Origin: a virus
Strand: one strand, 5' to 3'
DNA: 43,475 nucleotides
IMG/VR virus record: IMGVR_UViG_3300011116_000710
Location: 1-43,475 of that record
Shown piece after piece: positions 1 to 43,475 of this stretch; within the stretch, counting starts at the first letter, position 1, and every line of letters starts with the position of its first letter. Below the pieces are notes generated by a model. It had not been told where the DNA came from and did not search any database. It was given only the letters and a program-made list of their open reading frames with translations. Made by a program: the position numbers and the translations under genes.

Positions 1-69
1 CCGACGGGGCGGTCGCGGCCGATCGCTGACGCCGTCGTCGCGCTGCGGCGGGTCGGAGTGCCGTCGTGA
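1..69 (+). CDS. Small hypothetical protein, C-terminal fragment
   Basis: These are the last 22 codons of the gene that is complete at 43175-43396 on the other side of the joint. One residue differs (Gly here, Glu there), caused by the mismatch at base 8. The stop TGA at 67-69 overlaps the GTG start of the next gene at 66. It is partial only because of where the circle was opened. Confidence 0.75.
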   Translation, partial: PTGRSRPIADAVVALRRVGVPS

Positions 70-148
70 CCGGGCGCGAGCTAGTCGCGGCGCTGCTGCC
101 GCACGTTGGCGTTGAGCCGATGCCGAGCGAGCTTGAGGATGTTGAGCG
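1..148. repeat. Terminal redundancy, left copy
   Basis: Bases 1-148 match 43328-43475 in the same orientation with five substitutions (positions 8, 57, 103, 113 and 130 of this copy). The reading frames on both sides of the joint continue through it. This is seen directly. The simplest inference is that the contig is a circularly permuted phage genome of about 43,327 bp whose assembly ran slightly past its start. A physical direct terminal repeat would normally be identical in both copies, so the mismatches argue against that. Confidence 0.9.
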
Positions 149-419
149 TCTGAGAGACGCGGCCGAGCGATTTGCGCTCGGACTCGTCGAGGCGCAGCCG
201 GCGCCGGAGCCGTCGGCCGGCCGGCCGATCTGGGAGCTGGTTGTCGAGGACATGCGGGCGCGCGATCAGCTCGGCCGACGTCGATACGGCGTTCCGCTGC
301 AGGCGCACAACGGTCGGGCTCCGCTCATTGACGCTTATCAAGAGGCGCTCGACCTGGCGGTCTATCTGCGGCAGGCGATCGAGGAGTCCGGCGATGGCAA
401 GGCCGAAGCCGAAGTTTGA
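66..419 (+). CDS. Conserved phage protein with RDxxGRRRYG motif
   Basis: A 117-residue protein starting with GTG in a GTGA overlap with the upstream stop. Its C-terminal half reads WELVVEDMRARDQLGRRRYG and then a helical segment with NGR, DAYQEALDLAVYLRQ and a glutamate-rich end. This arrangement is familiar from many phage and actinobacterial proteins whose helical, acidic make-up recalls all-alpha nucleotide pyrophosphohydrolases. I cannot confirm that family by eye, so nucleotide metabolism is only an inference. The second copy of its start, at 43393, has two residue changes (His to Pro and Glu to Ala). It sits just upstream of the replication genes. Confidence 0.7.
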   Translation: MTGRELVAALLPHVGVEPMPSELEDVERLRDAAERFALGLVEAQPAPEPSAGRPIWELVVEDMRARDQLGRRRYGVPLQAHNGRAPLIDAYQEALDLAVYLRQAIEESGDGKAEAEV

Positions 420-561
420 ATGGGCCGAGTGCCCGGTGCGCGTGCGATGCGACGGCTCAAAGATCATCAAGGGTCGAGAGTCGTGCGAAGCCTGCGCCCG
501 GGCGCTTCATAGGCGAAAGTTCCTCGGCACAACGGATCAGAGACGATTTCAGAGGCGATAA
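394..561 (+). CDS. Small Cys-containing protein
   Basis: A 55-residue basic protein whose ATG lies 26 bases inside the end of the preceding gene. It has two pairs of cysteines (CPVRVRC and CEAC) about 18 residues apart, which could hold a zinc ion. Its stop TAA overlaps the ATG of the next gene (TAATG), which supports it as a real translationally coupled gene. Competing frames across this stretch lack such coupling and have implausible composition. The function is unknown. Confidence 0.55.
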   Translation: MARPKPKFEWAECPVRVRCDGSKIIKGRESCEACARALHRRKFLGTTDQRRFQRR

Positions 562-758
562 TGGACAAGTTGAAAAACAGGGACGTTCGAGCGAAGGAGT
601 GCATCGCCTTCTTGCTAATTCGCGAGGCCGACAGGATGCGCCGCACGGCGAACGAGTGCGCGGAATCGGGCCTGCAGTCGGTCGTTGACGACCTGTCCGA
701 GGTCGCGGCAGTGGCCGAGGATTTGGTCGAGCTGCTGACCGGACGTCGGCCGGAATAA
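561..758 (+). CDS. Small helical hypothetical protein
   Basis: A 65-residue protein with a basic N-terminus (MDKLKNRDVRAKE) and a predicted all-helical body ending in an acidic, leucine-rich stretch (VVDDLSEVAAVAEDLVELL). It is joined by TAATG overlaps to both neighbours, so it is co-translated with the Cys-rich protein upstream and the HTH protein downstream. I do not recognise the family. Confidence 0.6.
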   Translation: MDKLKNRDVRAKECIAFLLIREADRMRRTANECAESGLQSVVDDLSEVAAVAEDLVELLTGRRPE

Positions 759-1315
759 TGCGGCGCCTCTATTGCGACAGCAGCGGCGCCTTCGTTGTCG
801 CCGCATCGCTGGCCGAAGCTCGTCAGACGCATCCGCTGGCGCGCGTCGCTCGCGATCCTGACGTCGCCGAATTCTGGCGGCAGCAACGACTCGAGGCCGT
901 TCCGACACGACAGATCATCAAGGCGCTCGGCGTCTCGCGGCAGACGGTTAGCAACTGGCGCGCACGGGCCGGCGCATTCGTGCCGCTCGAGCAGCGCAAC
1001 GTCCCGCTGATCGTCGGCTCGCTTCTGCGATCGGGCGCTTCGGTGCGGCAGGTTGCCGCGACCGTCAAGCGGCACCCTGCAACTGTGCGCCGAATCGCGC
1101 GCAAGCTGGGCGTTCGCCCGGTCGTCGAACAGCGCAAGATCAGCGCGGACGAGCTCGCCGAGCTGGCGGCAGGCCGCACCTGGACGCAGCTGTCCGAGGC
1201 GGTCGGCCGCTCGATTTCAACCCTTCGGACGAGGGTCTATTCTGACCCGCCGCTCGCGCGCCGGCTGCGCGCTGTCATGGTTCGAGACGGAGGTTCGCGT
1301 GCTAAACAGGTGTGA
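758..1315 (+). CDS. Multi-helix-turn-helix DNA-binding protein
   Basis: A 185-residue protein with what look like three successive helix-turn-helix units. The first is around residues 47-70 (IIKALGVSRQTVSNWRAR), the second around 94-118 (SVRQVAATVKRHPATVRRIA), and a third is near 140-160 (TWTQLSEAVGRSISTLRTRV). The first two resemble the HTH_23/resolvase-type units of transposase-like regulators, but no catalytic domain follows. A transcriptional regulator or DNA-architecture protein is likely. It overlaps the start of the SSB gene by 17 bases, which places it in the recombination operon. Confidence 0.75.
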   Translation: MRRLYCDSSGAFVVAASLAEARQTHPLARVARDPDVAEFWRQQRLEAVPTRQIIKALGVSRQTVSNWRARAGAFVPLEQRNVPLIVGSLLRSGASVRQVAATVKRHPATVRRIARKLGVRPVVEQRKISADELAELAAGRTWTQLSEAVGRSISTLRTRVYSDPPLARRLRAVMVRDGGSRAKQV

Positions 1316-1685
1316 ATTCATCGGCAACGTTGGCAAGGCGCCGGAGGTTCGATTCGTCGGGTCGAATCCGGTGGCCGACTTCTCGGTCGCGTGCAACGAG
1401 AAATGGAAAGACAAGGCCGGAAACATGCAGGAGCGCACCGAATGGGTGCGTTGCACGGCCTGGGGCAAGCTCGCCGAAATCTGCGGCGAGTATCTGGACA
1501 AGGGGCGGCAGGTCTATATTTCCGGCCGGATGCAGACAGACGAATACGAGAAGGACGGCGTCAAGCGGTACTCAACGAAGATCGTCCTCGACACAATGAA
1601 GATGCTCGGATCGAAGGGCGATCGTGCCGCGGCTGCGGCGGCGCCCGCTGGCGGCGCTCCGGCCGATGAAGACGTCCCGTTCTGA
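1299..1685 (+). CDS. ssb: Single-stranded DNA-binding protein
   Basis: A 128-residue SSB. The GTG start at 1299 is chosen because it has a GGAGG just upstream and gives the canonical N-terminus (NRCEFIGNVGKAPEVRF). The OB-fold signature is clear: DFSVACNEKWKD, then TEWVRCTAWGKLAEIC and YISGRMQTDEYEKDG. The Ala/Gly-rich tail ends in DEDVPF, matching the acidic C-terminal tip by which bacterial SSBs recruit replication and repair partners. It coats single strands during phage replication and recombination. Its stop overlaps the ATG of the RuvC-like gene. Confidence 0.96.
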   Translation: MLNRCEFIGNVGKAPEVRFVGSNPVADFSVACNEKWKDKAGNMQERTEWVRCTAWGKLAEICGEYLDKGRQVYISGRMQTDEYEKDGVKRYSTKIVLDTMKMLGSKGDRAAAAAAPAGGAPADEDVPF

Positions 1686-2332
1686 TGGCGCACCGAATCG
1701 CAGGCCTCGACCTATCGCTCGCCGGGACCGCTGCTGTCGTACTCGACAGCGACGGGCGCCCGGCGGGCCTTTTTTCGTACACCAGCACTCAACGCGACCT
1801 TGCGCTCGTTCGGCCGGGGCTCGAGCTGCATCGAGCGACGCACGTCCGCACGGGTGACGCGGTCGGCGACTACCAGCGCACGACCGAGGTCGCTGACACG
1901 CTGCGCGCCTGGTTGCGCCGGCAGCTGTCGACCGGCGCCGTCGTCGGCATCGAGGACCACGCCTACGGGGCGCAGGGGCGCGCGATTTACCAGCTCGGCC
2001 ACCTACATGGGATCGTTCGGCGCGACGTTGTAGGCCTCGGGTGCCGGTTCCTCCTCCTCGGCGTCGGCGAAGTGAAGCAAGCCGCGACCGGCCGCGGCAA
2101 CGCTGAGAAGGCGCTCGTCGTCCAGGCCGCAGCTGCGGCGCTCGACCTCGAGGGGCTGTCGAGAGGGACGCAGGAGGCGCTGGCGGACGCCTACGCCGTC
2201 GCGCGGCTGACGTGGCACGTCGACCGAGCGCGTCGAAATGTCGCCGGCGCGCCGTTGCCGCGCGACCTCCTCCCGCTATTCTCGCCGCCGAAAGGACGGC
2301 CGGGCCTCGCTGACCGGCCGCTGATCGGATGA
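1685..2332 (+). CDS. RuvC-like Holliday junction resolvase
   Basis: A 215-residue RNase H-fold protein. The first strand carries the catalytic aspartate in IAGLDLSLAGT (Asp9). A second acidic residue is in VVGIEDHAYG (Glu90), followed by YQLGHLHGIVR and VGEVKQAATGRGN. The final acidic cluster is in EALADAYAVARL (Glu164, Asp168). This order matches RuvC-type resolvases. It probably trims branched recombination intermediates before packaging. It is coupled to ssb by TGATG and to the next gene by ATGA. Confidence 0.88.
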   Translation: MAHRIAGLDLSLAGTAAVVLDSDGRPAGLFSYTSTQRDLALVRPGLELHRATHVRTGDAVGDYQRTTEVADTLRAWLRRQLSTGAVVGIEDHAYGAQGRAIYQLGHLHGIVRRDVVGLGCRFLLLGVGEVKQAATGRGNAEKALVVQAAAAALDLEGLSRGTQEALADAYAVARLTWHVDRARRNVAGAPLPRDLLPLFSPPKGRPGLADRPLIG

Positions 2333-2649
2333 CCGACGCGACGTCCGAGCTGCTGCTGGTAATCGCGCTCCGAGGCTCCGAGGGGCTCGGTGTCGCCGAC
2401 CTCGACGACCTCTTGCGGGCGCTCGCCCGTCTGCCGGTCGGCGAGCTGTCCGAGCGCACGACGGTCGACAGCTGGTCGGCGACGCAGCGCACGCTCGCCC
2501 GCGGGCAGCTCCGACCGGATCATGCGCGCGACTTGGAAGCGTTCTCCTCCCGGCTCGCCGAGCACGCGCGCCGGTTGAATACCCCGGGCCGATCGGGGCG
2601 ATCGACGGCAGCGGTCGAGCGACAGCTGCGAATGAGGCGCAACGAATGA
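2329..2649 (+). CDS. Hypothetical protein in replication operon
   Basis: A 106-residue, charged, mostly helical protein with no motif I recognise. The N-terminus is hydrophobic and acidic (SELLLVIALRGSEG, DLDDLLRALARL) and the C-terminus is arginine-rich (RQLRMRRNE), which could contact nucleic acid. It lies between the RuvC-like resolvase and the MazG-like gene, with ATGA overlaps on both sides. Confidence 0.65.
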   Translation: MTDATSELLLVIALRGSEGLGVADLDDLLRALARLPVGELSERTTVDSWSATQRTLARGQLRPDHARDLEAFSSRLAEHARRLNTPGRSGRSTAAVERQLRMRRNE

Positions 2650-2957
2650 CCCCGACCGAGCGAGTGCTGGCGGACGTCCAGCTGGAACGCGAACGGCAGA
2701 CGGCCGAGCATGGCGAGCAGCGGCTCCCGGCCGGAACGTGCGAGCCTTGGGATGAGACCGAGCGCGACGCATCGCGGCTGCGCTGCGATCGGGCAACGCT
2801 GGCCGGCACGCTGACCTGGCGACACGTCCTCGAGGAGGAGGTCGCCGAGGTCTTCGCCGAGGTCGATCCGGCCGCGCTGCGGGCCGAGCTGGTGCAGGTC
2901 GCCGCGGTGGCCGTCCAGTGGATCGAAGCACTGGACCGAGAGACGCGCAGCGAATAG
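2646..2957 (+). CDS. MazG-like nucleotide pyrophosphohydrolase-related protein
   Basis: A 103-residue all-helical protein. It has ERERQ and a nearby HGEQ, then TWRHVLEEEVAEVFAE, and later LRAELVQVAAVAVQWIEAL. The EEVAE...E pattern and the following ELVQVAAVAV helix match small phage and actinobacterial MazG-like proteins, which hydrolyse (d)NTPs to monophosphates. The final aspartate of the classic EXXD pair reads ELVQ here, so activity is uncertain. It is the last gene before the terminator at 2988. Confidence 0.7.
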   Translation: MTPTERVLADVQLERERQTAEHGEQRLPAGTCEPWDETERDASRLRCDRATLAGTLTWRHVLEEEVAEVFAEVDPAALRAELVQVAAVAVQWIEALDRETRSE

Positions 2958-2987
2958 GCTGCGCTGGTCGCCGGGTGGTCCGGCGCA

Positions 2988-3055
2988 GCGGACGGGCGTT
3001 CTGGTCGGCTCATGTGGGCCGATCTGGCTGAAAGCGGGCGCCCGTCCGCCTTTTT
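2988..3055 (+). terminator. Rho-independent terminator with nested hairpin
   Basis: A perfect 11-bp inverted repeat, GCGGACGGGCG (2988-2998) with CGCCCGTCCGC (3039-3049), is followed by TTTTT and then a second T-run. The 40-nt loop contains its own short hairpin (tcggct/ggccga). It closes the ssb-ruvC-mazG operon just before a new gene cluster. The unusually long structured loop could also belong to a small RNA. Confidence 0.75.
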
Positions 3056-3081
3056 GCTTTTTGCGCGCCCGGTGATATACC
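3053..3081 (+). promoter_or_regulatory. Possible promoter upstream of origin operon
   Basis: A TATACC box at 3076-3081 lies about 17 bases after TTTGCT in the T-rich tail of the terminator, in the only non-coding gap of this region. The -35 match is poor. It would drive the gene at 3122 and the initiator/loader genes. This is inferred from position and base composition only. Confidence 0.35.
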
Positions 3082-3121
3082 GCGCTCCCGGCCGATGCCC
3101 GGCCGAAAGGAGCAGCGACTC

Positions 3122-3406
3122 ATGCCGCACATCATCGCAACGATCCCCGCCGCCGACGGCGAAAGCGAAATCGACGTCCGAATCGAGGTCGGTCTCGACC
3201 TCGGTCGGCTGGACCTGATCGAGCACCAAATCGAGGCGGTGCGCCTGACCGGATCGACGCAGGACGTCGCCGGCGCGCTGTCGCTGGCGCAGCTCGCAGC
3301 CGTCGAACGGGCCGTCGAAAGTCACCTTGACGAGCTGATCGAGCAGGCCTTGCGCGACGCGGCCGACGAGCTGGCCGAGGCTCGCGCGGAAGACCGGCGG
3401 GGCTGA
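3122..3406 (+). CDS. Hypothetical protein upstream of initiator
   Basis: A 94-residue acidic protein. The ATG at 3122 is preferred over an upstream ATG at 3095 because AAAGGAG sits 10 bases before it. The N-terminal third looks beta-rich (HIIATIPAADGESEIDVRIE) and the rest helical, ending in an Ala/Glu-rich segment. It is the first gene after the terminator and two bases upstream of the initiator gene. No family is recognised. Confidence 0.65.
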   Translation: MPHIIATIPAADGESEIDVRIEVGLDLGRLDLIEHQIEAVRLTGSTQDVAGALSLAQLAAVERAVESHLDELIEQALRDAADELAEARAEDRRG

Positions 3407-3408
3407 CC

Positions 3409-4485
3409 GTGACACCGGAGCAGATTGAGGAGCTGCGCGCCACCTGGCGCGAGGCGGCGGCGGCGTTGTCGCGCCTGCGCTCGCTGCTGGTCGCGGCTGG
3501 CGTGCAACTGGACGATGCAGGACCGGCCGAGCCGGTCGAGTCGGCCGAAGATCGCCGTCGTCGACTGGCACGCGAGCGTGCGCGGCGACATCGCGAGCGT
3601 CACGCTGACAGCGTGACGAAGCGTGACGCAGGCGTTACCGCGTCACGGTCGGAGCGTTACGCAAGCGTTACGAAGCGTGACGGCGTAACGCAGGACAGCG
3701 TTACGAAGCGTGACGCGAGCGTTACGCAAGCCTCGCGCGCGCCCGCGTTCCTTATAGGAGAAAGTATTTACCCCCTGTCTTTTCTCGAATCCTATCGGAT
3801 TCTCGAAAAGCCACCCCACCCCACGGCCGAGGAGCGTGACGCAACGCCGGCCGTCGCCCCGATCGGCGTCACGCTGGCCGTCGACCCGGGCGCCGACCTC
3901 GCAGACGAGCTTTTCGGTCCGATCGAGTCCGACCCGGTCGCGCCGATGGCCGAGGAACCGGCTTCGCTTGCCCGTGGGGCGACGATCGACCCCTTGCCGC
4001 GGTCTGTATCCGTCCCGGTGGCCGATCGCGCGCCAGAAGGCGACAGCGGCCGTCCGGCGCTCGCGCTCCTGCCGGGCGTGCCGGAGGAGCCCGAAAGCGT
4101 CACGGTCGTCTGGTCGGCCTATCTTGAGGCGATCAAGCCGACCCGGGCGCGGCTCACGTCGACCCGGCGGCAACTGATCGTCCGCCGGCTGCAGGACTAC
4201 CCGGTCGCCGACCTTGTCCGAGCGATCCGCGGCTACGGTCGAAGCTCCTGGCATCGCGGCGACAATCCGCGCGGTCGACCGTACCAGGCGCTCGAGCTCT
4301 GGCTGCGAGACGCCGCGCACGTCGAAGCCGGCTGGGCGTTCGAGGTAGCGCAGCCGACTGCAAAAAAAAGAAGTGGACCGGCGCTTTTCGATGGAATAGA
4401 AGCCGAGTGGCAAGCGATCGAACAGCAGCGCGCGGCAGAGCGCGACTTGACGCCGGCAGACTCCGGCGAGGAGCAGCGACAATGA
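3409..4485 (+). CDS. Replication initiator, lambda O-like, with internal origin
   Basis: A 358-residue protein starting with GTG. The N-terminus is helical and basic (to about residue 62). Residues 63-106 are a repetitive linker (SVTKRD repeated) created by DNA iterons. An AT-rich segment and a Pro/Ala-rich linker follow. The C-terminal domain (about 228-320) has VWSAYLEAIKPTRARLTSTR, RRLQDYPVADLVRAIRGY and then WHRGDNPRGRPYQALELWLR. That layout is typical of phage and plasmid replication-initiation proteins acting with a DnaC-like loader. Its gene encloses the presumed origin and overlaps the DnaC-like gene by ATGA, as lambda O and P genes adjoin. It would bind the iterons and bring in the helicase loader. 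Function is inferred from layout and C-domain resemblance. Confidence 0.75.
   Translation: MTPEQIEELRATWREAAAALSRLRSLLVAAGVQLDDAGPAEPVESAEDRRRRLARERARRHRERHADSVTKRDAGVTASRSERYASVTKRDGVTQDSVTKRDASVTQASRAPAFLIGESIYPLSFLESYRILEKPPHPTAEERDATPAVAPIGVTLAVDPGADLADELFGPIESDPVAPMAEEPASLARGATIDPLPRSVSVPVADRAPEGDSGRPALALLPGVPEEPESVTVVWSAYLEAIKPTRARLTSTRRQLIVRRLQDYPVADLVRAIRGYGRSSWHRGDNPRGRPYQALELWLRDAAHVEAGWAFEVAQPTAKKRSGPALFDGIEAEWQAIEQQRAAERDLTPADSGEEQRQ
3597..3726 (+). repeat. Origin iterons: three tandem 43-44 bp units
   Basis: The palindromic core GCGTNACG occurs at 3597, 3611, 3621, 3640, 3654, 3665, 3675, 3683, 3698, 3708 and 3719, with a one-base variant at 3632. The sites form three tandem units starting at 3597, 3640 and 3683. 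Each has four sites at offsets of about 0, 14-15, 24-25 and 35-36, so three of the four are spaced 10-11 bp apart, one helical turn. This is seen directly. Reading it as initiator binding sites is an inference. Confidence 0.88.
3748..3812 (+). other. Presumed replication origin: AT-rich unwinding region with inverted repeat
   Basis: Just after the iterons the sequence becomes clearly AT-richer than its surroundings. It includes a near-perfect 14-bp inverted repeat, CTTTTCTCGAATCC (3779-3792) and GGATTCTCGAAAAG (3797-3810), around a TATC loop, with two mismatches. Iterons followed by an AT-rich stretch within an initiator gene is the layout of lambda ori. Confidence 0.7.
4363..4402 (+). promoter_or_regulatory. 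Possible promoter sharing a 16-bp motif with 39458
   Basis: The 16-mer AAAAAAAGAAGTGGAC at 4363-4378 also occurs exactly at 39458-39473. Here GTGGAC is followed after 18 bases by TAGAAG, a weak -10-like box, about 80 bases before the DnaC-like gene. It lies within the initiator coding sequence. A promoter for the loader and downstream genes is possible. Confidence 0.35.
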
Positions 4486-5135
4486 ACGCAGATGCATGGA
4501 TTACTAGACTTCGAGAGCGGGCCGCAGGCGTCGACGTGCTGGCGATTGCTGACGCGGTCGAGGACGACGCGCACCGGGCGGCGGCGGATCGACGCCGGGC
4601 TCGGCTGACCGCGGCCGGCGTGCCGCTCGACCCGGAGGCGCTCGAGGCCGCAGTCGACGCGCCGGGCTCCTGTCCGATGGTCGCCGGCCACGTCGGCAGC
4701 GAGGCGGCTGCTCGCGCGGTCGAGGCCTTTCTCGCCGACCTGCATCGTCGGACGCTCCTCCTCGTCGGGCCGACCGGTCGAGGCAAATCGTTTGCGGCCA
4801 CCTGGGCGCTTGCCGAGCTCGCCGGCGCCTGGCTTGCCGCGTCTGACGTTCGCGTCTCCGGCTGGGATGATTTGCGACCGCGGGCCGTCGGCGCTCGCCT
4901 CCTCGTCGTCGACGACCTCGGCCGCGAATCGACCGACTGGTCCGCTCGCGAGCTCGCCGACCTCCTCGAGCTGCGGCATAACCGAGGGCTCCGGACGATC
5001 GCGACCTCGAACCTGCCCGGTCGCAAGTTGGTCGAGCGTTACGGCGAGCGTCTCGCGTCACGCTGGGCCGATCCTCGATTCACATCGACCGTCGAGGTGC
5101 TCGGCGGCGACCTTCGCGCGCGAGGTGGACGATGA
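4482..5135 (+). CDS. DnaC-like helicase loader ATPase
   Basis: A 217-residue AAA+ ATPase of the DnaC/IstB group. Walker A is GPTGRGKS (residues 96-103), Walker B is LLVVDDLGRE (about 140-149), the sensor is ATSN (174-177), and ERLASR (189-194) offers the arginine-finger position. The roughly 90-residue N-terminal region is helical and would contact the host replicative helicase. Its ATG is in an ATGA overlap with the initiator stop. No phage helicase or polymerase is visible, so it most likely loads host DnaB at the origin in the preceding gene. Confidence 0.88.
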   Translation: MNADAWITRLRERAAGVDVLAIADAVEDDAHRAAADRRRARLTAAGVPLDPEALEAAVDAPGSCPMVAGHVGSEAAARAVEAFLADLHRRTLLLVGPTGRGKSFAATWALAELAGAWLAASDVRVSGWDDLRPRAVGARLLVVDDLGRESTDWSARELADLLELRHNRGLRTIATSNLPGRKLVERYGERLASRWADPRFTSTVEVLGGDLRARGGR

Positions 5136-5317
5136 GCATCGATCGGAACAGACACCTCGACGGCGGGGCTGACCGCTCCGGACGTCGAACGGAACGAAAC
5201 GGCTACACGGTCGAATTCGCGGCGCTGGTATTCCGCGCGCTCGTTGCGCTCGGTATCAATCGGGCCGAGGCCGAGCGGGCGGCGCGTCGAATGGTCACGG
5301 GGCGGGGCGCACAATGA
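5132..5317 (+). CDS. Small protein with RuvA domain III-like motif
   Basis: A 61-residue protein coupled by ATGA to the helicase loader. The N-terminal 25 residues are polar and disordered in character. The C-terminal part, ALVALGINRAEAERAARRM, closely resembles the ALVALG...EA helical bundle of RuvA domain III, which contacts RuvB in bacteria. A fragment-like protein that interacts with branch-migration machinery is a possibility but is unproven. Confidence 0.6.
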   Translation: MSIDRNRHLDGGADRSGRRTERNGYTVEFAALVFRALVALGINRAEAERAARRMVTGRGAQ

Positions 5318-5829
5318 TGAAGAAGCAACAGCAGCGACGCGAGACGGTCGAGAGCTTTATCCAGGCGTGCCGAGAAATCGGCGATGCGATTCCGGTCATG
5401 CGCGAGGCCTTGATCGCGCTGCGAAAAGAGCTCGACGCCAGCGACGACTGGCAAGCGCGCTACGACGCGCTCGCGACGCAGGTCGAGGCGGCCGAGACGG
5501 CTCGGTCGCGTCACCATAAAACGCAGGCCGATCGGTTCGAGCTTGAGCAAGCAAACGAGCGTCTCCTCGCGAAAGTTGCCGTTGCGCTGCGCGAGCGCGA
5601 CGAGGCGCGGGCCGAGGTCGAGCGGTTGCGCGGCATCGTAGAGGTCAACGACCGGCGGCTTGCAGCCGTCTGGGATGAATCCCGCGCCGAGGTCGAAATG
5701 CTCCGCGAGGCGCTCAAGACTGCCGGAGATCGACTCAGGGCGTGCGCGCATGAGCTGACGGAGCACTCGTATCAGGAGATCGCGTCGGTGCTTTTTGATC
5801 TGCCGACGTCTGCGGAGGAGGCACCATGA
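5314..5829 (+). CDS. Coiled-coil hypothetical protein
   Basis: A 171-residue protein beginning MMKKQQQRRETVESF. Heptad-like stretches rich in Glu, Arg, Ala and Leu run from about residue 65 to 140 (ALRERDEARAEVERLR, EVEMLREALKTAG), indicating a long coiled coil. It overlaps the genes before and after by ATGA. The segment ERDEARAEVERLRG recurs in altered form in the next protein, so the two share a coiled-coil module. The role is unknown. Confidence 0.7.
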   Translation: MMKKQQQRRETVESFIQACREIGDAIPVMREALIALRKELDASDDWQARYDALATQVEAAETARSRHHKTQADRFELEQANERLLAKVAVALRERDEARAEVERLRGIVEVNDRRLAAVWDESRAEVEMLREALKTAGDRLRACAHELTEHSYQEIASVLFDLPTSAEEAP

Positions 5830-6392
5830 CCCCCGAGCAACTGGACGAGGTCGAGAAGCTGGCCGAGGCGGCAACGCCGGGGCCGTGGGCTACCGAAGGT
5901 GAGTCGTGGGAAGAGGTCGAGGGCGAGGACGACTATCAACCGATGCCGCGCCCGTACACGCTGACCGGCCCGAACGATAAGGCCATCTGGTCGAGTGGCG
6001 GTGGAGAGTACGCATATCCCGACAACGGGACTGCGGCCTTCATCGTCGCCATGCGCGAACACGCCCTGCCGCTGGTCAAGGCGGTGCGGGAGGCGTGGGC
6101 GAAGTGTGTCGAGTTGCAGGCAATCATCGACCACTACAACCGCAAGGACGGACCGACGTTTCAAGCCCACCTTGGGGAAGCCAAGGCGCTAAAGGAGCGC
6201 GACGAAGCGCGGGCCGAGGCAAAAACGGTACGGGACTTCTACCTTGACCGTATTGACGAGTTGCGGGCCGAAGTCAAGCAACTGCGTGGGCTCTTGAAAA
6301 CAGTCTGGGAAGATGCGTGCGATCAAGAGGCAGGATTTCTTGACGAAGTTTGCGACGCTGTTGAGGCAGCATTGAAGGAGGGTGAGTCATGA
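5826..6392 (+). CDS. Ead/Ea22-like phage protein
   Basis: A 188-residue protein. The first half has the signature of the Ead/Ea22-like family: EQLDEVEKLAEAATPGPW, then an aromatic and acidic loop, then NGTAAFIVAMREHALPLVKAV. These proteins are common in early accessory regions of lambdoid and other phages and have no settled function. The C-terminal half is a coiled coil (KERDEARAEAKTVRDFYLDR) related to the preceding gene. Confidence 0.75.
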   Translation: MTPEQLDEVEKLAEAATPGPWATEGESWEEVEGEDDYQPMPRPYTLTGPNDKAIWSSGGGEYAYPDNGTAAFIVAMREHALPLVKAVREAWAKCVELQAIIDHYNRKDGPTFQAHLGEAKALKERDEARAEAKTVRDFYLDRIDELRAEVKQLRGLLKTVWEDACDQEAGFLDEVCDAVEAALKEGES

Positions 6393-6508
6393 GCATCAGT
6401 ACCCGCATCCGTCCGAACAGCGAGGCTGCGCCGTGGGTAATCGAAGAGGTGCGAAAGTTGGAAGCCGAGGTCGAGCGGCTGCGCCGGCTGCTCGGAGAGA
6501 TACCGTGA
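6389..6508 (+). CDS. Very small coiled-coil protein
   Basis: A 39-residue open frame with an ATGA start overlap at 6389 and a GTGA overlap with the next gene at its stop. It reads MSISTRIRPNSEAAPWVIEE and then a Lys/Glu/Leu/Arg heptad segment ending LLGEIP. The overlaps on both sides and the filling of an otherwise empty 115-base gap support it. The function is unknown; it could pair with the coiled coils encoded upstream. Confidence 0.55.
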   Translation: MSISTRIRPNSEAAPWVIEEVRKLEAEVERLRRLLGEIP

Positions 6509-6696
6509 CCGGCGAGCGTGACAAGCTCGCCGCGGCGGTCCTCGAAATCGCCGCTGCGATCGAACGAGCCGCCGACGTCAAAGCCGCGTCCGTCGTTCTC
6601 GGTGAGCCGATCGCAGGCGCGGCCGTCGTCTATGATCTGCGGCGCTTCGCCGCGGAGCTGCGGCAGGCAGTCGAGGGATTGAAGCCATGCCATTGA
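6505..6696 (+). CDS. Small helical hypothetical protein
   Basis: A 63-residue protein starting with GTG in a GTGA overlap. It is alanine-rich and predicted all-helical (DKLAAAVLEIAAAIERAADV, DLRRFAAELRQAVEG). It overlaps the next gene by 10 bases. No family is recognised. Confidence 0.6.
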   Translation: MTGERDKLAAAVLEIAAAIERAADVKAASVVLGEPIAGAAVVYDLRRFAAELRQAVEGLKPCH

Positions 6697-7109
6697 ATAG
6701 ACGCGACGAAATGTTCAGTCCTGAGCTTCGGCTGTCAATTTGGCAGAGGGAGGCTGCCATTCTGGCAACCTGCACCGACTGCTATGGCGTCGGAGAGCGG
6801 CCGGCGGACGATTCGCTCCTATGGGGCGCCGGCCGGACGTGCGAAACGTGCAAGGGGCGAGGCAAGGCCGTCCGCGAGCCGCACGTTCTCGAGCTCCTCC
6901 GGCTCGAGGCAGAAGCGCGACAGCGGGCCGACCGGGCCGAAGCCGAAGCCGGCGAGCTGCGCCTCGAGGTCGATCGACTGCGCGGCGACCTTTACCGGCT
7001 GCGCGACGAGCGGCAGAGGACGCCGCTGGCCGGCGCATTGTTCGAGGCGATGCTCGAGGCCGAGGCAGCGGTCGCGGCCGACCGACTCGCCCGAAAGGAG
7101 CGCGAATGA
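6687..7109 (+). CDS. DnaJ-type CxxCxGxG zinc-finger protein
   Basis: A 140-residue protein. The N-terminal half holds two CxxCxGxG motifs, CTDCYGVG and CETCKGRG, about 24 residues apart. This is one zinc-binding unit like those of the DnaJ central domain and of many small phage proteins. The C-terminal half is an Arg/Glu/Leu coiled coil (ADRAEAEAGELRLEVDRLRG). The combination suggests a small zinc-binding adaptor. The target is unknown. Confidence 0.7.
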   Translation: MPLNRRDEMFSPELRLSIWQREAAILATCTDCYGVGERPADDSLLWGAGRTCETCKGRGKAVREPHVLELLRLEAEARQRADRAEAEAGELRLEVDRLRGDLYRLRDERQRTPLAGALFEAMLEAEAAVAADRLARKERE

Positions 7110-7441
7110 CGACGACGATGCAAGCCGGACTCGAATGGCAGGCCGACCCGGCCGGACCGATGGGATACGACGACGCGGTGGCCTACGCCGCCGGACTCGG
7201 CGACGGGTGGAGGCTCCCGACCGTGTCGGAGCTGGTCGGCCTCTGGGATTACACGACCGGCAGCTGTCCGGCCTTTCCGGCGGCGACCGGCTGGACCTGG
7301 ACCGCTGACCGCTACGTCGGGCCGGACGTCGATCCGGATGCGCCGTCGGCTTGGCTTGTCCTGTTTCGCGACGGGTCGCTCGACGACGCCGGGCTGACGC
7401 TGCCTGCCTGGGTCCGTTGCGTCCGGACGGTCGCGCCATGA
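7106..7441 (+). CDS. Lcl/DUF1566-domain protein (C-type lectin fold)
   Basis: A 111-residue protein built almost entirely of a DUF1566/Lcl-type domain. It has GDGWRLPTVSELVGL, a FPAATGWTWTADR stretch where the family has its FP...WSST region, and an AWVRCVR end strand. The fold is related to C-type lectins and formylglycine-generating-enzyme-like domains, often used for ligand binding. It is unusual as a stand-alone cytoplasmic-looking protein in an early region because no signal peptide is seen. Overlaps are ATGA on both sides. Confidence 0.75.
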   Translation: MTTTMQAGLEWQADPAGPMGYDDAVAYAAGLGDGWRLPTVSELVGLWDYTTGSCPAFPAATGWTWTADRYVGPDVDPDAPSAWLVLFRDGSLDDAGLTLPAWVRCVRTVAP

Positions 7442-7644
7442 GCGCACGCCTGCCAGACGTTGTTTTCATGCTCCCGTCCGAGCTTGGCGGCGAGATTCGT
7501 TCCGGCTGTCGCCGTTGTGGAGAGCAGCTCGTGGTGTATTTGCCGATGCCGATCTCCGGCGTGTCGTTGCTCATGCGTCGATTCATTCGGAAACATCGAC
7601 CATGCCAGCAGGCGCTCGCGACCGAGCAGAAGGTCGCGCCATGA
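7438..7644 (+). CDS. Small Cys-containing hypothetical protein
   Basis: A 68-residue protein with an ATGA start overlap. It contains CRRCGEQLVVYLPM and a later Cys in HRPCQQ, so three cysteines plus a histidine could form a zinc site. The middle is hydrophobic and the C-terminus basic. No family is recognised. Confidence 0.55.
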   Translation: MSARLPDVVFMLPSELGGEIRSGCRRCGEQLVVYLPMPISGVSLLMRRFIRKHRPCQQALATEQKVAP

Positions 7645-8060
7645 CAACGCGGCAGCAGGAGCTCCGAGACAGCATCGCTCGAGTGCTGCGCGTGCGCCGG
7701 CCGGTCGCGTGGAGAATCGTTCGCTGGTTGCGCGAGCGACTGCATGAGCAGCTGGACGTCGTGCATGGCGAGGCCGGCGTCGTCCCGTTCCGGTCGCCTG
7801 TGCATGACGTCGGAGTGCTCGTCGCGACTGTCGACTATTCAACGCACGAAGTCGGGTGCGCCTGGTGCGGCCTCTTCATCGCGTCGCACCTCGAGGCGCT
7901 GGCTGAAGGCACGCGAGCGGTCCAGCTCGACCCCGCCGGGCTCCCGCGCGAGCTGCAGGAGCTTCGGCTCCGGCCGGCGGTCCTGTATTGCGCCGAGTGC
8001 TGGCCGGAGCTCGGGCCGACGTTGCGCGAGCGGTTCGGCCTCGAGGAGGGCGCGCCGTGA
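7641..8060 (+). CDS. Hypothetical protein with paired cysteines
   Basis: A 139-residue protein. The N-terminal 40 residues are Arg-rich and helical (RVLRVRRPVAWRIVRWLRER). The rest contains CAWCGLFIASHLEAL and later YCAECWPEL. The two CxxC pairs are about 60 residues apart and could together bind zinc. It lies in a run of Cys-rich small genes with ATGA and GTGA overlaps. The function is unknown. Confidence 0.6.
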   Translation: MTTRQQELRDSIARVLRVRRPVAWRIVRWLRERLHEQLDVVHGEAGVVPFRSPVHDVGVLVATVDYSTHEVGCAWCGLFIASHLEALAEGTRAVQLDPAGLPRELQELRLRPAVLYCAECWPELGPTLRERFGLEEGAP

Positions 8061-8296
8061 CCTGGTCGCCACCGGCTCGGCGCTGCATCAAGTGCGACTG
8101 TCCGTTGGTGCTCCTGCGGGGCGAGCGGCGCCAGCTGTGCGCCCGCTGCGGCTCGGTCGTTCGCGCGCCAAAGGCGACGCAGGCCTGCGCGACCGAGGGC
8201 TGTATCGGGGCGGTCTACGGCGCGCGATCCGTCTCGGGGCTGTGCGTCGCCTGCCGAGCGAGCCGGACGGCGCAGCGAGTGCGGGTCGACAAATGA
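8057..8296 (+). CDS. Zinc-ribbon-like protein, paralogue of 9526-9990
   Basis: A 79-residue protein starting with GTG. Cysteines are arranged as CIKCDCPLV, CARC, then CATEGC and LCVAC, enough for two zinc sites. The same pattern (CxxCxCPLVxL, CARC, CxxxGC, LCxxC) recurs in the protein at 9526, so the two are paralogues. Nucleic-acid or protein binding is plausible. Confidence 0.65.
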   Translation: MTWSPPARRCIKCDCPLVLLRGERRQLCARCGSVVRAPKATQACATEGCIGAVYGARSVSGLCVACRASRTAQRVRVDK

Positions 8297-8565
8297 CCTG
8301 GTGGGCCGAGGAGGATCGACCCGCCGAGCTATCGGCGCCCGGCGCTCGAGCGCGGCAGCGGTGGGATCAGCTGCGCGAGGGCTCGCGCGAGGTCGTCGGC
8401 GAGCCGGCACCAGGAGCGGCCTTCGCGGTGCGCTGGCCGATGTCCGGCTGGCAGGTATGGCGGCGGATCGATGCCGTCTGGTGCGAGGTCGTCGACGACG
8501 CGGTCGATCGCGACGCAGCTATTGAGTGCGCCGCGCAGTTTCGGCGTGTTAGGGTATCGCCATGA
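8293..8565 (+). CDS. Hypothetical protein
   Basis: A 90-residue protein with many tryptophans (MTWWAEEDRP, GWQVWRRIDAVW). The layout suggests a helix followed by a small beta-rich domain. The start ATG overlaps the previous stop and its stop overlaps the GNAT start (ATGA). No family is recognised. Confidence 0.6.
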   Translation: MTWWAEEDRPAELSAPGARARQRWDQLREGSREVVGEPAPGAAFAVRWPMSGWQVWRRIDAVWCEVVDDAVDRDAAIECAAQFRRVRVSP

Positions 8566-9044
8566 TCGAGATTCGCGCAGCGACGCAGGAAGATCGGCCG
8601 CTCATTTATGCGACCTGGCTTCGGTCGTACAAACACGGGGCGGCATTCCCTCGGCATATCCCCGACGAGACGTTTTTCGAGGCGCATCATAACGTCGTCG
8701 AGGCGCTCCTTGACCGATCAACGGTGCTGGTTGCACATCCGCCGGACGATCCGGAGGTCATCCTCGGCTGGTCGGTCGTCGAGACGTTGCTGCCGGAGGC
8801 CGACGAGCCGTCGCCGATCGTCGTCCATTACGTCTACGTCAAGCCGGCATTCCGCCGCGCAGGTGTCGCGCGCCGGTTGCTGGCGCAGGTCGGCCGAGCT
8901 GCGGCTGATGGCGCGGCCGTCTGGTATTCTCACGAGACCTATTTATTGCGGGCCGATCAGCTCGCCGCGCACGTCGCGCGGTGGAGGTTCGACCCTTATG
9001 CGGCGCTGCAGTACGCCGGAGGAAGAAGCGATGCGGACGATTGA
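8562..9044 (+). CDS. GNAT-family acetyltransferase
   Basis: A 160-residue GNAT-fold protein. The N-terminus is typical (IEIRAATQEDRPLIYATW) and the acetyl-CoA site is clear in HYVYVKPAFRRAGVARRLLAQ, matching the (Q/R)xxGx(G/A) loop of motif A. Family members acetylate amines on small molecules or proteins. The phage target is unknown; host-protein modification or evasion are options. No toxin-antitoxin partner is visible beside it. Confidence 0.85.
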   Translation: MIEIRAATQEDRPLIYATWLRSYKHGAAFPRHIPDETFFEAHHNVVEALLDRSTVLVAHPPDDPEVILGWSVVETLLPEADEPSPIVVHYVYVKPAFRRAGVARRLLAQVGRAAADGAAVWYSHETYLLRADQLAAHVARWRFDPYAALQYAGGRSDADD

Positions 9045-9270
9045 CGAGATAGACAGCGAGTGCGCGCAGGCCGTGCTCGAGCTCGGCCGGAAGACCTATC
9101 ACCGCGCGATGATCGACCGCGAGATTGCCGAGCTGACGTCGAAGGTCTACGACCTCAACGTCGAGGCCTACAAGGTCCGAGAGGCGCTCGAGGCGGCGAA
9201 GGCGCAGCTCGCGGCCGAGGCAAAGCCGGCCGAGGCGAAGTCGGAGGAGGTCGCCAATGTCGAAGGCTGA
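9031..9270 (+). CDS. Helical hypothetical protein
   Basis: A 79-residue protein. The ATG at 9031 follows GGAGGAAGAAGCG and overlaps the GNAT gene by 14 bases. It is acidic, all-helical and likely a coiled coil (KVREALEAAKAQLAAEAKPA). No family is recognised. Confidence 0.6.
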   Translation: MRTIDEIDSECAQAVLELGRKTYHRAMIDREIAELTSKVYDLNVEAYKVREALEAAKAQLAAEAKPAEAKSEEVANVEG

Positions 9271-9526
9271 CGGCGCGCCGGTCGCAACGCCTTCGCCCGG
9301 GGCGACGAAAGTCCGTGAGGTGCGATTGCGCGCGGGAGAGGTGCACTGGCAAGGCGCCCGGTCGATAACGCACGTCACGACCGACCGGTCGCAGACGTCC
9401 GTGTCCGGCCAGCACATTCTGCACGTCGACGAGCTGTCGATCCATCCGGCCGGCGTGCTTCTTCGGGTCGATGGCGAGTCGTGGATCATTCCGCACGTCC
9501 GCGTCGAGACGTATCGGCTCGGCTGA
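9257..9526 (+). CDS. Beta-rich hypothetical protein
   Basis: An 89-residue protein. After a disordered N-terminus, alternating hydrophobic and polar residues (REVRLRAGEVHWQG, ILHVDELSIHPAGVLLRVDG) point to a small beta barrel or sandwich. It overlaps the preceding gene by 14 bases and the next by one base (TGATG). The function is unknown. Confidence 0.6.
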   Translation: MSKADGAPVATPSPGATKVREVRLRAGEVHWQGARSITHVTTDRSQTSVSGQHILHVDELSIHPAGVLLRVDGESWIIPHVRVETYRLG

Positions 9527-9990
9527 TGGCGCGCCGGACGAAATGGCGACCATGCGACAACTGCGGCTGTCCGCTGGTGCGCCTCTGGATTCCTGGCGGG
9601 CTGCAGACGATTGAGCGACGGCTGCGCTGCGCCCGTTGCACGAAGGCCGAGCTCGCAACGCCGTGCAGCGTGCGCGGCTGTCTCGCGCCGGCGGCTGACG
9701 TCGACGCGGCGGTGCCGCTGTGCTCGACGTGCTCGATTATGCCGCGGCCTCCGGTGCGCGGATGCAACTGCGGCGAATGCCGGACTTGCAAGCAGCGGGC
9801 GCTGACCCGCGATTGGCGAGCGCGCAACGCCGAGCGGTTCCGCGAGCTGTGCCGGGCGCAGGAGGCGCGCAACGCAGACAAGCGGTTGGCCGCTCGGAAG
9901 GCGAAGCGGCAGGCCGAGGGCGATCGAATGCGGGCGATGGAGCGAGCGGCCTACGCCGCACGGAAGGGGCGAGCAAATGGCGAAGCGTAA
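9526..9990 (+). CDS. Multi-zinc-finger protein, paralogue of 8057-8296
   Basis: A 154-residue protein. The N-terminal 110 residues carry many cysteines: CDNCGCPLV, CARC, CSVRGC, LCSTC, then GCNCGECRTC. The C-terminal 50 residues are a basic helix (RLAARKAKRQAEGDRMRAME). The first four Cys groups match those of the protein at 8057 in order and spacing style; the GCNCGECRTC block is extra. It sits directly before the small terminase, so DNA binding during packaging or transcription control is conceivable. Confidence 0.65.
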   Translation: MARRTKWRPCDNCGCPLVRLWIPGGLQTIERRLRCARCTKAELATPCSVRGCLAPAADVDAAVPLCSTCSIMPRPPVRGCNCGECRTCKQRALTRDWRARNAERFRELCRAQEARNADKRLAARKAKRQAEGDRMRAMERAAYAARKGRANGEA

Positions 9991-10510
9991 GCCGGCGCCC
10001 GCTCCCGTTCCGCCTCCGGGACCGAAGGCGCCTCCGGTTCGACGTCGGAATCACCGGCCGCGCAAGCCGGCCGAAAAGCCGAGCAATCGCGAGATGATCT
10101 TTGTCACGCACTACCTCGCCGGCGGCTGTCAAAACGGATTCGCGGCAGCGGTGGCGGCTGGCTACAAAGAGAAGGCCGCTTATCAGGCGCAGAAGCGGCT
10201 CCTGCGCCGACCGCGCGTCATGGCCGAAATCGCAGCGCGTCAGGCGACGATCGTCAAGAAACTTGAAATCAAGGCCGAGGACGTGCTCGCCGAGCTCGCG
10301 AAGGTCGCCTTCGATCCGGAGGTGTCGGCGATCAAGGTCCGCGCGCTCGAGCTCCTCGGCAAGCATCATCAGCTATGGGTCGAGCGGGTCGATATGCGAG
10401 TCGATGCCATGCGGCCGGAGGAGCGGGCAGCGCGGGCGGCGGCGCTCCTGGCGGTGGCGAAGGATCGATTGCTGTCCGTCTCGACAACGCCGGCCGAGGG
10501 CGACGAATGA
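9977..10510 (+). CDS. Terminase small subunit
   Basis: A 177-residue protein with a Pro/Arg-rich start, then a typical small-terminase HTH region: NREMIFVTHYLAGGCQNGFA, AAVAAGYKEKAAYQAQKRLL and RRPRVMAEIAARQ. This matches the Terminase_2/phBC6A51 type, in which N-terminal HTH units recognise the packaging site and helical C-terminal parts oligomerise. It lies immediately upstream of the large subunit with an ATGA overlap. Confidence 0.9.
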   Translation: MAKRKPAPAPVPPPGPKAPPVRRRNHRPRKPAEKPSNREMIFVTHYLAGGCQNGFAAAVAAGYKEKAAYQAQKRLLRRPRVMAEIAARQATIVKKLEIKAEDVLAELAKVAFDPEVSAIKVRALELLGKHHQLWVERVDMRVDAMRPEERAARAAALLAVAKDRLLSVSTTPAEGDE

Positions 10511-12030
10511 CGCCGGCGCAGCTCGACCTCCTGATTTCGCAGCTGTCGCCGGCCGAGCGGTCGGAGCTCGAGCAGCTACTCGCCGCGTCGCCGGTCGCGC
10601 CGACGTTCGGCGATGAAGCCTTCGCCGAGCAGCAGGCCTTCCTGGACGATCCGTCGCCGATGCGGGTCGTCCTCTGCACTCGGCGCGCCGGCAAGAGCTT
10701 CGGCGCCGGCCTTGCGTTGTTCCGCGCAGCCTTCGCGCGTGACGGCGTGTCCTGCCTTTACGTCGCGCTGACGCGGGCATCGGCGAAGCGCATTCTGTGG
10801 AAGGACGTGCTCAAGACAATCGACCGCGAGAAGAAGCTCGGGTGCCGATTCAACGAGACCGAGCTGTCGGTCACGACCCCGGGCGGCTCGGTGATCTACC
10901 TCCTCGGAATGGACGCCGACGAAGGCGAAAAAGAGAAGGCGCTCGGCCAGAAGTTTGCCTCGGTCGTTATCGACGAGGCGGCATCCTTCACGATCGACCT
11001 CACGGAGCTAGTCTTCGGCATTCTCAAGCCGGCCGTGGCCGATTACCGCGGGCAAATCAGCATGATCGGCACGCCTGGCAACCTAAAGCGCGGGCTCTTT
11101 TTCGACCTGACCGAAGGGCAAGACCCGGGCGCGCCTGGGCGCTGGTCGAAGCTCGGATGGAGCGGCCACCGGTGGAGCGCGCGCAACAATCCGCACATGC
11201 GCGACAAGTGGGCCGCAGAGGTCGCCGACCTGCGCGCATCGAATCCGCGGATCGAGGAGACGCCGCTCTTTCGCCAGCACTATTTGGGCCAGTGGGTCGT
11301 CGACGACGACGCGCGGGTCTACCGATTCGACGCAGCGCGCAACGGATATCGAGGCGAGCTCCCGGTCGTTGTCGGCCGCGGCAAATGGCACCATGTCGTC
11401 GGCCTCGACCTCGGCTTCAACGATTCAACAGCCTGGGTCGTCGCGGCGTATCACGACAACGACCGGCGGCTGCATATCGTCGAGGCGCTCAAGGCCGAAA
11501 AGCTGGACATTACCGACGTCGCGCAGCGAACGAAGGCGCTGCTCGCGCGCTACGACGTCGACCGGGTCGTCGTCGACGGCGCGAACAAACAGGCGGTCGA
11601 GGAGCTCCGCCGTCGGCACGACCTGCCAATGACGCCGGCCGACAAGACCGGCAAGGCCGACTTCATCGAGCTCCTCAACGGCGATCTGATCGTCGGCAAC
11701 GTGCGCGTCAACCTTGACGCCGCTGCGGTACTGGTTGACGAGTGGGGCGGGCTCGTCTGGGATCAGCGAGTGCATGGTCGGCGGGTCGAACATCCGGCCT
11801 GTCCGAATCACGCGGCCGACGCGGCGCTTTACGCCTGGCGGCATTGTTACGCTTACCTTGCCGAGCAGTTGCCGGCGCGGCCTGCAGCCGGCACGCCGGA
11901 ACGGCTGGCGCTCGAGGCCGAGGAGCTTGAACGATTGGCGCTTGACGCCTGGGAACAGCGCGAGGCCGAGCGACGGGAGCAGCAGTACCAGGAGATACCG
12001 GCCGGCGAGTCATGGGGTGACGGATGGTGA
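10507..12030 (+). CDS. Terminase large subunit
   Basis: A 507-residue DNA-packaging motor. In the ATPase domain, Walker A is CTRRAGKSFGAG (near residue 60), Walker B is SVVIDEAASF (near 155), and the coupling motif is SMIGTPGN. The RNase H-like nuclease domain starts at VVGLDLGFNDSTAW (near 300), continues through VVVDGANKQAVEEL, and ends with the catalytic aspartate in HAADAALYAW (near 437). It cuts and pumps concatemeric DNA into proheads through the portal. I chose the ATG at 10507 because it overlaps the small-subunit stop. Headful packaging would fit a circularly permuted map but is not proven. Confidence 0.96.
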   Translation: MTPAQLDLLISQLSPAERSELEQLLAASPVAPTFGDEAFAEQQAFLDDPSPMRVVLCTRRAGKSFGAGLALFRAAFARDGVSCLYVALTRASAKRILWKDVLKTIDREKKLGCRFNETELSVTTPGGSVIYLLGMDADEGEKEKALGQKFASVVIDEAASFTIDLTELVFGILKPAVADYRGQISMIGTPGNLKRGLFFDLTEGQDPGAPGRWSKLGWSGHRWSARNNPHMRDKWAAEVADLRASNPRIEETPLFRQHYLGQWVVDDDARVYRFDAARNGYRGELPVVVGRGKWHHVVGLDLGFNDSTAWVVAAYHDNDRRLHIVEALKAEKLDITDVAQRTKALLARYDVDRVVVDGANKQAVEELRRRHDLPMTPADKTGKADFIELLNGDLIVGNVRVNLDAAAVLVDEWGGLVWDQRVHGRRVEHPACPNHAADAALYAWRHCYAYLAEQLPARPAAGTPERLALEAEELERLALDAWEQREAERREQQYQEIPAGESWGDGW

Positions 12031-12317
12031 CGCAGGAAATGGACGATCTGGTCGAATGGGCACGATCGCGCGGCGTGCGCCGGGTGCGCCTGTCCGATGG
12101 CTTTGAGGTCGAGCTCGAGCCGCCGGCGAAAGTCGTCGGGCCGGTGTCCGACGAGCGGCCGGCGCCGATCGCTCCGGCGCTCGCCGACCTCGACGGGGCG
12201 GGGCTGTGCGCCTGCGGTCATTCCTGGCTTGAGCACGACCTTGGCGGCTGTCTCCTCGGCTGCTCGCACGAAGTTTGCACCTCCTCGGCGACTGCCGAGC
12301 CGGAGGCCGCGTCGTGA
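12024..12317 (+). CDS. Small Cys/His zinc-binding-like protein
   Basis: A 97-residue protein overlapping the terminase end. Its N-terminal part reads DDLVEWARSRGVRRVRLSDG. Its C-terminal part has CACGHSWLEHDLGGCLLGC and then HEVC, a plausible zinc site. Small proteins of this shape often follow phage terminases. Its stop overlaps the GTG start of the methyltransferase. Confidence 0.6.
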   Translation: MVTQEMDDLVEWARSRGVRRVRLSDGFEVELEPPAKVVGPVSDERPAPIAPALADLDGAGLCACGHSWLEHDLGGCLLGCSHEVCTSSATAEPEAAS

Positions 12318-13624
12318 CCTGGCGCGTCGAGCTGGGCGACAGTCGCGAGCGGCTCCGAGAGCTGGCCGACGCGAGCATCGACGCTGTCGTGACCGACCCT
12401 CCCTATGAGCTCGGCTTCATGGGGAAGAAATGGGATGCCTCCGGCATCGCCTACGACGTCGGCCTCTGGGGCGAAGTGCTGCGCGTGCTCAAGCCGGGAG
12501 GACACCTCCTCGCGTTTGGCGCGACTCGGACCTATCACCGGATGGCGGTCGCGATCGAAGACGCCGGCTTTGAGATTCGGGACTCAATCCATTGGGTCTA
12601 CGGCTCCGGCTTTCCGAAGTCGCTGGACGTTTCGAAGGCGCTCGACAAGGCGGCAGGCGCGAGAGGAAATGAAGGCCGAAACATGCGCGTCGACAATGGC
12701 GCCGGAACGGCGTCGTATCGGGCGACAGTCGATCCGAAGGAGTATGTTCGACCTCCGGCCGTTACCGACGCCGCGAAAGCATGGCTCGGCTGGGGAACAG
12801 CCCTCAAGCCGGCGCATGAGCCGATCGTCGTCGCGCGAAAGCCGCTCGACGGCACGGTCGCGGCGAATGTCCTCGCGCACGGGACCGGGGCGATCAACGT
12901 CGACGGGTGCCGGGTCGGCGACGAGCCGAGGATCAATCCGCCGGCCGCAAATAAGCCGGGAGGCTCGTCGCTGAATCTTTCGGTTCGAGGAATGCCGACG
13001 GACGTCGAGCCGATGACCGCGACCGGTCGCTGGCCCCCCAACACAATCTTTTCGCACCTCCCCGAATGCGGCGACACCTGCGCCGAGAGCTGCGCCGTGG
13101 CCGAGCTGGACGCGCAGAGTGGCACGCTGACGTCTGGCGGCGGCATCAAGGCAAATAGGGGGACTATTGGACTTTACGGGATTGCATCCAACGTGCAAAC
13201 AAACTTTCGCACCGACTCCGGCGGCGCGTCGCGCTTCTTTCCGGCCTTCCGCTACCAGGCAAAGCCGGCAAGATCGGAGCGGGACGCGGGACTAGAGGAG
13301 CTGCCAAAACGAAACAACATGAGGGTCAACGCTCCGAGAGAGAGCGAAGAAAAGAAGACCGCTTCGCGGTCCGCAAACTTTCACCCAACGGTCAAGCCAG
13401 TGGAGCTGATGCGCTGGCTTGTCCGCCTCGTCACGCCGAAGGGCGGCACCGTGCTCGACCCGTTCACCGGCAGCGGGACGACCGGCTGCGCGGCGATCCT
13501 CGAGCGGTGCTCATTCGTCGGCGTCGAGCTGTCGGACGAATACCGCGCGATCGCCTGCGCCCGTATCGAAGCGGCCGAGTCCGGCCGGCCGTGCGAACAG
13601 CTCGACCTTTTCGGAGGATGGTAA
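12314..13624 (+). CDS. DNA methyltransferase (N6-adenine/N4-cytosine type)
   Basis: A 436-residue methyltransferase. The GTG at 12314 (GTGA overlap) is the likely start, giving VTWRVELGDSRERL. Catalytic motif IV is TDPPYELG near residue 30, and the SAM-binding FxGxG motif comes late (VLDPFTGSGTTGCAA, about residue 380), which is the beta-class order. Between them is a long target-recognition region. No restriction enzyme is nearby, so it is an orphan. It probably modifies phage DNA before packaging to evade host restriction. The position between terminase and portal fits that timing. Confidence 0.92.
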   Translation: MTWRVELGDSRERLRELADASIDAVVTDPPYELGFMGKKWDASGIAYDVGLWGEVLRVLKPGGHLLAFGATRTYHRMAVAIEDAGFEIRDSIHWVYGSGFPKSLDVSKALDKAAGARGNEGRNMRVDNGAGTASYRATVDPKEYVRPPAVTDAAKAWLGWGTALKPAHEPIVVARKPLDGTVAANVLAHGTGAINVDGCRVGDEPRINPPAANKPGGSSLNLSVRGMPTDVEPMTATGRWPPNTIFSHLPECGDTCAESCAVAELDAQSGTLTSGGGIKANRGTIGLYGIASNVQTNFRTDSGGASRFFPAFRYQAKPARSERDAGLEELPKRNNMRVNAPRESEEKKTASRSANFHPTVKPVELMRWLVRLVTPKGGTVLDPFTGSGTTGCAAILERCSFVGVELSDEYRAIACARIEAAESGRPCEQLDLFGGW

Positions 13625-13885
13625 ATGCCCAGGGAACAGATGACGGTGGAAGAGGCGAAGGCGCAGCTCGATGCGATGATCGAGCGCAAGTTGGCGACGC
13701 GCCGGGCGCTCGTTGACGCGGCGGTCAAGGCCGGCGTCGGGCAGCTGTCCCGGGTGCTTTCCGACCTGGACGAAGGGAAACGTCCCTGGTGGCCGGAGCT
13801 CGCGCCGTTGACAGGCGGCGAGCGAGGGGCGGTATATCGCGCGATGGCCGCGGGCGCGGCCGGGAGCTCCGACCATGTCGATTGA
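13625..13885 (+). CDS. Hypothetical protein before portal
   Basis: An 86-residue helical protein (EEAKAQLDAMIERKLATRRA) that ends 11 bases inside the portal gene. A weak helix-turn-helix-like stretch, AAVKAGVGQLSRVLSDLDEG, is present but not convincing. The promoter-like sequence at 13808 lies inside its coding region. The function is unknown. Confidence 0.6.
   Translation: MPREQMTVEEAKAQLDAMIERKLATRRALVDAAVKAGVGQLSRVLSDLDEGKRPWWPELAPLTGGERGAVYRAMAAGAAGSSDHVD
13808..13838 (+). promoter_or_regulatory. Sigma-70-like promoter for virion genes
   Basis: A perfect TTGACA (13808-13813) is followed after 19 bases by TATATC (13833-13838); GTATAT would give an 18-base spacer. It lies about 37 bases before the portal ATG. 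The GGTATAT core is also found at 39491. This is the best promoter match I saw. Confidence 0.6.
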
Positions 13886-15824
13886 TTATCGCTCGTTCTC
13901 CCTCGGCGGCAAGCAAGGCGAGGCGCCGAGTTCCGGCTCGCCGAATGCTCGATGGTGGGAGCTGGACGGCCAGCAGGCCGCAGACGGCATTTCGACGACG
14001 CTCGGTCGGATGCGAGACAATCAGACGCTTCGTCATACGCAGTGGGTCATTTCCGCGCGCCTTTACGGCAACCTCGCGCCGACCTCGCTCGCCGGCGTCT
14101 CCTTCTCAAAGCTCGCCACGACGCAGCCGGCCCTGCGCGACCGCGTCTCGTTCAACGTCATACAGTCGGCGATCGACACAGTCGTCTCGAAGATCGGCAA
14201 GAATCGACCGCGGCCGATGTTCCTGACGTCCGGCGGCGACTACCGACAGCAGCGGCGGGCAAAGGGGCTCAACGCCTTCTCGGACGGCCTCTTCTACGAA
14301 AACGGAACGCACAAGCTCGGCGTGACCGTATTCCGTGACGCGGCCGTCTGGGGTGACGGCTTCATTCACGTTTTCACGCGCAACGGGCGCGTCTGCCATG
14401 AGCGGGTGCTCCCGTCGGAGCTATTTGTCGACGACGTCGAAGCGGTCTATGGCGAGCCGCGGCAGATGCACCGAATCAAGATGGTTGATCGACACGTTCT
14501 CGCCGAAGCGTTCCCCGATCATGCCGACATCATCATGTCGGCGAACGCTGCACGGACCGAGGACACGTCGCGCGGCAACGTCGCCGACGTTCTCCTGGTG
14601 CGAGAGTCGTGGCATCTGCCGAGCGGGCCGGATGCCGATGACGGTCGGCACTGCATCAGCATTGACGGCGTGCTCCTGACCGAGCTTGAGCCGTGGCCGC
14701 ACGAATTCTTCCCTTTCGCCCGGGTGCAGTGGTCGCCGCGTCTTTATGGCTATTGGGGACAGGGGCTCGCCGAGCAGCTGATGAATATCCAGCTCGAAAT
14801 CAATAAGCTCCTGTGGGTTATCCAGCGATCGATGCACCTCGGCGCATCGTTCAAGGTCTTCGTCGAAAACGGCTCGAAGATCGTCAAGGAGCACCTCAAC
14901 AACGACGTCGGAACGATCATCAACTACACCGGCACGCCGCCGGCCTACGTCACGCCGCCGATGGTGCAGCCGGAGGTCTTCGGCCACCTGCAGACGTTGA
15001 TCGCGAAGGCCTACGAACAAGCCGGCATTTCGCAGCTATCGGCCGGATCGATGAAGCCGGCCGGGCTGAACAGTGGCCGAGCCCTGCGCGAAATGGTCGA
15101 CATCGAAAGCGACCGATTCGCGACGATCGGCCGAGCGTATGAGCAGCTTTTCCTTGACGTGGCGCGTCTGTCGATCGCCTTTGTCAAGCAGCTGGCCGAG
15201 GCCGGCGACTACGAAGTCGCGACTCCCGGGCGCGCCGGGCTCGCTCGCGTCAAGTGGTCGGAGGTCGACCTCGAGGCCGACGATTACGTCATGCAAATGT
15301 TTCCGGTCTCGAGCCTGCCGAATGATCCGGCCGGACGCCTGCAGACGGTGCAGGAGTACGCACAGGCCGGATTCCTGACGCCGCGGCAGGCGCGCCGGCT
15401 GCTCGACTTCCCCGATCTTGACCAGGTCGAAAGCCTCGCAAACGCAGCCGAGGAGTATCTGGTCGGAGTGCTCGACGCGATGGTCGACGACGGCATCTAC
15501 ACGGCGCCGGAGCCGTTCGACGACCTCGCGCTCGCTCGCGAGCTGGCGCTCGAATACTACGCACGCGGCAAGTCGACCGGCCTCGAGGAGGAGAAGCTCG
15601 AGCTGCTGCGGCGATTCCTCGCGCAGCTGGACGCGCTCGAGAATCCGCCGGCACCGGCGCCGGCCGAGGAGCTGCTGCCGGCCGAGTCGACCGGGCCGGC
15701 TCCGATCGGGCCTCCTCCTGGCAGTCCGAGCGAGCTGATGCAGTCGTTGCTGGCCGCTGGCGGCACGGCTGCGCCGGTCGCGCCTCCCGTTCCGGTTCGA
15801 CCGTCTGAGCTCGTCGCGCAGTAA
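13875..15824 (+). CDS. Portal protein
   Basis: A 649-residue podovirus-type portal. Conserved features include HTQWVISARLYGNLAPTS, RDRVSFNVIQSAIDTVVSKI with NRPRPMF, and a central region with YWGQGLAEQLMNIQLEINKL. Further on are SAGSMKPAGLNSGRALREM and a C-terminal stem and Pro/Ala-rich tail. Twelve copies would form the vertex through which DNA enters and leaves and to which tail parts attach. It lies between terminase/methyltransferase and scaffold, the usual order. Confidence 0.92.
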   Translation: MSIDYRSFSLGGKQGEAPSSGSPNARWWELDGQQAADGISTTLGRMRDNQTLRHTQWVISARLYGNLAPTSLAGVSFSKLATTQPALRDRVSFNVIQSAIDTVVSKIGKNRPRPMFLTSGGDYRQQRRAKGLNAFSDGLFYENGTHKLGVTVFRDAAVWGDGFIHVFTRNGRVCHERVLPSELFVDDVEAVYGEPRQMHRIKMVDRHVLAEAFPDHADIIMSANAARTEDTSRGNVADVLLVRESWHLPSGPDADDGRHCISIDGVLLTELEPWPHEFFPFARVQWSPRLYGYWGQGLAEQLMNIQLEINKLLWVIQRSMHLGASFKVFVENGSKIVKEHLNNDVGTIINYTGTPPAYVTPPMVQPEVFGHLQTLIAKAYEQAGISQLSAGSMKPAGLNSGRALREMVDIESDRFATIGRAYEQLFLDVARLSIAFVKQLAEAGDYEVATPGRAGLARVKWSEVDLEADDYVMQMFPVSSLPNDPAGRLQTVQEYAQAGFLTPRQARRLLDFPDLDQVESLANAAEEYLVGVLDAMVDDGIYTAPEPFDDLALARELALEYYARGKSTGLEEEKLELLRRFLAQLDALENPPAPAPAEELLPAESTGPAPIGPPPGSPSELMQSLLAAGGTAAPVAPPVPVRPSELVAQ

Positions 15825-15834
15825 CGCGACAATC

Positions 15835-15851
15835 CGCGGCATGACGCCGCG
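15835..15851 (+). other. Short hairpin before scaffold gene
   Basis: CGCGGC (15835-15840) and GCCGCG (15846-15851) pair around ATGAC in the 41-base gap between portal and scaffold. There is no T-run, so it is not a standard terminator. It could be an mRNA processing or stability element. Confidence 0.35.
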
Positions 15852-15865
15852 ACGAAAGGGAAGCG

Positions 15866-16816
15866 ATGGATATTTCGGGATTCCAGGTGCAGGGCGTCAC
15901 GCCGACAACGTCGGTTCCGTTGCCGGCTGCGAGCGAGGCGCCGGCGACCGCAGTCGATGCGCCCGTGGCCGAGACGACGGTCGCGGTCGAGGCTCCGGCC
16001 GAGCCCGCGGCGGCAGTTGCGCCGGCCGAGCAGCCGGCCGAGGAGAAGCCGACGAAGGTCGATCCGCGGTTCTCGGCGCTCGCGAAAAAGGAGGCGATGC
16101 TTTACCGGGAGCGCGAGGCGATCAAGGCGCAGAAGGCCGCGCTCGAAGCCGCGCACCGGCAGGTCGTCGCCTTCGAAGAGGCGCGGCAGATCGCAAAGCA
16201 AGACCCGCTCGCGGTGCTGTCGGCGCTGGGGCTGACCTACGACGACGTGACCGCGAAGGCGCTCGGCGTCGAAAAGCCGACGACGCCGGAGGCCGAGGTC
16301 GCCGCGGTGCGCGCCGAGCTTGAGCGGTTCCGCGAGGAGCAGGCCGAGGCGGCGCAGCGGGCCGAAGCCGCGAAGGCGCAGGCGCTCGAGGCCGAGCGGC
16401 AGGCGGTGATTGAGACGTTCCGTCGGGACGCTGTCGCGCACGTCGAAAGCAACCCTGAGAAGTATGAGTTGACAAGGATACACGAAGCGGCATCCTTAGT
16501 GCCGCAGGTGGTCGAGCAGCATTTCGCGAAGACCGGAAAGCTGCTAGACGTCGCGCAAGCGGCCGAGCTGGTCGAAAAGCATTTCGAGCAGCTGGCCGAA
16601 AAGGCAGCGAAGGCGCGCAAGTTCCAAGCGAGGACGGAAAGCCAAAAGACGACTCCGGCGTCAGTGCCGGCTGCATCTGCCGCGAAGGCTCCGGCTGCTG
16701 CGCCGTCGAAGACGCTGTCGAACACGCTCACGGCTTCCGCAGCAACGACCACAACGAAGGCTCGGACCGACGAAGACCGCATCAGGGCGGCGCTCGCGCG
16801 GCTCGAGGGCAGGTAA
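15866..16816 (+). CDS. Scaffolding protein
   Basis: A 316-residue protein directly upstream of the major capsid gene. The N-terminus is Ala/Pro/Val-rich and disordered. Residues about 65-180 are a charged coiled coil starting KVDPRFSALAKKEAMLYRER, and further helices follow (EEQAEAAQRAEAAKAQ). The C-terminus is basic and Ala/Thr-rich, as in scaffolds that dock on capsid subunits. It would direct prohead assembly and then leave. The start ATG has GAAAGGGAAG just before it. Confidence 0.85.
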   Translation: MDISGFQVQGVTPTTSVPLPAASEAPATAVDAPVAETTVAVEAPAEPAAAVAPAEQPAEEKPTKVDPRFSALAKKEAMLYREREAIKAQKAALEAAHRQVVAFEEARQIAKQDPLAVLSALGLTYDDVTAKALGVEKPTTPEAEVAAVRAELERFREEQAEAAQRAEAAKAQALEAERQAVIETFRRDAVAHVESNPEKYELTRIHEAASLVPQVVEQHFAKTGKLLDVAQAAELVEKHFEQLAEKAAKARKFQARTESQKTTPASVPAASAAKAPAAAPSKTLSNTLTASAATTTTKARTDEDRIRAALARLEGR

Positions 16817-16823
16817 ACAACCC

Positions 16824-16868
16824 GCGCGCACGACTGCGCGCAACGAAAAGAGCGGCGGATCGCCGCTC
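16824..16868 (+). promoter_or_regulatory. Twin hairpins in capsid-gene leader
   Basis: Two perfect hairpins stand in the 66-base leader of the capsid gene. GCGCGC (16824-16829) pairs with GCGCGC (16836-16841), and GAGCGGCG (16850-16857) with CGCCGCTC (16861-16868) around GAT. The second ends just before the GAAGG ribosome-binding site. They have no T-run and may protect or cleave the mRNA to boost capsid expression. Confidence 0.5.
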
Positions 16869-16882
16869 GCGAAGGTGCTCAA

Positions 16883-18115
16883 ATGGCTGTCTCGACGACT
16901 TTTGATATGAGCGCGGCGAATGCCGCACTGAAGGAGCTCTACGACGACCAGAAGATTCAAAATCTGGTCTACCGCAACAACCCCTTCATGGCGATGGTGC
17001 CGAAGTTCACCGAGTTCGGCGGTAAGTACATGCCGCTGCCTCTGGTCTTCAATACCTCGCAGGGCCGCAGCGCCAACTTCTCGAATGCCCAGGGCAACCA
17101 GACCGCCGCCGAGGTGGTCTCGTTCGCGCTGACCCGCGCGCCTGACTACTCGATCGCACAGATCGACAACCAGACGATGCTGGCCTCGAAGACCGACAAG
17201 ATGGCCTTCATCAACGGCGCGCAGCTGGTGATCGACAACGCAATCCGCGCGATCACCAACAGCATCAGCACCGGCCTCTTCCGCAGCGGGACCGGCTCGA
17301 TCGGCAAGATCGGGACGATCTCTTCCGGCGTCATCACCCTGACCAACCCGGGCGACGTGGTCAACTTTGAGCGGAACATGACGCTCCAGGCGAACGCGAC
17401 CGATGGCGGCGCCTCGCCTCGCGCTGCGCTCGGCTACGTCGTCGCGGTCAACCGTACCGCCGGCACCGTGACCGTCGCCTCTTCGGCTCTGGGCGGCTCC
17501 GCTGCCACGCCGAGCGGCTGGACCGGCAACGACTTCCTGCTGGTGCAGGGCGACAACAACGCGAAGATCAAGGGTCTCCTCGGCTGGCTGCCGACGACCG
17601 CTCCGACTTCGGGCGACAACTTCTTCGGCGTCGACCGCTCGGTCGATTCCGTCCGCATGGCCGGTGTGCGCTACGACGGCAGCGCGCAGAACATCGAAGA
17701 GGCGCTGATCGACGCCTCGCTGCTGGTCGCCCGCGAAGGTGGCGAGCCCGACGTCTGCATCATGTCCTTCGGCAGCTATTCCGCGCTCGAGAAGTCGCTC
17801 GGCGCGAAGGCGCAGTACATCACGATGCAGGGGCCGGCCGAAATCGCCTTCCCCGGCATTCGGATCAACGGCGCGAATGGGCAGATCAGCGTCTTCCCCG
17901 ATCGCAGCTGCCCCCCGAAGACCGCGTTCCTGCTGCAGATGAACACCTGGAAGCTCTACAGCCTCGGCGATGCGCCGCACATCGCGCGCTACGCCGACGG
18001 CCTCGAAATGCTCCGCGTGTCCAACGCTGACGCCGCCGAGGTCCGCGTCGTGTCCTACTCCCAGCTCGGCTGCAACGCGCCCGGCTGGAACGGCGTCGTG
18101 CAGCTCGGCGCCTAA
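16883..18115 (+). CDS. Major capsid protein
   Basis: A 410-residue protein after the scaffold, probably of HK97 fold. The start MAVSTTFDMSAANAALKELY leads to NLVYRNNPFMAMVPKFTEFGG and MPLPLVFNTSQGRSANFS. A beta-rich insertion lies around residues 150-235 (GVITLTNPGDVVNF, NRTAGTVTVASSALGG). The C-terminal domain includes DVCIMSFGSYSALEKSLGAK and ends VVSYSQLGCNAPGW. There is no N-terminal delta domain, as expected with a separate scaffold gene. It has a hairpin leader and a terminator after it, consistent with high separate expression. Confidence 0.93.
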   Translation: MAVSTTFDMSAANAALKELYDDQKIQNLVYRNNPFMAMVPKFTEFGGKYMPLPLVFNTSQGRSANFSNAQGNQTAAEVVSFALTRAPDYSIAQIDNQTMLASKTDKMAFINGAQLVIDNAIRAITNSISTGLFRSGTGSIGKIGTISSGVITLTNPGDVVNFERNMTLQANATDGGASPRAALGYVVAVNRTAGTVTVASSALGGSAATPSGWTGNDFLLVQGDNNAKIKGLLGWLPTTAPTSGDNFFGVDRSVDSVRMAGVRYDGSAQNIEEALIDASLLVAREGGEPDVCIMSFGSYSALEKSLGAKAQYITMQGPAEIAFPGIRINGANGQISVFPDRSCPPKTAFLLQMNTWKLYSLGDAPHIARYADGLEMLRVSNADAAEVRVVSYSQLGCNAPGWNGVVQLGA

Positions 18116-18133
18116 TCACTGATCGCGAGAAAG

Positions 18134-18165
18134 GCCGGGCCGTGCTCGCGCGCGGCTCGGCTTTT
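18134..18165 (+). terminator. Terminator after major capsid gene
   Basis: GCCGGGCCG (18134-18142) pairs with CGGCTCGGC (18153-18161), nine pairs including one G-U, followed by TTTT. It lies 19 bases after the capsid stop and before a strong AAAGGAGG site for the next gene. The short T-run suggests partial read-through. Confidence 0.6.
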
Positions 18166-18186
18166 CCGCACCAAAGGAGGAAAACA

Positions 18187-18576
18187 ATGGCCAACCGTAT
18201 GTTCAACCAGTTCCAGGGCACGCTCGAGAAGGGCGTCGTCCAGCTTTTCGCCGAAGTGTCGTTCGGCGCGTCCGGCGCTCCGACTCTCGTCCGCGGCAAG
18301 GGAATTGCCGTCAACGGCATCACGAAGTCGGCGACCGGAACCTATCTGGTCACGTTTCAAGACAGCTACGTCGCCACGCTGGGCCTCTCCTCGGCATGGA
18401 AGGGCACCGCTGCGCCGGCCGGCAACGAGGTCGTTCTCGATACCGACAGCATCACCAACGGAACGACGCCGACACTGACGCTCAAGGTCTACTCGACCGC
18501 GGGCTCGGCGATCGACCCGGCCAGCGGCGAGTCGGTTCTGCTGGCCTTCACGTTCTCGAACAGCACCGCGCTCTAA
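18187..18576 (+). CDS. Candidate capsid decoration/stabilisation protein
   Basis: A 129-residue, beta-rich protein immediately after the major capsid gene. The ATG at 18187 is chosen over an upstream start because AAAGGAGG is 10 bases before it. Alternating strands and Gly/Ser/Thr-rich turns (GTLEKGVVQLFAEVSFGASG, GNEVVLDTDSITNG, AFTFSNSTAL) fit a small beta-tulip or sandwich. Position suggests a head-decoration protein. I see no sequence signature that proves it. Confidence 0.7.
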   Translation: MANRMFNQFQGTLEKGVVQLFAEVSFGASGAPTLVRGKGIAVNGITKSATGTYLVTFQDSYVATLGLSSAWKGTAAPAGNEVVLDTDSITNGTTPTLTLKVYSTAGSAIDPASGESVLLAFTFSNSTAL

Positions 18577-18595
18577 GCGGCGCAGGAGGTCGACC

Positions 18596-19135
18596 ATGAT
18601 CGACGAGAAGAAGACGGTCGCGCTGATCCTCGCGCAGCTCGAGCCGCACGAAGGGCTGGTCGTCGGCGTCGACTCCGGCGAGGGCGAGGAGGAGCTCACC
18701 CCGGAGGAGCAGCTGCAGGCGGTCGCGGGCGAGCTGGTCGACGCGGTCAAATGCGGCGACGTCTCGGCGGTGGCCGAGGCGCTGCGCGGGGCGTTCCTGC
18801 TGCTCGACTCGATGCCGCACGTCGAGGGCGAGCACGTCGAAGAGACGCCGGAGGAGGCCGAGCCGGAGGAATACGGCCATGAAGCCGAGCCGGTGTCGCA
18901 TGAGGTTCGCGAGCGTCTGAGCGGCTGGGTCGAGCCCGGCGGCGAGGACGAGGGGTACGCCTTCGGCGGCAAGGCCCGCAAGAAGTATGCGAAGGGCGGA
19001 ATGGTCCGCCGATACGCCGACGGCGGAATGGTCGCGCCGGCTGGGCCTGCCTGGCTGCGCGAGCTGACGACGCCGAGCACGCCGGCGACGATGCAGTCGC
19101 AGATGGCGCTGGCTTCGGCGCTGGGCAAGCGGTAA
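18596..19135 (+). CDS. Acidic virion-module protein with KGGMV motifs
   Basis: A 179-residue protein. The first 120 residues are strongly acidic and helical (EGEEELTPEEQLQAVAGELV). Then comes a short basic Gly-rich stretch with a repeated motif, KKYAKGGMVRRYADGGMVAP. Similar GGxV elements occur in two other virion-module proteins here (24736 and 26118). A GGAGG precedes the ATG. The location between capsid and adaptor genes suggests a head or ejection role, which is unproven. Confidence 0.65.
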   Translation: MIDEKKTVALILAQLEPHEGLVVGVDSGEGEEELTPEEQLQAVAGELVDAVKCGDVSAVAEALRGAFLLLDSMPHVEGEHVEETPEEAEPEEYGHEAEPVSHEVRERLSGWVEPGGEDEGYAFGGKARKKYAKGGMVRRYADGGMVAPAGPAWLRELTTPSTPATMQSQMALASALGKR

Positions 19136-19145
19136 CGATCGGCAT

Positions 19146-19178
19146 GTGCGCGCCGTTGTCGCCGGCGGCGGCGCGCAC
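19146..19178 (+). other. Strong hairpin between 18596 gene and adaptor gene
   Basis: A perfect 10-bp stem, GTGCGCGCCG (19146-19155) with CGGCGCGCAC (19169-19178), lies 10 bases after a stop codon. There is no U-run directly after it. It may be a weak terminator or an RNA processing signal that separates expression of the head genes from the tail genes. Confidence 0.5.
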
Positions 19179-19216
19179 TATGTCGGCCTCGTTCCCTCCG
19201 GCTCCTGGTGCCGCTC

Positions 19217-19939
19217 ATGCCGACCTATCCGCAGATGTCCCTCGCCGAGATTCGGCTCGCCTCCCGGCAGCGCGCGGACATGGTCGCGTCGCAATTCGTC
19301 ACTGACGACGAATTCAACAGCTACATCAACAGCTCGCTTGCCGAGCTCTATGACCTCCTCGTCTCAAAGTATGGCGACGACTACTTCGTCTCGCAGGCCG
19401 ACATCAACACAACGCCGGACGCAGACCGATACGACTTGCCGTCGGACTTCTTGAAGCTCCTCGGCGTCGACCTGCGGCTTTCCGGAGGCCTCGACGGATA
19501 CATAACGCTTCGACCGTTTACGTTTGCCGAGCGTAATCGCTACGCAACGGCCAACGCGCAAACGTGGATCGGCGTCACGAATCTGCGATACAGGCTATCG
19601 GCGAACAAGCTATGGCTGACGCCGTCGCCGCAGAATGGACAGCAGCTTCGCATCTGGTACGTTCCGCGCGTCATTCCGCTCACAAGCGACACGGACGTTT
19701 CCGACGGATACTCCGGATGGCTTGAATATGTGGTCGTCGACGCGGCGATCAAGGCGATGCAGAAGGAGGAGAGCGACGTCTCGGTGCTGCTGGCGCAGAA
19801 GGCGGCGCTTATCAAACGGATCGAGTCGGCTGCAGAGAATCGCGACGCCGGCAATCCGACCACGGTCGCCGACGTTCAATTTGCGTCTGGCGCGTGGCCG
19901 TACAACGCAGGATTTGGCGGCGGCGGCTGGGCGCCGTAA
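19217..19939 (+). CDS. Head-tail adaptor/connector protein
   Basis: A 240-residue protein. I prefer the ATG at 19217 (MPTYPQMSLAEIRL), although GTG at 19208 is also possible and neither has a strong ribosome-binding site. It shows DEFNSYINSSLAELYDLLVS, then DRYDLPSDFLKLLGVDLRL, and a later WYVPRVIPLT strand. This pattern is found in podovirus adaptor proteins that dock under the portal. The order portal-scaffold-capsid-adaptor-tail supports it. Confidence 0.75.
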   Translation: MPTYPQMSLAEIRLASRQRADMVASQFVTDDEFNSYINSSLAELYDLLVSKYGDDYFVSQADINTTPDADRYDLPSDFLKLLGVDLRLSGGLDGYITLRPFTFAERNRYATANAQTWIGVTNLRYRLSANKLWLTPSPQNGQQLRIWYVPRVIPLTSDTDVSDGYSGWLEYVVVDAAIKAMQKEESDVSVLLAQKAALIKRIESAAENRDAGNPTTVADVQFASGAWPYNAGFGGGGWAP

Positions 19940-19955
19940 CGCTCAAGGGTGACGA

Positions 19956-21581
19956 ATGGCGACTCCGAATATGGGCCTGACGCTGCCGTCAGTCGGCGTG
20001 ACGATCGGGCCGACCTGGGCATCGCAGCTGAATACCGCGCTCGAGGACGTTGACGCGCACGACCATTCTCCCGGCAACGGCGTTGCGATTACGCCGAGCG
20101 GCCTGTCGATCAACGCAACCCTGCCGTTCAACGGCAACGCCGCCGGCACCGTCGGCCGCGTCGAGCTGGTGTCGCAGGCCGCGACGACTGCGCTGGCGTG
20201 CAATGTCTACGTTGTCGCCGGCGACCTCTGGTACACCAACGCAAGCGGGACCGCGGTGCAGCTGACCATCGGCGGATCGCCGGCCGCTGGCGGCGGGTCG
20301 ATTTCCGGCATGACCGGAACGACGGCCTCGGCGGTCTACAACAACGGCACCAAAGCCTTCGAGTGGAACCAGGCGAGCGGCCTGCGCGCGACGCTGGACG
20401 CCGGAGCGGTGCAGCTGCGCCAGGCAGGCGTCTCGTCTGCGGCCTCGGTGTCGCTGGCCGCACCGTCGACGGGCGTCACCTCGTATACGCTGACGCTGCC
20501 GGCGACTGCGCCCGCGACCGTCGGCCGGTTCCTATATTCGCTGCCGTCGGGAGCCGCGTCGTGGATACAGCCGGACGCATCGACCGTGGAGGTCTCCGGC
20601 ACGACGCTGCAAGTCAAGGCGCTGGGTATCGGCACGGCGCAGCTCGCCGCGTCGGCGGTAACATCTGCGAAGATCGCAGCCGGAGCCGTCAATACATCGA
20701 ACATCAACTATGGCGCCGTCACTGGCGGCATTGCTGGCACGTTGCCGACCGGATCGATCGCCTATCGGACGATCGCGACGGAAAACATCGCCGAGCTTGC
20801 TATCACCGGCGCGAAGATCGACCTCGCAACGATAACGTCGGCCAACCTTGCCAACAACGCCGTCACGCTCGGCAAAATCGCGACCGGCGCCGTCGCCAAT
20901 ACCAACCTCGTAACTGACGCCGTGCGAACGGTCAATATTCAAGACTTGAACGTCACGACGGCAAAGCTCGCCGATCTTGCCGTCACGACTGCAAAGCTCG
21001 CCGACCTTGGCGTGACGACTGGCAAGCTCGCGCTGCTGGCGGTCGGGACGGCGCAGCTTGCCGACCTTGCTGTCACGACTGCGAAGCTGGCGGATGCGAG
21101 CGTGGCGACCGCGAAGCTGATCGACTCAAGCGTGACGCCGGTCAAGCGCAGCAAGGTCTTCGGATATGGCAACTATACCAACCAGACGAACCTGCAGCTT
21201 TCCTCGGCCTGGACGGTGCTCCCGGTAACAAACACGCTCACTCCCGATCTTGCGGGCGACCGACCCGTGACGATTACAATTCAAGGCAATTCCGGAAACA
21301 CGCAGGCCGAATTCACGCTCGAAAACAGAAGCGGCACGGGCGCAACGAAGACGTTTGCCGTTCGCGTGACGCTCAAGAATGGCGCCGGGACTAGCCTTCG
21401 GATCTGGAATACGTTGCTTTATATGAAGGGCAACGTTATGCAGTCATTCCCATCGATGGCGTTTCAAGACGTTATCAATGCCAACGAGAGCAACTGTTAT
21501 GTCGAGCTTGCCTTGTTCGGCAACGGAACAGACATTTGGTTGAATGCGCTGTCCAACTTCTATTGGATGATTCACCAGTAA
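19956..21581 (+). CDS. Tail fibre protein
   Basis: A 541-residue fibre. The N-terminus (MATPNMGLTLPSVGVTIGP, then DAHDHSPGNGVAITPSGLSI) matches a widespread virion-attachment domain of phage fibres. A long shaft follows, with degenerate ten-residue repeats from about residue 225 and six clear copies at 333-392. The C-terminal 140 residues form a beta-rich tip (TITIQGNSGNTQAEFTLENR) likely to touch the receptor. It precedes the nozzle-like gene by 11 bases. Confidence 0.88.
   Translation: MATPNMGLTLPSVGVTIGPTWASQLNTALEDVDAHDHSPGNGVAITPSGLSINATLPFNGNAAGTVGRVELVSQAATTALACNVYVVAGDLWYTNASGTAVQLTIGGSPAAGGGSISGMTGTTASAVYNNGTKAFEWNQASGLRATLDAGAVQLRQAGVSSAASVSLAAPSTGVTSYTLTLPATAPATVGRFLYSLPSGAASWIQPDASTVEVSGTTLQVKALGIGTAQLAASAVTSAKIAAGAVNTSNINYGAVTGGIAGTLPTGSIAYRTIATENIAELAITGAKIDLATITSANLANNAVTLGKIATGAVANTNLVTDAVRTVNIQDLNVTTAKLADLAVTTAKLADLGVTTGKLALLAVGTAQLADLAVTTAKLADASVATAKLIDSSVTPVKRSKVFGYGNYTNQTNLQLSSAWTVLPVTNTLTPDLAGDRPVTITIQGNSGNTQAEFTLENRSGTGATKTFAVRVTLKNGAGTSLRIWNTLLYMKGNVMQSFPSMAFQDVINANESNCYVELALFGNGTDIWLNALSNFYWMIHQ
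20952..21131 (+). repeat. Six 30-bp repeats in the fibre shaft
   Basis: Six in-frame 30-bp units start at 20952, 20982, 21012, 21042, 21072 and 21102, encoding the decapeptide VTTAKLADLA and variants. A shortened seventh follows. Weaker copies extend upstream to about 20630. Such repeats usually form a trimeric beta shaft and can change length by recombination. Confidence 0.85.
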
Positions 21582-21592
21582 AGGGCGGGCTC

Positions 21593-24500
21593 ATGCCGTT
21601 GCAGCGACAAACAATCACCTTACCGTTCGCGCTCGGCGTCGACACGAAAACAGACGGGAAGCAGGTCGCGCTCGGCAAGCTGTCGCGCCTTGAGAATGGC
21701 GTTTTCGGGACACTCAAGCAGATTCGGAAGCGCAACGGATACGCCGCGCTATCAACCCGCGTGACAACGTCGTCGGGATTTTCGCAGCTGACCGAGGCGT
21801 CGGCGCTGACGTCGTACCGTGACGAGCTACTCGCGATTGGACGATCGACGACCGCGTCGACCGAGGATCGGCTTTTCAGTTATGCCGAGGGCGCGCTCGC
21901 CTGGACTGATAAGGGGTCGATGTCGACGTGCTCGGTGGCGATGGATACCGTCGCTCGAGGTACGGTCGGCCGGACGTGCGTCGATGGCGCGACGACTGAC
22001 AGCGGCCTGCAGGTCTACGCCTGGGAAGAGGCGGGCGCAATTCGGTACGCCGTTCGCGATACGATCAGCGGGCAGCTGATTATCACCTCGGGACTCGTCG
22101 CTGCCGCCGGCGTCAAGCCGCGGGTGGTTCCATTTATCGGCGGCGCGCTGATCTACTACATCGACACGTCGACGGGCGTTTTGTATGTGACGTCAATGCT
22201 CGCGTCGCTGGGGGCGTCACTGACATCGGCTTCGGCGCTGACGTCGGTCGTCCCCGGCACGGCAAACACGATGTCGTCGACCGCGGCGACGCGGTGTTTT
22301 GACGTTGTGCTGTCGGGCGTGCAGGTCATGCTCGCATTCTCCAACGATGCGGCCGGCGTGACGGTTCGGCGCTACGATTCAAGCAACGTGCTCTCCCCGG
22401 CCGCGCAGCAGGTCGCAGCTGTCGGAGCGTCGCCGAATGCGCTGGCGATTGCGATCGACTCGGCCGCGTCAAACGTGCAACTGCTCGCGGCGGTAACAAC
22501 GAATCTTGTTTGCGCGACAGCCGACTCGCAGCTTGTCAATGCGTTCTCCGGCGCGAGCTCGCTTTTGATCTTGCCGGCCGGCTCTACCTGGCAGCAGCTC
22601 GGACTGGTCGCTGTGACGACGGCGCCGGCTTCGACTCGCTGGCGCATCTGGGCGACGCTGGTCGTTACCGCGACCGGCCGATATTCGACCGTCGTCGCGC
22701 AGGCAAGCAATACAGCTTTTACGACCTACACGACTCGGCGGTCGATCGGACTGGCGGCGAAGCCGTGGGTCTACAACGGCCGAGCGTTTGCGATGCTCGG
22801 CTTCGTATCTCGAACGACCGGCTCGCCGAGCGGCCTGCAGAATCAACTGGTCGTCGCCAGCGACTCGACCGGGACGACGGACTTCGAGCCGGTCGCCCGG
22901 GTGCTTTACACGACTTCGGCCGGCCTGCCTTCGACCGTTGCCGCTGGGCAGGCGACTCTGCCGACGGCTTCCGATGTCGGCGGCGATCGAGTGCGGATCG
23001 CAACGCTCGAGGCCTCGACGATCGGCGCGCCGGTCGGCGACGTGCAGTCGGTCGTCGGCGTTGTCGCTGTCGACTTCGACTTCTCGGTGTCGCCTCTGAC
23101 CGATAACCGATCGGAGCTCGGCGGCTCGCTGATCTTCGGCGGCGGTCTGCCGATGCAATACGATGGAGTCGGGCCGGTCGAGCTCGGATTCTTGGTGTGG
23201 CCTGATGAGTGCAGCGTCTCGCTCGGCTCTGGCGGATCGCTGTCGGCGGGCGCTTATCAGTGGGTCGCAGTCTACGAATGGGCCGATAACAACGGATTTA
23301 TTCATCGTTCGGCGGCATCGTTGCCGGCCAGCGCAACGGCAACGGCAAGCCAGCAGGCGACGCTGACGGTGTCGACGCTGACCATGACGCGAAAGGACGC
23401 GCGGACGCCGGTCAAGATCGTCGTTTATCGCACGCTCGCGAACGGGTCGGTCTTTTATCGCGCCTCGTCGTTGACGGCTCCGACGTCAAACGATGCGACG
23501 CAATACACGCTGACGCTGACCGATGGACTCGACGATGCAACGCTCGCGACTCGCCCGCAGCTCTATACGACCGGCGGCGTTGTCGAAAACATCGTCCCGG
23601 GTGCGCTCGACGGGCTCGCGGTGCATCGAAGCCGCCTCTGGGGCGTTGACGCGACGAATCGCCTCCGGTTGTGGTTCTCAAGGCAGGTGCAGGCCGGCGC
23701 GCCGGTCGAATTCTCCGACGTTTTGGTGTTTGACGTTGACGCTCGAGGTGGAGAGGTTGTTGCGCTCGCCTCGCTCGACGACAAGCTGATCGTTTTCAAG
23801 CGGACGCAGGTCTTTATGGTGGCCGGGCAGGGGCCAGACGCGACCGGGTCGCAAAACGACTTCTCCGATGCGGTGCTGGTGACGACTGACGCCGGCTGCA
23901 TCGACGCGCGGTCGATCGTCACAACTCCCTCGGGGCTGATGTTTCAGTCGACGAAGGGGATCTATCTTCTCGACCGATCGCTCGGCGTCACCTATCTCGG
24001 AGCCGATGTCGAGGCCTACAACGGCGCGACGGTCGAATCGGCGCAGCTGATACCGACCTCGAACCAGGTGCGTTTCATTCTCTCGACCGGAGTCGCGCTC
24101 GTCTACGACTACCTCGTCGGCCAGTGGTCGGTCTTCACGAACCATCCGGCCGTCGACTCGGTCGTCTGGCGGGATAGCTTCTGCTGGCTTCGAGCTGACG
24201 GCACGGCGATGCAGGAAGACCCGACTCGCTTCGACGACGACGGGTCTTTCGTGCCGCTCCTGGTCAAGACCGGATGGATCGTTTTTCAAATGACCGGAGC
24301 TCCTGCGCTTGCCGCTGGCGGCAATCGGGCGCCGGAGCCGCTGCAGGGATACCAGCGAGCGCGACGGCTGCTCGTTCTGGGCGAATACGCCGGCGCGCAT
24401 CGGCTCCGAGTGCAGGTCGGCTTCGATTACTCTCCCTCACCGCTGCAGGACGTCACGGTCACGCCGACGGCGCCGTCCGACTATGGCGCCGGTTCGCCTT

Positions 24501-24712
24501 ATGGTGGCGAATCGCCTTACGGCAGCGAGTGGGATCTTTATCAGTGGCGCGTCGACCTTTCGCGGCAGAAGTGCGCCGCGGTGCAGGTGACGATTTCCGA
24601 CGAGCGAAATGGAGAGGCCTCGAGCGAAGGCGTCCGATTGTCGGCGCTGGCGCTTGAGCTCGGCATGAAACCCGGAACGACGCGCGTGCCGACCAGTCAC
24701 ATGCTGGGGTAA
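21593..24712 (+). CDS. Large tail nozzle/stabilisation-like protein
   Basis: A 1039-residue protein. The ATG at 21593 follows AAGGGCGGG. The N-terminus, RLENGVFGTLKQIRKRNGY, and the C-terminal third, LIVFKRTQVFMVAGQGP, then SIVTTPSGLMFQSTKGIYLL and VYDYLVGQWSVFTNH, are typical of podovirus nozzle or tail-stabilisation proteins (T7 gp12-like, P22 gp10-like), thought to be beta-propeller-like. It is longer than T7 gp12 because of inserted Ig-like regions in the middle. It probably forms the distal tail tube. Confidence 0.8.
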   Translation: MPLQRQTITLPFALGVDTKTDGKQVALGKLSRLENGVFGTLKQIRKRNGYAALSTRVTTSSGFSQLTEASALTSYRDELLAIGRSTTASTEDRLFSYAEGALAWTDKGSMSTCSVAMDTVARGTVGRTCVDGATTDSGLQVYAWEEAGAIRYAVRDTISGQLIITSGLVAAAGVKPRVVPFIGGALIYYIDTSTGVLYVTSMLASLGASLTSASALTSVVPGTANTMSSTAATRCFDVVLSGVQVMLAFSNDAAGVTVRRYDSSNVLSPAAQQVAAVGASPNALAIAIDSAASNVQLLAAVTTNLVCATADSQLVNAFSGASSLLILPAGSTWQQLGLVAVTTAPASTRWRIWATLVVTATGRYSTVVAQASNTAFTTYTTRRSIGLAAKPWVYNGRAFAMLGFVSRTTGSPSGLQNQLVVASDSTGTTDFEPVARVLYTTSAGLPSTVAAGQATLPTASDVGGDRVRIATLEASTIGAPVGDVQSVVGVVAVDFDFSVSPLTDNRSELGGSLIFGGGLPMQYDGVGPVELGFLVWPDECSVSLGSGGSLSAGAYQWVAVYEWADNNGFIHRSAASLPASATATASQQATLTVSTLTMTRKDARTPVKIVVYRTLANGSVFYRASSLTAPTSNDATQYTLTLTDGLDDATLATRPQLYTTGGVVENIVPGALDGLAVHRSRLWGVDATNRLRLWFSRQVQAGAPVEFSDVLVFDVDARGGEVVALASLDDKLIVFKRTQVFMVAGQGPDATGSQNDFSDAVLVTTDAGCIDARSIVTTPSGLMFQSTKGIYLLDRSLGVTYLGADVEAYNGATVESAQLIPTSNQVRFILSTGVALVYDYLVGQWSVFTNHPAVDSVVWRDSFCWLRADGTAMQEDPTRFDDDGSFVPLLVKTGWIVFQMTGAPALAAGGNRAPEPLQGYQRARRLLVLGEYAGAHRLRVQVGFDYSPSPLQDVTVTPTAPSDYGAGSPYGGESPYGSEWDLYQWRVDLSRQKCAAVQVTISDERNGEASSEGVRLSALALELGMKPGTTRVPTSHMLG

Positions 24713-24735
24713 AGTGCGCGCGCGAGAGGTGACAG

Positions 24736-26118
24736 ATGGCAGTCGTCCAAATGCCCGAAGTGAAGATCCAGCAGCCGGCCGCTCCGACGCAATACGGGCA
24801 GGCGGCGACCGATGCGCTCGCCGGCTTCAAGGCCGCGGGCCAGCAAGCCGCCGAATCGCGCGGCGCGCAGACCTCGGCAACGGGCGCGGCGCTGGCCGGA
24901 GCTGGTGCGACCGAGGAGGAGCGTCGCCGGCTTCGGCAGACGCAGGAGGCGCAGGCCGCGCAGATCGGCGCCGAAGGGCCGGCTGACGTGGCGTCGCAGG
25001 CCGCGCAGCAGAAGCAAACCGAATACCTGCAGGGGCTCCAGGCGACCGGCGGCGCGCAGGCACTCACGGCGCAGCAGCAGGCCGACCTCGCGAAGGCGCT
25101 GCAGGCTTCGGCGACCGGCGGCGGCACCGTCGCGCAGGAGCAGCTCAAGCAGGCCTTGGCGGCAACGCAGGCCGCGACGGCGTCGCAGGTGGCGAGCTTG
25201 CGCGGGATCAATCCGGCGGCAGCGCAACGGCTCCTCGTCCAGCAGCAATCGGCGCAGGCCGCGACGACGGCCGGGAAAGCGGCCGAGCTCGGAATCACTG
25301 AGCAGTTCGAGGCGCAGAAGCTCCTCGCTCAAACGCTCGGACAGATGCGCGGGCAGGATATCGGCGCGCAGGAGTCGATGGCGCAGCAAGTCGCCTCGAT
25401 GCTCACGACCGGCCGAGCGCAGGACATCGCCTCTGGCCAGCTGCAGACGCAGCGCGACCAGCTCGCGGCGAACATCCTGCAGGGCATTCGCTCCGGCGAC
25501 GTCGACGCGGTCAACAGCGCGGTGAATGCGGCGTCGGCGCAACGCGCGGCCGACTTGAACGCTCGCGCGCAGGAGCTCGGTCTATTCAATGCGGCCGGCC
25601 AGCTCGACCAGCAGGCCTACCAGACGCAGATGCAGGCGGCGCTCGCGCAGGCGCAAATGGACTTCCAAGCGGGAAAGATCAACCGCGACGCGCTCGAGGC
25701 CGAGCAGAATTTTTGGCGCGACGTCGGCGTCAAAGCCGGACTCGGCCTTCTCGGTGCCGCTGGCAAGATTGGCGCAGCGATCGCGACCGGCGGAGCCTCG
25801 GTCGCCGCTGATGCTATTGGCGGCGCTGCAAACGCTGCTGCAGGCGGCAAGGCGCACGGTGGACGGATCGACGGCCGAGGGTTGGTGAAGGGCGACCATC
25901 CGGCAAATGACATCGTGCCGGCGCTGCTGTCGCCTGGCGAAATCGTCCTGCCACGGTCAATCGCGCAGGCGAAAGACGCGCCCGACAAGGCTGCGGCGTT
26001 TGTCGCGGCGCTACAGAAGACCGAGTCGAAGCCGATGTCCCGGGCGACTGCGGCGAAGCGAATTGCCGAGCTCGAGGCCGAGCTTGCCGCACTCAAGGCG
26101 GCGCGAGGAGCCCGCTGA
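24736..26118 (+). CDS. Ala/Gln-rich internal virion protein with SPGE motif
   Basis: A 460-residue protein, mostly Ala/Gln-rich helix (QQADLAKALQASATGGG). Near residue 335 is a Gly/Ala hydrophobic stretch (AGLGLLGAAGKIGAAIATGG) that could cross a membrane. Next is HGGRIDGRGLVKGDHPAND and IVPALLSPGEIVLPRSIAQ, a motif common in phage ejection and tail proteins. A coiled coil ends it. With the next two genes it probably makes the ejection set that crosses the host envelope. Overlap with the next gene is TGATG. Confidence 0.75.
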   Translation: MAVVQMPEVKIQQPAAPTQYGQAATDALAGFKAAGQQAAESRGAQTSATGAALAGAGATEEERRRLRQTQEAQAAQIGAEGPADVASQAAQQKQTEYLQGLQATGGAQALTAQQQADLAKALQASATGGGTVAQEQLKQALAATQAATASQVASLRGINPAAAQRLLVQQQSAQAATTAGKAAELGITEQFEAQKLLAQTLGQMRGQDIGAQESMAQQVASMLTTGRAQDIASGQLQTQRDQLAANILQGIRSGDVDAVNSAVNAASAQRAADLNARAQELGLFNAAGQLDQQAYQTQMQAALAQAQMDFQAGKINRDALEAEQNFWRDVGVKAGLGLLGAAGKIGAAIATGGASVAADAIGGAANAAAGGKAHGGRIDGRGLVKGDHPANDIVPALLSPGEIVLPRSIAQAKDAPDKAAAFVAALQKTESKPMSRATAAKRIAELEAELAALKAARGAR

Positions 26119-28220
26119 TGCTGGACAGGATCAAGAGCGCGGTCGAGCACGACGACCATTTCGCTGTCGACGATGGCAGCGGCGCGCCGTTCCGTGTCGC
26201 GAAGGCGGCGTTGTCGCCGGCGATGGTGGAGCGCGTGCGTCGCCTCTACTGCGGCGGAACGGTCGCGCGAATGGCGCTCGGCGGCGTTGCTGCGGTGCCG
26301 GACGACGTTGCTGCCGGCACGCTGCCTGATGACCAGGGCGGGTCAACGACCTCCGGCGTCATGGCTGCGCCCGACTTGTCGGGAGCTGCGCTTGATCAGC
26401 CGCTCGCGCTCCCAGCCGAGCTGACTACGCCGGCCGCGCCTCTGGCCGAGGTCGGCCCGCCGGCGCCGGTTGAAACGCCGGCTCCGCTGCCGGCACCGGT
26501 CGAGGTCGCGCCGGTCGATGTCGCGCCTGCGCCAGCTGCACCTACGCCGGCCGAGGTCGCTCCGGCACCTACGTTGACGCCGGCGACCGCGGCGCCCGTC
26601 GCGGCGCCGGCCGCTGCGGCTACGCCGCCGGTTGTTGCACCGGCTCCTGCTGTGCCGCAGCCGGCCGTCTCGGAAATCCCGTCTGTCACGGTAACGCCGG
26701 CAGCTATCCCGGCGGCGTTGCCGGCGGCTCCTGACGTTCGGGCGATGCTCGAAACGGCCGCGAAGGGATTTGCACCGGCCGGAGCCGAAGCGGCGGACAT
26801 CGCCGCAGCGCGACCGCTGGCCGAAGCTCGGGCTGCTCGCGAACAAGCGGCCGACCGCGAACGACTTGCCACGGCCGAGCTCGCGCGTCAGGCAGCGATC
26901 GAGCGCGAGCAGGACCGAGTCGCAGCGGAAAAGGAAGCGGCCGACCTGGTTCGGATCGCTCGACAGCACGAAGAGGCGAAGCGAGCCGCGACAGTGGACC
27001 TCAACGCAAAGGCGCAGGCCTACCGTGACACCGAAACGGCGCGCGTCGAGGCGGGTCGCCTCTGGTCGAATATGGCCGGCTGGCAAACGGCGCTCGCCGG
27101 CTTTTCGATGCTGCTCGGCGGCGCCGTTTCGGGCGTGACCGGGAGAAGCAACGAAGCCGCGGACGTTATCGAACGCGCGATTGATCGCGACATCGAGGAG
27201 CAGCGGCGAGCGATTGCGGCAAATCGGTCCATCCGACTCAAAGAGTATGAGGCCGCGGGCGCGACGCTGTCGCAAGCCTCGGAGCTCCTGCGCGCGGACA
27301 TGCTGAATCTGCAGGCCGCTCGAGCACGGTCGACGGCTGCGATGCAGACGTCTCGCGCAAGCCGCGACGCCTTCAACCAGCTCGCGATTTCGCTTGAAGC
27401 CAAACGCACGGCAGCGGTCGAAACGGCGCTCAACGACATGGGCGCGGCGGCAGTATCGGCATCGCTGGCGCGTCGCGCGCTGTCTCGCGACCAGCTCGCG
27501 CTGAAGGGTGAACAGCAGCGGCAGCAGCTCGCGGTGCGAGCTGATCGTCGCGCCGACGCGGCGCTTGCACTCGATCGCGAACGGCTGGGCCTTGAGAAAC
27601 AGAAGCTCGCGATCGACGCGGCGAAAGCTGCGGCAGCGCAACGCGCGGCAGCGATCGGCGAATCTGCAGCGATTGCGGGTCGACTCGGACAGGCCTTGAC
27701 TCCGGAACAATGGGCACGCATCCCAGAAGATAAGGAGCGAAATCGTTACGTTGCCGTCACGACTGATAAGGGCGAGCCTGGGTATCGACTCGCCATGTCC
27801 GACAAGGCCGCCGAGGAGCTTCGCTCGCTTGACCTTGCCGTCGAACGCGGCCTTTCAAATGCTAAGGATCTGGCAAAGTATATCGGGCCGGATGCGCCGA
27901 CGATTCTGCCTGGCACGAAGGCAAAAGCCGAGTCGGAGGCGCTGCAGCAAAAGCTTATCATGGCGATCAAGAATATCGAAGACCTTGGCGCACTCACGCA
28001 GGCAGATATGGGCCTCGTGCGTCCGCTCATTCCAGACCCGCAGTCCTGGACTACAACGGCCGGACAGGAGGCCGCGCAGCTCAAGCAGCTCACCGATTCT
28101 TTCCGGCTGCTGCGAAAGCTGTCGCTCAAAAACAAGCTTGCGCTTTCGGCGGACGAGCGTAAGGCGATCGACGACGAGGTCCGCGCGGAAGTTGGAGCGC
28201 AGACGGGAGGCGCGAAATAA
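26118..28220 (+). CDS. Presumed ejection protein with Pro/Ala linker
   Basis: A 700-residue protein. Residues 1-70 form a small domain (VRRLYCGGTVARMALGG) sharing the GGxV theme of its neighbours. Residues about 90-205 are a Pro/Ala/Val linker. From about 215 a very long charged helix region begins (EARAAREQADRERLATAELA here; KGEQQRQQLAVRADRRADAA later), with a hydrophobic patch near 325-345 (TALAGFSMLLGGAVSGVTG). No enzyme motif is visible. Position and composition suggest an internal virion or ejection protein. Confidence 0.7.
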   Translation: MLDRIKSAVEHDDHFAVDDGSGAPFRVAKAALSPAMVERVRRLYCGGTVARMALGGVAAVPDDVAAGTLPDDQGGSTTSGVMAAPDLSGAALDQPLALPAELTTPAAPLAEVGPPAPVETPAPLPAPVEVAPVDVAPAPAAPTPAEVAPAPTLTPATAAPVAAPAAAATPPVVAPAPAVPQPAVSEIPSVTVTPAAIPAALPAAPDVRAMLETAAKGFAPAGAEAADIAAARPLAEARAAREQAADRERLATAELARQAAIEREQDRVAAEKEAADLVRIARQHEEAKRAATVDLNAKAQAYRDTETARVEAGRLWSNMAGWQTALAGFSMLLGGAVSGVTGRSNEAADVIERAIDRDIEEQRRAIAANRSIRLKEYEAAGATLSQASELLRADMLNLQAARARSTAAMQTSRASRDAFNQLAISLEAKRTAAVETALNDMGAAAVSASLARRALSRDQLALKGEQQRQQLAVRADRRADAALALDRERLGLEKQKLAIDAAKAAAAQRAAAIGESAAIAGRLGQALTPEQWARIPEDKERNRYVAVTTDKGEPGYRLAMSDKAAEELRSLDLAVERGLSNAKDLAKYIGPDAPTILPGTKAKAESEALQQKLIMAIKNIEDLGALTQADMGLVRPLIPDPQSWTTTAGQEAAQLKQLTDSFRLLRKLSLKNKLALSADERKAIDDEVRAEVGAQTGGAK

Positions 28221-31200
28221 TGGCCGATCAAGCGGATCTGCTCGCGCAAGCCGAGGAGCTGCCCGATTACGAATTCCGGCCGGGCGATGTCCCGGTGCTG
28301 GTGTCCTCTGGCACCGGCTCTTTCGTCAAGGTGCCGCAGCGGGCGCTCGGTCGCGCGAAGACCGAGGGCTTCATACCGCTCGGCCAGGCCGACGTCGATC
28401 GCGAGCTCCGACGGCGACAAGCGGCCGAGGAACAGTCCGGCATTCTTCCGACGCTCGCGACCGGCCTCGAGGCCGGTCTCGGCGCGCTGACGTTCGGGGC
28501 GACTGACTACGCACTGAAAAAGACCGTTTCCGCGCTCGCCGGCATTCCGGAGGAGGAATACCTTCGGCTGCGCGAGGAGCGGATGGGCGCGTCGCCGATT
28601 GCGGCTACCATCGGCGAAGCGGCCGGCATTTTGCTGCCAGCAGTCGCGACCCTCGGAGGCGCTGCGGCCTTGACGCCGGTCGGCGCTGCGATGCAGGCCG
28701 GACGCGCAGCAACGGCCGCAGTCGAGGCCGGAGCAGTCGGTCGTGGCCTTGCGAGTGCGGCGCTCGGTGCGCGCGGAGGAGGCGCTCGACTGGCTGCGGC
28801 GGCGCTCGGTAGCGTGGCGCCGAAGGTCGTCGGCGGCGCAGTCGAAGGCGCGCTATGGGGCGCCGGGACAGGCGTTCGCGAAAGTATCCTCGGGAAAAGC
28901 GACGACGTCGCCGAGGCGGTCGCCGCGCACATGGGGACCGACGCGCTTCTTTTCGGTGCGCTCGGCGGAACGATGGGGCTCCTTGAGCCGGCGCTTCCGG
29001 TCGCGCTTGAGGGGGCGAAGAAGGCGGCGAATGCAGCCTATGAGCGGATGCCGTTTTTCGGCCGGCGGGCGCTCCTGGACGCTGCGGTCGCAGCTCCGGA
29101 AAAGACCGGCATCGCAGCCGAGACGGCGCGCAAGCTCTACGCCGAGCGCGAGGCGCTGACCGAGCTCGACTCAAAGCTGACGGGCGCGCTCGACGTGCTG
29201 GCAACAACGACGCCGGAGCGCATCGACCAGGTGCTCGCGAACGTCGACGAGGTCCGGTCGCTGGTTGGCGGGCCTGCCGATCCGAAGCAAGTCCTCGCTG
29301 CGATTGCTGCGGCGCCTGCCGAGCAGGCCGAAGCGGTGCTGTCGGCGCTGCCTGGACTGCGCCCGCTGATGGAAGTCTCGAAGACAACGGTTCCTGACCT
29401 GCTGGCGGCGCCCGTCGACCAGCTGGCGGCGATCGTCGGCAACGCTGACGCGGTCGCGCTCCTCGAGCGGCAGATCCCCGGATCGTTTCGGACGATTCTT
29501 GCGGCGCCGGCAGAGTCCGCAACTGCGGCGCTCGCGAATGCCGACGGTGTCCTGGCGCTTGAAAATCAGGTGAAGGGCTCGCTGAAAAAGATTCTCGCAG
29601 CGCCGGCCGATCGGGTGCCGAGCGCGCTGTCTGCGGCTGACGGTATCGCGCGCCTTGAAACGATCAAGCGAGGCGCGCTCGATACCATTCTGCAGTCGCC
29701 CGCTGATCGTTTCGCAGCGATTGCCGGCCACGTTGACGGCCTTGCGGAGCTGCAGCGATACGCTCCCGGCGATGCGCTGCAGCAACTATTACAAGCCGAT
29801 TCGGAGCCTGCGCTTGCGGTGCTTCGCAACGCCGAGTCCGTGGCTACTCTGGAAAGGACACAGCGCGGAACGATGCGCTCGCTGCTGGATGTTTCGCCGG
29901 AACGCGCCTCGTTGATCGCCGAGAATGGCGGAGGCCTTGCGATGCTCGAGCGTGAGGCGGGCGGGACGGTGCAGCATCTTCTCGAAGCGCCTGCTGACGA
30001 AGCGGAATTCTTCGCTCGACATGCGCCGCAGATCGCCGCGCTCGAGGTCGACGCGAAAGGCGCGACCGATGTTCTTCGGTCGGCAACGGCAGAGCAGCGA
30101 AACTGGATCTTGTCGAGGTCAAACGATCTGATCGCGATGGAGCGCGAGCTGCCCGGTTCGATCAACAGTTTTCGGTCGCTTGTGACTGGCGAGGAAGGGG
30201 TGTGGTCGGCGCGTGAGTCGGACGCACTGCTCGATAACTGGCGCCTTATCATGCGAAATCCGAATGAGCGCGAGCGAGTCATCTCGCAACTGATCGAGGA
30301 CAAGTCGGCTCAATATTCTTCCGGCCAGAAGCTAATGCAGGAGCTCTATACGACCGCGAAGGCTGATCGTCGTGAAATGCTGCGCGCAATCGGCGAGCCT
30401 GGCGGACCACCATCGTTGCAGGGAGTGCAAACGGCACTCTCCGACCTGACAGCTCTTACAACGGAAACAGCCGACAAAATGCTGGCCGACTCGCTTACCT
30501 ATAGCGAGGCGCACGCTCGCGACGTGGCAGGCCTTGCAAAGCGTATGCGGGCCGAGCTTGTCGGTGTCGCTCCGGTCGAGGCAACGGCAGAAGCGACGCA
30601 GCAGGCGAAACGTGCGGCAGGCCTTTTGACAGACCCATATGAAGCATTCGAGCGACTGTCGGCGATGCGGACGGAAATCGGAGAGGTCATTGGCGGATTG
30701 AAAAAGAAGCCGGATCTTTTGCTTGCCGAGAAGAAGTCGCTGCAGGAGCTCAAGAAGCTTTATGGCGCGATATCGGAAACATTCAAGGACTCGACGGTAT
30801 GGGGCGAGTCGGCGGCTATTCGAGCCGAAATTGACGAGCTCAATGCCGCATGGAAAAGCGCGACCGGGCCGGGATCGGTTATTCGTACCGAGTTTATGAC
30901 GAAGCGGACGGTTGGAGGCGAGACAGTCTTTGAGTTCAAGCCGACCAAAATCAATACTTGGGTAAATCAAATCGGAGATGCACGGACCGAGGCGCAGGTA
31001 TTCGCAGCGCAGTCGAAAACGGAGGCATTCCACGAGCTGACATCACTGCTCAATCGAATGGTCGATGTTGGAACGAGGGCGGTTCCGTCGATCGCGAAGG
31101 GAGCGGTCGACGTCGGAGAGGCAGAGATTCGATCGTTGGTGCAGCGATCGATCCAATCCTCGTCAGACTTGGAAAAGCGCGCTCTTTATTCGCGCATATA

Positions 31201-32485
31201 TAACCAGCTTTCGCCTCTGAAAAGCAGCGAGAAGGCCGGAGGCACGCTCGGTTTCCGACCGGGATCGGTAAACCTTGGCGGATACGCTCATGGCGTGCCG
31301 ACGGCCGGAACGACTGGCGCGACAGTCGCGCCGATCGTCGGACGCGAGGTCGTCGAAGCGACAGCTGCGCGAGAAGCCGTGCTGTCACGGGAGGCACAGG
31401 CGCGAGCTGTTGCGGCCGAGCAGGAGACTATGCTCGCGAAAGAGCGCGCGGTTGAGCTGGGCCGGCGTGAAGCCGAGCTCGCGCGCCGATCGCGACTGCT
31501 GGCCGGCGCGCCTGCCGGCGTCGTGACCGAGGCAGAAGCGGCAGCTGCCGAGGCGCTCCCGGGCGCTGAAGCCTTCGCTGAGTCGCTTGCCCGTCGGACG
31601 GCTGGCGCAATCCCTGGCGGTGGAGCCGTGACCGGCATCGTCGACCTGATGAAGGCCGTTCCTCGCGCGCAGTGGCAGGTGACGGCGCGCGTGCGCGGCA
31701 TGGTCGCGGCCGAAAAGCGCGGCGTTGAGCTCGCGGCAAAGCTCGAGGCCGGAGCGAAGCGTCTCCTCGAGGTCGGCAAGGTCGGCGGCAAGGTCGCGAT
31801 CATCGAAGGCCGACGAGCCGAGCGAGGCGAGACGCTGAAAGAGCGCGCGAAACGGCGAGAGGCGATTGTCGATCGAATGCGAAAGGTCGCGCAGCTGGCG
31901 AACGACGCCGAGGCCTTCGCGAATCATGTCGGATCGCAGGGCGCTATCGTTGCGGGCGAGCTCCCCGAATTTGCCGCGTCGATTTCGGCGACGACGAAGG
32001 CGGCGCTCGACGTGCTGGCCGAGGCCTTGCCGTCGATGCCTGACGCGCAGCTCGACCGCTGGGAGCCGAGCGCGGCTGAGATCGCAAAGTTCAATCGGTG
32101 GAACGCAGCGATCAACGATCCGACCTCGTTGCTGGCGCGTGCTCGCGAGGGCACGATTACCGCGGACGAAGTCCGTGCTGTCGAGCGCACCTATCCACGG
32201 GTGATCGCGCAGCTGCGCGCAACGGTACAGACGCAGGTCAACGCGGCACAGACGAAGGGCGTCACGCTGTCTCGACAGCGGGTCCAGGCGCTTGAGACGC
32301 TTCTTGGCTACTCGTTGACGACCGAGTCGTCCTCGGGTGCGATGCAGCGGGCGCAGCAGGTCTTCGGAGGCGCACGACGAGGAGAGACGGAAAAGAGCGA
32401 TACTGTCCGGCCGCTGCCGGGCGCGGCGCGTGTCACATTGGGGAATCGGTACATGACGCCGCAACAAGCGGCAGCGGAGCGATAA
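28220..32485 (+). CDS. Giant internal virion/ejection protein with helical solenoid
   Basis: A 1421-residue protein, the largest here. A small N-terminal domain (VPVLVSSGTGSFVKVPQRAL) is followed at about residues 75-260 by Gly/Ala-rich amphipathic stretches (IGEAAGILLPAVATLGGAAA, GTDALLFGALGGTMGLLEPA) that could insert in a membrane. Residues about 325-648 are a 32-residue helical repeat array. Long helical regions follow to the end (EREAELARRSRL-type segments, ISATTKAALDVLAEALP). In podoviruses the largest late protein of this cluster is typically ejected to form a conduit for DNA. No lysozyme motif is seen. Confidence 0.8.
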   Translation: MADQADLLAQAEELPDYEFRPGDVPVLVSSGTGSFVKVPQRALGRAKTEGFIPLGQADVDRELRRRQAAEEQSGILPTLATGLEAGLGALTFGATDYALKKTVSALAGIPEEEYLRLREERMGASPIAATIGEAAGILLPAVATLGGAAALTPVGAAMQAGRAATAAVEAGAVGRGLASAALGARGGGARLAAAALGSVAPKVVGGAVEGALWGAGTGVRESILGKSDDVAEAVAAHMGTDALLFGALGGTMGLLEPALPVALEGAKKAANAAYERMPFFGRRALLDAAVAAPEKTGIAAETARKLYAEREALTELDSKLTGALDVLATTTPERIDQVLANVDEVRSLVGGPADPKQVLAAIAAAPAEQAEAVLSALPGLRPLMEVSKTTVPDLLAAPVDQLAAIVGNADAVALLERQIPGSFRTILAAPAESATAALANADGVLALENQVKGSLKKILAAPADRVPSALSAADGIARLETIKRGALDTILQSPADRFAAIAGHVDGLAELQRYAPGDALQQLLQADSEPALAVLRNAESVATLERTQRGTMRSLLDVSPERASLIAENGGGLAMLEREAGGTVQHLLEAPADEAEFFARHAPQIAALEVDAKGATDVLRSATAEQRNWILSRSNDLIAMERELPGSINSFRSLVTGEEGVWSARESDALLDNWRLIMRNPNERERVISQLIEDKSAQYSSGQKLMQELYTTAKADRREMLRAIGEPGGPPSLQGVQTALSDLTALTTETADKMLADSLTYSEAHARDVAGLAKRMRAELVGVAPVEATAEATQQAKRAAGLLTDPYEAFERLSAMRTEIGEVIGGLKKKPDLLLAEKKSLQELKKLYGAISETFKDSTVWGESAAIRAEIDELNAAWKSATGPGSVIRTEFMTKRTVGGETVFEFKPTKINTWVNQIGDARTEAQVFAAQSKTEAFHELTSLLNRMVDVGTRAVPSIAKGAVDVGEAEIRSLVQRSIQSSSDLEKRALYSRIYNQLSPLKSSEKAGGTLGFRPGSVNLGGYAHGVPTAGTTGATVAPIVGREVVEATAAREAVLSREAQARAVAAEQETMLAKERAVELGRREAELARRSRLLAGAPAGVVTEAEAAAAEALPGAEAFAESLARRTAGAIPGGGAVTGIVDLMKAVPRAQWQVTARVRGMVAAEKRGVELAAKLEAGAKRLLEVGKVGGKVAIIEGRRAERGETLKERAKRREAIVDRMRKVAQLANDAEAFANHVGSQGAIVAGELPEFAASISATTKAALDVLAEALPSMPDAQLDRWEPSAAEIAKFNRWNAAINDPTSLLARAREGTITADEVRAVERTYPRVIAQLRATVQTQVNAAQTKGVTLSRQRVQALETLLGYSLTTESSSGAMQRAQQVFGGARRGETEKSDTVRPLPGAARVTLGNRYMTPQQAAAER
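29192..30163 (+). repeat. Ten helical repeats of about 32 residues
   Basis: Within the giant protein, residues 325-648 divide into about ten units, most exactly 32 residues long. The best-conserved begin at residues 392, 424, 456, 488 and 521. The consensus is roughly LLaaPadraaalanadgva.LErq..Gs, where the two halves look like a helix pair. The DNA has diverged, so this is an old duplication series. Confidence 0.8.
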
Positions 32486-32673
32486 TGGGCAACGGAAAGA
32501 CGGCAAATCGACGCGCGGTCAAAACTGGCAAGCTCGCGGTGTCGCCGACGAAGCGGCAGGAGTTTGTCGAGCGCGGGCTACTGGCGCAGGGCGGCACCGT
32601 TCGAGGCGCTGCCGCCGGCGAGGCGCCTCCTCGCGATCAGGCGGCGTTTGTTCGCGCGCTGCTGGGGCGCTGA
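32485..32673 (+). CDS. Small basic hypothetical protein
   Basis: A 62-residue, Arg/Lys-rich protein (NRRAVKTGKLAVSPTKRQEF) joined by TAATG to the giant ejection protein and ending three bases before the next gene. It could be a minor virion protein or assembly factor. No family is recognised. Confidence 0.6.
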   Translation: MGNGKTANRRAVKTGKLAVSPTKRQEFVERGLLAQGGTVRGAAAGEAPPRDQAAFVRALLGR

Positions 32674-32676
32674 CAG

Positions 32677-33438
32677 ATGCCGACGCCGCACGTTGTCGCG
32701 AAGGTGCTCCTCGCCGACCCGGCGGCGAATCGCTGGGTCGACCAGCTGCTCGCGGTTCTGAATCCGATCCTCCGCAACGTGGCCGGCGATCTTTCCGGTC
32801 CCGTCTCGGCGCCGGAGGTGCGCGGCTGGTACGGCCTGCCGCTCGGTGCCGGCATGGCAACGCCGGCCGTCGACCAGGTGCCGAAATGGAACGGCTCGGC
32901 CTGGGTTCCAGGTACAGCCGGAACGGCAGGCGCTATCACGGCGATCAACGTCGTCGGACCATTGTCCTCGACTGGCGGAACGACGCCGACGCTGTCCATC
33001 CTCGGCACGCCTGCAGGTGGCGGCGCTTATGCGAACGGAACGACGCTTGCCTTTACTGCGGCCGGCACCGTCGGGCAGGTGTTTACCTCGCAAGGCGCAA
33101 GTCCGCCGATATGGCAGACGCCGACGGCCTCCTTTACGGGCGCAGGCGTCGGAGCGTATCGAGCGACAACGGCGACGCCGGACACAATCGCGCTCACGGA
33201 CTACACGGTCGACGTCACAACGACCGGAACATTCGTGGTCAACCTGCCGACAGCTGGCACAGGTGCGGGACAGGCTCCGAGCGGTCGTGTTTTCATTGTC
33301 AAAAACACCGGTGGCGCAACAATCACCGTCACGCCGGCAGGCGCACAACTGATCGACAGCGCGTCGACATTTGTCATGCAGACGCAGTTTGCAGCGTTCA
33401 CGTTTCAGTCGACCGGCTCGGGCTGGGTGCTGCTGTGA
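32677..33438 (+). CDS. Tail fibre/appendage protein
   Basis: A 253-residue protein. The first 60 residues are helical and resemble an attachment segment (ADPAANRWVDQLLAVLNPIL). The middle is Gly/Thr-rich beta sequence (GPLSSTGGTTPTLSILGTPA), and the end is a common fibre domain with TDYTVDVTTTGTFVVNLPTA, RVFIVKNTGGATITVTPAG and STGSGWVLL. It begins a cluster of small beta-rich tail proteins and overlaps the next gene by GTGA. Confidence 0.75.
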   Translation: MPTPHVVAKVLLADPAANRWVDQLLAVLNPILRNVAGDLSGPVSAPEVRGWYGLPLGAGMATPAVDQVPKWNGSAWVPGTAGTAGAITAINVVGPLSSTGGTTPTLSILGTPAGGGAYANGTTLAFTAAGTVGQVFTSQGASPPIWQTPTASFTGAGVGAYRATTATPDTIALTDYTVDVTTTGTFVVNLPTAGTGAGQAPSGRVFIVKNTGGATITVTPAGAQLIDSASTFVMQTQFAAFTFQSTGSGWVLL

Positions 33439-34130
33439 GTTATGAGCCGTTCGCAAGGCCGCAAACGAATCGGACACTGCATACGTCGGCGGTCTATCGA
33501 GCGACGATTCGAGGCGATGCCTGGGCCAACCAGGTGCAGCAAGTCATCGTTCCTGCGCCGCATCTGGGCCGGTTCTGCCCAATCGACATTTGGGTGCATG
33601 GCGACGTTGTCGGTTATCGATCAACGTCGGGTTATCCTCTGATGTCGCTCGGATGGACGTTTACTTCGGCCGCGCAATATGTCGATCTGGTCGCTGCATC
33701 GACGCGACCGCCGGACGAGGTCAATCGATTTGTTCAGTGGACGGCAATTGGCAGCGTGGCAACGCCGGTGCATCCGGTGCCGGCCGCGCAGCCGATCATT
33801 CTTCGGGTCGGAACATTCGCCAGCACAACGACCAACAGCGCAGCCTTCACACAGCCGGTGGTCGGCGGCACGGTGCTCGTCTCACTCTCGCCAACGGCTG
33901 CATGGCCGATCGTTGGCGGTACGGTCTATATCGGCGCGGCCGGCGCGGCGTTCGACGTCTACACATGCACGGCAACAACGGGCGCTTCGCCGTTTGCATC
34001 AATAACGTTGCAGCTGGTGCAGGCGAATGTCGTTGCACCTGGCGGCACCGTGCCGAGCGGCCGGCAGGTCGGAGCAGCGGCGACATATTCGCTTTTCATT
34101 CATGGCGTACATCGGAAAGCGCAGTGGTGA
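33435..34130 (+). CDS. Modular tail protein 1 (module A + one FTQP module)
   Basis: A 231-residue protein starting with GTG at 33435 in a GTGA overlap; the open frame extends upstream but that part is antisense-like shadow. The N-terminal about 125 residues (module A) contain IVPAPHLGRFCPIDIWVHGD and SLGWTFTSAAQYVDLV. The rest is one copy of a repeat module starting AAFTQPVVGGTVLVSLSP and ending VVAPGGTVPSGRQV. Both modules recur in the next two genes. A receptor-binding or baseplate-like appendage is likely. Confidence 0.7.
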   Translation: MSYEPFARPQTNRTLHTSAVYRATIRGDAWANQVQQVIVPAPHLGRFCPIDIWVHGDVVGYRSTSGYPLMSLGWTFTSAAQYVDLVAASTRPPDEVNRFVQWTAIGSVATPVHPVPAAQPIILRVGTFASTTTNSAAFTQPVVGGTVLVSLSPTAAWPIVGGTVYIGAAGAAFDVYTCTATTGASPFASITLQLVQANVVAPGGTVPSGRQVGAAATYSLFIHGVHRKAQW

Positions 34131-34133
34131 CGC

Positions 34134-34613
34134 ATGTCGTATTTGCCATTCGGAATGTCACCGAAAGGGCCGATCGGACCGACGGTTCCGATCATCAACG
34201 ATAAGACTCCGGCGCGCTCGCTGGTCAATTTGGTGGCGCACACCTCAAGGCCAACGCTGACCGCAATCGGCGCAAACACCATCTTTACAACGGCTCCGGA
34301 CCGTGGTCGGTTTTTCCCAACGGCTGTCTGGTTCAATCCAGACATCGCGACGGGCGCGAGCGCGACGCCGATCATTCGGATCGGATACACAAACAGCGGA
34401 ACGGTATATTCGGACTTTGTTTCGGCGTATACGTTCCTCTCGTCACTGGTCGCTGGACAGTTTTTTGAAATACCGCTCAAGGCTGACGCAACGGGCGCGC
34501 CTCCAACGGGCCGGTTCTCGGCTCCTGCATCAACGGCGATCGTCTGCTACGTTGCGACCGCGAGCGCGAGCGCGTGCTCCGGCGACCTTATCGTCTCGGG
34601 GTTCTACGCATGA
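34134..34613 (+). CDS. Modular tail protein 2 (module A only)
   Basis: A 159-residue beta-rich protein. Its core, FTTAPDRGRFFPTAVWFNPD and IIRIGYTNSGTVYSDFVSAY, parallels module A of its neighbours on both sides. It lacks an FTQP module. It overlaps the following gene by ATGA. Given the position it is probably a virion appendage subunit. Confidence 0.7.
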   Translation: MSYLPFGMSPKGPIGPTVPIINDKTPARSLVNLVAHTSRPTLTAIGANTIFTTAPDRGRFFPTAVWFNPDIATGASATPIIRIGYTNSGTVYSDFVSAYTFLSSLVAGQFFEIPLKADATGAPPTGRFSAPASTAIVCYVATASASACSGDLIVSGFYA

Positions 34614-36067
34614 GCCACCTTCCTGCGCCGGATCGCACGGCAGTCCCGACAACAAATCGATGGGCCGAGGCGACTGGATACGTCAACATTCGCGTTGCGA
34701 ATGTCTCAACGTCAACGACGGCAGCTTTTACGCAGCCAGCAGTCGGCGGCACTGTAACCGTTGCTGTTAGCACATCGACGGCCTTCGTCCCTGGCGATAC
34801 CGTCGCTCTTTCGGGATCGTTGGCGACTTATCGAGGCGGGTTCTATTGCGTCGACAGCAAGCCAACCTCGACGTCGATGGTGCTGCGACTTCTTGACGCT
34901 GGCATTTCGCCGGGCGGCACTGTGGCGAGCGGAGCCGATTGCCGCAGCGTCACGCCGCTGATGATCGCTCCATCGGCCCGCGGGTCATTCGTTGTGACCG
35001 ACCTTTATGCGGACAGCCTTGCCTGTCCTGGCTTCGGCGATACGACTCGATGCACTATTTCAATCGGATGGAATAAGGGCGGAACGCCGTTCTCTGAATA
35101 CTACAGCGCGCAGCAGCTCAACTTCGTGGCATCATTGTCGAGCGGAACGTCGGCCGCATCGCTCGGCGCAGCTTTTACGCAGCCCGCGATCGGCTCGACC
35201 GTCGTCGCAACGCTCGCGGCACCTGGCGCTTATTCGCTCGGAACCTGGGGCTTCCCAATAAATACGGTGCTGCAGGTGCTCCGAGGCGGCGTATACAGCG
35301 TCTCAGCGTTGCAGACGACGACGACGACGGCCAACTATACGCAGCCGGCCGTCGGCTCGTCGGTAACGATCAACGTCACAAGTTCGACCGGCTTCGCTGT
35401 CAACGATTACATCTTTGTTTCAACGGCAGCAGTCGCCGGCGCTGGCGCTTACCAAATTACCGCAACGACAGCGACAAGCATCACCGCGCGCCTTGATAAC
35501 ATCGGCTCGTCTTTCCTGCCGGGTGTCGCTTCGGCCTCGGTGGTTGCGTCTGGCGCTACCGTGACGCACGCGCAAAAAATGACATTGACGCTGCTGCGCG
35601 ACTCAAGGCTGGCGACCGGCCAGTCGGTCGCGACCGGAAACAGTGTTTTTTCCTATCGCGAAGGCAAGACAACGACGACCGCGACCTTTGTCCAGCCGAC
35701 GTCTGGAACGACGGTGCTCGTTACGGTCGCCGACAACACCGACTTCGTCGTTGGCACAACGGTATGGGTCAACGTCGGCTTCGGCAGCTCGGCCGGCATC
35801 TACTCCATCACCAGCAAGACCGGGCTCGACAAAATCCTTCTGAACCTGACAACGGTCATCGATTATGCCGTCGCCTCGACTGTCCCGATCGGTGCAACGC
35901 TACACGTCAGACGGCAGGCCGGGCAGGTGCTACCGCTGCGGACGAGTGGAACATCGCGTCTTTCGGTCGACCCGGGCGCGCCGATCGCCGCCTACGTTTC
36001 CGTCGCGGGAGATCCGACCGCCTGCGGACTGGTCGCGATTCAACTTCGAGGGTATTTTGTGTCCTGA
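34610..36067 (+). CDS. Modular tail protein 3 (module A + four FTQP-like modules)
   Basis: A 485-residue protein from the ATG at 34610 (ATGA overlap). An FTQP module lies at about residues 37-112 (AAFTQPAVGGTVTVAVST). Module A follows (MIAPSARGSFVVTDLYADSL, ISIGWNKGGTPFSEYYSAQQ). Then come a shortened FTQP copy at about 187 and fuller copies at about 241 (NYTQPAVGSSVTINVTSS) and 357 (TFVQPTSGTTVLVTVADN). It looks like an expanded version of the protein at 33435, most likely a receptor-binding or tail-spike component. Confidence 0.7.
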   Translation: MSHLPAPDRTAVPTTNRWAEATGYVNIRVANVSTSTTAAFTQPAVGGTVTVAVSTSTAFVPGDTVALSGSLATYRGGFYCVDSKPTSTSMVLRLLDAGISPGGTVASGADCRSVTPLMIAPSARGSFVVTDLYADSLACPGFGDTTRCTISIGWNKGGTPFSEYYSAQQLNFVASLSSGTSAASLGAAFTQPAIGSTVVATLAAPGAYSLGTWGFPINTVLQVLRGGVYSVSALQTTTTTANYTQPAVGSSVTINVTSSTGFAVNDYIFVSTAAVAGAGAYQITATTATSITARLDNIGSSFLPGVASASVVASGATVTHAQKMTLTLLRDSRLATGQSVATGNSVFSYREGKTTTTATFVQPTSGTTVLVTVADNTDFVVGTTVWVNVGFGSSAGIYSITSKTGLDKILLNLTTVIDYAVASTVPIGATLHVRRQAGQVLPLRTSGTSRLSVDPGAPIAAYVSVAGDPTACGLVAIQLRGYFVS

Positions 36068-36078
36068 CGAGGTGCCCG

Positions 36079-36303
36079 ATGGAATGCCAGCGGTGCGGAA
36101 ATTCGACGATCTTCCTCGCGCATGACGCGCAGTCCGATCGGCACGTCTGGGAGGAGGAGGCCGGCGAGCTCGGCTGTGTCTGCCAGCCGGAGCCGGTGTG
36201 TGCGATCTGCGAGGCCTCGAGGGTCCGCTCCGACGGGCTCCTCCTCCTCCCTCGACCGCTGGCGATGCGAGCGGTTGCGTCTGGGTCGCAGCTGCGGCAC
36301 TAA
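36079..36303 (+). CDS. Small zinc-binding-like protein
   Basis: A 74-residue protein starting at the ATG at 36079. It has CQRCGNS, an acidic HVWEEEAGELG segment, then CVCQPEPVCAIC, giving about six cysteines that could bind zinc. It sits between the tail appendage genes and the endolysin. The function is unknown. Confidence 0.6.
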   Translation: MECQRCGNSTIFLAHDAQSDRHVWEEEAGELGCVCQPEPVCAICEASRVRSDGLLLLPRPLAMRAVASGSQLRH

Positions 36304-36312
36304 GGGGAAAGC

Positions 36313-36963
36313 ATGACGCCTGCAGACGTCCAGAGACTACCGCTACACGTTCGCGAGCTGGCCGAGCTCGCGCGCGAGCTGGCGCCGCCGGCCGGCATCT
36401 CGCCTTGGCTAGTGCTGGGGCTCGCGTTTGCGGAGTCCAACTTCGGCCGAGCACTCCGCAACGGCTCCGGCGACTTTATCCCTCGCCCGTGCAATCCGGT
36501 GCGTGACGCGCTGCTCGCGAAGGTGCCGCTGCCCGGGGCGGTGCAGCGGACGCTGGCCGACGGCATTCCGGCGCGCGGCATCAAAGGGCCGGTCGCCGCC
36601 TGGGTGCCGATGTCGCAGGGGTGGGGCGTCGGCGTTTTTCAAATCGACTGGGAGTCGCACCATCCGTTTATCGCGCGCGGCACCTGGCAGCAGCCCCGGG
36701 CCTGCATGTCCTATGCGCTCGAAATCCTGACGGCTGCGCGTGACTATCTATCGAAGGCCTGCGCCATTCGAGGCGACGAGCTGATCGACGCAACGATCGC
36801 CGCCTACAACGCCGGCGCCGGCCGCGTCGCGAAATTCGTCCGAGAGAATCGCAACCTTGACGATGCGACCTTTCATCGCGGGTATATCGGCAAAATCAAA
36901 CAAAAAGCCGACGAGCTGGCCGGACGGCCTTTTTCGTGGCGCCTCGAGGTCGTCAATGGGTGA
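36313..36963 (+). CDS. Endolysin, lytic transglycosylase/lysozyme-like
   Basis: A 216-residue lysozyme-superfamily enzyme. The probable catalytic glutamate is Glu41 in LVLGLAFAESNFGRAL. It is followed by a substrate-cleft segment QGWGVGVFQIDWESHHPF and the conserved TIAAYNAGAGRVAKFV. This combination matches SLT/goose-type lysozyme folds, which cut the MurNAc-GlcNAc bond. No signal peptide or transmembrane anchor is visible, so it probably depends on a holin. The lysis-type genes downstream support the role. Confidence 0.88.
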   Translation: MTPADVQRLPLHVRELAELARELAPPAGISPWLVLGLAFAESNFGRALRNGSGDFIPRPCNPVRDALLAKVPLPGAVQRTLADGIPARGIKGPVAAWVPMSQGWGVGVFQIDWESHHPFIARGTWQQPRACMSYALEILTAARDYLSKACAIRGDELIDATIAAYNAGAGRVAKFVRENRNLDDATFHRGYIGKIKQKADELAGRPFSWRLEVVNG

Positions 36964-37315
36964 GTCGCTGACATGGCCGGTCGTTGTCGGCTTATGCTCG
37001 CTGATCGGAGCCGTCGCGGCCTTTATGGCGGCGACATTTCGGGTTCGAGCCTGGGTGACAGAGACGGCGCTTGAGGCGATAGAATCACGCGAGGGTCGGT
37101 CGACTGTGGCGAGCATCGCAGCGGAGAGGCAAGTGCGAATCGAGGACAAGCTCGACAGCTTGGCGAAAAGCGTCTCGGAGATGGTGCCGCGACTTGAAAG
37201 CCGCCTTGACAGCCTGCAGGCGCAGGTGACGCAGCAGATCAGCAAGCTCGACGCCGAAACGCGACAGCTCGAAATCAGGCTCGCTCGAATCGAACACAAC
37301 AACGCGCAGAGGTAA
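36956..37315 (+). CDS. Membrane-anchored coiled-coil protein, holin-like
   Basis: A 119-residue protein from the ATG at 36956, overlapping the endolysin by 8 bases. The N-terminus is one transmembrane helix (WPVVVGLCSLIGAVAAFMAA) and the rest a coiled coil (EDKLDSLAKSVSEMVPRLES). Single-TM plus coiled-coil proteins occur in phage lysis cassettes as holin partners (XhlA-like). Which of the membrane proteins here is the true holin is unclear. Confidence 0.65.
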   Translation: MGESLTWPVVVGLCSLIGAVAAFMAATFRVRAWVTETALEAIESREGRSTVASIAAERQVRIEDKLDSLAKSVSEMVPRLESRLDSLQAQVTQQISKLDAETRQLEIRLARIEHNNAQR

Positions 37316-37318
37316 CAT

Positions 37319-37639
37319 ATGGCGAAAACGAATCCGATCACGACGGCGACGGGCAAGGCAACGGCGTCGCTGACGACCTACAACGGCTCGAAAATCACGT
37401 TTCCGTTCCAGGCGAATCGCGTCTCGGTCGGAGTGATTTCGAGCACCGGCTCCGGCGATCTGGTGCTGTCGCTTGACGGCGTCAACGACTCGATGCGACT
37501 GCATAACACGTCAGGGATGGATTCCTTTACTCTGGAAATGCAGCGGGCGTCTGAGATTTATTATCGCGTCGACGACGCAAGCACAAGCTACACCTTTGTC
37601 GTCAACGCCGAAGCGCCTGCATATCCCAACATCTTCTGA
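37319..37639 (+). CDS. Beta-rich protein within lysis cluster
   Basis: A 106-residue protein that looks like a beta sandwich (GKATASLTTYNGSKITFPFQ, TGSGDLVLSLDGVNDSMRL, SYTFVVNAEAP). It has no signal peptide or membrane segment, so it is more likely a late virion component than a lysis protein, although it lies between lysis-type genes. No family is recognised. Confidence 0.6.
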   Translation: MAKTNPITTATGKATASLTTYNGSKITFPFQANRVSVGVISSTGSGDLVLSLDGVNDSMRLHNTSGMDSFTLEMQRASEIYYRVDDASTSYTFVVNAEAPAYPNIF

Positions 37640-37646
37640 GGTTCCG

Positions 37647-37853
37647 ATGCTTGACGAGATACTGAAAATCGCCGGCGCTGTCGTGCCGTTGCTGTCCGCG
37701 CTCGCGTCGCTTGTCAATCACCTGGTCCGCAACGCACAGGCGAAGGGCGAGCAGCCGGCGCCGATGCTTCTGGCGACTGGCGCCGTGCTGAACGCTGGCG
37801 CCGTCAACGTCGACAAGGCGGCGCAGCTTGTCACGCTGCTGCGGAACAAGTGA
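37647..37853 (+). CDS. Small hydrophobic protein, possible holin
   Basis: A 68-residue protein from the ATG at 37647. It has a hydrophobic helix near the start (ILKIAGAVVPLLSALASLV), a polar turn (RNAQAKGEQP), and a second moderately hydrophobic helix (MLLATGAVLNAGAVNV). Size and layout fit a small holin, but helix two is marginal for a membrane span. Confidence 0.55.
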   Translation: MLDEILKIAGAVVPLLSALASLVNHLVRNAQAKGEQPAPMLLATGAVLNAGAVNVDKAAQLVTLLRNK

Positions 37854-37854
37854 G

Positions 37855-38175
37855 ATGGAGCGGCTGCGCTCGCTGGTCGGGTTCCTTCTGACGCTGTGCG
37901 CCGGCATCATCGCGACCGTTTTCGTCGTCGCCGGGCGGATCGACGAGTGGCGGCGCGAGCGGCGCGAAACAGCTGCTCGAGCGGCTGCAGCCGAGCGGGC
38001 CGATCGACTGCGGCAGCGAGTGCGCGAGGTCCGACGCATCGCCGACGAGCAAGCCGAGGCCGCGGCCGGCGAGAAGGTGCGACGCATCGACGCCGAGCTC
38101 GAGCGCGACCGAGCGCGCGACCCGGTCGAGGTCGCGAATGAGCTCGTCGAAGAGGCGCGCCGTGGTCGGTCGTAG
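37855..38175 (+). CDS. Candidate inner-membrane spanin (Rz-like)
   Basis: A 106-residue protein from the ATG at 37855, one base after the previous stop. One N-terminal transmembrane helix (LVGFLLTLCAGIIATVFVVA) is followed by a highly charged coiled coil (RRERRETAARAAAAERADRL). This is the i-spanin layout. The next gene begins inside its end, as is usual for spanin pairs. Rz-type proteins disrupt the outer membrane at the last step of lysis, which would imply a Gram-negative host. Confidence 0.65.
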   Translation: MERLRSLVGFLLTLCAGIIATVFVVAGRIDEWRRERRETAARAAAAERADRLRQRVREVRRIADEQAEAAAGEKVRRIDAELERDRARDPVEVANELVEEARRGRS

Positions 38176-38608
38176 CCTCCTCCTCGCGCTCTCGCTGGTG
38201 CCGGCGCTGGCCAAGGCCGATCCGGCTTGCCGGCGAGAAGCCGACGGCCGGGTGTCCTGCACCAGCGACGGCTTCGCCTCGCTCGTCAATGTTGCGCGCT
38301 CGGCGCGTGCCGAGCTCGAGGGCTGTCAGACGCAGCTCAACCTCGCGGTCGAACAACGCGACGCCGCGGTCGCCGATCGCGACGCCTGCGAAGGGCGTCC
38401 GATTGAGCCGGCACCGGCGCCGATCTTGACGCCGGCGCGTCCGTCGCCGTTTGTTGTCGTCGGCTTCGCGGTTGGCATTGTCGGCGCGCTCGCGCTCGGC
38501 GCGGCTGGCGCTTCGCTGCTGGCGGGACCGCAGGTCGGCAGCTCGGCCGTTTTGGCGCTGACGGGCGCCGGCGTTGTCGGCCTCGGTGCCGTGCTGGTGT
38601 CCTGGTGA
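38162..38608 (+). CDS. Exported protein with C-terminal membrane helices
   Basis: A 148-residue protein. GTG at 38162 has GAAGAGG six bases before it; an ATG at 38138 is an alternative. Either start gives a signal peptide (RSLLLALSLVPALAKA). The periplasmic-type part has three cysteines (DPACRREADGRVSC, GCQTQ) and a coiled coil. Two hydrophobic helices end the protein (VVVGFAVGIVGALALGAAGA, SSAVLALTGAGVVGLGAVLV). It overlaps the spanin-like gene, so it may be a partner of it, but it is no standard o-spanin. Confidence 0.6.
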   Translation: MVGRSLLLALSLVPALAKADPACRREADGRVSCTSDGFASLVNVARSARAELEGCQTQLNLAVEQRDAAVADRDACEGRPIEPAPAPILTPARPSPFVVVGFAVGIVGALALGAAGASLLAGPQVGSSAVLALTGAGVVGLGAVLVSW

Positions 38609-38754
38609 CGCGGTTCCTTCTGCCGCTCGCGATCTTCTGCTCGATCGTCGCGGCCGGTCGTTGCGCGGCGAACAATTCGACGCGGTGTCGCTGGACTCCT
38701 CGGCACCGTGACACGCTGACCGAAAACATCGATGGAGGCTGGAAATGCCGTTGA
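38605..38754 (+). CDS. Very small exported protein, o-spanin candidate
   Basis: A 49-residue open frame starting with GTG in a GTGA overlap and ending 10 bases inside the next gene. It begins TRFLLPLAIFCSIVAAGRC and then a short polar segment with more Cys, His and Arg. The N-terminus looks like a signal sequence with a cysteine near a lipobox position (AAGRC, an imperfect match). A small outer-membrane lipoprotein spanin is possible but weakly supported. Confidence 0.4.
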   Translation: MTRFLLPLAIFCSIVAAGRCAANNSTRCRWTPRHRDTLTENIDGGWKCR

Positions 38755-38927
38755 AAAGCAAGGCGCAGGAGCGTTTCCTTCGCGCGGCCGAGGCTCGCGG
38801 CGAGGTCAAAAAAGGCACGGCCGAGCGATGGCGCGAGGAGACACCGAAGCGCAAGCTCGAGCGACTGCCGGAGAAGCTGACCGAAATCAAGGATGCGCCC
38901 GGCGGCAAGCGAAAGGCCAGCAAATGA
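38745..38927 (+). CDS. Small basic KSKAQ protein
   Basis: A 60-residue, Lys/Arg/Glu-rich protein beginning MPLKSKAQERFLRAAEAR, reminiscent of the DUF3008-type small proteins (KSKAQ near the start) found in phages and bacteria. The function of that family is not established. It overlaps the following gene by ATGA. Confidence 0.65.
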   Translation: MPLKSKAQERFLRAAEARGEVKKGTAERWREETPKRKLERLPEKLTEIKDAPGGKRKASK

Positions 38928-39220
38928 GCGAGAATCCAAAGCCTCCCTCGCGTGTCCAGGCCGTCGCCCGCAAGGCGCTTGCCGACCGTGCCGAGCACGG
39001 CCGCGGCGGAACAGAGGTCGGCGTCGCTCGCGCTCGCGACCTTGCGAACGGCCGCGGCATTCCGCCGGAGACGCTGCGCCGGATGCGCTCGTTCTTCGCG
39101 CGGCACTCGGTCGACCCGAAAGACGATCCGACGTCTGCGGCGTCGATCGCCTGGCGTCTTTGGGGCGGCGACAGCGGCCGGCGCTGGGTCGAGTCGCAGC
39201 TCAAGAAGCTCGAGGACTAA
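38924..39220 (+). CDS. Conserved phage hypothetical protein (IAWRLWGG)
   Basis: A 98-residue protein from the ATG at 38924. The C-terminal half carries IPPETLRRMRSFFARHSVDP, then SAASIAWRLWGGDSGRRW, a motif found in small phage proteins and at the ends of some prohead-protease-type polyproteins. The N-terminal part is basic. Its exact role is unknown. Its stop codon overlaps the stop of the minus-strand gene that follows. Confidence 0.7.
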   Translation: MSENPKPPSRVQAVARKALADRAEHGRGGTEVGVARARDLANGRGIPPETLRRMRSFFARHSVDPKDDPTSAASIAWRLWGGDSGRRWVESQLKKLED

Positions 39221-39405
39221 CCGAGCACCGTCGATCTACCCGCGGCAACGCAGAGCCGGCAGGCGCAACGCCTCGCTGGCTTTCGTCGTTGCGCGGCGAG
39301 CTGCTGCGCGGCGAGTCGGTCGGCGTCGTTGCGCGGCAGGCCGGCGTCGACCTCAAGGATGGCGGCGCGCTCAAGCAGTTCGGCGGGATCGATGGTGACT
39401 GTCAT
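39217..39405 (-). CDS. Minus-strand small protein with ERAAILExDAGLPR motif
   Basis: The only minus-strand frame I consider real: 62 residues starting at 39405 and ending in tail-to-tail overlap with the gene before. DPAELLERAAILEVDAGLPR and NDADRLAAQQLAAQ resemble a short helical motif common in proteobacterial mobile-element proteins, including ends of phage primases and helicases. The C-terminus is basic and Cys-containing (KPARRCACRLC). It has no strong ribosome-binding site. No + strand gene covers this region. The function is unknown. Confidence 0.55.
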   Translation of the reverse strand: MTVTIDPAELLERAAILEVDAGLPRNDADRLAAQQLAAQRRKPARRCACRLCVAAGRSTVLG

Positions 39406-39457
39406 GCGACGAATCTACCGCAAAACAAGCCGCGCGCGAAAAATCGACACGGGCGCG

Positions 39458-39497
39458 AAAAAAAGAAGTGGACGCCGCGCGCGTCTCTCGGTATATG
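39458..39497 (+). promoter_or_regulatory. Promoter for recombination operon
   Basis: GTGGAC (39468-39473) and TATATG (39492-39497) are separated by 18 bases in the 143-base gap (39406-39548) between the minus-strand gene and the gene at 39549. The preceding 16-mer AAAAAAAGAAGTGGAC is identical to 4363-4378. The location and the good -10 box support it. Confidence 0.55.
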
Positions 39498-39548
39498 TCT
39501 CGTCACTGGCAACGCGGCGCCGACGAAAGACCGCGAGGAGAAGCGACC

Positions 39549-39767
39549 ATGCGATTCCATGTCTCAATTTACGGTCCGAAGTTCGCTCCCAACTTTCGGG
39601 CGGACGTCGAAGGATACATCGCGACCACGGTGCGCGAAGTTCGCGCGCTGCGGTGGCAGGAGTGCCCGACGCGCGACCAGGTGCGCGAAATTGTTGCGGC
39701 AAACAAGGCTGCGAAGATCGCAGCGGATCGCACGCTGGCCGAGTGGCGCCGCGAAGTCGGCTATTGA
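39549..39767 (+). CDS. Hypothetical protein, first of recombination operon
   Basis: A 72-residue protein with GAGGAG before its ATG and a promoter-like sequence 50 bases upstream. It starts with a beta-like segment (MRFHVSIYGPKFAPNFRADV) followed by helices (DQVREIVAANKAAKIAADRT). It is separated from the next gene by 170 bases. No family is recognised. Confidence 0.65.
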   Translation: MRFHVSIYGPKFAPNFRADVEGYIATTVREVRALRWQECPTRDQVREIVAANKAAKIAADRTLAEWRREVGY

Positions 39768-39866
39768 TCGCAGAGCGGGTGCGCCGGCGATCGACCGGCG
39801 TCCTACGCTTCGGCCGAGCGGTTCAACGGAGCCGACACCGTCCCGGCGCGCTCGCCTTCTTTGTTG

Positions 39867-39884
39867 ACGCCGCGCTCGCGGCGT
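39867..39884 (+). promoter_or_regulatory. Hairpin/operator-like palindrome in 170-base gap
   Basis: ACGCCGCG and CGCGGCGT flank CT (39867-39884), with partly matching flanks (TTGT and ACAA). TTGACG, a -35-like box, overlaps its left arm. It lies 54 bases before the start at 39938, which has GGAGCAG upstream. It could be an operator or transcript hairpin. Nothing else is visible in 39768-39937. Confidence 0.4.
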
Positions 39885-39937
39885 GACACAACCCGCACGA
39901 CCGACGCCGGCGGAATCCGGCGATAGGAGCAGCGACC

Positions 39938-40162
39938 ATGAGGATTCTGATCGATCAATACCGGCAACTCGCCGACGATGCTGCGGACCGCGTGTCTGCC
40001 GTCGCGGCCGAAATGCTGGCCGGCAACGCAACCCTGCAGCAGCTCGGCGAGGCCTTCGACGTCTTTCGGCACGTCGACGGGCAGCTCGCGCAGCTCGAGC
40101 GGCAGCTGACCGTCCAGGGGCGGGTCTACATCCTGCGCCGTCGTGTCGGAGGGGCGATCTAA
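39938..40162 (+). CDS. Helical hypothetical protein
   Basis: A 74-residue protein with ATAGGAGCAG before its ATG. It is all-helical (YRQLADDAADRVSAVAAEML, HVDGQLAQLERQL) with a basic end. The TAATG overlap with the next small gene suggests coupling. No family is recognised. Confidence 0.65.
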   Translation: MRILIDQYRQLADDAADRVSAVAAEMLAGNATLQQLGEAFDVFRHVDGQLAQLERQLTVQGRVYILRRRVGGAI

Positions 40163-40266
40163 TGTCGACCCTGCTTTCCTGGCCGTTCAACTGCGGCGAG
40201 ACGATCGTGCTCGCCATTTTCGCGGCGGCATCGGTGACGATGCACCGCTGGTTTCCGAGGGGCTGA
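40162..40266 (+). CDS. Very small membrane-type protein
   Basis: A 34-residue frame in a TAATG overlap with the preceding gene, ending two bases before the RecT-like gene. One hydrophobic stretch (ETIVLAIFAAASVTM) could just span a membrane, with a basic end (HRWFPRG). The overlap is the main support. The function is unknown. Confidence 0.45.
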   Translation: MSTLLSWPFNCGETIVLAIFAAASVTMHRWFPRG

Positions 40267-40268
40267 CC

Positions 40269-41273
40269 ATGACGACGACGAATACTACCGCGCTCGCCAC
40301 TGCCGACGCGCGCACCGACCGAGCGGCCTTTGAGCCGGCGACGCTGTCCGAGGCGTTGCACGTCTCGCAGGTGCTCGTCGCTTCGAGACTGCTGCCGCGA
40401 GCGATTCAGACGCCGGAGGCCGCATTTGCGGTGATCGCGACCGGCCGCGAGCTGGGATTGTCGGCGATGCAGGCGCTTCGAGCGATTCACATCGTCGAAG
40501 GCAAGCCGACGCTGTCGGCCGACCTGATGGTGGCGCTCGTAAAGCGGTCGCCGGAGTGCGTTTTTTTCCGGATGGTCGAGAGCTCGGCCGAGCGCGCGAC
40601 CTATGAGACGCAGCGACGCGGCGAGCCGTCGCCGACTCGGCTCGGCTACACGATCGAAGAGGCGAAGGCCTCCGGCGCAGCGACGAAAGACAACTGGCGC
40701 AAGTTCCCGGCGGCGATGCTGCGCGCTCGAGCGGCGTCCGCGCTGGCGCGAGCTGTCTATCCCGACCTCGTTCTGGGCGTTTACGACCCCGACGAGCTGG
40801 ACGTTCGCGACACCGGGCCGGTCGCGGTGCCTGCGCCGGTCGCGGTTCCGGTCGTTGTCTCCTCGGCGCCGGTCGCTGTCGCGGTGGAGACGCCTGCAGC
40901 ACCGGCTCCGGCAGCTCGTCGCTCGCGCAAGGCCGAGCCTGCGCCGGTCGTTGTCGACGTCGAGCCGGTTGCGCCGGTCGAGCCTGCCCGCACGGCGCTC
41001 GACGAGGTGCTCGACGAGCTCGCGATCGCGGCCGACCTCGCGACCGCCTGCGCCCTTTTCGACGGCGCCCGCGCTCGCCTCGAGCCGGCACAGCTGCCGG
41101 CCGTCTTCGGCGCCTTGCTGGCCGGATGCCGCAACTTGCCGGACACGAATCAGGCCGCGGGCGTGCTCACTGCCTGGAAAGCGGCCGGCGTCAGTCTGCC
41201 GGCGGACGTATCGGCGGCGATGCGCGCGGCCTACTCGGCGCGCCGGGCCGAGCTGCAGAAGGGAGGCGTCTGA
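40269..41273 (+). CDS. RecT-like single-strand annealing protein
   Basis: A 334-residue protein whose N-terminal about 180 residues have the layout of phage RecT-type annealases: ATGRELGLSAMQALRAIHIV, EGKPTLSADLMVALVKR, then KFPAAMLRARAASALARAVY and a GVYDPDEL end. A Pro/Ala/Val linker follows (about 185-240), then a helical C-terminal domain. It anneals complementary single strands during recombination-dependent replication. It is followed with a TGATG overlap by an exonuclease-type gene, the usual recombinase-nuclease pair. Which RecT subfamily it belongs to is uncertain. Confidence 0.8.
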   Translation: MTTTNTTALATADARTDRAAFEPATLSEALHVSQVLVASRLLPRAIQTPEAAFAVIATGRELGLSAMQALRAIHIVEGKPTLSADLMVALVKRSPECVFFRMVESSAERATYETQRRGEPSPTRLGYTIEEAKASGAATKDNWRKFPAAMLRARAASALARAVYPDLVLGVYDPDELDVRDTGPVAVPAPVAVPVVVSSAPVAVAVETPAAPAPAARRSRKAEPAPVVVDVEPVAPVEPARTALDEVLDELAIAADLATACALFDGARARLEPAQLPAVFGALLAGCRNLPDTNQAAGVLTAWKAAGVSLPADVSAAMRAAYSARRAELQKGGV

Positions 41274-42457
41274 TGCGACCGACGGCAAGCTCGTTGCCGC
41301 TGCTGGCGAAATGCCAATGGTGGGCCGGCGAAAAGGTCGAGGGGCGGTCGCTGGCAGTCACGCCGGAGATGCAGCGCGGAACGGCGATTCACGCCGCAAT
41401 CGAAGCGACGGTGCTCGGCAAGCCGGCGCCCGACGACCTCGACCTCGAGGCCTCCGAAATGTTTGCGACATGGCTCGACTGGTGGGATGGCGGGCGCCCG
41501 GGGCTTGAGCACAGTCTCGCGGGCGAGTGGCAGGCCGAGCAGGCCTTCGCATATCGGCCGAGCCTCGACGTCGGTCGGTCGCTCGGTGCGATCCGCGGCC
41601 GGGCCTATCCGCCGACCGAGCCCGACGAAATCGCCGGCACGGTCGACGCGCTCCTGGTCGACGAGCGCGCCCGTGCGGCGCTGGTGATCGACTGGAAGAC
41701 GGGCGACGACCGAGCGGGCGTGACTGCGGACGCCGAGGACAATCTGCAGCTGCGCGGCTATGCGCTCGCCGTCTCGCGTGCGCTGGCGCTGGACGAGGTC
41801 ACGGTCGCAATCGTCCGGATCGGCTCGCGGGGCGTGCGCGTCACGCGGCACACGTTCGACGCGCTCGACCTCGGTGTCGCGGCCGAGGAGCTCCGGCAGA
41901 CGCTCGCGCGTGTCCCGACGGCGCAGCCGGCACCGGGGCTGCATTGTCGACGCTGTCGGGCGGTCGCTGTCTGTCCGGCGACCGTCGAGGCCTCCGACAC
42001 GATCGCGCCGAGAGTCGAAGCGAGCCTCGAGCCGGCGCCTGACCCGGTGCCGCTCGTCGTGACGGCTGACAACGCGACGGCGCTCCTGGTGCGGCTGCGC
42101 GCGGTGCAAGCCGCGTGCGATCAGGTCGAGGCGGCGCTCAAGGCCTATGCAGACGGCGCCGGCGGCATTCCGGTTGACGGCAAGCGATGGAAAAAGGTCG
42201 TGACCGAGCGCGCGTCGATCCGTCTCGATGGACCGGAGGGCGCCGAGGCGCTGTCGATTCTCGAGACGGCCGGAGTCGGCGCAGCTGTCGAAAAAAAGGT
42301 CACGACCTCGCGCGCAGCAATCGAGCGCGTGCTGACGTCGCACGGACTCAAGGGCAAGGCGAAAACGCAGCGGTGCGAAGAAATCGTTGCTGACCTTTCC
42401 GCGGCGGGCGCGGTAAGGACGGCCCAGGTGGAGAGCTACAAGGAGACCGACAAATGA
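41273..42457 (+). CDS. Cas4/RecB-like PD-(D/E)XK nuclease with Fe-S cysteines
   Basis: A 394-residue protein. Nuclease motifs are RGTAIHAAIEA (about 35-45), GTVDA (Asp125), VIDWKTGDD (Asp140, Lys142) and NLQLRGYALAV. Cys14 plus Cys225, Cys228 and Cys234 (HCRRCRAVAVCP) give the one-plus-three cysteine layout of Cas4/AddB-type 4Fe-4S nucleases. A C-terminal helical part from about 265 may bind the RecT-like partner. It probably resects DNA ends to make strands for annealing. Confidence 0.88.
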   Translation: MRPTASSLPLLAKCQWWAGEKVEGRSLAVTPEMQRGTAIHAAIEATVLGKPAPDDLDLEASEMFATWLDWWDGGRPGLEHSLAGEWQAEQAFAYRPSLDVGRSLGAIRGRAYPPTEPDEIAGTVDALLVDERARAALVIDWKTGDDRAGVTADAEDNLQLRGYALAVSRALALDEVTVAIVRIGSRGVRVTRHTFDALDLGVAAEELRQTLARVPTAQPAPGLHCRRCRAVAVCPATVEASDTIAPRVEASLEPAPDPVPLVVTADNATALLVRLRAVQAACDQVEAALKAYADGAGGIPVDGKRWKKVVTERASIRLDGPEGAEALSILETAGVGAAVEKKVTTSRAAIERVLTSHGLKGKAKTQRCEEIVADLSAAGAVRTAQVESYKETDK

Positions 42458-43008
42458 GGCGACACAAGATTCACATCGCCGCTCGCGCACTGCTTGACGC
42501 GCGGGCCGAAGGCGGAAAATCGCAGTTGCTCACGCGACCGGCGAGCTGGGCAGAGTCCGGCGCTGCACTCGTCGCGCACGGAGGGCAACTGTGCCGCTAC
42601 GAGTTCGGCGCGGCGACGCTGATCTACGGCGTCACGCTGGCCGATCTTGCCGAAAGCTGGCAGCTCTTGACGCTCGACGAGCTCAAGGCCGAGCAGTCGG
42701 GCGCTCGTCCGGCGCGCCGTCGTCGACCGCGCGCGTCGTCAATCCGAGGCCGGCCGTCTGGCGCAGCAATCGCCGAAGCCTTCCCGGGCTGGATCAGCGT
42801 CGCACAGGCGGCGCAGCAGCTCGGCGTGCATTGTGACCGCGTCCGACGCGCGGCGAAGGCCGGTCTGATCCCATCGCGAACGGAGCGCAAGGTTTTGCTC
42901 GTCCAGGCCGATCGGATCGGCGAGCTGATGCCGCTTCGTCGCGCCGAATCGCAGGCGGTCGAGACGCAGGTGCAGGAGCCGGTGGCGGACGTGGAGGTCT
43001 ACTCGTGA
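42454..43008 (+). CDS. Excisionase/MerR-type HTH DNA-binding protein
   Basis: A 184-residue protein. A basic linker (ARPARRRRPRASSIRGRP) is followed by a winged HTH of the helix-turn-helix-17/excisionase kind: GWISVAQAAQQLGVHCDRVR and RAAKAGLIPSRTERKVLL. The N-terminal half is of unknown fold (YEFGAATLIYGVTLADLAES). It may regulate the recombination operon. No integrase is present, so an excisionase role is unlikely. Confidence 0.75.
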   Translation: MRRHKIHIAARALLDARAEGGKSQLLTRPASWAESGAALVAHGGQLCRYEFGAATLIYGVTLADLAESWQLLTLDELKAEQSGARPARRRRPRASSIRGRPSGAAIAEAFPGWISVAQAAQQLGVHCDRVRRAAKAGLIPSRTERKVLLVQADRIGELMPLRRAESQAVETQVQEPVADVEVYS

Positions 43009-43178
43009 CCGCGTCGCAAATCGTCGAATTTCGGAAGCTGCAACTGTTGCACGCAGCACTGGCGCGTGACGCTGGCGAGCTGGATTCCGACGGACTGCTG
43101 CTGGCCGCGGCTCAATATGCGGCGGCAGTCGCGGCCTCAAGGCAGGCCGCGGTCGAGAAGGTTGGAGGCGACCTATGA
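43005..43178 (+). CDS. Small helical hypothetical protein
   Basis: A 57-residue frame starting with GTG in a GTGA overlap and ending with an ATGA overlap to the next gene. It is Ala/Leu-rich and helical (EFRKLQLLHAALARDAGELD). It fills an otherwise empty 166-base gap in a tightly packed operon, which supports it. No family is recognised. Confidence 0.55.
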   Translation: MTASQIVEFRKLQLLHAALARDAGELDSDGLLLAAAQYAAAVAASRQAAVEKVGGDL

Positions 43179-43396
43179 CCGAGCGAGTCGTCGCGACAGC
43201 GGTCGACCTCCTCCTCGCGCAGCCGACGACCGAGGCCGCGGTCGTTCTTCTCCGAGCTGTCGAACAGGCGCCAGACGCCGCGCGCCGGATCGCGATTGAT
43301 CGGCTCGACGAGCACCTGCGCCAGAATCCGACGGAGCGGTCGCGGCCGATCGCTGACGCCGTCGTCGCGCTGCGGCGGGTCGGGGTGCCGTCGTGA
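43175..43396 (+). CDS. Small hypothetical protein
   Basis: A 73-residue helical protein (ATAVDLLLAQPTTEAAVVLL) that crosses into the terminal redundancy. Its last 22 codons are repeated at 1-69. It overlaps the next gene by GTGA on both sides of the joint. No family is recognised. Confidence 0.6.
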   Translation: MTERVVATAVDLLLAQPTTEAAVVLLRAVEQAPDAARRIAIDRLDEHLRQNPTERSRPIADAVVALRRVGVPS

Positions 43397-43475
43397 CCGG
43401 GCGCGAGCTAGTCGCGGCGCTGCTGCCGCCCGTTGGCGTGGAGCCGATGCCGAGCGCGCTTGAGGATGTTGAGCG
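43328..43475. repeat. Terminal redundancy, right copy
   Basis: This is the right-hand copy of bases 1-148, with five substitutions. Three of them, at 43430, 43440 and 43457, cluster in the last 46 bases. Falling sequence quality at the contig end would explain the cluster. True population variation at the overlap is the alternative. Confidence 0.9.
43393..43475 (+). CDS. Conserved phage protein, N-terminal fragment (second copy)
   Basis: This repeats the start of the gene that is complete at 66-419 and runs off the end of the window. It has two amino-acid changes relative to that copy (Pro for His, Ala for Glu) plus one silent change. It is a redundancy of the assembly, not a second gene. 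Confidence 0.75.
   Translation, partial: MTGRELVAALLPPVGVEPMPSALEDVE

Follow-up and report, generated by a model that had tools for sequence, protein, structure and literature searches.

Does a cluster of short palindromes inside the initiator gene of an uncultured phage mark its replication origin, and if so, which part of the initiator would read it? A few model phages are known to have their origin inside the initiator gene. The iteron origin embedded in the initiator gene of phage lambda (PMC7466680) and oriL of Bacillus phage SPP1, which is associated with gp38 (PMC6316719), are established by experiment, and that in ORF20 of Staphylococcus phage 80alpha is supported by failed trans-complementation (PMC5499656). 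The window, by which we mean the whole 43,475-bp stretch of viral DNA analysed here (an IMG/VR virus record), carries such a cluster at 3597-3726. We assign a probability of about 0.8 to the reading that this array and its AT-rich neighbour form a replication origin within the stretch of the initiator gene that codes for the linker, with a basic helix of the initiator as the reader. The features of the locus are listed below.

758-1315: gene for the HTH protein of the operon (PF13384, E 1.1e-10)
1308-1685: SSB gene, upstream of the initiator gene
1685-2332: RuvC-like resolvase gene, upstream of the initiator gene
3409-4485, + strand: replication initiator gene, 358 aa from a GTG start, with the iteron array inside it
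3415-3495, + strand: N-terminal helix, residues 3-29 (AlphaFold2, pLDDT about 95)
3544-3657, + strand: long basic helix, residues 46-83 (AlphaFold2, pLDDT 83-97 over residues 41-70)
3597-3726, + strand: iteron array with core GTNAC, 11 exact GCGTNACG octamers and one variant
3597-3639, + strand: unit 1, sites at 3597, 3611, 3621, and 3632 (the variant, GCGTTACC, 3632-3639)
3640-3682, + strand: unit 2, sites at 3640, 3654, 3665, and 3675
3683-3726, + strand: unit 3, sites at 3683, 3698, 3708, and 3719
3748-3807, no strand: AT-rich segment, putative DNA-unwinding element (60-bp GC 0.40)
3779-3810, no strand: inverted repeat, arms 3779-3792 and 3797-3810, 12/14 pairs, loop TATC
3834-3873, + strand: single octamers at 3834 and 3866, past the AT-rich segment; possibly accessory sites
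4078-4413, + strand: conserved C-terminal domain, residues 224-335 (phrog_16167)
4482-5135, + strand: DnaC-like helicase loader gene (phrog_50, E 3.8e-17; phrog_3277, E 3.8e-14)

A recount agrees with the initial annotation on the 11 octamers and the variant, and on their arrangement in three tandem units. The four sites are offset by 0/14/24/35 in unit 1, 0/14/25/35 in unit 2, and 0/15/25/36 in unit 3. Sites 2-4 of every unit are spaced by one helical turn and this near-helical register runs on into the next unit, while site 1 of every unit is out of register; nine of the 12 sites hold it. The likeness of the units is mainly one of layout. Ungapped identity among them is 25, 13, and 18 of 43 positions, so the layout is repeated more than the sequence, and 3607-3638 is 91% alike to 3694-3725. 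The 43-bp four-site unit has so far been found in the window phage only. Past the array, five single octamers (3834, 3866, 4097, 5036, and 5055) lie within 1.3 kb, more densely than in the remaining record, and are possible accessory sites.

The array stands out from chance in every null applied. The octamer has 55 strand matches in the window versus 17.6 +/- 4.0 in shuffles, and outside the array the window still has about twice as many copies as expected. Eleven copies lie inside 144 bp, and any 130 bp outside 3590-3880 holds at most two, which bears out the remark that there is no second cluster. Synonymous recoding of the linker gave a mean of 1.26 sites and a maximum of seven, so that the observed 11 were reached in 0/20,000 trials. 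When the codons of the gene itself were permuted between synonymous positions, 11 sites arose in 0.03% of cases (P = 0.0003), and shuffling the codon order of the linker gave at most three. Chance clustering in GC-rich DNA is ruled out by the shuffles, the recoding nulls, and a matched palindromic control. The octamers of the window start at codon positions 1, 2, and 3, and this use of all three frames, together with the synonymous null, argues that selection acts on the DNA. Among 40 nonredundant relatives, at least two frames are used in 40/40 and all three in 26/40. An octamer at codon position 1 is limited to a centre of C or T, because other centres would make stops; the centre is C at such sites in the window, and C or T in 45/45 of those in the relatives.

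The AT-rich segment with its inverted repeat is likewise where it had been placed. The 60 bp from 3748 are the GC minimum of the record, with 40% versus 66.3% overall, tied with one other place, and 12 of the 14 pairs of the inverted repeat are formed. The DNA hairpin predicted for this region has a free energy of -9.6 kcal/mol (z = -2.5). A turning point of GC skew near 3.7 kb had been suggested as a check, and there is none; the cumulative skew rises along the whole record and is thus uninformative. No promoter-like site was found in 2900-5200, and an Rfam search of 3000-5200 gave no match. The start of the loader gene overlaps the initiator stop (ATGA), and its two PHROG matches agree with a DnaC-like loader in this place.

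The initiator itself fits the label of a lambda-O-like protein only in part. Its residues 224-335 match phrog_16167 (replication initiation protein) with an E of 1.2e-9, and there is a weak match to the O-like phrog_345 (E 0.038). A Pfam search found no family at E 1, so the PF09681 N-terminal domain is absent. AlphaFold2, given a shallow and mixed alignment, predicts two confident helices (residues 3-29 and 46-83), followed by disorder and a poorly modelled C-terminal domain; a single-sequence model of the short relative L186 has a long helix spanning the motif described below as well. There is no sign of a lambda O-type winged helix in the Pfam search or in the model of residues 1-83. The gene layout and, weakly, the C-terminal domain therefore speak for the label, and membership in the lambda O family and the winged helix do not. 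An hhalign comparison with lambda O aligned the N-terminal regions of relatives only. Judged from the model, the N-terminal helix may be an oligomerisation element. The C-terminal domain, judged from its sequence, is the probable contact for the loader or helicase. A related C-terminal domain is present in 58 viral contigs and in the O proteins of Flyfo phage Tbat2_3 and phage P12026; the search of phage records found no full-length homologue, the match being C-terminal only. In the bacterium Bosea sp. Tri-44 (NZ_NBDP01000016.1, L184:3001-3042), 14 residues are 86% identical to the end of the C-terminal domain (HVEAGWAFEVAKP). This stretch may be what is left of a prophage and might point to the host group.

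The basic helix of the window initiator contains R55-E-R-A-R-R-H-R-E-R64 (RERARRHRER, residues 55-64, coded at about 3571-3600). This sequence meets a general motif, A-x-R57-x-x-x-[YHF]61-R62-x-R64, except that R replaces A at position 55. Searches of solved structures with the initiator (Foldseek and sequence) found no analogue; as these and the fold searches were empty, we claim no structural analogue of the helix; a resemblance to the basic regions of eukaryotic bZIP proteins is conjectural.

Comparison with known systems separates the shared layout from the different parts. Like the lambda origin, the window locus has inverted-repeat iterons midway along the initiator gene, an AT-rich element adjacent downstream, and a loader gene next (annotation; PMC7466680). 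Lambda has four iterons of about 18-19 bp, whereas the window has twelve palindromes of 8-9 bp with the core GTNAC, and no iterons of the lambda length are found in the array. Lambda O has a winged-helix N-terminal domain with neither basic helix nor GTNAC array, while the window initiator has the basic helix and no winged helix; the lambda P loader is also of a type different from the DnaC-like loader. Of the proposed lambda-like origin, the iteron array, the AT-rich segment, and the loader are supported, and membership in the lambda O family is not supported. SPP1 oriL resembles the window in having direct repeats and an AT-rich unwinding element in the initiator gene (PMC6316719). In 80alpha the loader gene also lies next to the initiator ORF20, but there is no basic helix and no GTNAC array, and the repeats are larger and contain ACCGTTAACGGT. 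The annotated origin in ORF20 (L448, 1746-1873) has two 29-bp repeats with the palindrome ACCGTTAACGGT, the second copy reading ACCGTTAATGGT, and also an AT-rich ACTAATAATAAT array. The replisome organizers with a PF09681 (Phage_rep_org_N) domain, such as phi11 gp15 (RQQRYR) and SM1 gp19 (RVARHR), have the same basic helix followed by GTNAC arrays. They differ from the window initiator in their winged-helix N-terminal domain and in their GTWAC arrays, which often overlap as GTAACGTTAC. With its helix RQQRYR and array GTAACGTTACCGTAACGTTACGTAAC, phi11 gp15 is a possible laboratory case.

A palindromic core peculiar to this phage is not supported either, since GTNAC arrays occur widely among phage initiators. 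L126, the nearest relative, was found via the C-terminal domain, in which it is 55% identical, and has a different N-terminal half. It carries a basic segment, AIRQARYRSRN, and then six GTNAC sites in a different linker, and does not keep the 43-bp unit. Conservation of the protein linker with loss of the DNA repeats had been named as evidence against an origin; this relative presents the opposite, keeping the DNA sites and not the linker protein. Three octamers spaced by 10-11 bp occur in 68 IMG/VR contigs versus three for a palindromic control of the same composition, and in 0/385 host genomes of one class; in the contigs that have them, the array is mostly in phage initiators. The nonredundant set comprises 53 ORFs, namely those of the window and L126 and 51 from DNA pattern scans, and many of them match PHROG replication-initiation, DnaD-like, replisome-organizer, O-like, or primosomal families. 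By inspection, the motif A-x-R-x-x-x-[YHF]-R-x-R is present in about 43/53, and in the alignment of these cluster-bearing ORFs R57 is found in 49 and R62 in 50. The strict motif regex hits 36/56 cluster ORFs; among the remaining ORFs at these loci it hits 330/3,118. Across 40 nonredundant loci, the 100 bp that follow the array downstream are richer in AT than the locus as a whole (0.544 versus 0.607, P 1.8e-7), which is not so for the 100 bp upstream. We found no description of the GTNAC class, its spread over unrelated initiators, or the helix-iteron relation in the open literature searched, and know of no GTNAC array with a demonstrated function. Embedded iteron origins are of a known kind.

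Some arrays of the class depart from the usual setting. Perfect tandem arrays with the same core, with repeats of 10 bp in L005 (2694-2751, CGTAACGCGA) and 11 bp in L111 (1384-1446, ACGTGACGCCA), lie outside any clear initiator linker, the latter where a short initiator-like ORF ends, its stop falling inside the array. In linkers of L343-L422 with at least four GTNAC, adjacent spacings are nearly only 5-7 and 10-12 bp and never 8-9 bp, which suggests half-turn and full-turn packing of initiator subunits.

As the loci of the class had been chosen by DNA pattern, the association with the motif required independent tests, and two sets were chosen by protein. Set (a) comprises 80 loci with a related C-terminal domain, 64 of them nonredundant and full-length; two of the 80, L263 and L268, repeat the contigs of L078 and L191 and so are not fresh. 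GTNAC clusters are present in 7/9 loci with the strict motif versus 4/55 without it (P 1.7e-5). Both misses are chance matches of the regex close to where the stop-to-stop frame begins. Of the four unexplained clusters, three go with a variant helix (AERQQRRR, TERKRRQR, and AERVRKHR), and the fourth, in L269, is of another kind. The L269 initiator has a winged-helix-like N-terminus and no basic motif, and the match at 2501 lies in a linker (aa 102-147) with repeated GTCACAGTGACACCC, a different palindromic iteron type. Set (b) comprises 80 loci with the Phage_rep_org_N winged helix, of which 50 are nonredundant. With a relaxed helix regex, clusters are found in 25/28 versus 5/22 (P 2e-6). This regex left variants unclassified, which the alignment column of R57 classified better; by that column, and with a threshold of at least four GTNAC per 120 bp, clusters are found in 30/34 R loci versus 0/16 non-R loci (P 1e-9). 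Seven other five-base palindromes reach the same density in 0-7 of the 50 loci. Among 18 annotated initiators, clusters accompany the helix or one of its variants in those of phiRgPS_6, ppBjS10J-1, and phi297, and lambda O and TP901-1 have neither. The lactococcal TP901-1 Rep was thus rejected as an experimentally known member. Cyanophage Cy-LDV1 (L250, O gene) has the motif ERSRAFRERQR, which is followed by a CATGCAACG repeat in place of a GTNAC array.

Among the non-R initiators of set (b), helix classes were defined by inspection, each with its own repeat. The YMxxYR helix goes with CTAAC/GTTAG (6/6), EYNRLA with GTCANTGAC (3/3), RDRxYQxxRR with TCGTC (3/4), and EYQRxY with GTTTAG (2/3), and the R-class helix has at least two copies of GTNAC in 32/34. 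In a reverse search, 23/23 contigs with TAACAGTAAANYTAACAGTAAA have it within an initiator of this kind, following a YM-type helix; they are largely of one protein family, and several of them also belong to set (b). In the R class, the central base can be predicted, as a trend, from the residue next after R57. Valine at 58 goes with GTWAC (2 S to 110 W centres, 21 loci) and lysine with GTSAC (23 S to 4 W, 5 loci; V versus K, P 1.5e-5 by locus). In other families, A/S/T/K at 58 goes with S-centred arrays in 12/12 loci versus 6/27 for Q/M (P 4.7e-6) at similar GC (0.62 and 0.60). Further loci agree, L281, L287, phiRgPS_6, and phi297 for K and L286 and SM1 for V, most of their sequences having been viewed before the centre rule was stated. 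Both the motif definition and the position-58 rule came from inspection and were only partly tested on fresh data. The window initiator (A58, H61) is an exception to the trend, as alanine predicts GTSAC and the centres, CGGTCTTGATGT, are six S and six W. A conceptual parallel, and only that, is the geminivirus Rep, in which a short initiator segment co-varies with the iteron sequence; geminivirus Reps are unrelated rolling-circle initiators of other fold and mechanism.

On a tree of the winged helix, at least 10 changes of helix class and at least 13 of iteron class are required. Independent pairs never disagree in direction, nine on the best tree and three on well-supported branches, the latter being too few for a significant sign test. 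Being neighbours in one gene, helix and array may be inherited as one block. Six loci (L039, L052, L069, L190, L216, and L240) have the array about 30-90 codons upstream of the helix, within the part coding for the N-terminal domain; some of these arrays look like an insertion in the winged-helix region. That the pairing holds there favours function over mere proximity.

These data suggest how the origin may work. The initiator would bind the twelve GTNAC palindromes, probably as dimers, and the nine sites in near-helical register would bring the bound subunits into a compact nucleoprotein complex, which would strain and melt the adjoining AT-rich segment. The C-terminal domain would then recruit the DnaC-like loader from the next gene, and the loader would load the replicative helicase. 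This order of binding, opening, and loading is drawn by analogy with lambda (PMC7466680), with SPP1, where initiator, loader, and helicase act in turn (PMC6316719), and with the genetics of 80alpha (PMC5499656). The iterons are most likely read by the basic alpha-helix (residues about 46-70, including R57 and R62) and not by a lambda-type winged helix, as we infer from L126, the recurrence of the class, the loci chosen by protein, the helix classes, and the centre base.

Other readings of the array have to be weighed against an embedded origin. It may be an autoregulatory operator of the replication operon, bound by the initiator or another phage protein, with the origin elsewhere. Clustered palindromic sites are typical of operators too and the HTH protein of the operon could be the binder, but the search of 2900-5200 found no promoter-like site, and the palindromes lie well inside the gene, adjoining the AT-rich minimum of the record. 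Moreover, the class recurs within initiator genes with the AT-rich flank downstream only, and the iteron sequence tracks the initiator's own helix, all of which makes an operator improbable. A repeat kept for the sake of the protein, in which an SVTKRD linker is selected and the DNA pattern is a by-product, deserves hardly any credence. Although the linker has a repetitive sequence (SVTKRDAGVT...) and this GC-rich genome favours certain codons, protein-level selection is rejected by the frame usage and by the failure of the synonymous and codon-order nulls to yield the array; L126, with its DNA sites in a different linker, and the use of at least two frames by 40/40 relatives argue in the same direction.

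It is also conceivable, if rather doubtful, that the sites are origin iterons read by a winged helix or another domain, with the basic helix only a co-inherited structural or non-specific DNA-binding neighbour. A winged helix does form the N-terminal domain of lambda O and many relatives, the usual distance of 10-45 codons between helix and array makes inheritance as a block easy, and the tree offers few well-supported independent switches. On the other hand, the window protein has no recognisable winged helix, and the iteron changes with the helix inside one winged-helix family. The pairing is kept in the six loci with an upstream array, and the residue after R57 predicts the central base. 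These points favour the basic helix as the reader of the sites.

Beyond the window phage, we lean slightly towards the view that many phage initiators whose N- and C-terminal domains are unrelated share one interchangeable module for choosing the origin, which consists of the basic helix and its cognate palindromes in the same gene, R57 picking GTNAC and residue 58 its centre. If this is true, origin specificity would be readable from protein sequence, and the module would be a DNA-recognition element undescribed in the literature searched. The pattern offers a sequence-readable rule from helix residue to iteron across many phages, and with it a means of finding the origin of an uncultured phage like that of the window.
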